Shown piece by piece: positions 1-55,529 of a DNA stretch of 55,529 nt. The stretch is from Verrucomicrobiia bacterium (GTDB taxonomy: Bacteria; Verrucomicrobiota; Verrucomicrobiia; Verrucomicrobiales; DEV007): contig JAUIGD010000005.1 of assembly GCA_030430255.1 (NCBI GenBank), positions 1 to 55,529 of the forward strand. Direction: 5' to 3'. A program made the translations under genes and the position numbers. Under the pieces are notes generated by a model. The model did no database searches. It was given only the letters and a program-made list of their open reading frames with translations, and was not told where the DNA came from. Position 1 is the first letter of the stretch; each line of letters opens with the position of its first letter.

Positions 1-548
1 GTGGTGCGGGTGGTGTCCCTGCGCACGACCTCCTGCATCGGCAGGAAGGCCACCCGCCGATCCCCCACATGGATGCGATAGCCGCCGAGACCGCCGACGA
101 TCTTCAGCAACTGGGCGAACGCGATGTTGCCGTGGTCGAAGGCGTAGCGAGCCCCGATCTCCGGAGGCGGGCCGAATTCGAGGCCCAGCCGCCGGCCGCC
201 GCTGTGCTCCGCGTAGATCCCCTCCAGCAACGCCACCGCCTCGGCGAAGTTCGGGGCCTCGAAGCGCCCGGGTGGCACCATGAAACTCGCCAGGATCTCG
301 CTCAAAGTCCATGTCTCGTAAGGATCCGCATCCCCCGGCTCGCGCTCCCTCGGTTTGAGCACGCTCGTGCGGCGGGGGATGCGCGCCGCGGCCGCCGCCG
401 CGGGCTTCAGCGCGGTGACCAACGCACCGCCATCCGGATCGGGGGCGGTGCCGGGATCGGATGCGCCGGGCCGCCACAGACCGACGCCGAGCAACAGCGC
501 CAGGACCACCGACGCGCCCAACAGCATCTTGCCGGATCTCTCTTCCAT
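1..548 (-). CDS. Hypothetical exported protein, partial (runs off the left edge); possible STN/secretin-like short domain
   Basis: Reverse complement opens with ATG at 548 (MEERSGKMLLGASVVLALLLGVGLW..., signal/TM-like) and stays open to position 1. Absent from the ORF track, probably because it has no stop in the window. Confidence 0.6.
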   Translation of the reverse strand, partial: MEERSGKMLLGASVVLALLLGVGLWRPGASDPGTAPDPDGGALVTALKPAAAAAARIPRRTSVLKPREREPGDADPYETWTLSEILASFMVPPGRFEAPNFAEAVALLEGIYAEHSGGRRLGLEFGPPPEIGARYAFDHGNIAFAQLLKIVGGLGGYRIHVGDRRVAFLPMQEVVRRDTTRT

Positions 549-569
549 CGCCGCACCCTACCCGCCCGG

Positions 570-1008
570 GGAGCACAAGGGAAGGCGGCAGATCGCGCGG
601 GCGCTCGGCTCCCCGTTCCCGCCGCAGCTGGTGGCCCGCGACTTCCTCAAAACGCGGGGCAAGGTCTCGGTCGAAGTGCGGCTGCAGCGGGGCGGGCGAT
701 CGCCGCTCGCGCTCTACTGGGCGACCCCCGCGGCGAAAGGCTTCGCCGCCCAGCGCCGCCAGCTCCAACCCGCCCGCTACGGAGAAGGGTTCCAGACCTA
801 CCGGTTCGGTCTCGACCTCGGCGAGGAAGCCCTCGATGCCCTGCGCCTCGACCCCGCCCAAGAGCCGGGCAAAGTGCTCATCGACGCCATCCGCCTCAAC
901 CAATCGCGCACCCCCGGCGAAGGCAAAGCCCAGCGGTTGTGGGAGTTCTGGCCCGGATCGATCACCACATCCGCAGGCGAGGTGCCGCCAGTCGTTGAGG
1001 CTGAGTAG
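570..1008 (+). pseudogene. Orphan C-terminal fragment resembling the C-terminal region of verrucomicrobial sulfatases
   Basis: Frame of ORF 355..1008: ...LVARDFLKTRGKVSVEVRLQRGG..LALYWATPAAKGFAAQRRQLQPARYGEGFQTYRFGLDLGEEALDALRLDPAQEPGKVLIDAIRL...LWEF, with no N-terminal catalytic domain. Translation then runs into a repeat element. Confidence 0.4.
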
Positions 1009-1130
1009 GCGGCGGCAGGGATCGGCGAAGCGTCTGGGTGAACACCCTGCCCGAGCCGATCCCAACGCCAACACCCTCAGCATCAACGAGGGCAAGCCAC
1101 AGCCCGGAGCTTGGTGATCGATCCGGGCTA
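949..1130. repeat. MITE-like palindromic repeat, copy 1 (~182 bp, terminal inverted repeats)
   Basis: Ends TGGCCCGGATCGATCACCA...TTGGTGATCGATCCGGGCTA. Its reverse complement is ~90% identical by eye to 23304..23485. Confidence 0.85.
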
Positions 1131-1685
1131 GGAGACCCTGGCTGCTACCGTTGCAAGCGCGCACCGAAGCGCCCCTCTGAGTCGAGTTCGCAAGCGAGTC
1201 CGGCGGCCGCTGGGGTCGTTGAATGGCGGAGGGCTCCGGAGATGCGGACCGCGGTGACTGAGGCCCTTCGCGTTGCTCAGGGTGGCAGTCGCGAGGAGTT
1301 GAGGGCAGTCAGGGCGGTGTCTGGGGATGTGGCCACCAGGCCTCCCGAGGAAAGTGCTGTGTCATGCTGACGAGCGCAACGACGGCAGGATCCCGCGCTG
1401 AAACCGGAGCGCCGAGCCACCGGGTCGTCGCGGATGGCCTGCGGTAGCGAAGCGGGCGGGCGAGGAGGCCCCTAGCGTTTGCGTCTCCCTCACGGCGATC
1501 CGGAGGACCTTGCTCCAACCGCGCCGCCCGAGATCGGATCGTCAGGGCGGCAACCCGAACGATTGGTCGGGAGCACCGGCCAGCGGATCGAAAAATTGAA
1601 ATTCTTTGACTGACCCCTTTTTTCGAGCGGCCGGCCGACGCGAGCGCTTGCTTGCCGCACCGCCCGGTCTAGCCTCCCGTCCCCG

Positions 1686-1988
1686 ATGACCACCGAAGAG
1701 ATCCGCGACTACATCGACGCCGCCGTGAGCGCGGCTTTCAAAGGCTACGCGTCGGACTCCGGAGAGATCGAAACCAGCGCAGGGGGCGATGGCCGGTTTG
1801 TCGGCACCGTGTCGGCGACGCGCTACTCGGGGTTGCCGATCGGCGGCGACATCTTCATCGCGATCGGCCAGACCTCCGAAGGGGCGCAGATCGTCAAGCT
1901 GGGCAAGACGGAATGCGTCAAACCCGACCCCGCCAACCTCGATGTGCTCCTGGAGAAGGAGCTGGGGATCAAGGGCGCCGGAGCGTAG
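1686..1988 (+). CDS. Hypothetical protein (100 aa)
   Basis: Complete ORF with plausible composition (MTTEEIRDYIDAAVSAAFKGYASDSGEIETS...), 14 bp upstream of the next gene. Confidence 0.45.
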   Translation: MTTEEIRDYIDAAVSAAFKGYASDSGEIETSAGGDGRFVGTVSATRYSGLPIGGDIFIAIGQTSEGAQIVKLGKTECVKPDPANLDVLLEKELGIKGAGA

Positions 1989-2002
1989 AGCCGCCTTCCC
2001 GG

Positions 2003-3193
2003 ATGGCCGAAGCCCTCTCGATCGACGAGGCCAGGAAGCTCGTCCTCCACGCGCAGCGATTGCCGCCCAAACGGCAGGCCGGCCCCGCCGTCGCCGCCAC
2101 GCTCTCGGCGATCGGACACCTCGGCTACGTGCAGATCGACACCATCTCGGTCGTGCAGCGCGCCCACCACCACACGCTGTGGAACCGCAACCCCCGATAC
2201 CGTCCCGACCACCTCGACCAACTCCTCGGCGAAGGGCAGGAGTTCGAATACTGGTCGCACGCGGCCGCGTACCTGCCGATGCGCGACTACCGCTTCAGCC
2301 TGCCGAAGAAACACGCGCTGGCATCCGGGGAGCGGCGGCATTGGTTCGACCGGGACGAGCGCCTGATGGGCCGCGTCCTGGAACGCATCACCAGAGAGGG
2401 CCCGCTGATGGCGAGGGACTTCGACGGCCGCGGGAAGGCGGAGGGCGCCTGGGAGACCAAGCCCGCCAAACAGGCCTTGGAGAACCTGTTCATGCAGGGC
2501 GACCTCATGGTCCCCCGCCGGGTCCAGTTTCAGAAGGTCTACGACCTGACGGAACGCGTGCTGCCCGCCGGCACCGACACCAGCGTCCCCGACGCCGACG
2601 AGCACGCCCGCCACCTGATCACCCGCTACCTCCAGGCCAACGGGCTGGGGACCGCGGCCGAGATCGCCTACCTGCTCAAAGACACGAAACCGATCGTGGC
2701 GGCGGCCCTGCGGGACATGGCGTCGGGCGGTGAGCTCTTGGAGGTCCAGGCCTGCGGCCACCGCTACTACGCCCTGCCCCGATCGCTCGAACTCCTGGGC
2801 AAGCCCCTCGCCCGCCGCAAGCTCAAGATCCTCTCGCCGTTCGACAACCTGCTCATCCAGCGCAAGCGGATGCAGCGGCTGTTCGAGTTCGACTACCTCA
2901 TCGAATGCTACGTCCCGCGGGAGAAACGTCGCCACGGTTACTTCACCCTGCCGGTCCTGTGGGACGGGCGCTTGGCGGCCCGGATGGACTGCAAGGCGGA
3001 CCGGCCACGCGCCTTGCTGCACATCCACCACCTCGCCCTCGAGCCCTGGCTCGCGGAGGTCGACGCGTTTTGCGCCGCGCTCCGCGGGGAGTTGGGGGCG
3101 TTCCTGCGCTTCCAGGCTTGTGACGGCGTCCAGCTGCACCGCACCACGCCGTCCCGGCTCAAGGGGCGCGTCGCGAGGGCGATCGAGCGGTAG
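2003..3193 (+). CDS. Winged-helix DNA-binding protein, YcaQ/AlkZ-like DNA glycosylase family (HTH_42)
   Basis: MAEALSIDEARKLVLHAQRL...GYVQIDTISVVQRAHHHTLWNR... contains a QxD motif typical of the YcaQ-like branch; C-terminal region ...LRRKLKILSPFDNLLIQRKRMQRLFEFDYLIECYVP. Confidence 0.85.
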   Translation: MAEALSIDEARKLVLHAQRLPPKRQAGPAVAATLSAIGHLGYVQIDTISVVQRAHHHTLWNRNPRYRPDHLDQLLGEGQEFEYWSHAAAYLPMRDYRFSLPKKHALASGERRHWFDRDERLMGRVLERITREGPLMARDFDGRGKAEGAWETKPAKQALENLFMQGDLMVPRRVQFQKVYDLTERVLPAGTDTSVPDADEHARHLITRYLQANGLGTAAEIAYLLKDTKPIVAAALRDMASGGELLEVQACGHRYYALPRSLELLGKPLARRKLKILSPFDNLLIQRKRMQRLFEFDYLIECYVPREKRRHGYFTLPVLWDGRLAARMDCKADRPRALLHIHHLALEPWLAEVDAFCAALRGELGAFLRFQACDGVQLHRTTPSRLKGRVARAIER

Positions 3194-3252
3194 CCCGGAT
3201 CGATCAGCAAGCTCCGGGCGGCGGCCTGCCCCTGTCGATGCTGAGGGCGCTG
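3191..3252. repeat. MITE-like repeat, copy 3 (truncated half copy)
   Basis: TAGCCCGGATCGATCAGCAAGCTCCGGGC...GATGCTGAGGGCGCTGAGG matches the left half of 23304..23485. Confidence 0.65.
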
Positions 3253-3289
3253 AGGTTTGGATCGCCTCCGGCTGGGCGGGTCGGCGCGA

Positions 3290-4300
3290 CTACGCGGCGC
3301 TGCGCTGGCGCGCCTCGCGGCGCACGGCACCTGGGGTTTTGCCCGTGAAGGTCTTGAAGGCGCGGTTGAACGCGGCCTCGCTCCGGTAGCCGAGCTGCTC
3401 GGCCATCTCCGCGAGCGGCAGGTCGCCGTCGCGGAGCCAGCTGGCCGCGAAGCGGAATCGCCACTGCCGGACGTAGCGCATCGGCGGCTCGCCCACGATC
3501 TCGTTGAAGCGGGCGGCGAAGCCGGAGCGCGACATGCCGACGGCCTCGGCGAGCGAGCGCACGTCCCAAGGGTGGGTCGGCCGACGGTGGACGAGGGCGA
3601 TGGCCTTGCCGATCTGCGGATCACGCAATGCGCCGAGCCACCCGGTCTTCGCGAGCGGGTCGTGTTCCAACCAATGCCGGATGGCCTGCACGACGAGGAT
3701 GTCGGACACCCGCGTGATCACCGTATCGCCACCGGGCCGCATCTCGCGCGCTTCGGCGAGCATCAGCCGGATCATGCCGATGAGCCAATCGTTCCCCGGG
3801 GTGTCGGTGCGCGTGACGATCATCTCGGGCAGAACCTCGATGAGCCCGAGCGCGGCGGGGTCGTTGACCTGGACCGCCCCGCAGATCAACCGCGTCTCGC
3901 GGCCGCCGCCGCCGAACTCGATGACCTCGTAGCGCGGGCTGATGAGTTCCCTCGGCAGATCGAAAAGGTCGATGGCATCCGCCTCGGGCCCGCTTTTCAA
4001 GGTGTGGCCACGGCCGTGCGGGATCAGCGCGAACTCACCTTCGCACAGCTTCCGCCGCCCCCCCTCGGCGCACTCGACCCAGCATTCGCCACTGGTGACG
4101 ACATGGAACATGAGGCAGCCGGGCATCGGCGGGAGATCAATCCCCCAGGGAGCCGTCAGTTCGGAGCGCGCGTAGAAGGTGCCGCTCATCCGCAATGAGT
4201 GCAGCGCCTCACCGAGTGGATCGACGGATTCGCAGGCGACATGGACGCATTCGGGCAAATCGGGTGAAGGCACGCGCTTCATCCGCACAGAGACGCGCAT
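3290..4300 (-). CDS. AraC family transcriptional regulator with N-terminal cupin (Cupin_6-type)
   Basis: N-terminal ...MFHVVTSGECWVECAEGG...; C-terminal HTH ...VGMSRSGFAARFNEIVGEPPMRYVRQWRFRFAASWLRDGDLPLAEMAEQLGYRSEAAFNRAFKTFTGKTPG. Confidence 0.9.
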   Translation of the reverse strand: MRVSVRMKRVPSPDLPECVHVACESVDPLGEALHSLRMSGTFYARSELTAPWGIDLPPMPGCLMFHVVTSGECWVECAEGGRRKLCEGEFALIPHGRGHTLKSGPEADAIDLFDLPRELISPRYEVIEFGGGGRETRLICGAVQVNDPAALGLIEVLPEMIVTRTDTPGNDWLIGMIRLMLAEAREMRPGGDTVITRVSDILVVQAIRHWLEHDPLAKTGWLGALRDPQIGKAIALVHRRPTHPWDVRSLAEAVGMSRSGFAARFNEIVGEPPMRYVRQWRFRFAASWLRDGDLPLAEMAEQLGYRSEAAFNRAFKTFTGKTPGAVRREARQRSAA

Positions 4301-4331
4301 TTTGGACGCAATGTCAATAATTCCGGATCAA

Positions 4332-4349
4332 TTGGCATAGAAAAGCCAA
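4332..4349. promoter_or_regulatory. Inverted repeat TTGGC-N8-GCCAA, candidate operator in a divergent intergenic region
   Basis: TTGGCATAGAAAAGCCAA lies between the AraC gene (minus) and the NmrA gene (plus). Confidence 0.35.
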
Positions 4350-4375
4350 ACGCGGTGCGGAAGGGTGGCCGCACC

Positions 4376-5230
4376 ATGAAAAACACACCGCACCCAATCC
4401 AATCGCCCTCGAACGAAATCACGCTGGTCATCGGCGGCAGCGGCAAGACCGGCCGCCGCATCGCCGCGCGGCTGCAGCAGCGAGGCCGCGCGGTCCGGCT
4501 CGGTTCGAGGTCGGCCTCCCCAGCCTTCGCGTGGGACGATCGCTCCAGCTGGAGCGCGGCCATCGACGGCGTCACGGCGATCTACATCGCCTACCATCCC
4601 GACCTCGCGGTCCCCGGGGCGGCCGCTGACATCGAAGTGCTGATCGACGCCGCCCGCGAGCACGGCGTGCGCCGGCTCGTCCTGCTGTCCGGACGCGGCG
4701 AGGAGGAAGCGCAGCGTTGCGAGCAGCTGGTGCTGCGCTCCGGGATCCCGGCCACCGTCCTGCGCTGCTCCTGGTTCGACCAGAACTTCAGCGAGAGCTT
4801 CCTGCGCGATCCGGTGCTAGGCGGCGCCATCGCGCTGCCTGTCGACGGCGTGCGCGAGCCCTTCGTCGATGTGGACGACATCGCCGACGTCGCCGTCGCC
4901 GCGCTCACCGAAGAGGGGCACGATGGCGAGATCTACGAGATCACCGGCCCCGAGCTGTTGACCTTCGCCGACGTCGCTTCGCTCCTCGCCGAGGCCACCG
5001 GTCGCGAGATCGTGTTCGAGCGAATCCCACACGCGGACTTCGTCGGCGGCCTCCGCGCCGCGCCGCTGCCGGAGAGCATGGTCGAGCTGATCAGCTACCT
5101 GTTCGACGAGGTGCTCGACGGCCGCAACGCCCGGCTCGGCGACGGCGTGCAGCGTGCCCTCGGGCGCGAGCCGCGCCGCTTCCGGGAGTTCGCGACCGCC
5201 GCGGCCGAGGCCGGGGTCTGGGAGCGGTAA
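4376..5230 (+). CDS. NmrA-like NAD(P)-binding Rossmann-fold protein
   Basis: ITLVIGGSGKTGRRIAARLQQRGRAVRLGSRS... nucleotide-binding motif and NmrA-like layout. Confidence 0.85.
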   Translation: MKNTPHPIQSPSNEITLVIGGSGKTGRRIAARLQQRGRAVRLGSRSASPAFAWDDRSSWSAAIDGVTAIYIAYHPDLAVPGAAADIEVLIDAAREHGVRRLVLLSGRGEEEAQRCEQLVLRSGIPATVLRCSWFDQNFSESFLRDPVLGGAIALPVDGVREPFVDVDDIADVAVAALTEEGHDGEIYEITGPELLTFADVASLLAEATGREIVFERIPHADFVGGLRAAPLPESMVELISYLFDEVLDGRNARLGDGVQRALGREPRRFREFATAAAEAGVWER

Positions 5231-5266
5231 CGGCGCGTCGCCCGAAGTTCAACACACCGCCATCCC

Positions 5267-5779
5267 ATGAACACGATCGCAACCCTGTCGCCCGCCGTGC
5301 TCTTCGTCGCCGCCATGGCGATCTCGAGCGCCATCCTCTGCGGGCTGTTCTTCGTCTTCTCGAACTTCGCGATGAAGGCGCTCTCGAGGCTGCCGGCCGG
5401 GTCCGCGGCATCGGCGATGCAGTCGATCAATGCCGCCATCCTCAACCCCGGATTCTTCGGCCTGTTCGCGGGCACCGCCGCCGGCAGCCTGGCCGTGCTC
5501 GTCGCCGCGTTGGGGGACCTGGGGCATCCCGCCAGCCCGTGGGTGGCGTCCGCCGCCGCGCTGTGCCTCGCCGGCTGCTACCTCGTCACCGCGGCCGTCA
5601 ACGTCCCGCTCAACCACCGGCTCGACGCGGTCGACCCCGCCGCCAGCGAGGCGGCGGGGGCCTGGCGGGAATACGTCGCCCGCTGGCTGCCGTGGAACCA
5701 CATCCGCACGGTCGCGACCCTGATCGCCGCGGTGCTCTACGCGGTCGGCGCGCTGGTGATGGTCAGCGGCGGCCGGTGA
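5267..5779 (+). CDS. DUF1772 (anthrone oxygenase-like) membrane protein
   Basis: Four hydrophobic segments; NVPLNHRLD motif and C-terminal WLPWNHIRTVATLIAAVLY are typical of DUF1772. Confidence 0.8.
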   Translation: MNTIATLSPAVLFVAAMAISSAILCGLFFVFSNFAMKALSRLPAGSAASAMQSINAAILNPGFFGLFAGTAAGSLAVLVAALGDLGHPASPWVASAAALCLAGCYLVTAAVNVPLNHRLDAVDPAASEAAGAWREYVARWLPWNHIRTVATLIAAVLYAVGALVMVSGGR

Positions 5780-5843
5780 TGCCGGCGGTGCGGGGCGCCC
5801 GCATCCCGGCGCGCGGCGCGACGAGGGGGGGCGCCAGCTCCGC

Positions 5844-7064
5844 CTACTCCTCCTCCATCATGCCGGCCACCGCGTCGGCGAAGGCGTCGCCGAGGCGGAC
5901 GAAGAAGGCGCCGCTGCCGAGGTAGTGGTAGGGCCGGTCGCTGCCGACGGTGTCCCACTCGTGGTAGTGCTCCGGCCAACCCTTCTCGAACACCGCGTTC
6001 GAGTAGTGCGAGTACTCCGTGTAGCTCTCCACCGCCACGACGTTGCCGGCGAACTCCGGCGCCTCCGCGGCCTCGCGCTGCCCGACCGAGACCTTGTTCT
6101 CGGCGACCTTCTCCGCGGTCACCGGGGTGCCCAAGACGCCGATGGCGAAGGGCATGTCCGGCGTCTCATACTCGGCGCGGACGTCCTTGATGAAATGGAT
6201 CATGTTGTCCTTGTAGCTGTCGCGGAAGGCGTCGGAGAACTGGTCGTTGTAGCCTTGGAACCAGACGAAACCGGCGATCTCGTAGCCGGCCTCGGCGTCG
6301 TAGTCGGGGTGGTTGTCGGCGAGCTGGTCGAGCACGCCGCGCACGGCCTCGTTCATCATCCGATAGTACGCGCCGGCACCCGCGGCGATCTCCTCCGCCC
6401 TGTCGCCCTCCCTCTCCTTCTCGCTGAGCTCGTATTCGCCGGCGGACGGCGGGCGGAAATCGTAGTGGAGCGACTTCCCACCCCAGGAGGTCTTGATCAG
6501 CAGGATCGGGCCGCCGACCTGCTCGGCGATCGACAGGCCGAAGCCGAACTCGGGGCCGATGCGCTGGCCGCCGGCGCCGTAGCCGACCCCGAGCGACCCG
6601 GCCTTCTGGCTGCGGTCGGCGATGGAGTTGATGTAGACGCGGTCGGACACGGCGCAGGCCGCCGCCACCTTCGCCTTGTAGGCCTCGTGCGCCTCCTTGC
6701 GCTTCGCCACCTCCGCCTCCAGGGCGGTCTTCCCGGGGCCGTCGGGCAGGTCTTTGACCTTCTGGTTCGAGATCCCGCCGCTCAGCTCGTCGAGCTCGCG
6801 GGCGGCGGCGAGCTGTGCTTCCAACATTTCCCTAGAGATATCCGCCCCGCCGGCGAAGGCCATCTCGGCGAGCTCGCGGTCGCGCGGCGCGTCGGAGGCG
6901 AGCAGGGTGGCGACCGTGTGCGGGTTGGCGTGGCCGACCATGTTCGACTGCCCGGCGAGGATGAAGACCTTCAGCTTCTCGCCCGCGGAGGCGGGGTGCG
7001 GGAGGCCTGCCGAGGCGAGCGCGAAGAGGGCGAAGAGGGTGGGTTTTCGGGCCGTGGAGTTCAT
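5844..7064 (-). CDS. Sialate O-acetylesterase-like (SASA/DUF303) carbohydrate esterase
   Basis: Signal peptide followed by LKVFILAGQSNMVGHANPHTV (GQSNM block), ...TSWGGKSL... and ...GFVWFQGYND.... Confidence 0.85.
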   Translation of the reverse strand: MNSTARKPTLFALFALASAGLPHPASAGEKLKVFILAGQSNMVGHANPHTVATLLASDAPRDRELAEMAFAGGADISREMLEAQLAAARELDELSGGISNQKVKDLPDGPGKTALEAEVAKRKEAHEAYKAKVAAACAVSDRVYINSIADRSQKAGSLGVGYGAGGQRIGPEFGFGLSIAEQVGGPILLIKTSWGGKSLHYDFRPPSAGEYELSEKEREGDRAEEIAAGAGAYYRMMNEAVRGVLDQLADNHPDYDAEAGYEIAGFVWFQGYNDQFSDAFRDSYKDNMIHFIKDVRAEYETPDMPFAIGVLGTPVTAEKVAENKVSVGQREAAEAPEFAGNVVAVESYTEYSHYSNAVFEKGWPEHYHEWDTVGSDRPYHYLGSGAFFVRLGDAFADAVAGMMEEE

Positions 7065-7163
7065 CGTCGGCCGGCTAGGCTAGGGACTCCCGGGCGCCGG
7101 GTCAATGCGGAGGGGGCGAGCCCGCGCTTGACGGCAAAGCCCGACGCGAGGTGAGTCGGAGCC

Positions 7164-9131
7164 TTGCTCAAGCCCATCCCGAAACGCCTCTTCGATAGCC
7201 CCCGTCTCCGCGCGGTGCTGCCGGCGCTGTTCGCGTTCTCGCCGGCGCTGGTGACGGCGGCGCTGATCGCGACCCACGCCGTGAACGTGCCGGTCTGGGA
7301 CGGCTGGGAGCGCGGCGTGCTGTTGGAGAAGGCGGCGAACGGCGAGCTGGACTTCGGCTACCTGTTCTCTGCGCACATCGACCACCGGCCCGTCATCCCC
7401 CGCCTGATCACCCTGGCGGCGAACGCGCTGTCGGGCGGCGACGTCCGCGCCGAGATGGCGATCGGCTTCCTCGCGGTGGTCGCCGGGGCGATCGGGTTGC
7501 TGCTCGCCCTGCGCAAATCGCTGCCGTCCCCGGCCTGGTGCTGGGGCACGATGTTCGCGCTCAACTTGCTGATCTTCTCGCCGCTGCAGTACCAGAACTT
7601 CCTCTGGGCGGTGCAGCTGGCGTTCCTGTTGCCGCTCGGTTGCCTCGGCCTCTTGCTGGCGGTGATGACCTCCGGCTGGCGGCCGCTGGCGAAGGGGCTC
7701 GCCGCGGCCGGGCTGGCCTCGGTCGCGACCCTGAGTTTCGGCCACGGGCTCATCCTGTGGCCGGTGGCCGTCTGCATGGCCCTGTTGCACCCGGCGGCGG
7801 GGGCGCCCCGGACGCGGCTGGCGCTCGGCGGGGTGTTGGCCGCGGTGGCGGCGGCGACGGTGGCGCTCTATTTCAATTGGAACTACGTCAACACCTCGCA
7901 GCCCTGGCACGCCTATGGCGCGCTGCCCGGCGAGCCGCCGCCGGCCGTCGACCGGTTCGCCAACCTGCGCGAGAACTCGGACCGCGTGGCGGACTACTTC
8001 TGGGCCTCGCTGGGGAACCCCGTCGCCCGCCTGCTGGGCAGCGACCCGCTGGCGGTGGCGGTCGATGCCGGGCGGGCGCTGTTGGCGCTGTTCGGCATCG
8101 CCTCGATCTGGATGCTCGCCGGCGCCCGGCGCGAAGGCCGCTGGGCGGCGCTGTTGCCCTGGGCCGCCTGCGCGGCCTTCGCGGTGGTCGCGGCGCTCAT
8201 GATGGCCACCGGCCGCGGCGCGGACCTGCCGCTCGAGCGCGCGCTCTACAGCCGCTACGCCAGCCTGACGGGCTACCTGCCGATCGGGCTGGTGGCGATG
8301 GCGGCGTGCGCGCTGAGCCGGTGGCGCGGCGCGGCGGGCAGCGGCGCGGCATTAGTTGGCATCGGTTTGCTAGCCGGAGCGCAGAGCCAAGCCTACGTCT
8401 ACGGCGCGCACAAGATGGCGGCGTGGAAGATGGCGCGGCTGGAGGAGCGCTTCCACCTGCTCTACGCCGCCCACAAGACGCCGCGCTTCCCGGCGCTGAT
8501 CGACGGCGGGATGCAGGTCGCCGAGGGAGAGGAACCGTTCGCGGTGCGCCAGGCGCGGTTTTTGGACGGCAGGGGTTGGTTGAGCCCGCCGATGTTCGAG
8601 CGCTTCGACTTCGGGGGTTTCGAGCGGCTCGATGAACGCGCGCTGGCCAAGCGCTCCGACCTGCTCTTCGCGGGGCTCCACGACGAGGCGACGCTGCACC
8701 TCGCCGGCTACGCCACCTTGCCGGACGGCCGGATCGCCGACGGGGTGCTCGTGACCTGGCGGCGCCCCGGCGATGACCCCCCGCGCCCGGCGATCGAGAG
8801 GAGCCGCAAACGCGAACGCATCCACGGCGAGCGGGTCGCCGCGCTCGACTGGGCGCTCCTCGATGTGCTCGGCGTCCGCGCCGCGCCGGCGATGCGCGCC
8901 TCCTTCGAGGACGGGCAGTTCGGGGCGAACAAGATGAACCTGGCGAAGCGCGAGAACTACGCCCGCTTCGAGGACCCGGTCGACCTCTCCCCGCTACCCG
9001 AAGGGGGGGAGGTGGAGATCTGCCTCTGGGTCGCCGACTGCGAACACATGCAGGTCGCCCCGCTCAAGCGCATGTTCCGCTTCGACCGGGGCGAGGCCGC
9101 GCCCGGCGAGGTTTTGGTCGAGGTGGATTAG
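7164..9131 (+). CDS. Hypothetical multi-pass membrane protein (TTG start)
   Basis: 655 aa with many hydrophobic helices and a soluble C-terminal domain. Confidence 0.7.
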   Translation: MLKPIPKRLFDSPRLRAVLPALFAFSPALVTAALIATHAVNVPVWDGWERGVLLEKAANGELDFGYLFSAHIDHRPVIPRLITLAANALSGGDVRAEMAIGFLAVVAGAIGLLLALRKSLPSPAWCWGTMFALNLLIFSPLQYQNFLWAVQLAFLLPLGCLGLLLAVMTSGWRPLAKGLAAAGLASVATLSFGHGLILWPVAVCMALLHPAAGAPRTRLALGGVLAAVAAATVALYFNWNYVNTSQPWHAYGALPGEPPPAVDRFANLRENSDRVADYFWASLGNPVARLLGSDPLAVAVDAGRALLALFGIASIWMLAGARREGRWAALLPWAACAAFAVVAALMMATGRGADLPLERALYSRYASLTGYLPIGLVAMAACALSRWRGAAGSGAALVGIGLLAGAQSQAYVYGAHKMAAWKMARLEERFHLLYAAHKTPRFPALIDGGMQVAEGEEPFAVRQARFLDGRGWLSPPMFERFDFGGFERLDERALAKRSDLLFAGLHDEATLHLAGYATLPDGRIADGVLVTWRRPGDDPPRPAIERSRKRERIHGERVAALDWALLDVLGVRAAPAMRASFEDGQFGANKMNLAKRENYARFEDPVDLSPLPEGGEVEICLWVADCEHMQVAPLKRMFRFDRGEAAPGEVLVEVD

Positions 9132-9148
9132 CGGGCGGACGGCGGCGG

Positions 9149-10366
9149 TCAACGGGCGGCGACCGCTTCTCCGGGGCGGCGCTTGGCGACGATGAGGCTG
9201 GAGTCGGCGGCGGACCATTCGTAGCCGACGCCGAACTCCATCGGCCGGGCGCGCCCCTTACGGTAGGCGGCGGCGAGGTCCGGTTGGTAGTAGCTTCGGA
9301 AGAGATCGAGGGTGGTGTGGTAGTTGCCGTGCAAGGCGACGTCCCAGCCACCGGCGGCGAGGGTTTGATAGGGGACGCCGGTGGGGTCCTGGACGAGCAG
9401 CGGCGCGGCGGTCTGGACCGCTTTGCGGACCTCGGTGAAGCCGCCGGAGTGCATCAGGTAGGAGGCGCTCTTGACGAAAGTCGCCGAGGGATTTTGGCTT
9501 TGGACGAACGCGAGGAAACGCCGGTCGCCGCGCAGCGAGGAGTCGGAGAGGTCGGTGCGGAAGTAGTAGATCGTGCGGTGGCCGGTGGCGCCGGAGGCCG
9601 CATGGATGCGCACGCCGGGGGCGGTGCCGGTCGCCGGGCCGGGCCGGGGCACCACCTGTCCGGACGGCGAGAGGGCGACCGGGTCGGCCGCGAGCACGCG
9701 GTGCCCGGTGCGGGCGAGGAAGGTGTAGAGCACCGGCGTCACGCCCTTGAACTCGCCGGCGCCGAGGTCGCCGCGCATGTCCTCGGTGATGAAGTACGAG
9801 GCGGCGAGCGGGGTGGCGATGGAGCGGCGCAGCGACGCGAGCGCCCCGGGCAGGGCGCCGTCGCTCACGCGGCTCAGGTCCGGCACCGCACCGACCGGCT
9901 CGAGCCCGCAGAGGATGACGCCCCGGGCGCGCGGGAAGAAGGCGTCGGCGAACAGGAGGTCGGGACCGCTGAAGGGGTAGAACAGCGTGCCGCCGGTGTT
10001 CGGCAGCGCGTCCCGGCGCCAGGAGCGGATCGCCGACAGGCGCCCCTCCGCCGCGGAGAAAGCGCGGTCCATCTGCCGGGCGTGGCTTTGCCAGGCATCG
10101 GTGCGGCGCGCGGAGGCGAGCGCCGCACCGCCGCCGCTGCCGGGAAGGCCGGCGAGGAAGCGGGCGGTGTCGTGGTCGCTGGTGCCCGGTTGCGCGCCGA
10201 AGCCGAGGTCGGGCGCGCTGTCGGGTGCCTGCTCCGGTTGGCCGGCGAGCGCGAGGCGTGGGACGGCGACGCTGCCCGGGGGGAGCTTGCACGCATTCAG
10301 GCCGAGGGCGGCGCCGAGGACGAGAATTCTCAAAAAAGGCCGCTTGGGTATGCGAAAGTTATTCAC
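9149..10366 (-). CDS. Hypothetical lipoprotein (GTG start)
   Basis: VNNFRIPKRPFLRILVLGAALGLNACKLPPG... has a lipobox-like LGLNAC. Only the 3' part of ORF 9149..12214 is accepted. Confidence 0.65.
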   Translation of the reverse strand: MNNFRIPKRPFLRILVLGAALGLNACKLPPGSVAVPRLALAGQPEQAPDSAPDLGFGAQPGTSDHDTARFLAGLPGSGGGAALASARRTDAWQSHARQMDRAFSAAEGRLSAIRSWRRDALPNTGGTLFYPFSGPDLLFADAFFPRARGVILCGLEPVGAVPDLSRVSDGALPGALASLRRSIATPLAASYFITEDMRGDLGAGEFKGVTPVLYTFLARTGHRVLAADPVALSPSGQVVPRPGPATGTAPGVRIHAASGATGHRTIYYFRTDLSDSSLRGDRRFLAFVQSQNPSATFVKSASYLMHSGGFTEVRKAVQTAAPLLVQDPTGVPYQTLAAGGWDVALHGNYHTTLDLFRSYYQPDLAAAYRKGRARPMEFGVGYEWSAADSSLIVAKRRPGEAVAAR

Positions 10367-10381
10367 AATTCCGCCATTCCA

Positions 10382-11734
10382 ATGTCTGCAGCCGCCAATG
10401 CCAAGCCAAAACCGCGCCCCGGTCGCGAAGGGATCGGCGCGGTGGCGGCGACCGCACTGGTGGTGGGGAACATGGTCGGGGTGGGCGTCTTCACGAGTTT
10501 GGGCTGGCAGCTGCTGAGCGTGCCGACGGGCTTCCCGGTGCTGTTGTTGTGGGTGATCGGCGGGCTGTATGCGCTGTGCGGGGCGCTGTGTTACGCCGAG
10601 CTGGTGTCGGCGCTGCCGCGCTGCGGGGGCGAGTATCACCTGCTGGGTGCGGTCTATCATCCGGCGGCGGGCTTCCTCGCCGGCTGGGTGTCGCTGGTGG
10701 CAGGGTTCGCGGCGCCGGTGGCGGTCGCGGCGGGGCTGTTCGGCGGCTACTTGGGGGAGGCCTTCGGCTGGCCGCCGACGGGGTTGGCGCTCGGGGTGCT
10801 GGCGGCCGTCACGGCGGTGCACGTCTGGCGCCTGCGCCTGTCGGGCGGGTTCCAGGTCGCGGCGACGGCGCTGAAGTTCGCGCTGGTCGGCGGCCTGGCG
10901 GTGGCGGGCCTGTGTCACATCGGTGGCGGCACGGTCTCGCTGGCTCCGCAGCCCGGGGATCTGGCGATCGTGCTCGGCGCCCCCTTCGCGGTGTCGTTGT
11001 TCTATGTGAACTACGCGTTCGCGGGCTGGAACGCGGCGGCGTACGTCGCGGGCGAGATGCGCGAGCCGGCCAAGACAGCGCCGCGGGCGATGGTCGGCGG
11101 GACCCTGGCGGTGTTGGCGCTCTACCTGCTGCTGAACGCCGGCTTCCTCCTCTCCACCCCGGCCGAGGCGATGGCGGGAAAAAACGAGGTCGGGCTCATC
11201 TTCGCCGGCCACGTCTTCGGCGAGCGCGGCGGGGCGGCGGTCGGGGCGTTGATCGCGGTCGGCCTGGTCTCGCTGATCAGCGCGATGACCTGGGCGGGGC
11301 CGCGGGTGGCCGGGTCGATGGGTGAGGACCACCGCCCGCTCGCGTTTCTGGCGTGGCGGAACCGCGCCGGGGTGCCGGTCGCCGCCATCCTGTGCCAGTC
11401 GGCGCTGGCGGCGGGGTTCCTGCTCTGGGTCTCCGCGGACGGCCTGCGCGCCTTGATCCGCTACCTCGAGTTCCTTCTCAATCTGTCGCTGGCCGCGGCG
11501 GTGTTCGGCGTGTTCTGGCTGCGCCTCCGGCGGCCCGAGCTGGAACGCCCCTACCGCTGCTTCGGCTACCCCTTGACCCCGACTTTGTTCCTCGGCGCCG
11601 CGGGGTATGTGAACTGGCATTTCTTCCGCCACCACCTCGCGGAGGCCGTCTTCGGGTTGGCGACACTCGCGGTCGGCGGCTTGGTTTGGCTCGCCTCGCG
11701 GTTCTGGTTCGAACGGACGGCGGCCGAAACCTGA
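10382..11734 (+). CDS. APC-family amino acid permease
   Basis: GIGAVAATALVVGNMVGVGVFTSLGW... is the classic APC N-terminal motif; ~12 TM helices. Confidence 0.88.
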   Translation: MSAAANAKPKPRPGREGIGAVAATALVVGNMVGVGVFTSLGWQLLSVPTGFPVLLLWVIGGLYALCGALCYAELVSALPRCGGEYHLLGAVYHPAAGFLAGWVSLVAGFAAPVAVAAGLFGGYLGEAFGWPPTGLALGVLAAVTAVHVWRLRLSGGFQVAATALKFALVGGLAVAGLCHIGGGTVSLAPQPGDLAIVLGAPFAVSLFYVNYAFAGWNAAAYVAGEMREPAKTAPRAMVGGTLAVLALYLLLNAGFLLSTPAEAMAGKNEVGLIFAGHVFGERGGAAVGALIAVGLVSLISAMTWAGPRVAGSMGEDHRPLAFLAWRNRAGVPVAAILCQSALAAGFLLWVSADGLRALIRYLEFLLNLSLAAAVFGVFWLRLRRPELERPYRCFGYPLTPTLFLGAAGYVNWHFFRHHLAEAVFGLATLAVGGLVWLASRFWFERTAAET

Positions 11735-11831
11735 ACCGAAGCGCGCCCGAGTGGCGCCGGGCGCCGGGCGCCGGCCTTCGCGGCTTGACCGCGGCGCCCC
11801 GACCCCCGACTGTCCCCGCCCTCGATTTCCC

Positions 11832-13154
11832 GTGACCAAGACGCCCGACAGAACGCTCCGCATCGGCCTCGCCGGACTCGGCAACGTCGGTGCCGGCGTG
11901 TATAAAAACCTGCTCAAGAACCACGCGCTGCTCCGCGAGCGGACCGGCGCCGATCTGGTCGTCACCAAGATCGCCGTGCGCGACCCGAAGCGGAAACGCG
12001 ACGTCGAAGTCCCGCCCGCGCAGCTCACCACCGACTGGCGCGAGCTGGTCGATGACCCGGAGATCGACGTCATCGTCGAGCTCATCGGCGGCGTCGACGG
12101 CGCCTTCGAACTCATCTCCGCCGCCCTGCGCGCGGGCAAGGCGGTCGTCACCGGCAACAAGGCCGTGCTCGCCGAGCGCGGCAAGGCCCTGATCGAGCTG
12201 TCCGAGCGGACCAACGCGCCGCTCTACTGCGAGGCCGCGGTGGCCGGCGGCATCCCGATCATCAAGGCGGTCAAAGAGGCGCTGGTCGGCAACCGCATCG
12301 AGTCCATCCACGGCATCATCAACGGCACCTCGAACTACATCCTCACCCGCATGACGCGAGCGGGCATCGCCTTCCCCGAAGCGCTCGCCGAAGCCCAGGC
12401 CAAAGGCTACGCCGAGGCCGACCCGGCGCTCGACGTGAACGGTTGGGACGCCGGCCACAAGGCCATCATCCTCGCCTGGCTCTCGTACGGACGCTGGCTG
12501 CGCCCGGAGGAGGTGTCGGTGATCGGCATCGAGGACATCTCGCTGGAGGACGTCGCCTTCGCCGGCGAGCTGGGCTACGAGATCAAACTGCTCGGCGTCG
12601 TGCGCCAGGAGCAGGCCACGAAGCGCATCGAGGTCCGCGTCGCGCCGGCGCTGGTGCCGAAGGCACACATCCTCGCCTCGGTGCACGGCGTGTTCAACGC
12701 GGTCACGGTGCGCGGCGACGTGGTCGGCGAGACCCTCTTCTACGGCAGCGGCGCGGGGCAGGACGCCACCTCCAGCGCGGTGATCGGCGACCTCGCCGAC
12801 GCGGCGCAGAACCTGGCCAACGCGGTCGGCACCACGGGTTTCGTCCCGCACGGCGAGTACGGCGAAGCCCTGCCGCTCGACGAGACCGTGTCCGGCTACT
12901 ACCTGCGCTTGAGCGTCGCCGACAAGCCCGGCGTGCTCGCCCAGATCGCCAGCATCACCGGCGCCGCGGGCATCGGCATCCTCAGCGTCATCCAGCCCGA
13001 ACCGGAGCAGCCGAGCGAACACGTGCCGCTCGTCCTGCTCCTCCACGACGCGAAGTACGGCGACGTCCAACACGCGCTGAGAGCCATCCTCGCGCTGGCT
13101 GCGGTGCAGGAGAACCACACCCTGCTGCGGGTCGAGACCCTCGGACAAAGCTGA
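11832..13154 (+). CDS. hom: Homoserine dehydrogenase (GTG start)
   Basis: [21 protein letters not shown]...[12 protein letters not shown]...[19 protein letters not shown]...[15 protein letters not shown]-terminal ACT domain. Confidence 0.96.
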
Positions 13155-13159
13155 ACCCC

Positions 13160-14518
13160 ATGCGCTTCCGCTCCACCAGAGGCGAAGCACCGCCCCTCGG
13201 CTTCGCCGACGCCTTCGCGTCCGGGCTCGCCCCCGACGGCGGGCTCTACATCCCCGAGGAGCTGCCCGATGTGGGTGACCTGTTGGGCGGCCCGACGCCC
13301 TACCCGGAGCTCGCCGCCGCGTTCCTCAAGCGCTTCGACACCGACCACACGGCGGCCGAGGTCGACGCCCTGTGCGCGGAGTCGTACGGGAGCTTCCCCG
13401 ACCCCGCCGACGCCGCGCCGCTGGTGCAGCTCGACGACAACCTGTTCGTGCTCGAGCTCTTCCACGGCCCGACCTTGGCCTTCAAAGACTTCGGCCTGCA
13501 GCTGGTGGGCAACCTGTTCGAGGACCAGATCGCGCGGACGGGCCGGCCGATCAACGTGCTCGGCGCCACCTCCGGCGACACCGGCTCGGCCGCCATCCAC
13601 GGGCTCGCCGACCGCAGCGGCGCGCGGGCGTTCATCCTCTATCCGAAGGGGCGCATCGCCGAGCTGCAGGAGCGGCAGATGACCTGCACCGGTGCGGCGA
13701 ACATCTTCCCGATCGCGGTCGAGGGTTCCTTCGACGACGCGCAGTGGATCGTGAAGGAGCTGTTCGGCGACCTCGATTTCAAAGCCCGCGCCGGGCTGTC
13801 GGCGATCAACTCCATCAACCTCGCCCGCGTGCTCGCGCAGTGCGTCTACTACCTGCACGCCTTCAACCGCCTGCCTGCGAACAAACGCGGAGGGCTCCGG
13901 TTCGTGGTGCCGACCGGCAACTTCGGCAACGTGCTCGCCGGCTGGCTCGCGGCGCGCGCCGGCCTGCCCGCCCGGCGCTTCGTGGTGGCGACCAACCAGA
14001 ACGACCTGCTCTACCGCCTGTTCGGCACCGGCCGCTACCAGCCCGGCGAGGTCGCGCCCTCGTACGCGCCGTCGATGGACATCCAGGTCGCCTCGAACTT
14101 CGAGCGCTTCCTCTGCTACCACCTCGGCGGCGACGGCGCGCGCACCGCCGGGATCATGGCGCGCGTGAAGGCCGGCGAGGGCGTCGATCTGCCCGATTTC
14201 GACCCCGACAAATTCGCCGCCACCCGCACCGACGACGCCGGCATCCTGCGCAACATCGCGCGCGCCAAGGAGCGCTACGGCTACGTCGCCGACCCGCACA
14301 CCGCCTGCGCGTTCGAGGACATCGACCCCGCCGTCCCGACCGTCTTGCTCTCCACCGCCAGCCCGGCAAAGTTCCCCGATGTCATCGAGCGCGCCATCGG
14401 CGAACACCCGACGCACCCGACGCTCGAGGCGCTGAAGTCGAAGCCGGTCGAAAACGTCACCCTCCCCGCGACCGCGGCAGCCGTGCGGGAGTATCTGGAG
14501 GCGAACATCCTCCCGTAG
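13160..14518 (+). CDS. thrC: Threonine synthase
   Basis: [36 protein letters not shown]...[14 protein letters not shown]...[15 protein letters not shown]. Confidence 0.96.
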
Positions 14519-14552
14519 CCCTGCCCCTCCCATTCCCGCCCCACCTTCCACC

Positions 14553-15768
14553 TTGTCCCTCATCGTCCAAAAATACGGCGGCACCTCGGTCGGGACGACC
14601 GAGCGCATCCGCAATGTCGCGCGGCGCATCCTCGAGACGCAGCAGGCGGGCCACGGGGTCGTCGCCGTCGTCTCGGCGATGTCCGGGGTCACCAACCGCC
14701 TGATCGAGCTGGCGGGCGAGTGCTCACCCGACCACGAGCCGACCGAGCGCGAGATGGACGTGCTGCTGGCCACCGGCGAGCAGACCACCATCGCCCTCAC
14801 CGCCATGGCCATCAACGCCATGGGCGGCAAGGCGATCTCCCTGACCGGCGCCCAGGCGGGGATCGCCACCGACGGCGCGCACACCAAGGCGCGCATCACC
14901 AACATCACGCCCGACGAGGTGCACCGGCTGCTCGACGCCGGCCACATCGTCATCGTCGCCGGCTTCCAGGGGCGCAGCCCGGAGGGGCGCATCACCACCC
15001 TCGGCCGCGGCGGCTCCGACCTCACCGCCATCGCCATGGCGGCGGCGCTGAAAGCGGACCTCTGCCAGATTTTCACCGACGTCGACGGCGTCTTCACCTG
15101 CGACCCGCGGGTGGTGCCGGACGCCCGGAAGATCCGCGAGATCGCCTACGACGAGATGCTGGAGATGGCCTCCTCCGGCACCAAGGTGATGCAGTCGCGC
15201 TCGGTCGAGTTCGCCAAGAAATTCGACGTCCGCTTCGAGGTCCGCAACAGCATGAACGACAACCCCGGAACCATCGTGACCCAAGAACACCCCAACATGG
15301 AGCAGGTCGTCGTGCGCGGCGTCAGCATCGAGCGCGAACAGGCGAAGGTCACCATCGAGGACGTGCCCGACAAACCCGGCATCGCCGCGCGCGTCTTCCA
15401 GGCCGTCAACGAGGCGGGTCATCATCGACATGATCGTCCAGAACGTCTCCAAGACCGGCAAGACCGACATCTCCTTCACCCTGCACCGCAACGACCTGAA
15501 GAAGGCCGAGGAGACGCTCCGCCCGCTGGTCGCCGAACTCGGCGACCCGGTCTTCATGGAGACCAAAGACGGCATCGGCAAGCTGTCGGTGGTCGGCATC
15601 GGCATGCGCTCGCACTCCGGGGTCGCGGCGCAGATGTTCTCCGCCCTGTCCGACGCGGGCATCAACATCCAGATGATCTCCACCTCCGAGATCAAGACCG
15701 CCGTCACCATCGACGAGGGCCAGCTCGAAGAGGGCGCCCGCGTGGTGCACGCGGCGTTCGGCTTGTAG
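14553..15768 (+). CDS. lysC: Aspartate kinase, apparent +1 nt frameshift at ~15419
   Basis: TTG start: [26 protein letters not shown]...[38 protein letters not shown]... Frame breaks at GAGGCGGG(T)CATCATCGAC and resumes as [23 protein letters not shown]...[26 protein letters not shown]. Confidence 0.93.
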
Positions 15769-15837
15769 CTCGACACGGGGCGCGAGCATCATGCCCGCAC
15801 CCCGCATCGGCGGTCGATGCCCAAACGGGCGGGCGCG

Positions 15838-15883
15838 GAGGCGGGATGCCTCCGGCACGGGCATCGGAGGGACGCCGATGCCG
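15838..15883. repeat. Short double-hairpin repeat (degenerate copy)
   Basis: GGAGGCGGGATGCCTCCGGCACGGGCATCGGAGGGACGCCGATGCC; related copies at 23574, 25520 and (reverse) 37426. Confidence 0.65.
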
Positions 15884-15903
15884 CGGTCCCGCCGACGGCC
15901 CGC

Positions 15904-18357
15904 CTACCGCTCCACCCGCCGGTAAAGGAAGGCGTCGGAGGTCAGCAGCGAGGTCAGCAGCGCGTCCATGCTGCCGCCGGACTCGCGGTAGGCACGCCAC
16001 GCGGCCTGCAGCACGGGCGCGTCCTCGGGCGTCTCGTTGCGGCCGATCCAGAAACGGAAGACGTGGCGGACGAAGACCTGCTCGACGCGCTCGCTGGCGG
16101 CGAGCCTGGCGATCATGTCCAGCGCGTCGGTCACCGGCCCGTCGAGTTCGGGATCGCCGGTATGGAGGATCCCGCCGCCCGTGTCGACCGGCTCCCCGTG
16201 CTCGGTGACCCGGTAGAGGCCGATGTGGTTGTACATTTCAAAGGGCAGCCCGAGGGGGTCCATCTGCTGGTGGCAGCGCCAGCACTCCGCCTCGCGGGTG
16301 ACGCGCATGCGGTGGCGCAAGGTCGACTGCGGCTCGTCGGGGAGCTGGGCGTCGACGGTGATGGGGACATCCGGGACGGCGCCGCCGAGCAGGCGCTCGA
16401 GGATCCACTTGCCGCGGTGGATGGCGTGGTTGTCCATCGCGTCCGAATGGGAGACCAACCAGCTCGGGTGGGTGAGGATGCCCATGCGTTGACCCTCCGG
16501 CAGCGTCGTCAGCGTGCGGTCGGCGTCGCCGCCGTAGTAGCGCAGCCCGGGCACGCGCACTTTGATGGCCTCCCCCTTCGGCAGCATCGTGTGGCCGCGC
16601 TCCTCGGGGGTGGGCTGGCGCTTCTTCTTCGGGTTGTTCGGGTCCGGCTTCGGCTTGGGGTTCCTGAGGTTTTCGCGGGTGCTGTAGTAGAGCGAGTCCG
16701 AGCGGGGGCGATAGACGGCCCGGTCGGTGGTCAGCAGCTCGCGCAGGACGTCGCGGTCCTCCTCGAGGATCCGTTCGACGAGCCGGTCCGTGCTCTGCAC
16801 CATCGCGAACATGTCGGAGACGTAGTCGCGCGGCGCCCCGCCGGTCGCCTCGCTCAACGCGGCGTCGTCCTTGCAGATGCGGCCGGCGCGGTCGTAGTCG
16901 AAGTACTCGCGGAAGAACTGCAGGACGCGCGGTTTGCGGATGCTCGGGTCGCCGAGGATGCGCGCCACCTCGCGGGCGACGTCGTCGCGATCCTTCATGC
17001 GGCCGTCGAGGACGGCCCCCCGCAGATCGGGGTTCGGCGGCAGGTAGCTGAACGCGGCGTTCACGGCGAGGGCGAGCTCCCAGTCCTGCAGCATGACGCG
17101 GCCGTGCTCGTCGGGCGAACCCCGCTCCGCCAGCTCGGCGCGGAACAGGGCTTCGCGATCGAGGAAGATCGAGGACAGGCCGAGGATCACCCCCTCCTCC
17201 TTGCCGAGTTCGGCGACCGCGCCCTCGGCGATCCTGCAGTAGGTGGCGGACTCCTCCGCGGTCGGCGGGCGGAAGGTGAGCGCCTCGAAGAGGAAATCGA
17301 CCGCCGCGCGCAGCTCGGCCCCGCCGACGCCCTCCCCCTCCATCAGTTCGGCCACCGGGGTCAGGGGTCGCGTCGGCTCGGTCTGGTAGGTCAGGCTCTG
17401 GATGGTCCCGCGGATGTCGACGCCCTGGTATTTCGCCGGGCGCTGGACTTTCTTCGGCTCGTCGGTGAACTGCCAGCTCTCGCCGGGCGGCCCGAGCGCC
17501 ATGTAGCGGACGATGTCTTCGGCGGTCTGGGCGATCTGCGTGGCTTCGGCTCCGTTGACCGAGGAGAGGGACGGATAACTGCGCAGGCCGTGGTCGGCGG
17601 CCGTGCTGAGCACCGGCGGGAAGCCGGTGATGGCGGCGACATACGCGGCGCTGCCGCCGACCCAGCTGTTGATGCGGTCGAGCCCGTAGTAGACCTTCAC
17701 CTCGCCGAGCGTGTTCCAAGGGATCTGGTCGCCGCGGGCGCGCAGGCCGGGGTGGTTCGGGTTGTATTCGGGCTCCTCGTTGATGAGCGCGTTGAGCCGG
17801 ACGAGGTGCTCCTGCGGATCGACGCGCCAGAGGCGGGCCGGCGTCGAGGTCGGCGCCAACCCCTCGGGGATCGCGCCGAAGAGGAGTTCGTGCGGCAGGT
17901 GGTTGGCCTTGGAGGGGTGGCGGTGGGTGCTGAAGCCGCCGGCGTCCGCGAGCGCCGTCTCGAGCTCGCCGGTGATCCACGTCGAGATCCGCAGTCGCTC
18001 GCCGGCCGAGGGCTGGTTCTTCTTGTCCCGCGGCGGCATGGCCGCGAGGGCGACCTGTTCCCAGACCCGGGTCCAGAGCTCGGCGTTCTCGGCGCCGACG
18101 CCGCCCAGCCCCTCCAGCGAGACGCCGCCCTTCTGCACGTCCGAGTCGTGGCAGTCGTAGCAGTAGTTGGCGAGGAACGGTTCGAGCTCGACGGCCGGCG
18201 GCGCGGCGGCGGCGCCGGGCGACAGCAGGCCCGCAAGCGCCGCCGCCACGCTGACGATCGGCAGGCGCGCAGCGCGGGACGGCGGCGTCCGGGCGACGCC
18301 CTCGCCTCCGCGCCACCCGAGAGGACGCGCGGGCCGTTCGGAATCGCCAGCAGACAT
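15904..18357 (-). CDS. DUF1592/DUF1588-type planctomycete cytochrome-like protein
   Basis: CxxCH motifs NYCYDCHDSDVQKGG and CWRCHQQMDPLGLPFE; ...RMGILTHPSWLVSHSDAMDNHAIHRGKWILERLLGG...PD-V block typical of DUF1588. Confidence 0.85.
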   Translation of the reverse strand: MSAGDSERPARPLGWRGGEGVARTPPSRAARLPIVSVAAALAGLLSPGAAAAPPAVELEPFLANYCYDCHDSDVQKGGVSLEGLGGVGAENAELWTRVWEQVALAAMPPRDKKNQPSAGERLRISTWITGELETALADAGGFSTHRHPSKANHLPHELLFGAIPEGLAPTSTPARLWRVDPQEHLVRLNALINEEPEYNPNHPGLRARGDQIPWNTLGEVKVYYGLDRINSWVGGSAAYVAAITGFPPVLSTAADHGLRSYPSLSSVNGAEATQIAQTAEDIVRYMALGPPGESWQFTDEPKKVQRPAKYQGVDIRGTIQSLTYQTEPTRPLTPVAELMEGEGVGGAELRAAVDFLFEALTFRPPTAEESATYCRIAEGAVAELGKEEGVILGLSSIFLDREALFRAELAERGSPDEHGRVMLQDWELALAVNAAFSYLPPNPDLRGAVLDGRMKDRDDVAREVARILGDPSIRKPRVLQFFREYFDYDRAGRICKDDAALSEATGGAPRDYVSDMFAMVQSTDRLVERILEEDRDVLRELLTTDRAVYRPRSDSLYYSTRENLRNPKPKPDPNNPKKKRQPTPEERGHTMLPKGEAIKVRVPGLRYYGGDADRTLTTLPEGQRMGILTHPSWLVSHSDAMDNHAIHRGKWILERLLGGAVPDVPITVDAQLPDEPQSTLRHRMRVTREAECWRCHQQMDPLGLPFEMYNHIGLYRVTEHGEPVDTGGGILHTGDPELDGPVTDALDMIARLAASERVEQVFVRHVFRFWIGRNETPEDAPVLQAAWRAYRESGGSMDALLTSLLTSDAFLYRRVER

Positions 18358-18365
18358 CGGCTTGG

Positions 18366-19703
18366 CTACGCCATCAGCTGCTCGATCGGCCCGACGCCCC
18401 GGTCGAACTTCTCGGCCAGCTTGCCGTCCATGTTGAAGCGGTCGCAGGGCGCGCCGGCGGCGTGGAGGAGGGTGGCGTACATCGCGTTGATCGGCCGTTT
18501 GCCGTCCAGCTGGGTGAACTGGCCGGTCTTGATCGCGCCGCCCGGGTTGCCGATCAGCATGAACGGCCAGTTCTGGCCATTGGTGTGCTGCTTGTCGGCG
18601 TTGTTGCTGGTGTAGACGATCAGCGTGTGGTCCATCATCGTGCCGCCGTCCTCGGGCATCGACTCGAGGCTCTCGACCAATTTCACCAGCATGCGGCTGT
18701 TGTACTGGCGGATCTTGACCCAGATGTCGTTCCCCGGCTGTGGCATGTGACCCAGGTTGTGCCCCTGCTTGTCGACGCCGAGCCCCTTCCACGCACCGAA
18801 GATCTCGCCGCGGCCGGAGCCGATCGTGAGGGTGTTGGTGATGCCGGACCGGAGGGCGGCGATGCCGATGTCGAGCAGCGCGTCATGCCAGTCGGTCTCG
18901 AACTCGGGCGCGGTGAACTTTGCCCCGAACTCGGGGGCGAACTGGCCGAGGTGCGCCGAGGCGCCGGCCAGCCGCTCGCGCAGGCCGTTGATGTCGCGGA
19001 ATCCGTCGACGTAGTTGCCATAGCGCGCCCGCTCGCCGGCGGGCAGGGATTCGCCGCCGTTGCGGGCGAGCCCCTCGACGGCGTCGAAGACCCGCGAGCG
19101 CGCCTCGTAGCGCCGTTTCACCTCGCCGGTCGCGATGCCGCCGAACAGCATCTGGTAGAGGTCGACCGGGTTCGAGTGCATGAAGATCGGCCGGCCGGCA
19201 CCCGCGGCGGAGAGCGTCGCCAAGGTCGGGCGCGAGCGCATGTTCTCGAGCGAGTCCATGCCGATGCAGAGGTGCGGCAGGATCGTCTCGGGAAGGAGGC
19301 CGCTGACCACGTGGTCGATCGTCACGCCGCGGGCCGGGATGCCGATGCCGCCGCGGTAGCCGCCGAGCGCGCCGAAGTAGGCGCTGTGCGAGGGGCTGGT
19401 GTGGCGCCCGTGCAGGCCGTTGACGATGTGCAGCTTGTCTTTGATCGCCTCGAGCGGCCGGATCGGTTCGGGCAGCTCGACCCCGGCGAGGGGGACGTCT
19501 TCCCCGAGCCCCTTCGGGATCGCGGTCGCCGGGTCGAAGCCCTGGTTCTGCAGGAAGAAGACGATGCGCTTGAGGCCGCGGGCGGCGCCGGGGGCCGCAC
19601 CCTGGGCTGCACCGGCATGGGCGGCGGGCGGCAGCAGCGATGGGCCAAAGGCGGCACCGGTGGCGGTGGCGAGCGATTTGAGGGCGGAGCGGCGGGTGAG
19701 CAT
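18366..19703 (-). CDS. DUF1552 domain-containing exported protein
   Basis: [30 protein letters not shown] signal; ...[15 protein letters not shown]...[48 protein letters not shown].... Confidence 0.88.
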
Positions 19704-19856
19704 GGGCGAAAAGGTCGCAATCAATGTCCGCCCGGCGCGGAATCAAACGGAAGTCGGGGCTGGGCGGAGCGGCGGCATTGCCGCCGTGGTCCGGTCGCGC
19801 CTGACCCGGTTTTCGCCCCACGGATGCCGGGCGCCAGAGCGCCCGCCACCGCCCGC

Positions 19857-19880
19857 CCGGCGACAGGAGTGTCGCCGCTC
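19857..19880. repeat. Short hairpin repeat GGCGACAGGAGTGTCGCC
   Basis: Palindromic stem GGCGAC/GTCGCC; similar hairpins at ~53367 and ~53481. Confidence 0.5.
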
Positions 19881-19944
19881 CGTTGCTGTGATCGAAATGG
19901 AATGGGGGCTTCCATGATCCCCGGGGTCGATGTATTTTCGCGGG

Positions 19945-21354
19945 ATGAAAATGCGTGCGCTCCTCGCCGCGGCCGGAGTGGCCTCGGGCGGGTTCTGGCT
20001 CGGCTACGCCAGCGCGCCGGGGGAACGAGCCGGTGGCGAGGTGGGCGAGGCGGGGGAAGCATCGGGGGCGCAACGAAGCCCGGAGCCGGAGCCGGCGACC
20101 GCGCTGGGCAGGTCGGAGCCCGGCTCGGCGGCCATGCTCGCCCGCGTGTCGCGCGCCGGGGGGCTGGGCGGCTTCTCCAAACTGCGCGCCACCTTGCGCC
20201 TCATCGACGCGTGCGAACCCGGGGAGTTCGACGCCTTGCTCGAGCAGTTGGCTGTGGAGCACGGCGTCGGTTTCGACGATGACTTCGGCATGGTCGAGAT
20301 GCTGGCGGAGCGGCTGTTCAAACGCTGGGCGGAGGTGGACGGCGTCGGCTTGGCGGAGGCCTTTGTCCGCGGCGACGTGCTGGTGTTCGATGAGAACACC
20401 TACGAGGTCGCCTTCGCCCTGGCGGAACTGGAAGGCGAGGCCGCCGACCAGATCTGGGCGACGCTGCGCGGGGCGAAGATCCGCTCTCGGCGCGAGGAAT
20501 GTTGCAAGCGCTTCCTCAACCGGCTGGCCGAGCGCGACCCGATGGCGGCTCTGAAGCGGGCGGCGGACCTCGATCCCCAGTCCGAGCGCAGCGCCATCAC
20601 CGAGGTGCTGGAGAAGGCGGCGAAGAAGGATCCGCTCGCGGCCTTGGCGTTTGTGGAACGGCTGCCGCAAGCCCCGTTAGAGCATGTCGTCCGAGCCACG
20701 GTCGCGCCGGGAGGGGAGATGCGTAGCGACATCGTGATGACTCTGGGCTCCGATCCCAACCTTCGGGTGGTCGCCCATGAGTGGTCGCAGAGGGACCCGG
20801 CAGCGGCGCTCAGCTGGTCGGAGACGCTGCCTGAATCGCAGCGGGTCACCCTCATGCCGGCGCTGCTCGAAGGGTGGCTCAAGGCCGAGCCGGAAGCGGC
20901 CCTGGCCCATGCGGCGGAGCATCTCCGGGGAAGGGAGCGAGATGGGTTCTACGATCGCGCGATGTCGAACCGAGATCTGCCGCTGGAACGCCGGCGGGAA
21001 CTCGCGGAGGCGGGGACGCTCCATGCCACGCGCGGTCGAACGCGGTTCGTGGCCGACTGGCTGCGGCAGGACCCCGCAGCGGCCGCTGCCTGGCTGGCGG
21101 AGCAGCCGCGGGAAGCGGCGCTGACATTGATCGGAGCAGCGGCTGTCATCTCGGGTTCTGACATCCGGTTCGACGAGATCGCCGACCCGGAGCTTCGAGA
21201 GGCAGCGGAGAACCCGCCCGGATTGCGTTGGTCAGAGATGTCGAATCAGTTTGAGTTCCTGCAGCCCGTGCCGCCCGAAGCGTTCCTCCCGCCCGGTGCG
21301 TTCCTCCCGCCCGGACCATACGATCCACCAGAAGGGAACGGGGGGACACTGTGA
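19945..21354 (+). CDS. Exported WxxxDPxxA-repeat protein, unknown function
   Basis: MKMRALLAAAGVASGGFWLGY signal; repeats such as LAERDPMAALKRA, AAKKDPLAALAFVERL, WSQRDPAAALSWSETL, WLRQDPAAAAAWLAEQ. Confidence 0.8.
   Translation: MKMRALLAAAGVASGGFWLGYASAPGERAGGEVGEAGEASGAQRSPEPEPATALGRSEPGSAAMLARVSRAGGLGGFSKLRATLRLIDACEPGEFDALLEQLAVEHGVGFDDDFGMVEMLAERLFKRWAEVDGVGLAEAFVRGDVLVFDENTYEVAFALAELEGEAADQIWATLRGAKIRSRREECCKRFLNRLAERDPMAALKRAADLDPQSERSAITEVLEKAAKKDPLAALAFVERLPQAPLEHVVRATVAPGGEMRSDIVMTLGSDPNLRVVAHEWSQRDPAAALSWSETLPESQRVTLMPALLEGWLKAEPEAALAHAAEHLRGRERDGFYDRAMSNRDLPLERRRELAEAGTLHATRGRTRFVADWLRQDPAAAAAWLAEQPREAALTLIGAAAVISGSDIRFDEIADPELREAAENPPGLRWSEMSNQFEFLQPVPPEAFLPPGAFLPPGPYDPPEGNGGTL
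21279..21315 (+). repeat. 18 bp tandem duplication in coding sequence (AFLPPG x2)
   Basis: GCGTTCCTCCCGCCCGGT followed by GCGTTCCTCCCGCCCGGA. Confidence 0.7.
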
Positions 21355-23306
21355 AGACCTTCGGCGGCATCACCCTCGCCGCGCTCGCCGTCGCCGCCTT
21401 CGCGGCGGGACGGTGGGCGGGAGCGGGGCAGACTTCGGCGGAGCCGACGGGCGATGCTTCGACCAGCGGTGCCAGCGGATCGGGCCAGGCAGTCGGAGCC
21501 GCGAGCGACACTTGGGAGGCGGGCGTCAAGGAGCTGGTCGAGGCGCCGCCGGCGGGGCGAGGGGCGGAATGGGTGGCGCGCCTGTTGGACGGCGATGTCG
21601 ACGGGGTGGCGGCGGAGCTGGAGGCGATCGAGGACGAGGCGGCGCGGACGGATGCCTGCCTCGAGGCGATCGCGGCCATGGACAGCGCGGCGATCCGCAC
21701 CTTGGTGGAGACCTACTTCGGGGGCGAGGACACCGAGGTCGCAGAGGCCTGGGTCGACACCGTCGATGAGGTTGCGGCCTTCGCCTTCATGCAGCGCTGG
21801 GCGGAGGTCGATGCCGCTGGCCTGCTGGCCTACGGCAAGGGTCGCTGGGAGGCGGCGGGTTCGCCGGGCGACGACGAGTCGATGTCGGCCTGGTTCGCGT
21901 TCGGGGCAGCGCTGTTCGTGGCCGAGATCGACCCCGACCGAGCCATCGCGCTCGGCGAGGCGATCGGCGGCGACATGGGGCAGGAGGTCAAACTGATGTC
22001 CATCGAGCTGCTCGCGAAGGCCGACCCCAAGCGGGCGCTGGAGCTGGCGCTGGCCGAGGAAGGTGTCCTCGACAACTTCGGTGGCATGCTCGGCTTCGCA
22101 GGGCCCCGCGTCGGCGAGGCCTTGCCGGTGGCGATGGCGATCGAGGACGAGGAGCTGAGATCGGAGGTGCTGGAGTCGCTGCTCGAGCCGATGTTCCTCG
22201 CCGACCCGCTCGCCACCTTCGAGGCGGTGCTCGTCTGGCCGGATGCCGACGAGGCCGAGGAGTTGACCGTCGATCTGATCGAAGCCTGGGCCGGGCGCGA
22301 CCCGGCGGCGGCGCTCGCTGCGGCCGACCGCGTCCCGGATGGGTTGCGCGAGGAGGCGAGGTATTCCGCCTTCATCGGTTGGGCCACACGCGAGCCCCGG
22401 GTGGCGCCCTCCGCGGCTCAGGCGGAACTTGGCGATGAAGACATGGCGGCCCTCGCGGTCCACGCTGCCGCGGCGATGCCGCCGAACGAGGCCTTGATGT
22501 TTGCCAACGTTCTGAGCCCCGCAGGACGAACGGCGTTGCTCGGCAACTACCTCGCTGAAGATGCCCCCGCGGCGCTGCAGTGGATCGCGGGGGGGGCGGA
22601 CGACGAGATCCCGGAGCGCGATTCCCTGGCGCGGAGGGCGGGGTTGCAGTTGGGCGCCGACGGCGCCGACGCCGTGCGCGAGGCGATGGCCCTGCTCGCT
22701 GGCGCGGAGGGCGACGCCGAGGGGAACCTGCCCGCCCGCCTCCTCCTCGGCGCGCTGCCCGCCCTCGGCTACAACAGTCCGGCCGAAGCCCAAGCCTTGA
22801 TCGCGAGCGCCCCGGCCGATCGCCGGACGGAGCTCTCGAACGCCCTCGCACAGGGTTGGGTCGAGCGCGACCCCGAGGCGGCGGTCGCCTTCGTCCGCGC
22901 CGAAGGCGACGCCGACGGGGCAGCGGCGACCTGGGGCCGCTGGGCGCTGTTCGACCCGGGGGCGGCACACGCCTCGATCCTCGCCGCGGAGGCCGGCGAC
23001 CCGGCCGCGCTGGCGGAGGCCGTGGAGCGGTCGCGGCTCGCCGTCGCGTGGGCGAACCGCGACCCGGAAGCGGCGGCGCACGCGATGCTGGATCTGCCCG
23101 CAACCGACGCGGCGGCCGGCGAGCAGCTGGCGGTCGTGATGGGAAATTGGGCGACCTACGATCCCGTCGCGGCCTCGCAGTTCGCCGCGTCGCAACTCGC
23201 GCCCGGCGAGGTTCGCGACGCGGCGGTGAAGGCGCTGTCAGAAGGGCTGGAGCGCACCGATCCGGAAGCGGCCGCGGCTTGGCGGGCGACGATCGGCGAG
23301 CGGTAG
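21351..23306 (+). CDS. Exported WxxxDPxxA-repeat protein, unknown function (GTG start, overlaps upstream stop)
   Basis: KTFGGITLAALAVAAFAAGRW signal; repeats WAGRDPAAALAAADRV, WVERDPEAAVAFV, WANRDPEAAAHAML, WATYDPVAASQFA. GTGA start/stop overlap. Confidence 0.82.
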   Translation: MKTFGGITLAALAVAAFAAGRWAGAGQTSAEPTGDASTSGASGSGQAVGAASDTWEAGVKELVEAPPAGRGAEWVARLLDGDVDGVAAELEAIEDEAARTDACLEAIAAMDSAAIRTLVETYFGGEDTEVAEAWVDTVDEVAAFAFMQRWAEVDAAGLLAYGKGRWEAAGSPGDDESMSAWFAFGAALFVAEIDPDRAIALGEAIGGDMGQEVKLMSIELLAKADPKRALELALAEEGVLDNFGGMLGFAGPRVGEALPVAMAIEDEELRSEVLESLLEPMFLADPLATFEAVLVWPDADEAEELTVDLIEAWAGRDPAAALAAADRVPDGLREEARYSAFIGWATREPRVAPSAAQAELGDEDMAALAVHAAAAMPPNEALMFANVLSPAGRTALLGNYLAEDAPAALQWIAGGADDEIPERDSLARRAGLQLGADGADAVREAMALLAGAEGDAEGNLPARLLLGALPALGYNSPAEAQALIASAPADRRTELSNALAQGWVERDPEAAVAFVRAEGDADGAAATWGRWALFDPGAAHASILAAEAGDPAALAEAVERSRLAVAWANRDPEAAAHAMLDLPATDAAAGEQLAVVMGNWATYDPVAASQFAASQLAPGEVRDAAVKALSEGLERTDPEAAAAWRATIGER

Positions 23307-23485
23307 CCCGAATCGATCACCAAGCTCCGGGCTGTGGCTCGCCCTCGTTGACGCTGAGGGTGTTGGCGTGGTGACCGGCTCGGGCAGGGTGTTTACCCAG
23401 CCGCTTCGCCGGCCCCTGCCGCCGCCTACTCAGCGTCAACGAATGGCAGCGCCTCGCCTGCGAATGTGGTGATCGATCCGGGCTA
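23304..23485. repeat. MITE-like palindromic repeat, copy 2 (182 bp, TAGCCCGAATCGATCACCA...TGGTGATCGATCCGGGCTA)
   Basis: Near-perfect ~19 bp terminal inverted repeats; inner inverted repeat CGTTGACGCTGAG (23346..23358) / CTCAGCGTCAACG (23429..23441); ~90% identical by eye to copy 1 in inverse orientation. Confidence 0.88.
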
Positions 23486-23573
23486 GCGGAGCGCGAGCAT
23501 CTTGCTCGCATCGGGGATGGTTTGGTTCGCCCTCGACGCGGGTGGGCGGGCGTCGGGCGTTTTGGAGTGGCCT

Positions 23574-23621
23574 GGAGGCGGGACGCCTCCGGCACGGACA
23601 TCGGCGGGACGCCGATGCCAC
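23574..23621. repeat. Short double-hairpin repeat
   Basis: GGAGGCGGGACGCCTCCGGCACGGACATCGGCGGGACGCCGATGCCAC: hairpins GGAGGCG-GGA-CGCCTCC and ATCGGCG-GGA-CGCCGAT. Confidence 0.85.
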
Positions 23622-23629
23622 GCTCGCAG

Positions 23630-24589
23630 CTACGACACCTCTGCCGCGAGCGCCGCGGCGCCGATGAGGCCGGCCTCGTTGCCGAACTGGGCGGGCAGGA
23701 TGCGCAGGTCTTGCGAGATCACCTCCGAGACCATCGACCGCACGCGGCGCTCGAGCGGCTCGAAGAGCAGGTCGGCGGCTTTGGCGACCCCGCCGCCGAT
23801 GACGAAGGCCTGCGGGTTCAGCAGCCAGGCGACGCTCGCCAACGCGCAGCCGAGGTAGTCGGCGATCTCGATCCAGATGTCGTTGGCGGCGGCGTCCCCC
23901 GCAGCGGCGCGCTCGGCAAGCGCCTTCGGCGTCCAACCGCCCTCGGGCTCCGGTTTGTCGTGCAGGCGCGCGGCGGCCAGCTCGCCGATCTGGCGGTTGC
24001 CGATGTACGTCTCGAGCCCGCCGGGCTGGCCGTACGGCCCCGTCTTGCCACGGTAGTCGATGGACATCTGGCCGATCTCGCCGGCGGCGCAACGGCTGCC
24101 GCGGTAGAGCTCGCCGCCGATGATCAAGCCGCCGCCGATGCCGGTCCCGAGCGTCAGGGCGACGACGTCGGTGTAGCCGCGCGCGGCGCCGTGGCGGAAC
24201 TCGGCGTAGGCCATGCAGTTGGCGTCGTTGTCGATCGCCGCGGGCAGGCCGGTCTTCTCCGCGAGCAGCTCGCGCAGCGGGATGTCCTCCCAGCCGGGGA
24301 CGTTGGTGACGATCTTCACGACGCCGCCCGGGACATCGACCAAGCCGGGCACCCCGCAGCCGACGGCGGCCGCCGCGGGGCAGCGCTCGCGCAGGGCCGC
24401 GACGACGTCCGCCATCGCGTCGACCAGCGCCTCCGGGCCGTCGTGGTCGGCCGTGACCACCACCTCCGGCGCGGCGCCGCCGAGCACCTCCGAGAGGAGG
24501 CCGATCTTCACCGAGGTGCCGCCGAAGTCGATGCCGATGGTCTCGGTTCCCAAGGCGGGCGCGGGCGCGGGTGCGGTTTGAGTTTCCAA
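23630..24589 (-). CDS. ROK family sugar kinase/glucokinase-like
   Basis: IGIDFGGTSVKIGLLSE...GCGVPGLVD...NDANCMAYAEFRHGAARGYTDVVALTLGTGIGGGLIIGGELYRG...AGEIGQMSIDYRG. Confidence 0.9.
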   Translation of the reverse strand: METQTAPAPAPALGTETIGIDFGGTSVKIGLLSEVLGGAAPEVVVTADHDGPEALVDAMADVVAALRERCPAAAAVGCGVPGLVDVPGGVVKIVTNVPGWEDIPLRELLAEKTGLPAAIDNDANCMAYAEFRHGAARGYTDVVALTLGTGIGGGLIIGGELYRGSRCAAGEIGQMSIDYRGKTGPYGQPGGLETYIGNRQIGELAAARLHDKPEPEGGWTPKALAERAAAGDAAANDIWIEIADYLGCALASVAWLLNPQAFVIGGGVAKAADLLFEPLERRVRSMVSEVISQDLRILPAQFGNEAGLIGAAALAAEVS

Positions 24590-24596
24590 TGGATTG

Positions 24597-25346
24597 CTAA
24601 AGGTTCAGCCCGCCGATGATGCGCAGGCCCTCCAAGGTGAGGTGCGGGTGGACCCTGTCGATCTGCGGGATCCCCGCCGAGATGAGTTCGGCGTAGCCGC
24701 CGGTGGCGACGACCGGCGGCGTCTCCGCCAGGCCGAACTCCGCCGCGACCGCGGCGAGGATCTCTTTGACCAGACCCCGGTAGCCGATGACGGCGCCGCT
24801 GCGCATGGCGGCGACCGTGGACTTGCCGATGGCGGCGACCGGCTCCTCGAGGTCGATGCGCGGCAGCAGCGCGGTGCGGTCGTAGAGGTAGTCGGTCATG
24901 GCGGCGAGGCCGGGCGCGATGACGCCGCCGACGTACGCGCCGGCGGGCGAGACGATGTCGAAGGTCACCGCGGTGCCGAAGTCGACCGCGATCACCGGCG
25001 CGCCGTAGAACTCGTGCGCCGCCGCGGCGTCGGCGAGGCGGTCGGCGCCGATGGTGGCCGGGTCCGGGTAGTCGATCTCGACCCCGAGCGCGATGTCCGG
25101 GCCGACGGCGATCAGGCGCGAGTCCGGGAAGGCCTCGCCGATCACGGCCTCGCGGCCGGGCACGACCGAGGACAGCACCACCGCACCGGCCGGCGCCGGC
25201 CAGGGCAGGCCGGCGAGCGCCGCAGCATCGAGTTCCCGGGTGGGCACGGCGACGGGCTCCGCGAGCAGGGCGTCGCGGCCGGAGGGGGCGATCTTGGTGA
25301 AGGAGTTGCTGATGTCGATCAGAAGGAAGTCGGGCGCGTCGGGCAT
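24597..25346 (-). CDS. coaX: Type III pantothenate kinase
   Basis: FLLIDISNSFTKIA...IGADRLADAAAAHEFYGAPVIAVDFGTAVTFDIVSPAGAYVGGVIAPGL...TGGYAELI. Confidence 0.92.
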   Translation of the reverse strand: MPDAPDFLLIDISNSFTKIAPSGRDALLAEPVAVPTRELDAAALAGLPWPAPAGAVVLSSVVPGREAVIGEAFPDSRLIAVGPDIALGVEIDYPDPATIGADRLADAAAAHEFYGAPVIAVDFGTAVTFDIVSPAGAYVGGVIAPGLAAMTDYLYDRTALLPRIDLEEPVAAIGKSTVAAMRSGAVIGYRGLVKEILAAVAAEFGLAETPPVVATGGYAELISAGIPQIDRVHPHLTLEGLRIIGGLNL

Positions 25347-25519
25347 CGCGGAAGCGCGAACCAAGCCCGCCGGGGCGGGGAAATCAAGGTCTTGCGGCTC
25401 CCTCCGCAGCAGCCATCGACAAAAGCGAGCACGATGCTCGCGCTCCGCCTCGGTCGCGACCGGAACGCGAGCGTCCCGCTCGCATCGGGCCGGGAAGTTC
25501 GCCCGAGCCGATCTGGCCA

Positions 25520-25567
25520 GGAGGCGGGACGCCTCCGGCACGGACTTCGGCGGGACGCCGATGCCAC
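25520..25567. repeat. Short double-hairpin repeat
   Basis: GGAGGCGGGACGCCTCCGGCACGGACTTCGGCGGGACGCCGATGCCACA, near-identical to 23574..23621; preceded by another hairpin GCGAGCGTCCCGCTCGC. Confidence 0.85.
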
Positions 25568-25654
25568 ATCTTGCAGAAAAGTTGTCGGATTCGCGCCGGA
25601 CGCCGGATGGTAGGGGGAAGGGCTGACCCGCCGCCCCGCCCCGCTTTGACCACG

Positions 25655-27727
25655 ATGACCGACGATGCCGCATTGCTCTCCGCCTTCGCCGCCCGCCGCG
25701 ACGAGGCGGCCTTCGCGGCCCTGGTCGAACGCTACGGTGGCCTCGTGGTCGGGGCGGCGATGCGGCGCCTGCGCGGCGACCGGGCGCTCGCCGAAGAGGT
25801 GGCACAAAACGTGTTCGCGACGCTCGCCCGCAAGGCCGGCGAGCTGCGGGCGCACCCCGCGCTGGCGGCTTGGCTGCAGCGCGCGGCGGCCTTCGAATCG
25901 ATGCGCGCCGCCGAGAAGGAGCAGAACCGGGCGCGGGTGATGGAGTCCTACCGCATCGACCGCGAGGCGCTGGACAAAGCGTCGCCGGCCGGGCCTCCGG
26001 GCGACCCGAGGTGGGGCGAGGCGCTGCCCGCGCTCGACGAGGCGATGGCGGCGCTGCCGGAACTCGATCGCGAGGTCCTGTTGCGGCGCTATTGGCGGGG
26101 CCAACCCTACGCCGAGATCGCGGCGGCGCTGGGCCGCAGCAGCGGGGCGCTCGAGAAGAGGGCGGCGCGCGCGCTGGACAAGCTGGCGCGCTGGTTCCGC
26201 GGCAGGCGCGGCCTGGCGCTGCCGGCGGCGGCGCTGGCGACCGGGCTGGGCGCGGCCTTGCAATCGGGCGCCGAGGCGGCGCCGGCGGGGCTGGCGGCCG
26301 GGGCGCTGGCGGCGGCCTCTTCCGGCGGCGGGGCCGCGGCGATCACCACCACCACCACGACAGCGACGATCATGAAAACGAAACTCCTCACCGGCGCCGG
26401 GGCCCTGGCGGCGCTGCTCTGCGCGACCGGCGTCGGCTGGGTCGCGGCGCGCGCCTCGACCTCGAACGCCCGCGCGCTGGAAGGGCTCGAAGCCGACGGC
26501 GACACCTCCGGTCCGAAGCCCCCGCGCGAGGGTCCCGGGGGCGACCGGACGGCGCCGGAAGCAGGACTTGCCGAGGGCCGCCGCGCGTCGCTGGCGACCT
26601 TGCTGCGCGCCGCCGAGGCCGAGCTGCGCCGATCGGCGCTCGACACGGCGGCCAAGGTGCGCGCCGGGGCGCGGATCTCGCTCATCGCGCCGGAAGACCT
26701 GCCCGCCGCCGCCGCGCTGGCGGTGGAGATCGAAGGCGCGCGCCGCCAACCGGGCGCGCTGGTCGCGCTGGTCCTCGAGCGCTGGGCGGGTTTCGACGGC
26801 GCCGCGGCCTGCGGGTTCGCGCTGGAGGACCTCGCGCGACCGTGGATGGGGATGCACCCGGTCTCGGACCCGCTGCGCGCCTGGGCCTCGCGCGACCCCG
26901 AGGCGGCCTTCGGGTGGTTCATGGCACGCAAGCAGACCGACCCGGCGATGCGCTACGACCAGGCGAGCATGGGGCGCTTCATGCCGATCTCCGACCTGCG
27001 CTGGGTGGTCGGCGCGTGGGCGATGCGCGACCCCTCCGCGGCGGCGGCGGCGCTGGCCTCGCTCGACGACCCGCAATCCCGCTCGGGCGCAGTCATCGGC
27101 TTGCGGGAGATGGCCGCGCTCTCGGAAGGGCGCATCGAGTTGCTAGATGCAGTGGGCGCGATGCCGGGCAGCGAGTATGAACAGCGCGACCGGATCCGCG
27201 ACCTGCTCGACGACTGGTCGCGCCACGACCCCGCCGAGCTGGCCGGCTGGCTGGACGGCGCCGAGTTCGACAAGAGCGAGGACTACATGATGTGCAAATC
27301 GGTGCTCGTCGCCTGGCTCGGCGAGGACCGCGACGCCGCGATCGACTGGTGGCTGGCGCGCGAGGGCGGGCACCCGGGGCGCGACACCAAGCTGACGCGG
27401 CTGGTCGACGCCTGGGCACAGGAGGACCCGGTCGCCGCCTCCGAGTGGCTGGCCGCCCAGGAGCTGGGCGACGACCACGCCGGCGCGGTTTTGGAATTGG
27501 CCGAGAAGCTCGTCGCCACCGACCCGGAGAGCGCGGTCGAATGGGCCAAGGCGACCCCCTCCGACGGGTTGCGGCCGACCGCGCTCCGCACCGTCTTGAA
27601 GAATTGGGCGAGGGCGGACGCGCCCGCCGCCTGGGCGGCCTACGACGCCCTGCCCGCCGACCTGCTCGACGCTGAGGCGCGCGGCAGGATCGAGGCCGAA
27701 CTCCCGCCGCGCGAAGCCGCGCCCTGA
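25655..27727 (+). CDS. ECF-like sigma-70 factor fused to a TM segment and a C-terminal WxxxDPxxA-repeat domain
   Basis: N-terminus AFAALVERYGGLVVGAAMRRLRGDRALAEEVAQNVFATLARK (region 2) and LPELDREVLLRRYWRGQPYAEIAAALGRSSGALEKRAARALDKLARWF (region 4); then ITTTTTTATIMKTKLLTGAGALAALLCATGVGWVAA; then repeats WASRDPEAAFGWFMA, WAMRDPSAAAAALA, WAQEDPVAASEWLAA. Confidence 0.88.
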   Translation: MTDDAALLSAFAARRDEAAFAALVERYGGLVVGAAMRRLRGDRALAEEVAQNVFATLARKAGELRAHPALAAWLQRAAAFESMRAAEKEQNRARVMESYRIDREALDKASPAGPPGDPRWGEALPALDEAMAALPELDREVLLRRYWRGQPYAEIAAALGRSSGALEKRAARALDKLARWFRGRRGLALPAAALATGLGAALQSGAEAAPAGLAAGALAAASSGGGAAAITTTTTTATIMKTKLLTGAGALAALLCATGVGWVAARASTSNARALEGLEADGDTSGPKPPREGPGGDRTAPEAGLAEGRRASLATLLRAAEAELRRSALDTAAKVRAGARISLIAPEDLPAAAALAVEIEGARRQPGALVALVLERWAGFDGAAACGFALEDLARPWMGMHPVSDPLRAWASRDPEAAFGWFMARKQTDPAMRYDQASMGRFMPISDLRWVVGAWAMRDPSAAAAALASLDDPQSRSGAVIGLREMAALSEGRIELLDAVGAMPGSEYEQRDRIRDLLDDWSRHDPAELAGWLDGAEFDKSEDYMMCKSVLVAWLGEDRDAAIDWWLAREGGHPGRDTKLTRLVDAWAQEDPVAASEWLAAQELGDDHAGAVLELAEKLVATDPESAVEWAKATPSDGLRPTALRTVLKNWARADAPAAWAAYDALPADLLDAEARGRIEAELPPREAAP

Positions 27728-27729
27728 CG

Positions 27730-29043
27730 ATGAATTCCAAAACGACCTTCTGGTGCCTGCTCTCCGCGGGCTGCATCGCCGGCCTCGGGCTCGGCTGGAG
27801 CCTCGGCAAACGCCCGCCGCGCCCCGCCCCACCGAGCTCGGAGGGCGGGCCGGCCGCGCCGGCCAGCGCGCTGTTGAAACCCGCCCCGGAGCGGGGGCCG
27901 GCGCCGGTCTCCCGCGACTACTCCGAAGTCGCCGAAGCGGAGATCGCGCTGCGCGACGGGCGGGACGTCGGCGAAGTCGCCACCGCGTTGCTAGGGTCGG
28001 TGCAGTCCACCGAACTGGGCGCGGAGCCGGCGGCGCTCGCCCTGATCGCCGAACTGACGCCCGAGGAGGCGCGCGAACTCCTGCCCGCACTGCTCGCGAG
28101 CTCCCCCCCACCGGCGGCGGCGCTGGCGGCGGCGGTCGGCCGCTGGGCGGAGGCGGAGCCCGAGGCGGCGCTCGCCTGGGCCGGGGCCAATCTTGGCAGC
28201 ACGGTCTTCCGCGACGCGCGCCGGGCGGCGGTGCTGTCTTGGGTGCGGCGGGGCGAACCCGCCGCGGCCCGCGACTGGTTGCTGGCAGAACTCGAGGCCG
28301 CGCCGAAGGCGCAGCGCTACATGCTCGAGCAAGATTTCGGCGCGCTGACCTTCGCCTGGGCGCAGCGCGACCCGGCGGCGGCGCTCGGGGCGGTGATCGA
28401 CGCGCCAGACGGGCGCACGCACAACATGTGGTACGGCTTCGCCCAACTCGCGGCCGACGAGAACACGCGCGGCACGGCCCTGTCGATGGTGCTCGCGCTC
28501 GACGACGAGACGGCGCGCTCGAAGGGCATCAGCACCCTCGTCGGCGCCTGGTCGGAGATCGACCCCGCGGCCGCCGCGGGCTGGCTCGACGAGCAGGCCA
28601 TCACCGACCAGAGCATCCAGTGGTCGGTCGCCCAGCGCTACGCCAACGCCGACCCCGCCGGCAACGCCGACTGGCTGCTCGACCGCACCCCGGAGGACGA
28701 CCCCGCCCTGCGGGCGCGCGCGCTGAGCATGGCGATCGGCTACTGGGTGCGCGCCGAACCGGCGGCGGTGGAGGAGTGGCTGCGCGGGCGCGGGCTCGAC
28801 GGCGACGAATCCGCCGCCGGCCAGCTCGCCGCCGGCTGGGCGACCCGCGACCCCGGACGGGCCGTCCTTTGGCTCAACAGGATCGGCGACGACGCCCGCC
28901 GCACCGCCGCCGCCGGTGGCGTGCTGTTCGAGATCCAGCAAGGCGACCGCGAGAACTTCGACCTCGAAGGGTACGCCGGGCAGTTGAAGCTTCCGCTCGA
29001 GGACTTGGACGCGGCGGTGAAGCAGGCGTCGATGCGGCTTTGA
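27730..29043 (+). CDS. Exported WxxxDPxxA-repeat protein, unknown function
   Basis: MNSKTTFWCLLSAGCIAGLGLGWSLGKR N-terminus; repeats WAEAEPEAALAWAGA, WAQRDPAAALGAVI, WSEIDPAAAAGWLDE, WATRDPGRAVLWLNR. Starts 2 bp after the sigma fusion. Confidence 0.82.
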   Translation: MNSKTTFWCLLSAGCIAGLGLGWSLGKRPPRPAPPSSEGGPAAPASALLKPAPERGPAPVSRDYSEVAEAEIALRDGRDVGEVATALLGSVQSTELGAEPAALALIAELTPEEARELLPALLASSPPPAAALAAAVGRWAEAEPEAALAWAGANLGSTVFRDARRAAVLSWVRRGEPAAARDWLLAELEAAPKAQRYMLEQDFGALTFAWAQRDPAAALGAVIDAPDGRTHNMWYGFAQLAADENTRGTALSMVLALDDETARSKGISTLVGAWSEIDPAAAAGWLDEQAITDQSIQWSVAQRYANADPAGNADWLLDRTPEDDPALRARALSMAIGYWVRAEPAAVEEWLRGRGLDGDESAAGQLAAGWATRDPGRAVLWLNRIGDDARRTAAAGGVLFEIQQGDRENFDLEGYAGQLKLPLEDLDAAVKQASMRL

Positions 29044-29097
29044 GGCGTCACGGGCAGCGCTTTGACAAGCGATGGGTTCGGCATGACCATTCACAGC

Positions 29098-29801
29098 ATG
29101 AGCAAGAACCTTCCAGCCCCCCATCCCGACGACGTCGCGGCGCGGAAGGCCTTGGCGAAGCTGCCGCCGCTCTCGTTGGAGCAAGTCCTCGTCCAGGCCA
29201 AAGCCTCGGCGAAGCACAGGTTGCGCGCCTTGTCCAATGGGCAGAAGAAGCAGGGCGATTGATCGCGTTGGCGGATTTCGAAGCTCTCCCGCTCGTCAGC
29301 GACGAGACAGGCGAGCATGAGGTTCGCTTCCGAAAACACGACCAACGTGCGGTCAAAAGGACTTGGACTGGCACGTTCGGGATGGTCCCCGAGTGGTCGC
29401 CCGATGGCTGGCGGCCGACTTACGCGACCCCGCTCGAATACCTGACCCGATTCTCCATGCAGAACGCGCTGTTCGATGACGACGTACGGCTTGAGGGCGT
29501 GCTGGTGACTGGGGAAGAGAGTCGCCTCGAAGGATCGATCACCGGAGGCGTCTCTTTGGTAGTCTCTCAAAAGTGGCTTGCCCCAGTGGCGGCCAACGAC
29601 CCGCATCCAACCGTTGAGGAGATCGAGCAATATTTTGAGAAGCGAGGCTACGAGCCACTCCCTGACTCGTTCTTCGGCTGGTTTCATGAACCCTTTGGGA
29701 TCCTCATCCTCGACGCCAAACCGGATAACTTCGTGAAGACCCCCGCCGGAATCCTCCCGTTCGATCTCTTGATCGTTCGCTGCGGCGCCGACTCTTGTTG
29801 A
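29098..29801 (+). pseudogene. Putative polyvalent protein kinase-like gene, apparently frameshifted
   Basis: N-terminal part in frame of ORF 29062..29262 (MSKNLPAPHPDDVAARKALAKLPPLSLEQVLVQAKASA); remainder in frame of ORF 27753..29801 (ARLVQWAEEAGRLIALADF...GEHEVRFRKHDQRAVKRTWTGTFGMV...TPLEYLTRFSMQNALFDDDVRLEG...ILILDAKPDNFVKTPAGILPFDL). Confidence 0.55.
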
Positions 29802-29832
29802 GAGAACCCGCCCGCGCATGCGTAAATAGGGC

Positions 29833-32466
29833 GTGTCCAAATCCCCGCCCCTCCTGTCCTCGGCCTGGCTCCTTCTCGGGCTGTTCCTCGCCCCGTTCGC
29901 GACCGCCGATGAGCCCGCACCCGAACGCGCCAGAACCGGCCTGCTGGCGCTCTACGATTTCCACGACGCCGAAGGCGCGCGCATCGCCGACCGATCGGGC
30001 TTGAAGCCGCCGCTCGACCTCGCGGTCGGCGACCCGAAGGCCGTCCGGCGCGAACCCGGTGAACTGACGGTGACCGGCCGGGCGGCGGTCGTTGCCCCGG
30101 GGCCCGCCCGCCGGCTGAGCGAGGCCGTGAAGCGCTCCGGCGCGATCACGATCGAAGCCTGGGTGCGCCCGGCGAAGCCCGACCAGTCCGGCCCGGCGCG
30201 CATCGTCACGCTGTCGTCGAGCACCAGCGCGCGGAACTTCACCCTCGGCCAGGACGGCGGCCAGTTCGACGTCCGCCTGCGCACGACGAAGACCGACAAC
30301 AACGGCAACCCCTCGCTGAAAGGCAGAGGCCGCGCCCTCACCACCAAGTGGACGCACGTGGTCTACACCCGCGAGAAGGGAGGGCGGACGAAGCTCTACC
30401 TCGACGGCCGCGAGGACGCCGCCGGGGAGGCGGACGGCGACCTGTCGAACTGGGACTCCGGCATGGCGCTCGCCTTGGGTGACGAGCCCGGCCGGGAGTC
30501 GCGGCTCTGGCTCGGCAGCTACCGGCTGGTCGCGCTCTACGGCCGCGCGCTGACCCCGGCGGAGGTGGCGGGCAACTTCGGCGCCGGCCCCGGCGCGGGC
30601 CCGGGCGGCGGCGCCTTGGCCGCATCGGACGCCGAGAACGAGCGCCGCTTCCACGAACAGATCGCGCCGATCTTGGCGAAGCATTGCCTCGAGTGCCACG
30701 ACACCGCCAACCGCGAGGGCGAGCTCGACCTCTCCAAGCGAGACGCCGCCCTCGCGTCGAAGTCGATCGTACCGGGGAAACCCGACGAAAGCGAGCTGTG
30801 GGGGATGGTGCTCGACGACGAAATGCCGGAGGACCGCTCGCCGCTGAACCCGGAAGAGAAAGCCGCGCTGGAGGCGTGGATCGCCGCCGGCGCGCACTGG
30901 CCCGCCGAGGAGGTCGACCCCCTCGCCCACAAACGCGACCGCCGCGCCGCGCAGACCTGGGTGCGCCGGCTGACCGTGCCGGAGTACATCGCCACGGTGC
31001 GCGATTCGCTCGGGGTCGATGTCTCCAAAGAGGCGCTAGAGATCCTGCCGCCCGACCTGCGCGCCGACGGCTTCAGCAACACCGCCTACAACCTCGGCGT
31101 CGACCTCGGCCACGTCGAGGCCTACGCCCGCCTCGCCGAGATCGCGGCCGGGCGCCTCGACAAGGCCGCCTTCGCCAAGCGCTTCAGCAGGTCGCGCAAG
31201 TTCACCGACAAGGACATGGAGGCGCTCATCCGGCCGATGGGCCGCTGGCTCCTGCGCGGCCCGCTGACCGAGGACGAGCTGGTCGCCTACCGCGGCATCA
31301 GCACCGCCGTCGCCTCCGCCGGCGGCAGCTTCGACGAGGCGGTCGGGCTGATCGTCGAGGCCATGATGCAGTCGCCGCGCTTCCTCTACCTCGTCGAGGA
31401 ACAGCGCGGCGACGGCGGGCGCTGGCCGCTCGACGCCCACGCGCTCGCGGGCCGCATGAGCTACCTCCTCTGGGGCGCGCCGCCCGACGAGGAGCTGCTG
31501 CGCGCCGCGGACAAAGGCGAGCTCGCCTCGCGCGACGGCGCCGCCCGGCAGGTCGGGCGGATGCTGAAGGACCCGCGCGCCGTCGCCCGCTCGCTGCAGT
31601 TCGCCGCCGATTGGCTGCACCTCGACCGCCTGCGCGAGATGGCGCCTAACAAAACGAAGTATCCAAATTGGACGCCCGCGCTCGCCGAAGACATGCGCGC
31701 CGAGACGCTGGCCTTCTTCGAGGACATCGCCTGGAGGGAGCGCCGCCCCCTGCACGAGCTCCTCAACGCCCAGCGCACCCACCTCACGCCCCGGCTCGCG
31801 CGCCACTACGGGATCGACCCGCCGGCGGCGGGGGCGGAGGACCAGCTCGTGCCGGTGTCCCTCGGTTCCGAACCCGCCCGCGGCGGCCTCCTCACGCAGG
31901 GCAGCATCTTGACCATCGGCGGCGACGACGCCTCGATGGTGACCCGCGGGCTGTTCGTGATGCACGACCTGCTGCGCAGCGGCGTCAAAGACCCGCCGCC
32001 CGGCACCGACACCACGCCCGTCCCCAGCGAGCCGGGCCTGCCGCAGCGCAAGATCTCCGAGATGCGCATCAACGACAAATCCTGCGGCGGCTGCCACAGC
32101 AAGTTCGAGCCGCTGGCCTTCGGGCTCGAGCGCTTCGACGGCCTGGGCGGCTACTCGGAGATCGACCGCTACGGCAACCGCCTGCGCCAGGACGGCGCCG
32201 TCCTGTTCCCCGGCGAGGCCGAGCCCGTGCCCTACGAGGACATCGCCGAGCTGATGGACCTGCTCGCCGAGAGCGAGCGCGTCCGCGAATCGATCACCTG
32301 GAAGTACGCCCAGTTCGCCCTCGGCCGCCCGATCGGCGGCGCCGACGAACCCCTGGTCAAAGCCGCCCACGCCGAGGCCACCCAGGCCGGCTTCACCTTC
32401 CAAGCCTTAGCGGAAGCCATCGCCCTCAGCGACCTCGTCCGCACCGTGCAGACGGTGGCCGAGTGA
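29833..32466 (+). CDS. LamG-like plus planctomycete cytochrome/DUF1587-1592-1588-1585-type protein (GTG start)
   Basis: Signal peptide; LamG-like ITIEAWVRP...WTHVVYTREKGGRTKLYLDG; CxxCH at HCLECHDTANREGELDL and CGGCHSKFEPLAFGLERFDGLG. Confidence 0.88.
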   Translation: MSKSPPLLSSAWLLLGLFLAPFATADEPAPERARTGLLALYDFHDAEGARIADRSGLKPPLDLAVGDPKAVRREPGELTVTGRAAVVAPGPARRLSEAVKRSGAITIEAWVRPAKPDQSGPARIVTLSSSTSARNFTLGQDGGQFDVRLRTTKTDNNGNPSLKGRGRALTTKWTHVVYTREKGGRTKLYLDGREDAAGEADGDLSNWDSGMALALGDEPGRESRLWLGSYRLVALYGRALTPAEVAGNFGAGPGAGPGGGALAASDAENERRFHEQIAPILAKHCLECHDTANREGELDLSKRDAALASKSIVPGKPDESELWGMVLDDEMPEDRSPLNPEEKAALEAWIAAGAHWPAEEVDPLAHKRDRRAAQTWVRRLTVPEYIATVRDSLGVDVSKEALEILPPDLRADGFSNTAYNLGVDLGHVEAYARLAEIAAGRLDKAAFAKRFSRSRKFTDKDMEALIRPMGRWLLRGPLTEDELVAYRGISTAVASAGGSFDEAVGLIVEAMMQSPRFLYLVEEQRGDGGRWPLDAHALAGRMSYLLWGAPPDEELLRAADKGELASRDGAARQVGRMLKDPRAVARSLQFAADWLHLDRLREMAPNKTKYPNWTPALAEDMRAETLAFFEDIAWRERRPLHELLNAQRTHLTPRLARHYGIDPPAAGAEDQLVPVSLGSEPARGGLLTQGSILTIGGDDASMVTRGLFVMHDLLRSGVKDPPPGTDTTPVPSEPGLPQRKISEMRINDKSCGGCHSKFEPLAFGLERFDGLGGYSEIDRYGNRLRQDGAVLFPGEAEPVPYEDIAELMDLLAESERVRESITWKYAQFALGRPIGGADEPLVKAAHAEATQAGFTFQALAEAIALSDLVRTVQTVAE

Positions 32467-32592
32467 AGGGAAGCGGACACCTGTTGAACCCGAGAATGTC
32501 TTGGAGGATTGTGGAGGTGTTCGGATCCACGCCGAGTAAAATATTCGCGCTCAAAGACTTCGCTGAAAATCACGTTGGTACCGGCATCCTTC

Positions 32593-33063
32593 ATGAGACC
32601 TCTCGCCCGATTCCTTTTCAAACCGAAGGTCACCGCATGTCTGGTATGTGTCGGCCTGCTCTCCTTCGTGGGAGCTTTCGCGCTGAGTTGGAGTCATTTG
32701 GAAGAGGCTGAGTGGGGCGAGTTCAGCGATGACATAGCGAACGCGTTCAAGCGCCAGGGTGGCGACCTTGTTTTCGTGGAGGGGCTTGGCAACCCGTCGA
32801 TCCGCTCGCCGCAAATGGTTCGTTGGAAGTTCCCGTTACTGAACCGGGCTGTATCAACATCATTGGACATGGGGCAACGCATCACGATCTCCACGAGGTT
32901 TGGTCGCTGCCTTGTCGATCTGCGGACCGTGAATGGGCGAGTATCTTTCTACGAGATTGCCTCCCCCACACCGGCTTTCCCGCTCGCCACGGCGGCATTG
33001 GAAGAACTGAAGAATCGCTATCCGGGCGTCGCTTGGCGGATCACGGAGCGCCTTGGGCCGTGA
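32593..33063 (+). CDS. Hypothetical membrane-anchored protein
   Basis: MRPLARFLFKPKVTACLVCVGLLSFVGAFALSW... single N-terminal TM; visibly lower GC than flanks. Confidence 0.45.
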   Translation: MRPLARFLFKPKVTACLVCVGLLSFVGAFALSWSHLEEAEWGEFSDDIANAFKRQGGDLVFVEGLGNPSIRSPQMVRWKFPLLNRAVSTSLDMGQRITISTRFGRCLVDLRTVNGRVSFYEIASPTPAFPLATAALEELKNRYPGVAWRITERLGP

Positions 33064-33237
33064 TCCGGTTCACGAGTTGGAAGCGCTGACCTACCGCTTG
33101 GCGAAAGATTGAATCGGAATCGTCCGTTACGGGGAGGGGTCGCCTTTTGAGATCCCGCCTCCTCGGAACCTCGCGCCCCTCGCGGGCGAACCAAACCCTC
33201 GCCAACACCACTGCGAAGCCGTAAGCTCCCCTCCGTC

Positions 33238-34683
33238 ATGACCTCGAAATCCCTCTCCCGCCGCACCGTCCTGCGCGGCCTCGGCGGCATCACCGTCGGC
33301 CTGCCGTTCCTCGAAGAGATGCTCGCCCCGCGCGCGGCGGCGGCGGCGCCTTGGGCGGCGGCGAAGGTGGCCGAGGGCGTCCCGGCGCGGGCGTTCAACG
33401 TCTTCTTCGGGCTCGGGATCCCGGCGCCCCTACAGAAGGAGGGCTTCGACGGCCCGCTTGAGCCGCTCGGCGAACTGAAGGACAAACTGCTCATCATGCG
33501 CGGCATCGACCAGGTGCGCTGCGACGAGTCCGGCATCAACGCCCACTTCGACGGCGCCTCGGGTGCGTTCACTGCCGCGCCCCCGGACGGCGAGGCGCGC
33601 GCGGGCGGCGCCTCCATCGACCAGATGGTGCGCCGCTCCCACCACCCCGACGGCCTCCCCGCCGGGATGGTGCCGACCTTGGTCGCCGGCACCTTCTTCC
33701 GCCGCAGCCGCGTCTCGCGCTACGTGCACAGCTACAACCCCGACGGCACCGTCGCCGGCGCGATGCAGGAGTCGCCGCGCGATCTCTTCGACCGCGTGTT
33801 CGGCGGGCTGGCGCTCGGCGATGGCGACGATGCCCGCAGGGCGCGCATGAAGCGCAGCGTGCTCGACACGGTCGTCGACCAGTACCGGCACTACACCGGT
33901 GGCGCATCGCCGCTGGGCGGGGCGTCGCGCTCGCGGCTCAAAGACCACCTCGACCGCGTCCGCGAGCTGGAGCAGCGCGCCTTCGCGATGGGGCGGAAGG
34001 TGCCCGGCGCGCCCGAAGCCCCGCCGGCCTCGGAGCTGCTGCACGGCGGCAAGGCCGACCCCGGCGGGCAGGGCATCGACATCACGCTCGAGGAGCTCAC
34101 CACCGAATGGCGGCTCTTGGCCGACCTCTACGCGCTGGCGATCCAGACCGACCGGGCGCGCTTCGGTTCGATCACCTTCCTCGCCGCCGGCGAGCGCATC
34201 CGCCTCAAGGGCGACTACATTTACAACGGCGAGAAGCGCTTCGCCTTCGACGACGCCGGGCAGCGCCGCAAGTCGGGCGACAAGGGCTGCAGCCACGAGT
34301 GGTGGCACGAGTTCAACGAGAAGAAGCGCAACGAGGAACTGCGCGCGCATGCCCACATGAAGATGCGCGAGGTCGCCTACTTCCTGAAGGCGCTCGACAC
34401 CGAGGACTGCCGCGAGGCGAACGGGCGCACGGTGTTGGAGAACTCGCTCATCACCGTCTCGACCGAATCCGGCGACGGCCGTCACAACGACGTCAAACGC
34501 GAGCTGTCCGGCGTCTTCCACGCGGTGACCGGCGCCGCCGGAAGGATCAAGACGGGCGGGGTCGCCGACGTCGGCGCCGAGGGCATCGACCTCTACAACA
34601 CCCTGCTCGAAGCGACCGGCGCGAAGGGCAAACTCGGCCCCGCCGACCGCCAACACCGGCGCGTCGACTCGGTGCTGGCATAG
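33238..34683 (+). CDS. DUF1552 domain-containing exported protein
   Basis: MTSKSLSRRTVLRGLGGITVGLPFLEEMLAPRAAAA (TAT-like RR signal) and DUF1552-like body ...VSTESGDGRHNDVKRELSGVFHAV. Confidence 0.88.
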   Translation: MTSKSLSRRTVLRGLGGITVGLPFLEEMLAPRAAAAAPWAAAKVAEGVPARAFNVFFGLGIPAPLQKEGFDGPLEPLGELKDKLLIMRGIDQVRCDESGINAHFDGASGAFTAAPPDGEARAGGASIDQMVRRSHHPDGLPAGMVPTLVAGTFFRRSRVSRYVHSYNPDGTVAGAMQESPRDLFDRVFGGLALGDGDDARRARMKRSVLDTVVDQYRHYTGGASPLGGASRSRLKDHLDRVRELEQRAFAMGRKVPGAPEAPPASELLHGGKADPGGQGIDITLEELTTEWRLLADLYALAIQTDRARFGSITFLAAGERIRLKGDYIYNGEKRFAFDDAGQRRKSGDKGCSHEWWHEFNEKKRNEELRAHAHMKMREVAYFLKALDTEDCREANGRTVLENSLITVSTESGDGRHNDVKRELSGVFHAVTGAAGRIKTGGVADVGAEGIDLYNTLLEATGAKGKLGPADRQHRRVDSVLA

Positions 34684-34810
34684 CAACCTCCACACGGCGC
34701 GGCGACGCCGGCACGACCGCTGCAGCCCGGCGGTGGGACGCCGCCAGGACGCCCGCCAGCGATGGGAGCGATGGGAGCGAGACGCTCCCGCCACCCCGCC
34801 GACGCGCACG

Positions 34811-36541
34811 TCAGAAGATCGCCGGCTCGGGCGTCGGCGCCGTGCCCTCGAGGAAATCGAAGTCGCAGCCACGGTCGGCCTGCGTCACATGGTCGAGATA
34901 GAGCCGCGTGTAGCCGCGCGCGTAGCGCCTGCCCGGCGCCGGTGGCGACTCCGCCAGGCGCCGCGCGATCTCCCCCTCCGGCACGCCGAGCTCGATCCGC
35001 CGGGCCGCGACGTCGAGCGTGATCGGGTCGCCGTCGCGCACCGCCGCCAGCGACCCGCCCGCGGCGGACTCCGGGGCGACGTGCAGCACGCAGGTGCCGT
35101 AGCTGGTGCCGCTCATGCGCGCGTCGGAGACCCGAACCATGTCGCGCACGCCCGCCTCCAACAGCTTCTTGGGGATCGGCAGCATGCCCCACTCCGGCAT
35201 CCCCGGCGCGCCGAGCGGCCCGCCGCCCTTGAGCACCAACACCGAGTCCGGCGTCGCCGGCAAGTCCGGGTCGTCGATGCGCGCGGCGAGGTCGGGGTAG
35301 CTTTCGAACACCACCGCCGGGCCGGTGTGCCGCAGCAGCTCGGGCGAGGCGGCGGAGTGTTTGATGACCGCCCCGCGCGGCGCCAGGTTGCCGCCCAGCA
35401 CCGCCAGGCCGCCGTCCGGCGCCACCGGTTCAGCCCGCGGGCGGATCACCTCCGGCAGGTGCACCTCCGCCCCGGCGATGTTCTCGCGCAGGGTGCGACC
35501 GTTGACCGTCGGCAGGTCGAGCTGCAACAGATCGTCGCCCATCTGTGACAGCAGCGCGCGCAGGCCGCCGGCGAAATAGAAGTCCTCCATCAGGAACCGC
35601 CCCGCCGGCCGCAGGTCGGCGAGCAGCGGCGTCCGGCGCGAGATCGCGTCGAAGTCGGCGAGCCCCAAATCGACGCCCGCCCGGCCCGCCATGGCGATCA
35701 GGTGGACGATGGCGTTGGTCGACCCGCCCGCCGCCATCAGCACCGCCACCGCGTTCTCGAACGCCGCGCGGGTCGCGATTTGAGTCGGCATCGCTTCGCT
35801 AGACAACACGTTCGCCACCACCTGCCGCCCGGCCTCGGCGGCGAGCCGCGCGTGGTTGCTGTCCATCGCCGGCACCGACGAGGCGCCCGGGATGCAGAAG
35901 CCCATCGTCTCCGCGAGCGCGGTCATCGTCGCCGCCGTGCCCATCGTCATGCAGTGCCCCGGCGAGCGGGCGATGCCGCCCTCGATCTCCTCCCAGGCCT
36001 GTTCCGCGAGTCTCCCGGCGCGGCGCTCGTCCCAGTACTTCCAGACGTCCGACCCGGAGCCCAGAGTCTCGCCGCGCCAGTGCCCCTTCATCATCGGCCC
36101 GGACGGCACGTAGACCGATGGCACCCCGGCCGAGATCGCGCCCATGAGCAGCGCCGGCGTCGATTTGTCGCAGCCGCCCAACAAGACCGCGCCATCGATC
36201 GGGTTGGCGCGGATCATCTCCTCCGCCTCCATGGCGAGGAAGTTGCGATAGAGCATGGAGGTCGGCTTGGTCAGCGTCTCGCCGGCCGACATCACCGGGA
36301 TTTCCATCGGCACGCCGCCGGCCTGCAGCACGCCGCGCTTGATCGCCTCGACGGTGACCTTGAAATGCAGGTGGCAAGAGTTGAGGTCGGTCCAGGTGTT
36401 GAGGATGCCGATCACCGGTTTGCCCGCGTAGTCCGGCGCGCCCAGACCCGCCTGCCGGGCGCGCGAGCGGTGTCCGAAGGCGCGCAGGGTGTCGGGCGCA
36501 TACCAGCGCGCAGAGCGGAGCGAGGGTGGTTGGTCGGGCAT
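34811..36541 (-). CDS. IlvD/Edd family dehydratase (dihydroxy-acid or sugar-acid dehydratase)
   Basis: PVIGILNTWTDLNSCHLHFKVTVEAIKRGVLQAGGVPMEIPVMSAGETLTKPTSMLYRN...LLGGCDKSTPALLMGA...GHCMTMGTAATMTALAETMG. Confidence 0.9.
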   Translation of the reverse strand: MPDQPPSLRSARWYAPDTLRAFGHRSRARQAGLGAPDYAGKPVIGILNTWTDLNSCHLHFKVTVEAIKRGVLQAGGVPMEIPVMSAGETLTKPTSMLYRNFLAMEAEEMIRANPIDGAVLLGGCDKSTPALLMGAISAGVPSVYVPSGPMMKGHWRGETLGSGSDVWKYWDERRAGRLAEQAWEEIEGGIARSPGHCMTMGTAATMTALAETMGFCIPGASSVPAMDSNHARLAAEAGRQVVANVLSSEAMPTQIATRAAFENAVAVLMAAGGSTNAIVHLIAMAGRAGVDLGLADFDAISRRTPLLADLRPAGRFLMEDFYFAGGLRALLSQMGDDLLQLDLPTVNGRTLRENIAGAEVHLPEVIRPRAEPVAPDGGLAVLGGNLAPRGAVIKHSAASPELLRHTGPAVVFESYPDLAARIDDPDLPATPDSVLVLKGGGPLGAPGMPEWGMLPIPKKLLEAGVRDMVRVSDARMSGTSYGTCVLHVAPESAAGGSLAAVRDGDPITLDVAARRIELGVPEGEIARRLAESPPAPGRRYARGYTRLYLDHVTQADRGCDFDFLEGTAPTPEPAIF

Positions 36542-36630
36542 CGTCTGCCGACCTTGACGGCGCCCCCCGCCCCCCGTCAACCGCCCCGCTCCCCCTTGAC
36601 CTTTGTGCCCCCGGCCCCGAAGCTCCCGGC

Positions 36631-37054
<424 letters not shown>

Positions 37055-37061
37055 ACCCAAG

Positions 37062-37098
37062 CGGGGCGCGGCGGGAGACCGCCGCGCCCCGGCTTTTT
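37062..37098 (+). terminator. Rho-independent terminator after rnpB
   Basis: CGGGGCGCGGCGGGAGACCGCCGCGCCCCGGCTTTTT: long GC stem followed by T run. Confidence 0.8.
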
Positions 37099-37425
37099 GC
37101 GACGGGATTCTACTCGTTTATACCTGTTTATACTCGATTTCGTGTATAAATGGATATCAATCGGTAGAATTCCCTTCGCCGGGGCGGTGAAATCGGCACG
37201 AAGACGAACGGCACACTCGCCCCGAGTTGCTCGCCGGTGAGCGCTTCGCGGTTCCGCAGTTCGCTTTCGCAACGACGAAGTTGCGACCACTTCAACGACT
37301 CGAACACGTATCGCTGCCGGTCCGACCTGACCAGCGCCTCCGCGAAACGACCGTCGCGCGCGAGGCGATGCCCGGAGACGTCCTCGAGATGCTGCCCTCC
37401 CGTGAGGCGCGGGGTCGCGCACGAC

Positions 37426-37474
37426 GTGGCATCGGCGTCTCGCCGATGTCCGTGCCAGCGGCGTCCCGCCGCTG
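37426..37474. repeat. Short double-hairpin repeat (reverse orientation, diverged)
   Basis: GTGGCATCGGCGTCTCGCCGATGTCCGTGCCAGCGGCGTCCCGCCGCTG, related to the reverse complement of 23574..23621. Confidence 0.7.
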
Positions 37475-37584
37475 AGCCTGGCGCGAAACGGCCTTGTCAC
37501 TTTCCTGCAGGACATTGCGCCATTGTCCCGTTGCTGACACTTGGGCACTTGCCGCGAAGCGGCTCTTCGTTGACCATCGCCGCC

Positions 37585-38778
37585 ATGATCATCCAACCCA
37601 AGACCCGCGGCTTCATCTGCACGACCGCGCACCCGGACGGCTGCGCGGCGCACATCGACCAGCAGATCGCGGTGGCCAAGGCGGCGCCGAAACTGAACAA
37701 CGCGCCGAAGAACGTGTTGGTGGTCGGCGCCTCGACCGGCTACGGGCTGGCCTCGCGCATCGTGCCGGCCTTCTGCGGCGGCGCGAACACCTTGGGGGTG
37801 TTCTTCGAGAAGCCGCCCACGGAGCGCAAGACCGCGAGCGCCGGTTGGTACAACTCCGCCGCCTTCGAGGCTGCCGCCAAAGCCGAAGGGCTCTACGCGC
37901 GCTCGATCAACGGCGACGCTTTCTCCGACGAGCTCAAGGCGAAGGCCATCGAGGAGATCAAAGCGGCGATGCCGGGCGGCCAGGTCGATTGCATCGTCTA
38001 CTCGCTGGCTTCGCCACGCCGCACCGACCCGAAGACGGGCGAGGTCTACAAATCCTGCCTGAAGCCGATCGGCGGCGCCTATCATCAGAAGAACGTCAAC
38101 ACCGACACCGGCGAGGTGAACACGGTCGACATCGAACCCGCCGACGAAGAGGAGATCGCCCAGACCGTCAAGGTCATGGGTGGCGAGGACTGGGAATTGT
38201 GGATCGACGCCCTCGCCGAAGCGGGGGCTCTCGCCGACGGCGCGACGACCGTCGCCTACTCCTACATCGGCCCGGAGCTGACCTGGCCGGTCTACAAAGA
38301 CGGCACGATCGGCCGGGCGAAGATCCACCTCGAGGAGAGCTGCGCGCGCCTGAACGAGAAGCTCGGCGGCACCGGCGGGCGCGCCTTCGTCTCCGTCAAC
38401 AAGGCGGTGGTCACCCAGGCCAGCTCAGCGATCCCGGTGGTGCCGCTCTACATCTCGATCCTGTTCAAGAAGATGAAGGCCGAGGGCACGCACGAGGACT
38501 GCATCGAGCAGATCGTGCGCCTGTTCCGCGACCACCTCGACGGCGAGCCCGCGCTCGACGAAGCCGGCCGCATCCGGGTCGACGACTGGGAGATGCGCGA
38601 CGCGATCCAAGCGCACGTCGCCGAGACTTGGCCGCAGATCGAGACCGGGAACCTTCGTGAGCTGAGCGACTTCGACGGCTACCAAGAGAACTTCCTGCGC
38701 CTGTTCGGCTTCGGCCTGCCGGGCGTCGACTACGGGGCCGAGGCCGACCCGATGCGGGACATCGACCTCGTGGGGTGA
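37585..38778 (+). CDS. fabV: trans-2-enoyl-CoA/ACP reductase FabV
   Basis: MIIQPKTRGFICTTAHPDGCAAHIDQQIA...NVLVVGASTGYGLASRI...GTLGVFFEKPPTERKTASAGWYN; YSYIGPELTWPVYKDGTIGRAK (YX8K motif). Confidence 0.95.
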   Translation: MIIQPKTRGFICTTAHPDGCAAHIDQQIAVAKAAPKLNNAPKNVLVVGASTGYGLASRIVPAFCGGANTLGVFFEKPPTERKTASAGWYNSAAFEAAAKAEGLYARSINGDAFSDELKAKAIEEIKAAMPGGQVDCIVYSLASPRRTDPKTGEVYKSCLKPIGGAYHQKNVNTDTGEVNTVDIEPADEEEIAQTVKVMGGEDWELWIDALAEAGALADGATTVAYSYIGPELTWPVYKDGTIGRAKIHLEESCARLNEKLGGTGGRAFVSVNKAVVTQASSAIPVVPLYISILFKKMKAEGTHEDCIEQIVRLFRDHLDGEPALDEAGRIRVDDWEMRDAIQAHVAETWPQIETGNLRELSDFDGYQENFLRLFGFGLPGVDYGAEADPMRDIDLVG

Positions 38779-38834
38779 CGCCTGCGCAATCCATCGGTTG
38801 CGCATGATATTTAATTGTTCCAAACTAATGGTCG

Positions 38835-39485
38835 ATGGGATCGCGAACTCTCCTTTTGACCGTGGCGGGACTCCTCGGGCTGGCGGCGGCTGGCGCGCGG
38901 GGGGGGAACGTCGTCTATAGCAACGATTCGGACCCCCACCCGATCGCCTTGGCGGGGGCGGGCGATCTCGTCCCCGACGGCACCGGGTTCGTGGCGGTCG
39001 GTTCCTTCACCCTCGGTGAGGCCGCGCTCGCGGCGGCGTCCGACTCGGCGGCCAACTACGCGGCGGTGGCCGCCGACTTTATCGCCTTCGGCACCGGCTC
39101 GACCTTCGGGGTCGCCGGCCAGGGGGGCATGTTTTCCGCAGCATCCACCGCGCCCTTGCCGGCGGGCTCGAGCCTCGAGGGCCTGCCCATCTTCCTCGTC
39201 GCCGGCAACGGCGCGGACCTCGCGAGTTCAAACCAACTCTGGATGTTCCGCAGCGGGGAAACCTTCGGCGCCGACGGGGGCGATGCGTTCAGCGCCCGCA
39301 TCGAGCTCGACGCCGAATTCCCGGCCGGCCAATTGTTGGTCGGCGAGCCGGTGCCGCTGGCGCTGCCGGGCGCTGGCGGGGTGTTCGACGGCTCACGGAT
39401 GGTGGCGATCATCCCCGAGCCGGGCGCGGGCGCGCTGCTGGCCTGCGGGCTCGTCGGCGCGGCCCTCCGCCGGCGGCGGCGATAG
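38835..39485 (+). CDS. PEP-CTERM sorting-domain exported protein
   Basis: Signal peptide and C-terminal IPEPGAGALLACGLVGAALRRRRR. Confidence 0.82.
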   Translation: MGSRTLLLTVAGLLGLAAAGARGGNVVYSNDSDPHPIALAGAGDLVPDGTGFVAVGSFTLGEAALAAASDSAANYAAVAADFIAFGTGSTFGVAGQGGMFSAASTAPLPAGSSLEGLPIFLVAGNGADLASSNQLWMFRSGETFGADGGDAFSARIELDAEFPAGQLLVGEPVPLALPGAGGVFDGSRMVAIIPEPGAGALLACGLVGAALRRRRR

Positions 39486-39507
39486 AGGGGCGATCGATCA
39501 GGGGCGA

Positions 39508-41358
39508 TCAGTCGGCGACGAAACGATACAGGGCGCTGCGGAGGTTCGCGGCGGCGCCCTCGTCGATGACCTCGAGGCGGCCGTCGCCACCGGTCTGCAA
39601 GCCTTCGCCCACCGTGGCCCAGGCCCCGCCCCCGGCGGAGCGCTGCAGGTCGTAGGCGGCACCGGGCTCGGCGCCGGAGAGTTCTAACAAAACGTCGCCG
39701 CTACCGAGAACCACCACCCCGACCGACAGCTCCCGCCCCGCCGGGCCGGTGGCCGCGAGGGCGCCGGGCGCGACGTGGAACAGGTCGTCCTGGAGCGTCG
39801 TGAGGCCGGTGTTGCGGGCGATGATGTCGCAGAGCCGCGTCGCCTCCAGCTCGGCGACCATCCCCGCCAGCTCGGGGTCGAAGCGGTAGAAGAAGCGGTC
39901 GCCCTCGGCGAGGTCGGTGAACTGCTGGCGCAGCGCCGCGGTGATCAATTCGCCGACCGCACAGCCGGACGCGTGGTCCTCGATGAGGCCGCCGACCCAG
40001 ACGTCGACGTCGTCGGGGCCCGCGTAGAGCGAGGCCAGCTTGCTCTGCACCTCCGCGTCGGAGCTAACCTCTGCGAAGCTCGCCTTCGGCGCCAAACCGT
40101 AGGCGGCGCGCACGGCGTTGTATCCCGGCAGGCCGTGGTCACGGCCGCGCTGGATGTTGATCGCGGCGAGGTCGAGGCCGCCGGCGCCTGCGGGGCCGAA
40201 CAGCTGGTTGCGCAGGTTGTGGACGACTTTCGGGTCCGCCTCGCGCTGCGCCTGCATCGACAGCCCCTTCAGGATCCAGTCCACCTTCTGCGGCTCATCG
40301 ACGAGCACGGAGGGGTTGAAGAAGGCATCGAGGACCTGCATCTCCCCGCCGCCCGGCGCCGGCTGCCCGTCGTCGGTCATCACCAACAGCCGGTCCGACA
40401 CCATGCTGTGGCCGAAGCGGTAGAGCGCGGTGGCGAACTCGTTGCGCACCGATGCGTCGCGGGACGGATCGTAGACGAAGCCCGCGGGGTCCGGCGCGTG
40501 CGGGCCGATCAGGGCCGGCAGGAACTCGCGATACGTCACCACCTGGACGAGGGCGCCGACGATCTTCCGAGCGCGGTGGTAGATGGCGTAGTCGTCCCAT
40601 CCGGGGTTGGCGGCGGCGATCTCGGCGGCGAGCCGGTTGTGCTCGCGGGCGAACACCGTGTGCATGCAGGTCAGGCCGAGCTGCTCGTTGGAACGGACGT
40701 CGCCGCCGAGGAAGAGCTGCTCCGGGGGCAGGCCGAGGTCGTTGGCGTTGTCGAGGCCGGTGGTGTTCATCGGCATCAGCCCGTCGGCGTCGAGCTTCAG
40801 CCGCCCCCCCGCGAACTCCCGCAGCGCCGCGGCGCGCACGCCGTCGGAACCGTAGACCATCGAGGCGTCGATGAACGAGGTGGCGAAATTGACCTGCTCG
40901 CGCGGCGAGTCCGCTCCGGTCGCGGGGTCGTAGGCGGTGCGCACCAGCGGGATGAAGCCCTGCAGGGGGTCGCCGGCGCCGACCTCGATGAAAAACGGCT
41001 CCGCCGTGCCGCCGACGAGAGTGATGTCGTGGTCGAGAAATTGCCCCCACTGCCAGACGTAGTCGCTCAACCCGTAAGAGTTCGGCCCTTCTCCCTCCGG
41101 CGCCGAACAGAGCGCGTTGGAGATTTCACGGGCATTGGGCAGATTCGCACCGGACGGCGCGGACATGCCGTCGCCGTAGGCCGCGGCCGCGATCCGAGGC
41201 AGCATGGAGCCCGCCGATCCGCGCTCCGGTTGCGCCAAGTGGTTGCCCAAGCCGTCGTAGCTGCGGTTGTCGCCAACCGCGACGCCCCCCAGCGCGATGA
41301 AGACGACCAGCCATGGCAGCACGAGGTCACCCGATTGAATTTTTGTGATTAGTCTCAC
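39508..41358 (-). CDS. Animal-type haem peroxidase family protein
   Basis: SNALCSAPEGEGPNSYGLSDYVWQWGQFLDHDITL...DASMVYGSDGVRAAALREF...TALYRFGHSMVSDRLL; C-terminal YDLQRSAGGGAWATVGEGL domain. Confidence 0.88.
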   Translation of the reverse strand: MRLITKIQSGDLVLPWLVVFIALGGVAVGDNRSYDGLGNHLAQPERGSAGSMLPRIAAAAYGDGMSAPSGANLPNAREISNALCSAPEGEGPNSYGLSDYVWQWGQFLDHDITLVGGTAEPFFIEVGAGDPLQGFIPLVRTAYDPATGADSPREQVNFATSFIDASMVYGSDGVRAAALREFAGGRLKLDADGLMPMNTTGLDNANDLGLPPEQLFLGGDVRSNEQLGLTCMHTVFAREHNRLAAEIAAANPGWDDYAIYHRARKIVGALVQVVTYREFLPALIGPHAPDPAGFVYDPSRDASVRNEFATALYRFGHSMVSDRLLVMTDDGQPAPGGGEMQVLDAFFNPSVLVDEPQKVDWILKGLSMQAQREADPKVVHNLRNQLFGPAGAGGLDLAAINIQRGRDHGLPGYNAVRAAYGLAPKASFAEVSSDAEVQSKLASLYAGPDDVDVWVGGLIEDHASGCAVGELITAALRQQFTDLAEGDRFFYRFDPELAGMVAELEATRLCDIIARNTGLTTLQDDLFHVAPGALAATGPAGRELSVGVVVLGSGDVLLELSGAEPGAAYDLQRSAGGGAWATVGEGLQTGGDGRLEVIDEGAAANLRSALYRFVAD

Positions 41359-41467
41359 TTTCCGCCCAATTTATTGAGAATTTTGGTTGTTTTAGCGCAA
41401 GCTCTACCGCGACCGCAAGGTGGAATTCCAAATTCGCCAAGCTTGAGGCGCATCCCCGTGAACGGGG

Positions 41468-43309
41468 TCAATGGCGCCAGCGCTCGTCGAAGAACCCGCT
41501 GCGCAGCACCTCGCCCGGCGCCTCGGCGCTCGGGGCGGTGCGCAGGTCGATAACCGCCCAGTCGCCGAGCTTCGGGTTCTGCAGCGAATTGGTGCGGTCG
41601 TGCGCCTCGCGGAAGGTCAGACCGCTGTTGACGACGAGGTATCGGTCGGGGTCCCGCGGGTTCGGGCGGATCATGGCGACGATCTGTGTCTCCGGGTCGT
41701 GCTCGGGCATGAACTGCTGCACGGCGCGCACCAGCCCGGAGCTCTCTGGCGTGCCCCAGGCGATGATGTGGTAGCGGGCGAAATCGTCGCCGGTGAGCTG
41801 GTCCTCGGGCTTGGTCCGAAGTTCGCCGCGCATGAGTTCCTTCCACCGCTTTTTGAAATGGTCGATCTCAAAGGCGACCCAGCGCGCGTGGAGTTCGCTC
41901 TCCGGAGTGGCCGACGGCAGCGCGACCAAAAACGGCCCCGTGAAGGCGTCGTCGATCGGGCCCTGCAGGCCGGGGCGCTTGCGGGGGCCGGGCTCGGGTT
42001 CGCCGACCGCCCATCTCCCATCGCGCTTGACGAGGGAGACGACCCCCGCTCCGGCGGGGCCGATCGGCTGGCCGTCGACGGTGCCGGGGACCTCGTGCTT
42101 CGGGTCGAACCTCAGGCTGCTGACGTTCTTCGTCCGGACGGTGTAGCCCCAGGGGCCGCGGGCCGCGTCGACGCGGCTGTCGCTCCAATGTTTTTCTAGA
42201 CCCGTCGCCTCGACCCAGTGCATCCGGCCGTAGCGGAGGGTGCGGGTCTGCAGATGCACCTCGTCCGGCGCGACCCCCGGCGCCGCGCGCAGAGCGGCGG
42301 ACACGAAGCCCTCGATCTCCCTCGCCGAGTCGGGGTGGTATTTGTGACCCATGCCCGGCCCGATCACGTGCCGCAGCGTATGCCCCTCCCCCGCCAAGGC
42401 CTCCTCCATCACCCGCGCAGCTTGGATCTGCTTGTCGTCCTCACCGGAGTAGGCGATCAACGGGACGTTGAGGAGGTTGCGCGCGTAGCAGGGGACGTCG
42501 TAGGCGCCCCACAGCGCCTGCTCCCACGGCGGCGGAAAATCCTCGGGCTTCAAGCCGATGTAGCGCGCCGTCTCGGCGAAGCCCGCCCCCGCGTGGACGG
42601 CAGCGAACCGGTCCGCGTAGTGCGCGCCGAGGTGCCAGGCGCCGGCGCCGCCCATCGAGAAACCGCACAGCGCGATCTTGCCCGGGTCGATTTCGAACTC
42701 CGCCCCGACCGCGCCGAGCGCCTCGAAGACGTCCACCTCGCCGGCGTGTTTCCAGCCGACGCATTGCCGGCCGAAGGGGTGCAGGACGATCGCGTCGCCG
42801 GGGCGGAACTGGCCGCCCTTGGTGAGCCGGTTGTGCAGGAAGTGCAGGTCGGTCTCCTTGTCGCCGCGGCCGTGCAGCCAGATCCAAAGCGGCACGGGCC
42901 CGGTCAGATCGAGCCCCTCGGGCACATCGAGGCCGTACGGCTGCCACGAGCTGTCGATCTCCGACCGGTAGCCGCGGACCAGCAGCCCGCGCCGGCGCGG
43001 CGGACCGTCGCAGGCGCGCACCAGGTCGCGGATTTTGGCGAGGTCTCTCGCGGGGTCGTAGAACTCGCCGTTCTCCAGCGCGAAGCGCACCGCTTTGCGG
43101 ACGGCGGCGATGTCGGTGCGGCCGGGCTCCTCCGCCGCCCGCTCGGCGAGGTGGGCGAGCGCCGCCTCCACCTCCCGGACCTGTGTGGCGGAGAGTTCGA
43201 CCCCCGGCGGCGGGAGGCGGCGCGGGATGTCGGGGAGGGGCTCGGCCGCGGCCGATGGCACGACCATGGCCCCGAAGGCGAGGGCGGAGGCGAGGGCGAG
43301 GGACTTCAT
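41468..43309 (-). CDS. Exported prolyl oligopeptidase/esterase-like alpha/beta hydrolase
   Basis: MKSLALASALAFGAMVVPSAAA signal; LWIWLHGRGDKETDLHFL...ALCGFSMGGAGAWHLGAHYADRFAAVHAGAGFA (GxSxG). Confidence 0.82.
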   Translation of the reverse strand: MKSLALASALAFGAMVVPSAAAEPLPDIPRRLPPPGVELSATQVREVEAALAHLAERAAEEPGRTDIAAVRKAVRFALENGEFYDPARDLAKIRDLVRACDGPPRRRGLLVRGYRSEIDSSWQPYGLDVPEGLDLTGPVPLWIWLHGRGDKETDLHFLHNRLTKGGQFRPGDAIVLHPFGRQCVGWKHAGEVDVFEALGAVGAEFEIDPGKIALCGFSMGGAGAWHLGAHYADRFAAVHAGAGFAETARYIGLKPEDFPPPWEQALWGAYDVPCYARNLLNVPLIAYSGEDDKQIQAARVMEEALAGEGHTLRHVIGPGMGHKYHPDSAREIEGFVSAALRAAPGVAPDEVHLQTRTLRYGRMHWVEATGLEKHWSDSRVDAARGPWGYTVRTKNVSSLRFDPKHEVPGTVDGQPIGPAGAGVVSLVKRDGRWAVGEPEPGPRKRPGLQGPIDDAFTGPFLVALPSATPESELHARWVAFEIDHFKKRWKELMRGELRTKPEDQLTGDDFARYHIIAWGTPESSGLVRAVQQFMPEHDPETQIVAMIRPNPRDPDRYLVVNSGLTFREAHDRTNSLQNPKLGDWAVIDLRTAPSAEAPGEVLRSGFFDERWRH

Positions 43310-43339
43310 GGGGAGCGGTGGAAGCGGTGGAGACATCGA

Positions 43340-43358
43340 CCCCGGGATCATCCCGGGG
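43340..43358. promoter_or_regulatory. Perfect 9 bp-arm palindrome CCCCGGGAT-C-ATCCCGGGG in a divergent intergenic region
   Basis: Direct reading; located between the hydrolase (minus) and the ABC ATPase (plus). Confidence 0.35.
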
Positions 43359-43656
43359 GAGCGGCCCAAATGCCAGCCCGGATCGATGCCCACCGCCGTG
43401 GCCGCCGCGGCCGCCGCGGCCCCTCGCTTCGGCGCGCAGCCGGCGGTCGGCACCCGGGCGGACGCCCCCCAGCCGGCCTGCCCGCCGAATTCTTTGAATC
43501 CGCAAACCGCTTTCAGCCGATCCCGGAGGAGGCGTGCCCGACCCCGTGAGCACGGGGGCGACCGCGGCGGGCTCGATTGACAGCGCCGTCCAGCCGCAGA
43601 TGGGTGGCGCGCGCACCGCGCCTCGCTCCGGGGGGGAGGGCGCGCCAAAACCCAGT

Positions 43657-44574
43657 ATGCCCACCGCGCCCTCCGCAGCCGCCATCCACGCCCGCAAGCT
43701 GAGCAAGAGCTACGGCCCCTTCCGCGCGCTGCGGGGCATCGACCTCGAGGTCCGGCGCGGCGAGGTGTTCGGCTTCCTCGGCCCGAACGGCGCCGGCAAG
43801 ACCACCGCCGTGCGCTGCATGCTCGACCTGATCCGGCGCGACTCGGGGGAGCTGAGCGTGTTGGGCATCGACCCCCGCCAGGACCCGGTCGCGGTCCGGA
43901 GCCGCACCGGCTACCTGCCCGGCGAGCTGCGCCTCGACGAGAACATCCGCGTCGATGCGGCGCTGAAGTTCTTCCGCCGCCTGCGCGGCGACCTCCCCGA
44001 GACCGCCCGGCGCGCCGACACCATCGCCGAGCGCCTGGGGCTGCGGCTCGAGGCGAAGATCAAAAACCTGTCGAAGGGCAACAAACAGAAGCTCGGCATC
44101 GTCGCCGCCTTCATGCACGCGCCGGAGCTGCTGCTGCTCGACGAACCGACCAGCGGCCTCGACCCGCTGGTGCAGGCGGAGGTGCTGGCGCTCGCGCGCG
44201 AGGCGCAGGCCGGGGGCGCGACGGTGTTCTTCTCCTCGCACGTGCTCAGCGAGGTGCAGGGCATCGCCGACCGCGTGGCCATCGTCCGCGCCGGCGAGGT
44301 CGCGGCGGCGGGCGGCGTCGGGGAGCTGCTGGACAAAGCCGCGCTCCGCGTGCGGGCGGAGGTCGAGGGCGACGGCAGCCCTCCCCCCGCCGTCGATGGC
44401 GTCCGCCTGTTGGGCCGGGACGGCGGGCGCTGGGAGTTCGCGATCGACCCCGCCCACGGCGGCGCCACCGACGCCCTCCTGCGCGCGCTGGTCGCCGGCG
44501 GCCGGAAGGTGCGCTCGCTGGAGACCCACCGGCCGACCCTCGAGGAGATCTTCGCCGAACATTACGAACGATGA
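43657..44574 (+). CDS. ABC transporter ATP-binding protein (ABC-2 type export)
   Basis: GFLGPNGAGKTTAVRCMLDLIRRDSG (Walker A), LSKGNKQKLGIVAAFMHAPELLLLDEPTSGLDPLVQ (signature/Walker B). Confidence 0.93.
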   Translation: MPTAPSAAAIHARKLSKSYGPFRALRGIDLEVRRGEVFGFLGPNGAGKTTAVRCMLDLIRRDSGELSVLGIDPRQDPVAVRSRTGYLPGELRLDENIRVDAALKFFRRLRGDLPETARRADTIAERLGLRLEAKIKNLSKGNKQKLGIVAAFMHAPELLLLDEPTSGLDPLVQAEVLALAREAQAGGATVFFSSHVLSEVQGIADRVAIVRAGEVAAAGGVGELLDKAALRVRAEVEGDGSPPPAVDGVRLLGRDGGRWEFAIDPAHGGATDALLRALVAGGRKVRSLETHRPTLEEIFAEHYER

Positions 44575-45443
44575 GCCAGCACCGCGCCGCCGCCCCGAAC
44601 GCCGCCTACACCGTCTTCGCCCACGCCCTGGCGCGCTCGCGCTGGAGCACCCTCGGCTGGTCGCTGCCGCTGTTCCTGCTCGGCGCCATCACCACCCCCT
44701 TCTACGACCTCGTGGCCGAGAACGAGCGCCAGCTGCTGGCCATCGTGCAGACCTTGCCGAAGACCCTCACCTCCTTCATCGGCGGCGACGACGCGGCGCG
44801 CTTCGTCACCCCGGCCGGTTTCCTCGAGCTGCGCTACTTCGCCTTCCTCCCCATCCCGCTCGGCGTCTACGGCGCCGTGGTCGGCAGCGGTTTGTTGGCG
44901 GCCGACGAGGAGCGCGGCGTGCTCGATTTCCTCCTCGCCCACCCCGCCTCGCGCGGCGCGGTCTTCGCCGGCCGCCTCGCGGCGCTCGCCGCCGGCGCCG
45001 CGGTGTTGATGGTCGCCGGCTGGCTCGGCGTCTGGCTGGGGGTGGGCATCTCCCGCGAGCTCGACTTCAGCCCCGCCACCCTGTTCCTGCCCTTCGTCTC
45101 CGCTTTCGCCTACACGATGCTGCTGGCGGCGCTGGGCCTCGCCTTGAGCATGTCCTTCCCCGCCCGCTCCGCCGCCGCCATGATCGCCGGCATCGTCGTG
45201 CTGGCCGGCTACCTCTTCACCACCCTCGCGCGGTCCATCGAGCCGCTGCAGGCCGTCGCCGTCTTCTCGCCGGTCAGCTACTTCCAGAACGACGCCATGG
45301 GCGGCCTCGACCCGGTCAAGCTCGCCGCGCTCGCCGCCCCCGCCGCGCTGCTCTGCGCCGCCGCCTGGCTGGCCTTCCGCGCCCGCGACATCCGCGTCGC
45401 CGGCGAGGCCGGCTGGAAGCTGCCCTTCGGCCTCGGCCGATAG
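44571..45443 (+). CDS. ABC-2 type transporter permease
   Basis: Multiple TM helices; ATGA overlap with the ATPase gene; GLLAADEERGVLDFLLAHPASRGAVFAGRLAAL. Confidence 0.85.
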   Translation: MSQHRAAAPNAAYTVFAHALARSRWSTLGWSLPLFLLGAITTPFYDLVAENERQLLAIVQTLPKTLTSFIGGDDAARFVTPAGFLELRYFAFLPIPLGVYGAVVGSGLLAADEERGVLDFLLAHPASRGAVFAGRLAALAAGAAVLMVAGWLGVWLGVGISRELDFSPATLFLPFVSAFAYTMLLAALGLALSMSFPARSAAAMIAGIVVLAGYLFTTLARSIEPLQAVAVFSPVSYFQNDAMGGLDPVKLAALAAPAALLCAAAWLAFRARDIRVAGEAGWKLPFGLGR

Positions 45444-45486
45444 CGCGCTGGCGGCGGCCGGCCGGCGCGGTAGGTTCTGGGCCATC

Positions 45487-46347
45487 ATGCACGTCAGCTC
45501 CGCCACCGACCACCTGATCGAACTCGCCCTCGCCGAAGACCTCGCCGGGATCGGCGACATCACCTCGGAGTTCTTCGTCGAGGCCTCCACCGTCGCCACC
45601 GGCCAAATCAACGCCCGCGCCGACTGCGTGGTCGCCGGCAGCGAGGTCGCGGAACGCGTGTTCCGCCGGGTCGACCCCGCGATCCACGTCGAGCTCGTGC
45701 TCGCCAGCGGTTCAAAGGCGGGCCGCGGGGATTCGGTGATGACGGTGACCGGCCCGGCGCGCTCGGTTTTGACCGCCGAGCGGACGGCGCTGAACTTCCT
45801 CGGGCGCCTGTCCGGGGTCGCGACCCTCACCCGGCGCTTCGTCGAGGCCGTCTCCGGCACCGGCGCCGAGATCCTCGACACGCGCAAGACCACGCCGGGC
45901 TGGCGCGAGCTCGAGAAGGCCGCCGTCGCCGCGGGCGGCGGCCGCAACCACCGCATGGGCCTCTACGACATGGCGATGGTCAAAGACAACCACCTGCTCG
46001 CCGCAGCGGGCGACGAGGCGCTGCAGGCGGCCATCGACCGCCTGAAAGAAGCGCACCCCGGCGCGCGGGTCGAGTTCGAGGCCGACCGGCTGGAGCAGGT
46101 CGAACGCTTCCTCGCCCTGCGCGGCGTCGATGTCATCTTGTTAGACAACATGGACAACGACACGCTGCGCGAGGCCGTCGCCCTGCGCGGCGACCGCGCC
46201 GGGGTGCAGCTCGAGGCCAGCGGCGGGGTGGACCTCGATACCGTGCGCGGGATCGCCGAGACGGGCGTCGACTTCATCTCGGTCGGCGCGCTCACCCACT
46301 CGGCGGTCGCCGTCGACCTCGGGCTCGACTTCGACCCGCGCCCGTGA
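45487..46347 (+). CDS. nadC: Nicotinate-nucleotide pyrophosphorylase (carboxylating)
   Basis: ALAEDLAGIGDITSEFF...LTAERTALNFLGRLSGVATLTRRFVEAV...ILDTRKTTPGWRELEKAAVAAGGGRNHRMGLYDMAMVKDNH. Confidence 0.96.
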   Translation: MHVSSATDHLIELALAEDLAGIGDITSEFFVEASTVATGQINARADCVVAGSEVAERVFRRVDPAIHVELVLASGSKAGRGDSVMTVTGPARSVLTAERTALNFLGRLSGVATLTRRFVEAVSGTGAEILDTRKTTPGWRELEKAAVAAGGGRNHRMGLYDMAMVKDNHLLAAAGDEALQAAIDRLKEAHPGARVEFEADRLEQVERFLALRGVDVILLDNMDNDTLREAVALRGDRAGVQLEASGGVDLDTVRGIAETGVDFISVGALTHSAVAVDLGLDFDPRP

Positions 46348-47135
46348 GCGAGGCGCTCGACCCCGCCGAGCTGGCGCGCGGCCTCGCCGAGGCCGGCGTC
46401 CCCTGGTCGGTGCTCTGCCTCGACCGCTGCGACTCCACCAACCGCGAGGCGCGCGACCGCGCCCTCGCCGACCCGGCGCTGGCGGGGCGCGGGCTCGCCG
46501 TGTTCGCCGGCTGGCAGAGCGCCGGGCGCGGCCGCCGCGGTGCGAAGTGGCACTCGGAGCCCGAGAGCGACCTGCTGTTCAGCGTCGCCCTGCGGCCGCC
46601 GCTCGCCGCGGGCCTCTGGGGGCGCCTCACCCACGCCGCCGCCGTCGCGGTGTGCCGTGCGCTGGAACCACGGTTCGACGCCGCGGTGAAGTGGCCGAAC
46701 GACATCTACCTCGGCGGCCGCAAAGTCTCCGGAATTTTGTTAGAATCCGAAGCCGCCGCCGGCCTGGCCGTGATCGGGATCGGCCTCAACGTCAACTCCG
46801 ACCCCGACCTCGCCGACGAGGGGCTCGCCGCCCCGGCGACCTCGCTGCGCCGCGAGGCGGGCGGCACCGACGTCGCCCGCGAACCGCTGGCGGTCGCCCT
46901 GCTCACCGAGCTCCACCGCGCGGTCGGCGAGGCGGCCGGAGGCTTCCCCGGGCTCCGCGGGGAGGCCTGGCGGCGCAGCGCCCTGCGCGACCGCGACCTC
47001 TCGCTCACCCTCCCCGGCGGCCGCCGGGTCACCGGCCGCGCCCTCGGCCTCGGCGAAGAGGGCGAGCTGCGCATCGCCACCCCCTCCGGGGAAGAACTCA
47101 AACTCCACAGCGCCGAACAGGTCCGGGCATTGTAG
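46344..47135 (+). CDS. birA: Biotin--[acetyl-CoA-carboxylase] ligase
   Basis: DSTNREARDRA...FAGWQSAGRGRRGAKWHSEPESDLLFSVALRP...VKWPNDIYLGGRKVSGILLES. Confidence 0.93.
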   Translation: MSEALDPAELARGLAEAGVPWSVLCLDRCDSTNREARDRALADPALAGRGLAVFAGWQSAGRGRRGAKWHSEPESDLLFSVALRPPLAAGLWGRLTHAAAVAVCRALEPRFDAAVKWPNDIYLGGRKVSGILLESEAAAGLAVIGIGLNVNSDPDLADEGLAAPATSLRREAGGTDVAREPLAVALLTELHRAVGEAAGGFPGLRGEAWRRSALRDRDLSLTLPGGRRVTGRALGLGEEGELRIATPSGEELKLHSAEQVRAL

Positions 47136-47180
47136 CCGAGCGGCGCCGAAGGCGGCGCGGCGACGACAGGAATGGCGTCG

Positions 47181-48026
<846 letters not shown>

Positions 48027-48067
48027 CGCCACCACGATTCCGGTCTCGCCTCCGCGCTGCGACCCCG

Positions 48068-49261
48068 TCAAAAGAACCGCCGCGCCGAGACGATCGGCCT
48101 CGGGGCGCAGATGCGGTTCACGCAACTCTCCCAGGTCTCCTCGTTGCTGAGGATGGCGATCTCGACCCGCAGGAAATACACCGGCACGTCGGGGTCGTCG
48201 AGCTTCGGGAAGCGCACCCAGTCCTTCTCCGTCGTGACGATCATGTCGACGTCGCGGTGCACGCAGCGGTCGACGAAGCGCTGGATCTCGCGCTCGGTGT
48301 AGCGGTGGTGGTCGGTGTAGCGGCGGGTGAGCTCGATCTTCGCCCCCAGCTTCTCGAGGCCGCCCTCGAAACTCTCCGGCACCGCGATCCCGGAGATCGT
48401 GCCGATGTATTTCCCCTCCAGCTCGGACAGGGGCAGCCGCTCGCCGCTCGCCGCGTTCTCCAGGTACTGCGGCGCGTGCGCGCACTCGATGATCTCCGCC
48501 GTGCGGTTGTATTTGCGGATGCGCCCGATGAGTTCAGCGTTCGAGCTGCCGTCGCATTTGGTGATGAAGATGTAGCTCGCCCGGCGCAGGTTCTTCGGCG
48601 GCTCGCGCAGCGTCCCGCGCGGCAGCAGGCGCTCATTTCCAAACGGTTGATAGCGATCGACGAGCACGATGTCGAGCCGGTGCCGCAGGCGCAGGTACTG
48701 GAGGCCGTCGTCGAGCAGCAGGGTGTCCGCCTTGAACTCGCGGATGGCGTGCATGCCCGCCTTCACGCGGTCCTTGTCGACGACGATCGCCACGTCGTCG
48801 AGGTTGGTCGCCAGCATGTAGGGCTCGTCGCCGGCGGTCTTGGAGTCGAGCAGCACCTCCTTGCCGTCGGTCACCACCCGCGGCGGCGACTGCAGGATGT
48901 TGTTGCCCTCGAAGCGCTGCCGCATGCGCTCGCGGAACGGCGGCTTGGCGCTCTTGTAGCCGCGGCTGAGGATCGCCACCCGCCGGCCGCCGGCGGTCAG
49001 CGCGCGGGCGAACTTCTCCACCACGGGGGTCTTGCCGGTGCCGCCGACGGTGAGGTTGCCGATGCTGATCACCAGGCAGCCGAGGTTCCGCTCGCGCAGG
49101 ATGCGGCTGCGGTACAGCCAGAGCCGCAGCCCGACGACCTTGCGGTAGAGCACCGACATACCCGACAGGAAGAGCCGCAGCGCGCCGGCCCGGAACCCCT
49201 TGCGGCGGTTCAGGATGACGTCGATGGCGAACTGTTCGAGCTCCTCGAGGTTTTCTTTCAA
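48068..49261 (-). CDS. lpxK: Tetraacyldisaccharide 4'-kinase
   Basis: [45 protein letters not shown]...[41 protein letters not shown]. Confidence 0.93.
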
Positions 49262-49350
49262 AACGGGCGGAGCGCACGGATAGCGCCCTTTGCGCCCTTG
49301 ACCATGGAGAAAGTCTTGCCCGCCCGGGCGCCGCGCTCTATGGACGCGCC

Positions 49351-50136
49351 ATGCAACGCACCGACGGGCGCCAGCCCGACCAGACCCGCCCGATCTCCTT
49401 CCTCGCCGACATCGCCCCGCACGCGACGGGTTCGGTGCTGGTGAGCTTCGGCAACACCCGCGTCGTCTGCGCCGTCACCGTCGAGCGCGGCGTGCCGCGC
49501 TGGATGCGCGACCAGAACGTGCCCGGGGGTTGGCTCACCGCCGAATACTCGATGCTCCCCTACTCCACCGGCGGCGGCCGCAAGGCGCGCGACATCGCCC
49601 GCGGCAAGCTCGACGGGCGCTCGTCGGAGATCCAGCGCCTCATCGGCCGCTCGCTGCGCGCGGTCGTCGACCTGACCAAGCTCGACGCCCACACGGCGTG
49701 GATCGACTGCGACGTCCTGCAGGCCGACGGCGGCACCCGCACGGCCTCGATCACCGGCGCCTCGGTGGCCTGCGCCGTGGCCTTCGAGCGCATGGTGCTG
49801 GAGGGCAAGCTGAAGGCCAACCCGCTGCGCGAGCACGTCGCGGCGATCAGCGCCGGGGTCGTCGGCGACGCGCCGCTGCTCGACCTCTGCTACCAGGAGG
49901 ACCACGACGCCCGCTGCGATTTCAACATGGTGCTCACCGCCGGCGGGGACTTCGTCGAGCTGCAGGGCAGCGGCGAGTCCGCCACCTTCAGCGCCGCCGA
50001 GCTCGCCGCCATGCTCGAGCTGGGCAAAACCGGCGCCCGGCAGATCGCCGGCCTGCAGGCCGAAGCGACCGCGGCGGCGCTCGCTGGGGCCAGGGAAGAC
50101 GCGGCCGCCGAGCTGGCGGAGATGTTCGGCAGATAG
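49351..50136 (+). CDS. rph: Ribonuclease PH
   Basis: GSVLVSFGNTRVVCAVTVERGVPRWMRDQNVPGGWLTAEYSMLPYSTGGGRKARDIARGKLDGRSSEIQRLIGRSLRAVVDL...DADV/LQADGGTRTASITGA. Confidence 0.96.
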   Translation: MQRTDGRQPDQTRPISFLADIAPHATGSVLVSFGNTRVVCAVTVERGVPRWMRDQNVPGGWLTAEYSMLPYSTGGGRKARDIARGKLDGRSSEIQRLIGRSLRAVVDLTKLDAHTAWIDCDVLQADGGTRTASITGASVACAVAFERMVLEGKLKANPLREHVAAISAGVVGDAPLLDLCYQEDHDARCDFNMVLTAGGDFVELQGSGESATFSAAELAAMLELGKTGARQIAGLQAEATAAALAGAREDAAAELAEMFGR

Positions 50137-50147
50137 GGGGCCGCCCC

Positions 50148-50945
50148 TCACCGCACCGTCGCGAAGGCCTCGCCGCGCAGCCATTTCGTCAACAGGACCT
50201 CGTCGCTGGCGAGGTTGCCGAACTCCCGCCAGCGCGAGCGGCGCAGGGACTCCGAAACGGACACCGGCTCGACGACCACGCAGCGGTGGCGGCCGCCGTC
50301 AGAGTGGATGAAGGAGGCGCGCCCGTCGGCGCCTTGGGCGATGAGGCCGACGTGCCGGTCGAGCCCGATCACGTACACGCCGGGGCCGGACGCGCGCAGC
50401 GCGGCGCGGAACTCGTCGAAGCTGGCGCCCACCGTGCGCGTGATGTTGCCACGGCCCGTCAGCGTGCGCAGGATGTTGCCCGAAGGCTGCTGCGCGAGCG
50501 GGATGCGCTCGACTGCGAACCCGGCGTCGCGGAGCAGGGTGGCGACGAAATACCCGCAGGCGATCCGGCCCTCGCCGGGCGTCTGGCTGGTGCCGTTGAA
50601 GTCCCAGGGGGTGCCGAGCCAGTAGGCGGGCAGGTCGCGGGCCAGGGCCGACACCAGCAGCCGCCGCGCGGCGTCCAGGGTCTCCTCGCGCGCGGCTTCG
50701 CTTTGACCCGCCGCCCCCAACGCCTCGCCGAGCTCGCGCCGACGCGCCTCGATCCCCGCGCGTTGCTGCGAATAAGGCGGCAAGTTCGCCGCCCGCTCCT
50801 TCAGCGAGCCGCCCCCCGCGCGACCCGGCCGCCAGGGATCGAACCCGCCTTTCCACCACCCCCACCACCCCACGGCGGCGCCCAGCAAGACCAGCAGCAA
50901 CGCGGCGGCGGCGGCGGCGCGGGCACGGGGGCGGATCGGGGACAT
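50148..50945 (-). CDS. Hypothetical exported protein, possible NlpC/P60-like cysteine peptidase fold
   Basis: N-terminal TM; GRIACGYFVATLLRDAGF (Cys) and LDRHVGLIAQ (His) blocks. Confidence 0.6.
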   Translation of the reverse strand: MSPIRPRARAAAAAALLLVLLGAAVGWWGWWKGGFDPWRPGRAGGGSLKERAANLPPYSQQRAGIEARRRELGEALGAAGQSEAAREETLDAARRLLVSALARDLPAYWLGTPWDFNGTSQTPGEGRIACGYFVATLLRDAGFAVERIPLAQQPSGNILRTLTGRGNITRTVGASFDEFRAALRASGPGVYVIGLDRHVGLIAQGADGRASFIHSDGGRHRCVVVEPVSVSESLRRSRWREFGNLASDEVLLTKWLRGEAFATVR

Positions 50946-51046
50946 GGGGAGGCACTACGCCGACACCGAAGCCCCCCTTTCAATGCGCGCGCTTTCTGGT
51001 CGAGATTTCCCGCCGGATGGCGGTACATTGTCCTCCGACCCGAACC

Positions 51047-53359
51047 ATGCGCCCCCGAACCCTCCTCGCCCTGCCGCTCTCCCTGTCCCTGCTCGCCACC
51101 GCGCTGCGGGCCGAAACCGAGGCGGAGCCCGCCGCGGGCGAGGAGGCGCCGCTGCCGGGCCACTCGCACATCGGCGACTCCTTCGACGAAGGCCCGCGGC
51201 AAGCCGCCCGCAAGATGGATGGCGTCGGCGACGTGCACCTGCCGATCAGCACCGCCTGGTCGCGCGGCCAGGCCTTCTTCGACCAGGGGCTCGGCCAGCT
51301 GCACGGCTTCTGGTATTACGAGGCCGAACGGACCTTCCGCCAGATCGCCGCCGAGGACCCCGGCTGCGCGATGGCCTACTGGGGCATGGCGATGGCGAAC
51401 TGGGAGAACAGCCGCCGCGCCAAGGGCTTCATCGACGAGGCCGTCGCCCGCAAGGACGAGGCGACGCCGCACGAACGGATGTACATCGAGGCGCAGGCGG
51501 CGTTCTTGGGCGACGAGCCCAAGGACATCAAGGAGCGCCGCAAGAAGCTCATCCTCGCGCTCGAAGACATCATCCACGAGCACCCGGACGACCTCGAGGC
51601 CAAAGCCTTCCTCGCCGTCCGGCTGTGGCAGTTCGACCGGCAGGGGGTGCCCATCGCCAGCCGGCAGGCGGTCGACTCGCTGCTCGACCAGGTCTTCGCC
51701 GCCAACCCGCTCCACCCCGCGCACCACTACCGCGTGCACCTCTGGGACGGCAAGAAGACCGAGCGGGCGCTGGGCTCCGCCGCCGTCCTGCACGCGACCG
51801 CGCCGACCATCGCCCACATGTGGCACATGCCCGGCCACACCTACGACAAGCTCAAGCGCTACCCGGAGTCCGCCTACCACCAGGAGGCCTCGGCGCGGGT
51901 CGACCACCGCACCCAAGCCGAGAACGGCGTGCTGCCCGACGCGATCCACAACTACGCGCACAACAACGAGTGGCTGACGCGCAACTGGGGGATCTGCGGC
52001 CGCGCCGACGACTCGGTGGCGATGGCCAAGGCGCTGATCGACAACCCGATGCACCCGAAGCTCAACCACTTCAACAAGGGCAACTCCTCCGCCGCGCATG
52101 GGCGCAAGCGTTTGCTAGAAGCGTTGGGGCGCTTCGAGCGCTGGGGCGAGCTGGTGGCCCTGGCGGACACCCACTACCTGCCGCCGACCGACGTCCCCCG
52201 CCTGCAGACCGACCGGCTGCTGTGGCTCGGCCGGGCGCACTACGAACTCGGGCAGCGCCCGGAGCTGGAGGCGGCCATCGCCGACCTCGCGTCGCGCCGG
52301 GCCGCCGCCGAGGAGGAGAAGGCCGGGAAGGAGGACGAGGCCCGCGAGAAGGCCGAGGCGGAAGGCAAAGACGACAAGGAGCGCGACAAGCTGGTCAGGG
52401 AGGCGGGCAAGGCGCTCGACAACCGGCTGAAGGAGATCGGCGGCGCGGCGGACGAGCTCGCCGTCTACATCACCCTGCTCGATGGCACGCAGCTCGACGC
52501 CGAATCCGCCAAGAAGATCAAGCGGGGCAAGGACGCGCTCGCCCTGATCCACCTGCGCCACGGGGACCCGGAAGAGGCGAGGAAGCTCGCCGCCGAAGCG
52601 GTCGATTCCGCCGTCGGCCAGACCGTGCCGCTGGCGGTGAAAGCCCACGTGTTGGAGACGCTCGGCGACGCCGAGGGGGCGGCCGAGGCCATGGCCGCGC
52701 TGCGCGCGATCGCCACCGCGGAACTGGACATCGACGCCGCGCCCTTCGCGCGCCTGGCGCCGGTGGCCGCCCGCCTCGGGCACGGCGAGGACTGGCGCGA
52801 CGCCGCGAAGGGGTGGCGCGGGGACGATTTCGGCGCCGGCAAACCGGAGGACCTCTCGCACCTCGGGCCGCTGCGCTACCAGCCACCGACAGCGCCGAGC
52901 TACCAGCTGACCGCCGAGGACGGATCGCCCGCCGGCAGCGAGACCTTCGCCGGGCGCCCGGTGGTGTTGATGTTCTACCTCGGCCACAGCTGCGGCCACT
53001 GCGTCGAACAGCTCAACGCCTTCGCCCCGCTCGCCGATCGCTACGCCGAGGCCGGGATCGCGCTCGCCGCGATCAGCCCCGAACCGCGCGAGGAGCTGGT
53101 CGCCGTGCACGAGTTCTGCGACGGCCCGGTGGAGGAGGGCGTCGAGAAGCACTTCCCGTTCCCGCTCTACTCGGACCCCAGCTACACGGCATTCAAGGCC
53201 TTCCGCGCCTTCGATGACTTCGAAGGCCAACCGCTGCACGGGACCTTCCTGATCGACGCCGAGGGCAAACTCCGCTGGCTCGACGTCGGCTACGAACCGT
53301 TCATGGACGGCGAGTTCCTGCTGGAGGAGTGCGAGCGCCTGCTGGGGATGCGCGGGTAA
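51047..53359 (+). CDS. Exported TPR-like protein with C-terminal AhpC/TSA-type redoxin domain
   Basis: Signal peptide; TPR-like DPGCAMAYWGMAMANWENSRRAKGFIDEAVARKDEA; C-terminal RPVVLMFYLGHSCGHCVEQLNAFAPLADRYAEAGIALAAISPE. Confidence 0.85.
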   Translation: MRPRTLLALPLSLSLLATALRAETEAEPAAGEEAPLPGHSHIGDSFDEGPRQAARKMDGVGDVHLPISTAWSRGQAFFDQGLGQLHGFWYYEAERTFRQIAAEDPGCAMAYWGMAMANWENSRRAKGFIDEAVARKDEATPHERMYIEAQAAFLGDEPKDIKERRKKLILALEDIIHEHPDDLEAKAFLAVRLWQFDRQGVPIASRQAVDSLLDQVFAANPLHPAHHYRVHLWDGKKTERALGSAAVLHATAPTIAHMWHMPGHTYDKLKRYPESAYHQEASARVDHRTQAENGVLPDAIHNYAHNNEWLTRNWGICGRADDSVAMAKALIDNPMHPKLNHFNKGNSSAAHGRKRLLEALGRFERWGELVALADTHYLPPTDVPRLQTDRLLWLGRAHYELGQRPELEAAIADLASRRAAAEEEKAGKEDEAREKAEAEGKDDKERDKLVREAGKALDNRLKEIGGAADELAVYITLLDGTQLDAESAKKIKRGKDALALIHLRHGDPEEARKLAAEAVDSAVGQTVPLAVKAHVLETLGDAEGAAEAMAALRAIATAELDIDAAPFARLAPVAARLGHGEDWRDAAKGWRGDDFGAGKPEDLSHLGPLRYQPPTAPSYQLTAEDGSPAGSETFAGRPVVLMFYLGHSCGHCVEQLNAFAPLADRYAEAGIALAAISPEPREELVAVHEFCDGPVEEGVEKHFPFPLYSDPSYTAFKAFRAFDDFEGQPLHGTFLIDAEGKLRWLDVGYEPFMDGEFLLEECERLLGMRG

Positions 53360-53362
53360 CTT

Positions 53363-53545
53363 CGTCGTGGCGACCTTCCTGTCGCCGCGCAGGCGGGAGG
53401 GCGGTTCGATGCCCAAGGTGCCTCACGCGGCAGGGATGCCGCGGCTACGGGGGTTCGCCGTCCAACGTGCTCCAACGTCGCGGCGACCTTCGTGTCGCCA
53501 GGCAGGCGGACAAGCTCCGCAACCCATTGCGCCGCAAGAAGGGCA
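53363..53545. repeat. Intergenic hairpin repeats, two direct copies
   Basis: GTGGCGACCTTCCTGTCGCCGCGCAGGCGG and GCGGCGACCTTCGTGTCGCCAGGCAGGCGGACAAGCTCCGCAACCC, with a further hairpin CGCGGCAGGGATGCCGCG between them. Confidence 0.6.
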
Positions 53546-53561
53546 GTGTGCGGATCGAAGG

Positions 53562-54971
53562 TTATCCCTTCACCCACGGCGCGCGGGCGTTGGCGGTGAT
53601 CTCCCCGTCGAGTTCGTCCATGCGCCGTTTGAGCCGCTCGACGATCTCGGGGTGTTCGTCGGCGAGGTTGCGCTGTTCGCCGAGGTCCTCGGCCAGGTTG
53701 AAGAGCAGCATCTGCCCGGCAGGAGGCGCGTTCCGCCCCTGCTGGCGTTGCCCGCGCGGCTTCTTCACCAGCAGCTTCCACTCGCCCTGGCGGATGCCCT
53801 CGAGCTCGCCGCGCGATGTGTAGTGGAGAAATTCTTCGCGGGGCGACTCCGCCGCCGCCCCCGTCCAGAGGGCGGAGACATCGACGCCGTCGATCTTCTT
53901 GCCCGCGGGCAGCGGTCGGCCGGTGATGGCGGCGATGGTCGGGAGGACGTCGATCGTGCCGGTCAGCCCGTCGCAGACCGTCCCGGCCGGGACCCCGGGG
54001 CCGCGCAGCAGGCAGGGCACGCGCTGGCCGCCCTCGAAGGTGGTGCCCTTGCCGTCGCGCAGCGGGCCGGCCGAGCCGCCGTGGTGTTTGAAGGGCAGCC
54101 AAGGGCCGTTGTCGGTGGCGTAGAGGACGTAGGTCTCATCGGCGAGCCCCAGTTCGTCGAGCGTGTCGAGCAGGCGGCCCACCTCGGCGTCGATGTGCTC
54201 GATGGTGTTGATGTAGGCGTTCTTGGGGTCGGGGTCGCGCACCTCGTCCGGCACGTAGAGCGGGATGTGCGGCATCGAGTACGGCAGGTAGACGAAGAAG
54301 GGCCCGTCCTTCTTGGCGGTGACGAAATCGATCGCCTTCTGCGTGCAACGCCGGGTGATGGTGCGCTGGTCGACGGGCAGCTCGACGATCTCCTCGTCCT
54401 CGAACAGCGGCGTCTTCCATTTGGTCAGCGTCGATTCGGGATCGTTCCACAGGAGGTCCATCCCGTCCGGGCCGCCCTTGGGCTTGCCCTTGTTGTCCGG
54501 GTGGTTCATGTCGTTCGAATAGGGGATGCCGTAATAGGTGTCGAAGCCGTTGGAGGTCGGCAGCACCTCGCGATGGTGGCCGAGGTGCCACTTGCCGAAG
54601 GCGGCGGTCGCGTAGCCCCCCGCTTTGAGGTGGTCGGCGATGGTGTGTTCCGCGGGGTTCAGGCCCTTGTTCGACTGCGGGAACAGCACGTGCTGGTGCA
54701 TGCCGACGCGCTTCGGGTAGCAGGCGGTGAGCAGGGCCGCGCGCGAGGGCGTGCATACCGGCGAGGCGACCATGAAGCTGGTGAACTTGCGGCCCTCGGT
54801 CGCCAGCCGGTCGATGTTGGGGGTGTCGATCGTCTCCGACCCGAAACAGCTGAGGTCGCCATAGCCTTGGTCGTCGGTGAAGATGATGATGAAGTTCGGC
54901 TTCTCGTCCGCGGCGGAGGCCGCGAGGGCGAGTCCGAACGCCGCGAGCGCATGGAGGATGGATCGGGTCAT
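53562..54971 (-). CDS. Sulfatase (arylsulfatase family)
   Basis: KPNFIIIFTDDQGYGDLSCFGSETIDTPNIDRLATEGRKFTSFMVASPVCTPSRAALLTACYPKRVGMH: C-x-P-S-R formylglycine motif. Confidence 0.95.
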   Translation of the reverse strand: MTRSILHALAAFGLALAASAADEKPNFIIIFTDDQGYGDLSCFGSETIDTPNIDRLATEGRKFTSFMVASPVCTPSRAALLTACYPKRVGMHQHVLFPQSNKGLNPAEHTIADHLKAGGYATAAFGKWHLGHHREVLPTSNGFDTYYGIPYSNDMNHPDNKGKPKGGPDGMDLLWNDPESTLTKWKTPLFEDEEIVELPVDQRTITRRCTQKAIDFVTAKKDGPFFVYLPYSMPHIPLYVPDEVRDPDPKNAYINTIEHIDAEVGRLLDTLDELGLADETYVLYATDNGPWLPFKHHGGSAGPLRDGKGTTFEGGQRVPCLLRGPGVPAGTVCDGLTGTIDVLPTIAAITGRPLPAGKKIDGVDVSALWTGAAAESPREEFLHYTSRGELEGIRQGEWKLLVKKPRGQRQQGRNAPPAGQMLLFNLAEDLGEQRNLADEHPEIVERLKRRMDELDGEITANARAPWVKG

Positions 54972-55137
54972 GGTGGCGGACTCTAAGCCAAGAAACGGCA
55001 ATTGGAAGGAGTGCGCCGTCCGGGATGGAGCCGGACCGCAGGGGGGCCGCGACGCAAGTGACCCTGCTCGCACGCCACGCAGACGATGGCCGGGCCGTGG
55101 CGCTAACTGACGAACATCCCTGCGCCACGGTCTGGCA

Positions 55138-55443
55138 CTACCCGCGCTCCCCCTCGATCTCGAGGTCGAGCGGGCTGCGCTGTTGGCGCTTCGTCCGTCC
55201 CGGCACGGTCTGCAGGTAGATCATCGTCGTGCGCACATCGCTGTGCCCCAGCATCTCCTGGATCGACTTGATATCGTAGTTCGCCATCAGGAGGTGGCTC
55301 GCGAACGAGTGGCGGAACACGTGAGCCGACACCTTCTTATGGGTGCCGCTCTGCAGCGCCGCCTCGCGCAGGAGATTCCCGAACCGCGTCGCGTGCAGGT
55401 GGAAGCGCTTCAGCTCTCCGCCCGCCACCCGCGTGCGGCGCAC
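55138..55443 (-). pseudogene. C-terminal fragment of an integron-type tyrosine recombinase (IntI-like)
   Basis: LKRFHLHATRFGNLLREAALQSGTHKKVSAHVFRHSFASHLLMANYDIKSIQEMLGHSDVRTTMIYLQTV...RSPLDLE: HxxR, GHSD and catalytic Y present; box I arginine region missing. Confidence 0.8.
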
Positions 55444-55446
55444 CGC

Positions 55447-55529
55447 TGCGGCTCGCGCGCAAGAACTGGAACATCTTCACCCGCCCCACGCTGGGCAACA
55501 CCCGGGCCGTGGTGCGCTACCTCGCCCGC
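55447..55529 (+). mobile_element. IS91-like transposase fragment, runs off the right edge
   Basis: Plus-strand frame reads ...LRLARKNWNIFTRPTLGNTRAVVRYLAR, resembling the RYLARYTHR-region block of IS91-type transposases. Confidence 0.5.

Follow-up and report, generated by a model that had tools for sequence, protein, structure and literature searches.

Signaling through ECF sigma factors normally depends on a sigma factor and an anti-sigma factor. Fusions of a sigma factor to a transmembrane (TM) segment that are known by experiment are few, namely, IutY and SCO4117. IutY of Pseudomonas putida, a sigma/anti-sigma hybrid of group ECF243, is a sigma-TM-periplasmic chain that is kept inactive until Prc and RseP release it (PMC5411451). 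In the actinobacterial groups ECF52 (SCO4117), ECF48, and ECF53, the extension carries a TM segment and a zinc-finger anti-sigma domain (PMC5826349, PMC8999054). C-terminal extensions are also found in ECF57 of the Planctomycetes, where they consist of WD40-like repeats (PMC8999054, PMC8567305), and in ECF42, where the extension is of the TPR type (PMC8999054).

Here, we analyzed a 55,529-nucleotide stretch of DNA (the window) from a 6.6-Mb draft genome whose named relatives are Verrucomicrobiota, mainly metagenome-assembled genomes of Verrucomicrobiales. The window contains a gene in which an ECF sigma factor is fused to a TM helix and a repeat domain, followed by a gene for a second protein with the same kind of repeat domain. 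The features of this locus are as follows.

25583..25616, + strand: promoter-like element, with a -35-like TGTCGGATT (25583-25591), a 19-bp gap, and a -10-like TAGGGG (from 25611), from motif enrichment
25655..27727, + strand: fusion gene encoding ECF sigma, linker, TM helix, and alpha-solenoid, 690 aa
25721..25924, + strand: sigma region 2, aa 23-90 (PF04542, E 1.4e-6; AlphaFold2 [AF2] pLDDT mostly >90)
26030..26185, + strand: sigma region 4, aa 126-177 (PF08281, E 1.7e-13)
26384..26440, + strand: TM helix, aa 244-262 (hydrophobicity, approximate insertion-energy score, AF2 helix)
26555..27724, + strand: predicted extracytoplasmic all-helical solenoid, aa 301-690 (AF2 pLDDT mostly >85; weak HEAT/ARM-like fold matches)
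27730..29043, + strand: partner gene encoding an N-terminal anchor (aa ~5-25) and a solenoid of the same family, 437 aa (profile-profile homology)

A previous sequence-only reading had described the fusion gene as one uninterrupted ORF joining sigma regions 2 and 4, a TM helix, and repeats, and our results bear this out. The frame is open from the ATG at 25655 to the stop at 27727. Pfam recognized Sigma70_r2 and Sigma70_r4_2 in the 690-aa protein (E values as listed above), which also scores over the cutoff of TIGR02937 (sigma70-ECF) and shows the ECF combination, with regions 2 and 4 present and regions 1 and 3 absent. Its sigma part matched solved RpoE (phmmer, E 6e-8). Against TIGR02989, the Rhodopirellula/Verrucomicrobium sigma family, the fusion scored 59.2 bits, below the curated cutoff of 124.55 bits. 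C-terminal to the hydrophobic helix, the solenoid part of ~390 aa contains repeats of the W-x3-DP-x2-A type. Third-position GC is 0.87 to 0.94 in each of the sigma, linker, TM, and solenoid segments, and this uniformity, which extends to the linker and TM helix, indicates a single coding frame. The gene has an alternative, longer start at TTG 25571; we favor ATG 25655 because the promoter-like element sits at 25583-25616. The whole architecture is kept in the relative G035:C134, with 50% identity over aa 4-667, and dozens of further relatives share it.

Structure models gave a similar division of the protein. An AF2 model of the fusion built with 48 sequences had a mean pLDDT of 83.8, with a confident sigma domain and a confident all-helical repeat domain, a disordered linker of ~60 aa (pLDDT about 30 to 65), and low confidence for helix 245-280. 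Foldseek matched the sigma part to the ECF structures of sigma-E, AlgU, and SigL with a probability of 1.00; for the repeat part it returned HEAT/ARM/PPR-like solenoids, all of them weak, with E above 1e-3. No family was found for the solenoid in a Pfam scan of the fusion, and a profile search found no sequence relative of it among solved structures; neither search gave a significant sequence match to HEAT, ARM, TPR, or PPR repeats. The partner model (pLDDT 85.5) has the same all-helical build as the fused solenoid.

The product of 27730..29043 had been called a soluble homolog in the sequence-only reading, with its start 2 bp past the fusion stop. The spacing is as described, and fused and free solenoids are homologous by profile-profile comparison (E 4.8e-39). 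The protein is, however, predicted to be anchored rather than soluble: its N terminus, MNSKTTFWCLLSAGCIAGLGLGWSLGKR, is signal-anchor-like, and a cleavage or lipobox motif is absent in 33 of 44 partner proteins. We drew loci from about a dozen relatives and a scan of named genomes. These yielded 111 distinct ECF sigma proteins of the fusion's class with long C-terminal parts, and an in-house profile detected the solenoid in 74, giving 74 distinct verrucomicrobial sigma-TM-solenoid proteins. A partner accompanies 45 of these proteins and is lacking for 21, and 8 lie at a contig end. An anchored solenoid gene thus lies directly downstream, on the same strand, in 45/66 solenoid-bearing fusions. 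The 21 fusions without a detectable partner include the long (~900 aa) members of family f4. At L180-L184, L186, and L196, the fusions are 900 to 990 aa long, their ectodomains span ~650 aa, and a partner gene is lacking; there, the partner may have merged into the same chain.

Fused and free solenoids have also diverged together. Distances among fused (E) and free (D) solenoids were correlated over 43 pairs (Mantel r 0.52; 0.48 once the sigma contribution was removed). In one genome with 15 operons, the E-D correlation was 0.42 (P 0.0005), versus 0.02 for sigma-E and 0.13 for sigma-D. Because this comparison lies within one genome, base composition cannot explain the E-D value, and co-duplication of operons alone is not enough, since it would raise all three correlations. 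Recombination of sigma domains onto solenoid pairs could be an alternative cause of the co-divergence; under either cause, the two solenoids act as a single evolutionary unit. Their ectodomain lengths, about 280 to 620 aa, likewise co-vary (Pearson 0.73, Spearman 0.47). The conserved pairing with a neighbor of the same repeat family, which the sequence-only reading had singled out for study, is therefore well supported by its recurrence, co-divergence, and matched lengths. We rejected the possibility that partner and fused solenoid are recent duplicates, as cognates rank at a median of 15 of 43 by similarity; because a fused solenoid is usually not closest to its own partner, the two are old paralogues. 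The sigma operons share no recurrent third gene. PSD/DUF1592 genes were considered as members of the system and rejected, being present at only the window and one other of 154 loci. A PSCyt1/PSD/LamG gene confirmed by Pfam lies in the window at 29833..32466 (+).

A second verrucomicrobial fusion group has an ectodomain without detectable homology to the solenoid (hhalign 0.1% between families), and the product of its downstream gene is anchored and homologous to the ectodomain of the sigma protein itself (hhalign 99.6% within the family). Because this second family shares the layout, the order sigma-TM-X, then TM-X, has persisted with two or more kinds of X. We regard the occurrence of this layout in two unrelated families as the strongest new point of the analysis.

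Solenoid proteins themselves are more widespread; a partner-profile search recovered them in 70 of 291 genomes, spread over the phylum. None of the 40 loci sampled outside the window's family has a sigma gene of the fusion's class beside the solenoid, and the idea that most solenoid proteins adjoin a sigma factor was rejected on this count. Because the solenoids at these sampled loci lack an adjoining sigma gene and several stand in tandem, the anchored solenoid family is probably the older, and the sigma fusion a derived use of it. Free genes for anchored solenoids stand in tandem, as many as four together and with no sigma gene, at L234, L244, L245, L250, and L263. The window also holds a second anchored solenoid pair (19930..21354 and 21351..23306, both +), which has a 4-bp overlap and no sigma gene. 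Solenoid pairing may be older than the sigma fusion. This free pair is adjoined by a large gene at 15904..18792 (-) that by eye resembles the DUF1592-type cytochrome family and is itself neighbored by a gene for a DUF1552-like protein (also by eye) at 18366..19724 (-).

The upstream regions of 109 sigma-TM genes have in common a motif, TGTC[GC]G[AG]TT, also given as TGTC[CGT]G[AG]TT. Among these regions, the word TGTCGGAT was found in 15 in the forward orientation versus 0 as the reverse complement, and GTCCGGTT was found in 14 versus 1. A search of 1.18 Mb of verrucomicrobial loci gave 60 matches to the 10-base pattern, of which 31 fall in the 220 bp preceding a sigma-TM gene. By area, the expectation there is about 0.5 (109 x 200 bp on a single strand, relative to 2 x 1.18 Mb), an enrichment of about 60 times. 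A thirty-second occurrence precedes an apparent sigma gene remnant in L100. This enrichment upstream of sigma-TM genes, together with the window copy at 25583, suggests that the sigma operons are likely autoregulated, with the encoded sigma factor as the presumed reader of the motif. The motif is also the one pointer to a possible promoter-directing activity of the sigma domain. With the strict pattern, 58 genomes gave 19 hits, about 8 of them at sigma genes and the rest at about the control level, and the window's own genome gave 9 hits versus 4 in the control. No clear regulon beyond the sigma operons emerged from these strict searches, which could miss a wider regulon, the motifs of paralogues having diverged. 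At L088, L097, L092, L136, and L142, only a few bases separate the -10-like element from the apparent sigma start codon downstream, as if the transcripts were leaderless.

In the best explanation, to which we give somewhat better than even chances, an ECF sigma factor is tethered to the membrane, and its outer solenoid acts together with a co-expressed partner. This arrangement would replace an anti-sigma factor, and the sigma domain would probably be released by intramembrane proteolysis. In the mechanism that we infer, the sigma domain would lie in the cytoplasm, anchored by one TM helix, with the HEAT-like alpha-solenoid outside the inner membrane. The anchored solenoid encoded by the next gene, similar in length, would most likely pair with the fused solenoid in the periplasm. 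At rest, the tether would do the work of an anti-sigma factor and hold the sigma domain off RNA polymerase. A putative signal, or a change in the solenoid pair, would then free or uncover the sigma domain, most likely through regulated intramembrane proteolysis as in IutY, and the freed sigma factor would transcribe its own operon from the TGTCGGATT-type promoter and possibly other genes of a putative regulon. Neither the fusion nor the neighboring genes examined contain a conventional anti-sigma domain, in agreement with the earlier proposal that no separate anti-sigma factor is involved. No site-1 or site-2 cleavage motif was identified; members of the site-2 protease family are present in the genome, and being ubiquitous they lend weak support.

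Alternatively, the operon might regulate a surface protein of its own making. The partner would be the main product, and the fused solenoid would count or sample assembled partner, so that the sigma factor would chiefly govern its own operon in a homeostatic loop rather than respond to an outside stimulus. Such a loop would fit the occurrence of the motif almost only at sigma-TM operons, the free anchored solenoids, some in tandem, that exist across the phylum without a sigma factor, and the failure of any third gene to recur. However, the apparent confinement of the motif could reflect strict searches and diverged paralogue motifs, and the twenty or more paralogous operons per genome found in some relatives are many for pure self-control. 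We consider such a homeostatic surface-protein operon unlikely, though it is the alternative that fares best. Less probable again is a sigma factor that works while membrane-bound, like ToxR or CadC, with the ectodomain altering its state without cleavage. The flexible cytoplasmic linker of ~60 aa could give the needed reach, and no cleavage site was recognized. Nevertheless, a sigma factor has to move with RNA polymerase to promoters, and Prc and RseP release IutY, the characterized sigma-TM fusion (PMC5411451).

By sequence and model, the fusion joins sigma domain, TM helix, and extracytoplasmic domain in a single chain. In practice, it might instead give rise to two proteins, a soluble sigma factor and an anchored solenoid translated on its own from the internal ATG at 26372. 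Met often directly precedes the TM helix, an M-x2-3-K/R motif being present in 69 of the 111 proteins, and the pre-TM segment looks like the start of the free solenoids; yet a comparable segment is found in fusions with unrelated ectodomains. Moreover, the frame is intact in nearly all relatives and the coding bias is uniform along it. Internal initiation is unlikely because the in-frame ATG preceding the TM helix is less often accompanied by Shine-Dalgarno-like sequence than other internal ATGs are (5.6% versus 23%). We therefore give little credence to two separate products, a possibility that the sequence-only reading had itself raised in asking whether the downstream part is made only separately.

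The position of the single tethering helix was examined across the 111 fusions. The best hydrophobic window lies a median of 59 aa past the sigma domain, and the TM position in the window's fusion is shared with most of these relatives. A Kyte-Doolittle mean of 1.6 was reached by the TM window in 88 of 111 proteins and by the best other downstream window in 4. On an approximate insertion-energy score, this fusion has 0.14 for the TM helix versus 4.9 for the best ectodomain window; the medians for all 111 proteins are 0.74 for the TM helix, 2.64 for an Ala-rich helix past region 4, 5.0 for the ectodomain, and 5.2 for the sigma domain. Positive charge is greater on the N side than on the C side of the TM helix in 53 fusions and less in 24. 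These results point to a topology with sigma inside and the solenoid outside the inner membrane, and the sigma domains, TM helix, and charge bias together support, as a prediction, the earlier claim of a membrane-tethered ECF sigma factor. That the moderately hydrophobic Ala-rich helix (aa ~191-208) is a second TM helix, leaving the solenoid cytoplasmic, is hardly credible, as its insertion score is worse than that of the TM helix in 106 of 111 proteins, it often contains Glu, Arg, or Lys, and the homologous partner has a single N-terminal anchor with a positive N side.

In a large verrucomicrobial clade, then, fusion of sigma factor and TM helix is the rule, and the fusion is paired with a homologous membrane protein. 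This two-gene unit, recurrent across Verrucomicrobiota, appears to be a means, so far unstudied, of relaying external signals to transcription. Our more specific proposal is a tentative one, to which we give slightly less than even chances: the unit, having no anti-sigma factor, may form a paired receptor from a tethered sigma factor and a second anchored ectodomain, with many copies per genome in some families and with no fewer than two unrelated kinds of ectodomain. Should the paired ectodomains prove to be a receptor, they would represent a further general route from extracytoplasmic signals to transcription. Verrucomicrobiota is a phylum with little characterized regulation, and the conserved promoter motif makes the idea directly testable.

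The described systems resemble the fusion to different degrees. The extension of ECF42 consists of alpha-helical repeats and may bind the product of a nearby gene; ECF42 differs in that a TM segment is not described and the neighbor, a YCII-domain protein, is not homologous to the extension. ECF57 carries a repeat domain on an ECF sigma factor and comes from a related superphylum with large ECF expansions, but its WD40 repeats form a beta-propeller rather than an alpha-solenoid, and the text consulted in PMC8999054 and PMC8567305 describes no ectodomain pair for it. ECF52, ECF48, and ECF53 share with the fusion an ECF sigma domain, a TM-bearing C-terminal extension, and an outer domain, and autoregulation and proteolysis have been proposed for them. 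They differ in phylum, in having a zinc-finger anti-sigma domain before the TM segment, and, for ECF52, in having a carbohydrate-binding domain; in the fusion, Pfam gave no zinc-finger match before the TM helix, and the linker is predicted to be mostly disordered. No paired ectodomain gene is described for these three groups in the text consulted in PMC5826349 and PMC8999054. IutY, like the predicted fusion, combines a cytosolic ECF sigma domain, one TM helix, and a periplasmic domain in one chain, making a separate anti-sigma gene unneeded. In IutY, however, the periplasmic part is a CSS anti-sigma domain in a protein of 374 aa in all, it is driven by an outer-membrane receptor, and cleavage is proven only there. 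The CSS (FecR-type) domain of ECF243/IutY was not found in the fusion by Pfam up to E 0.1, and an all-helical solenoid of no known family takes its place; the adjacent gene encodes an anchored paralogue, and a genome carries many paralogous operons. The verrucomicrobial fusion clade may already carry an ECF number in the main ECF classification. IutY (ECF243) and ECF52 are the closest precedents, and the fusion belongs among the ECF sigma factors with a membrane-anchored C-terminal extension.
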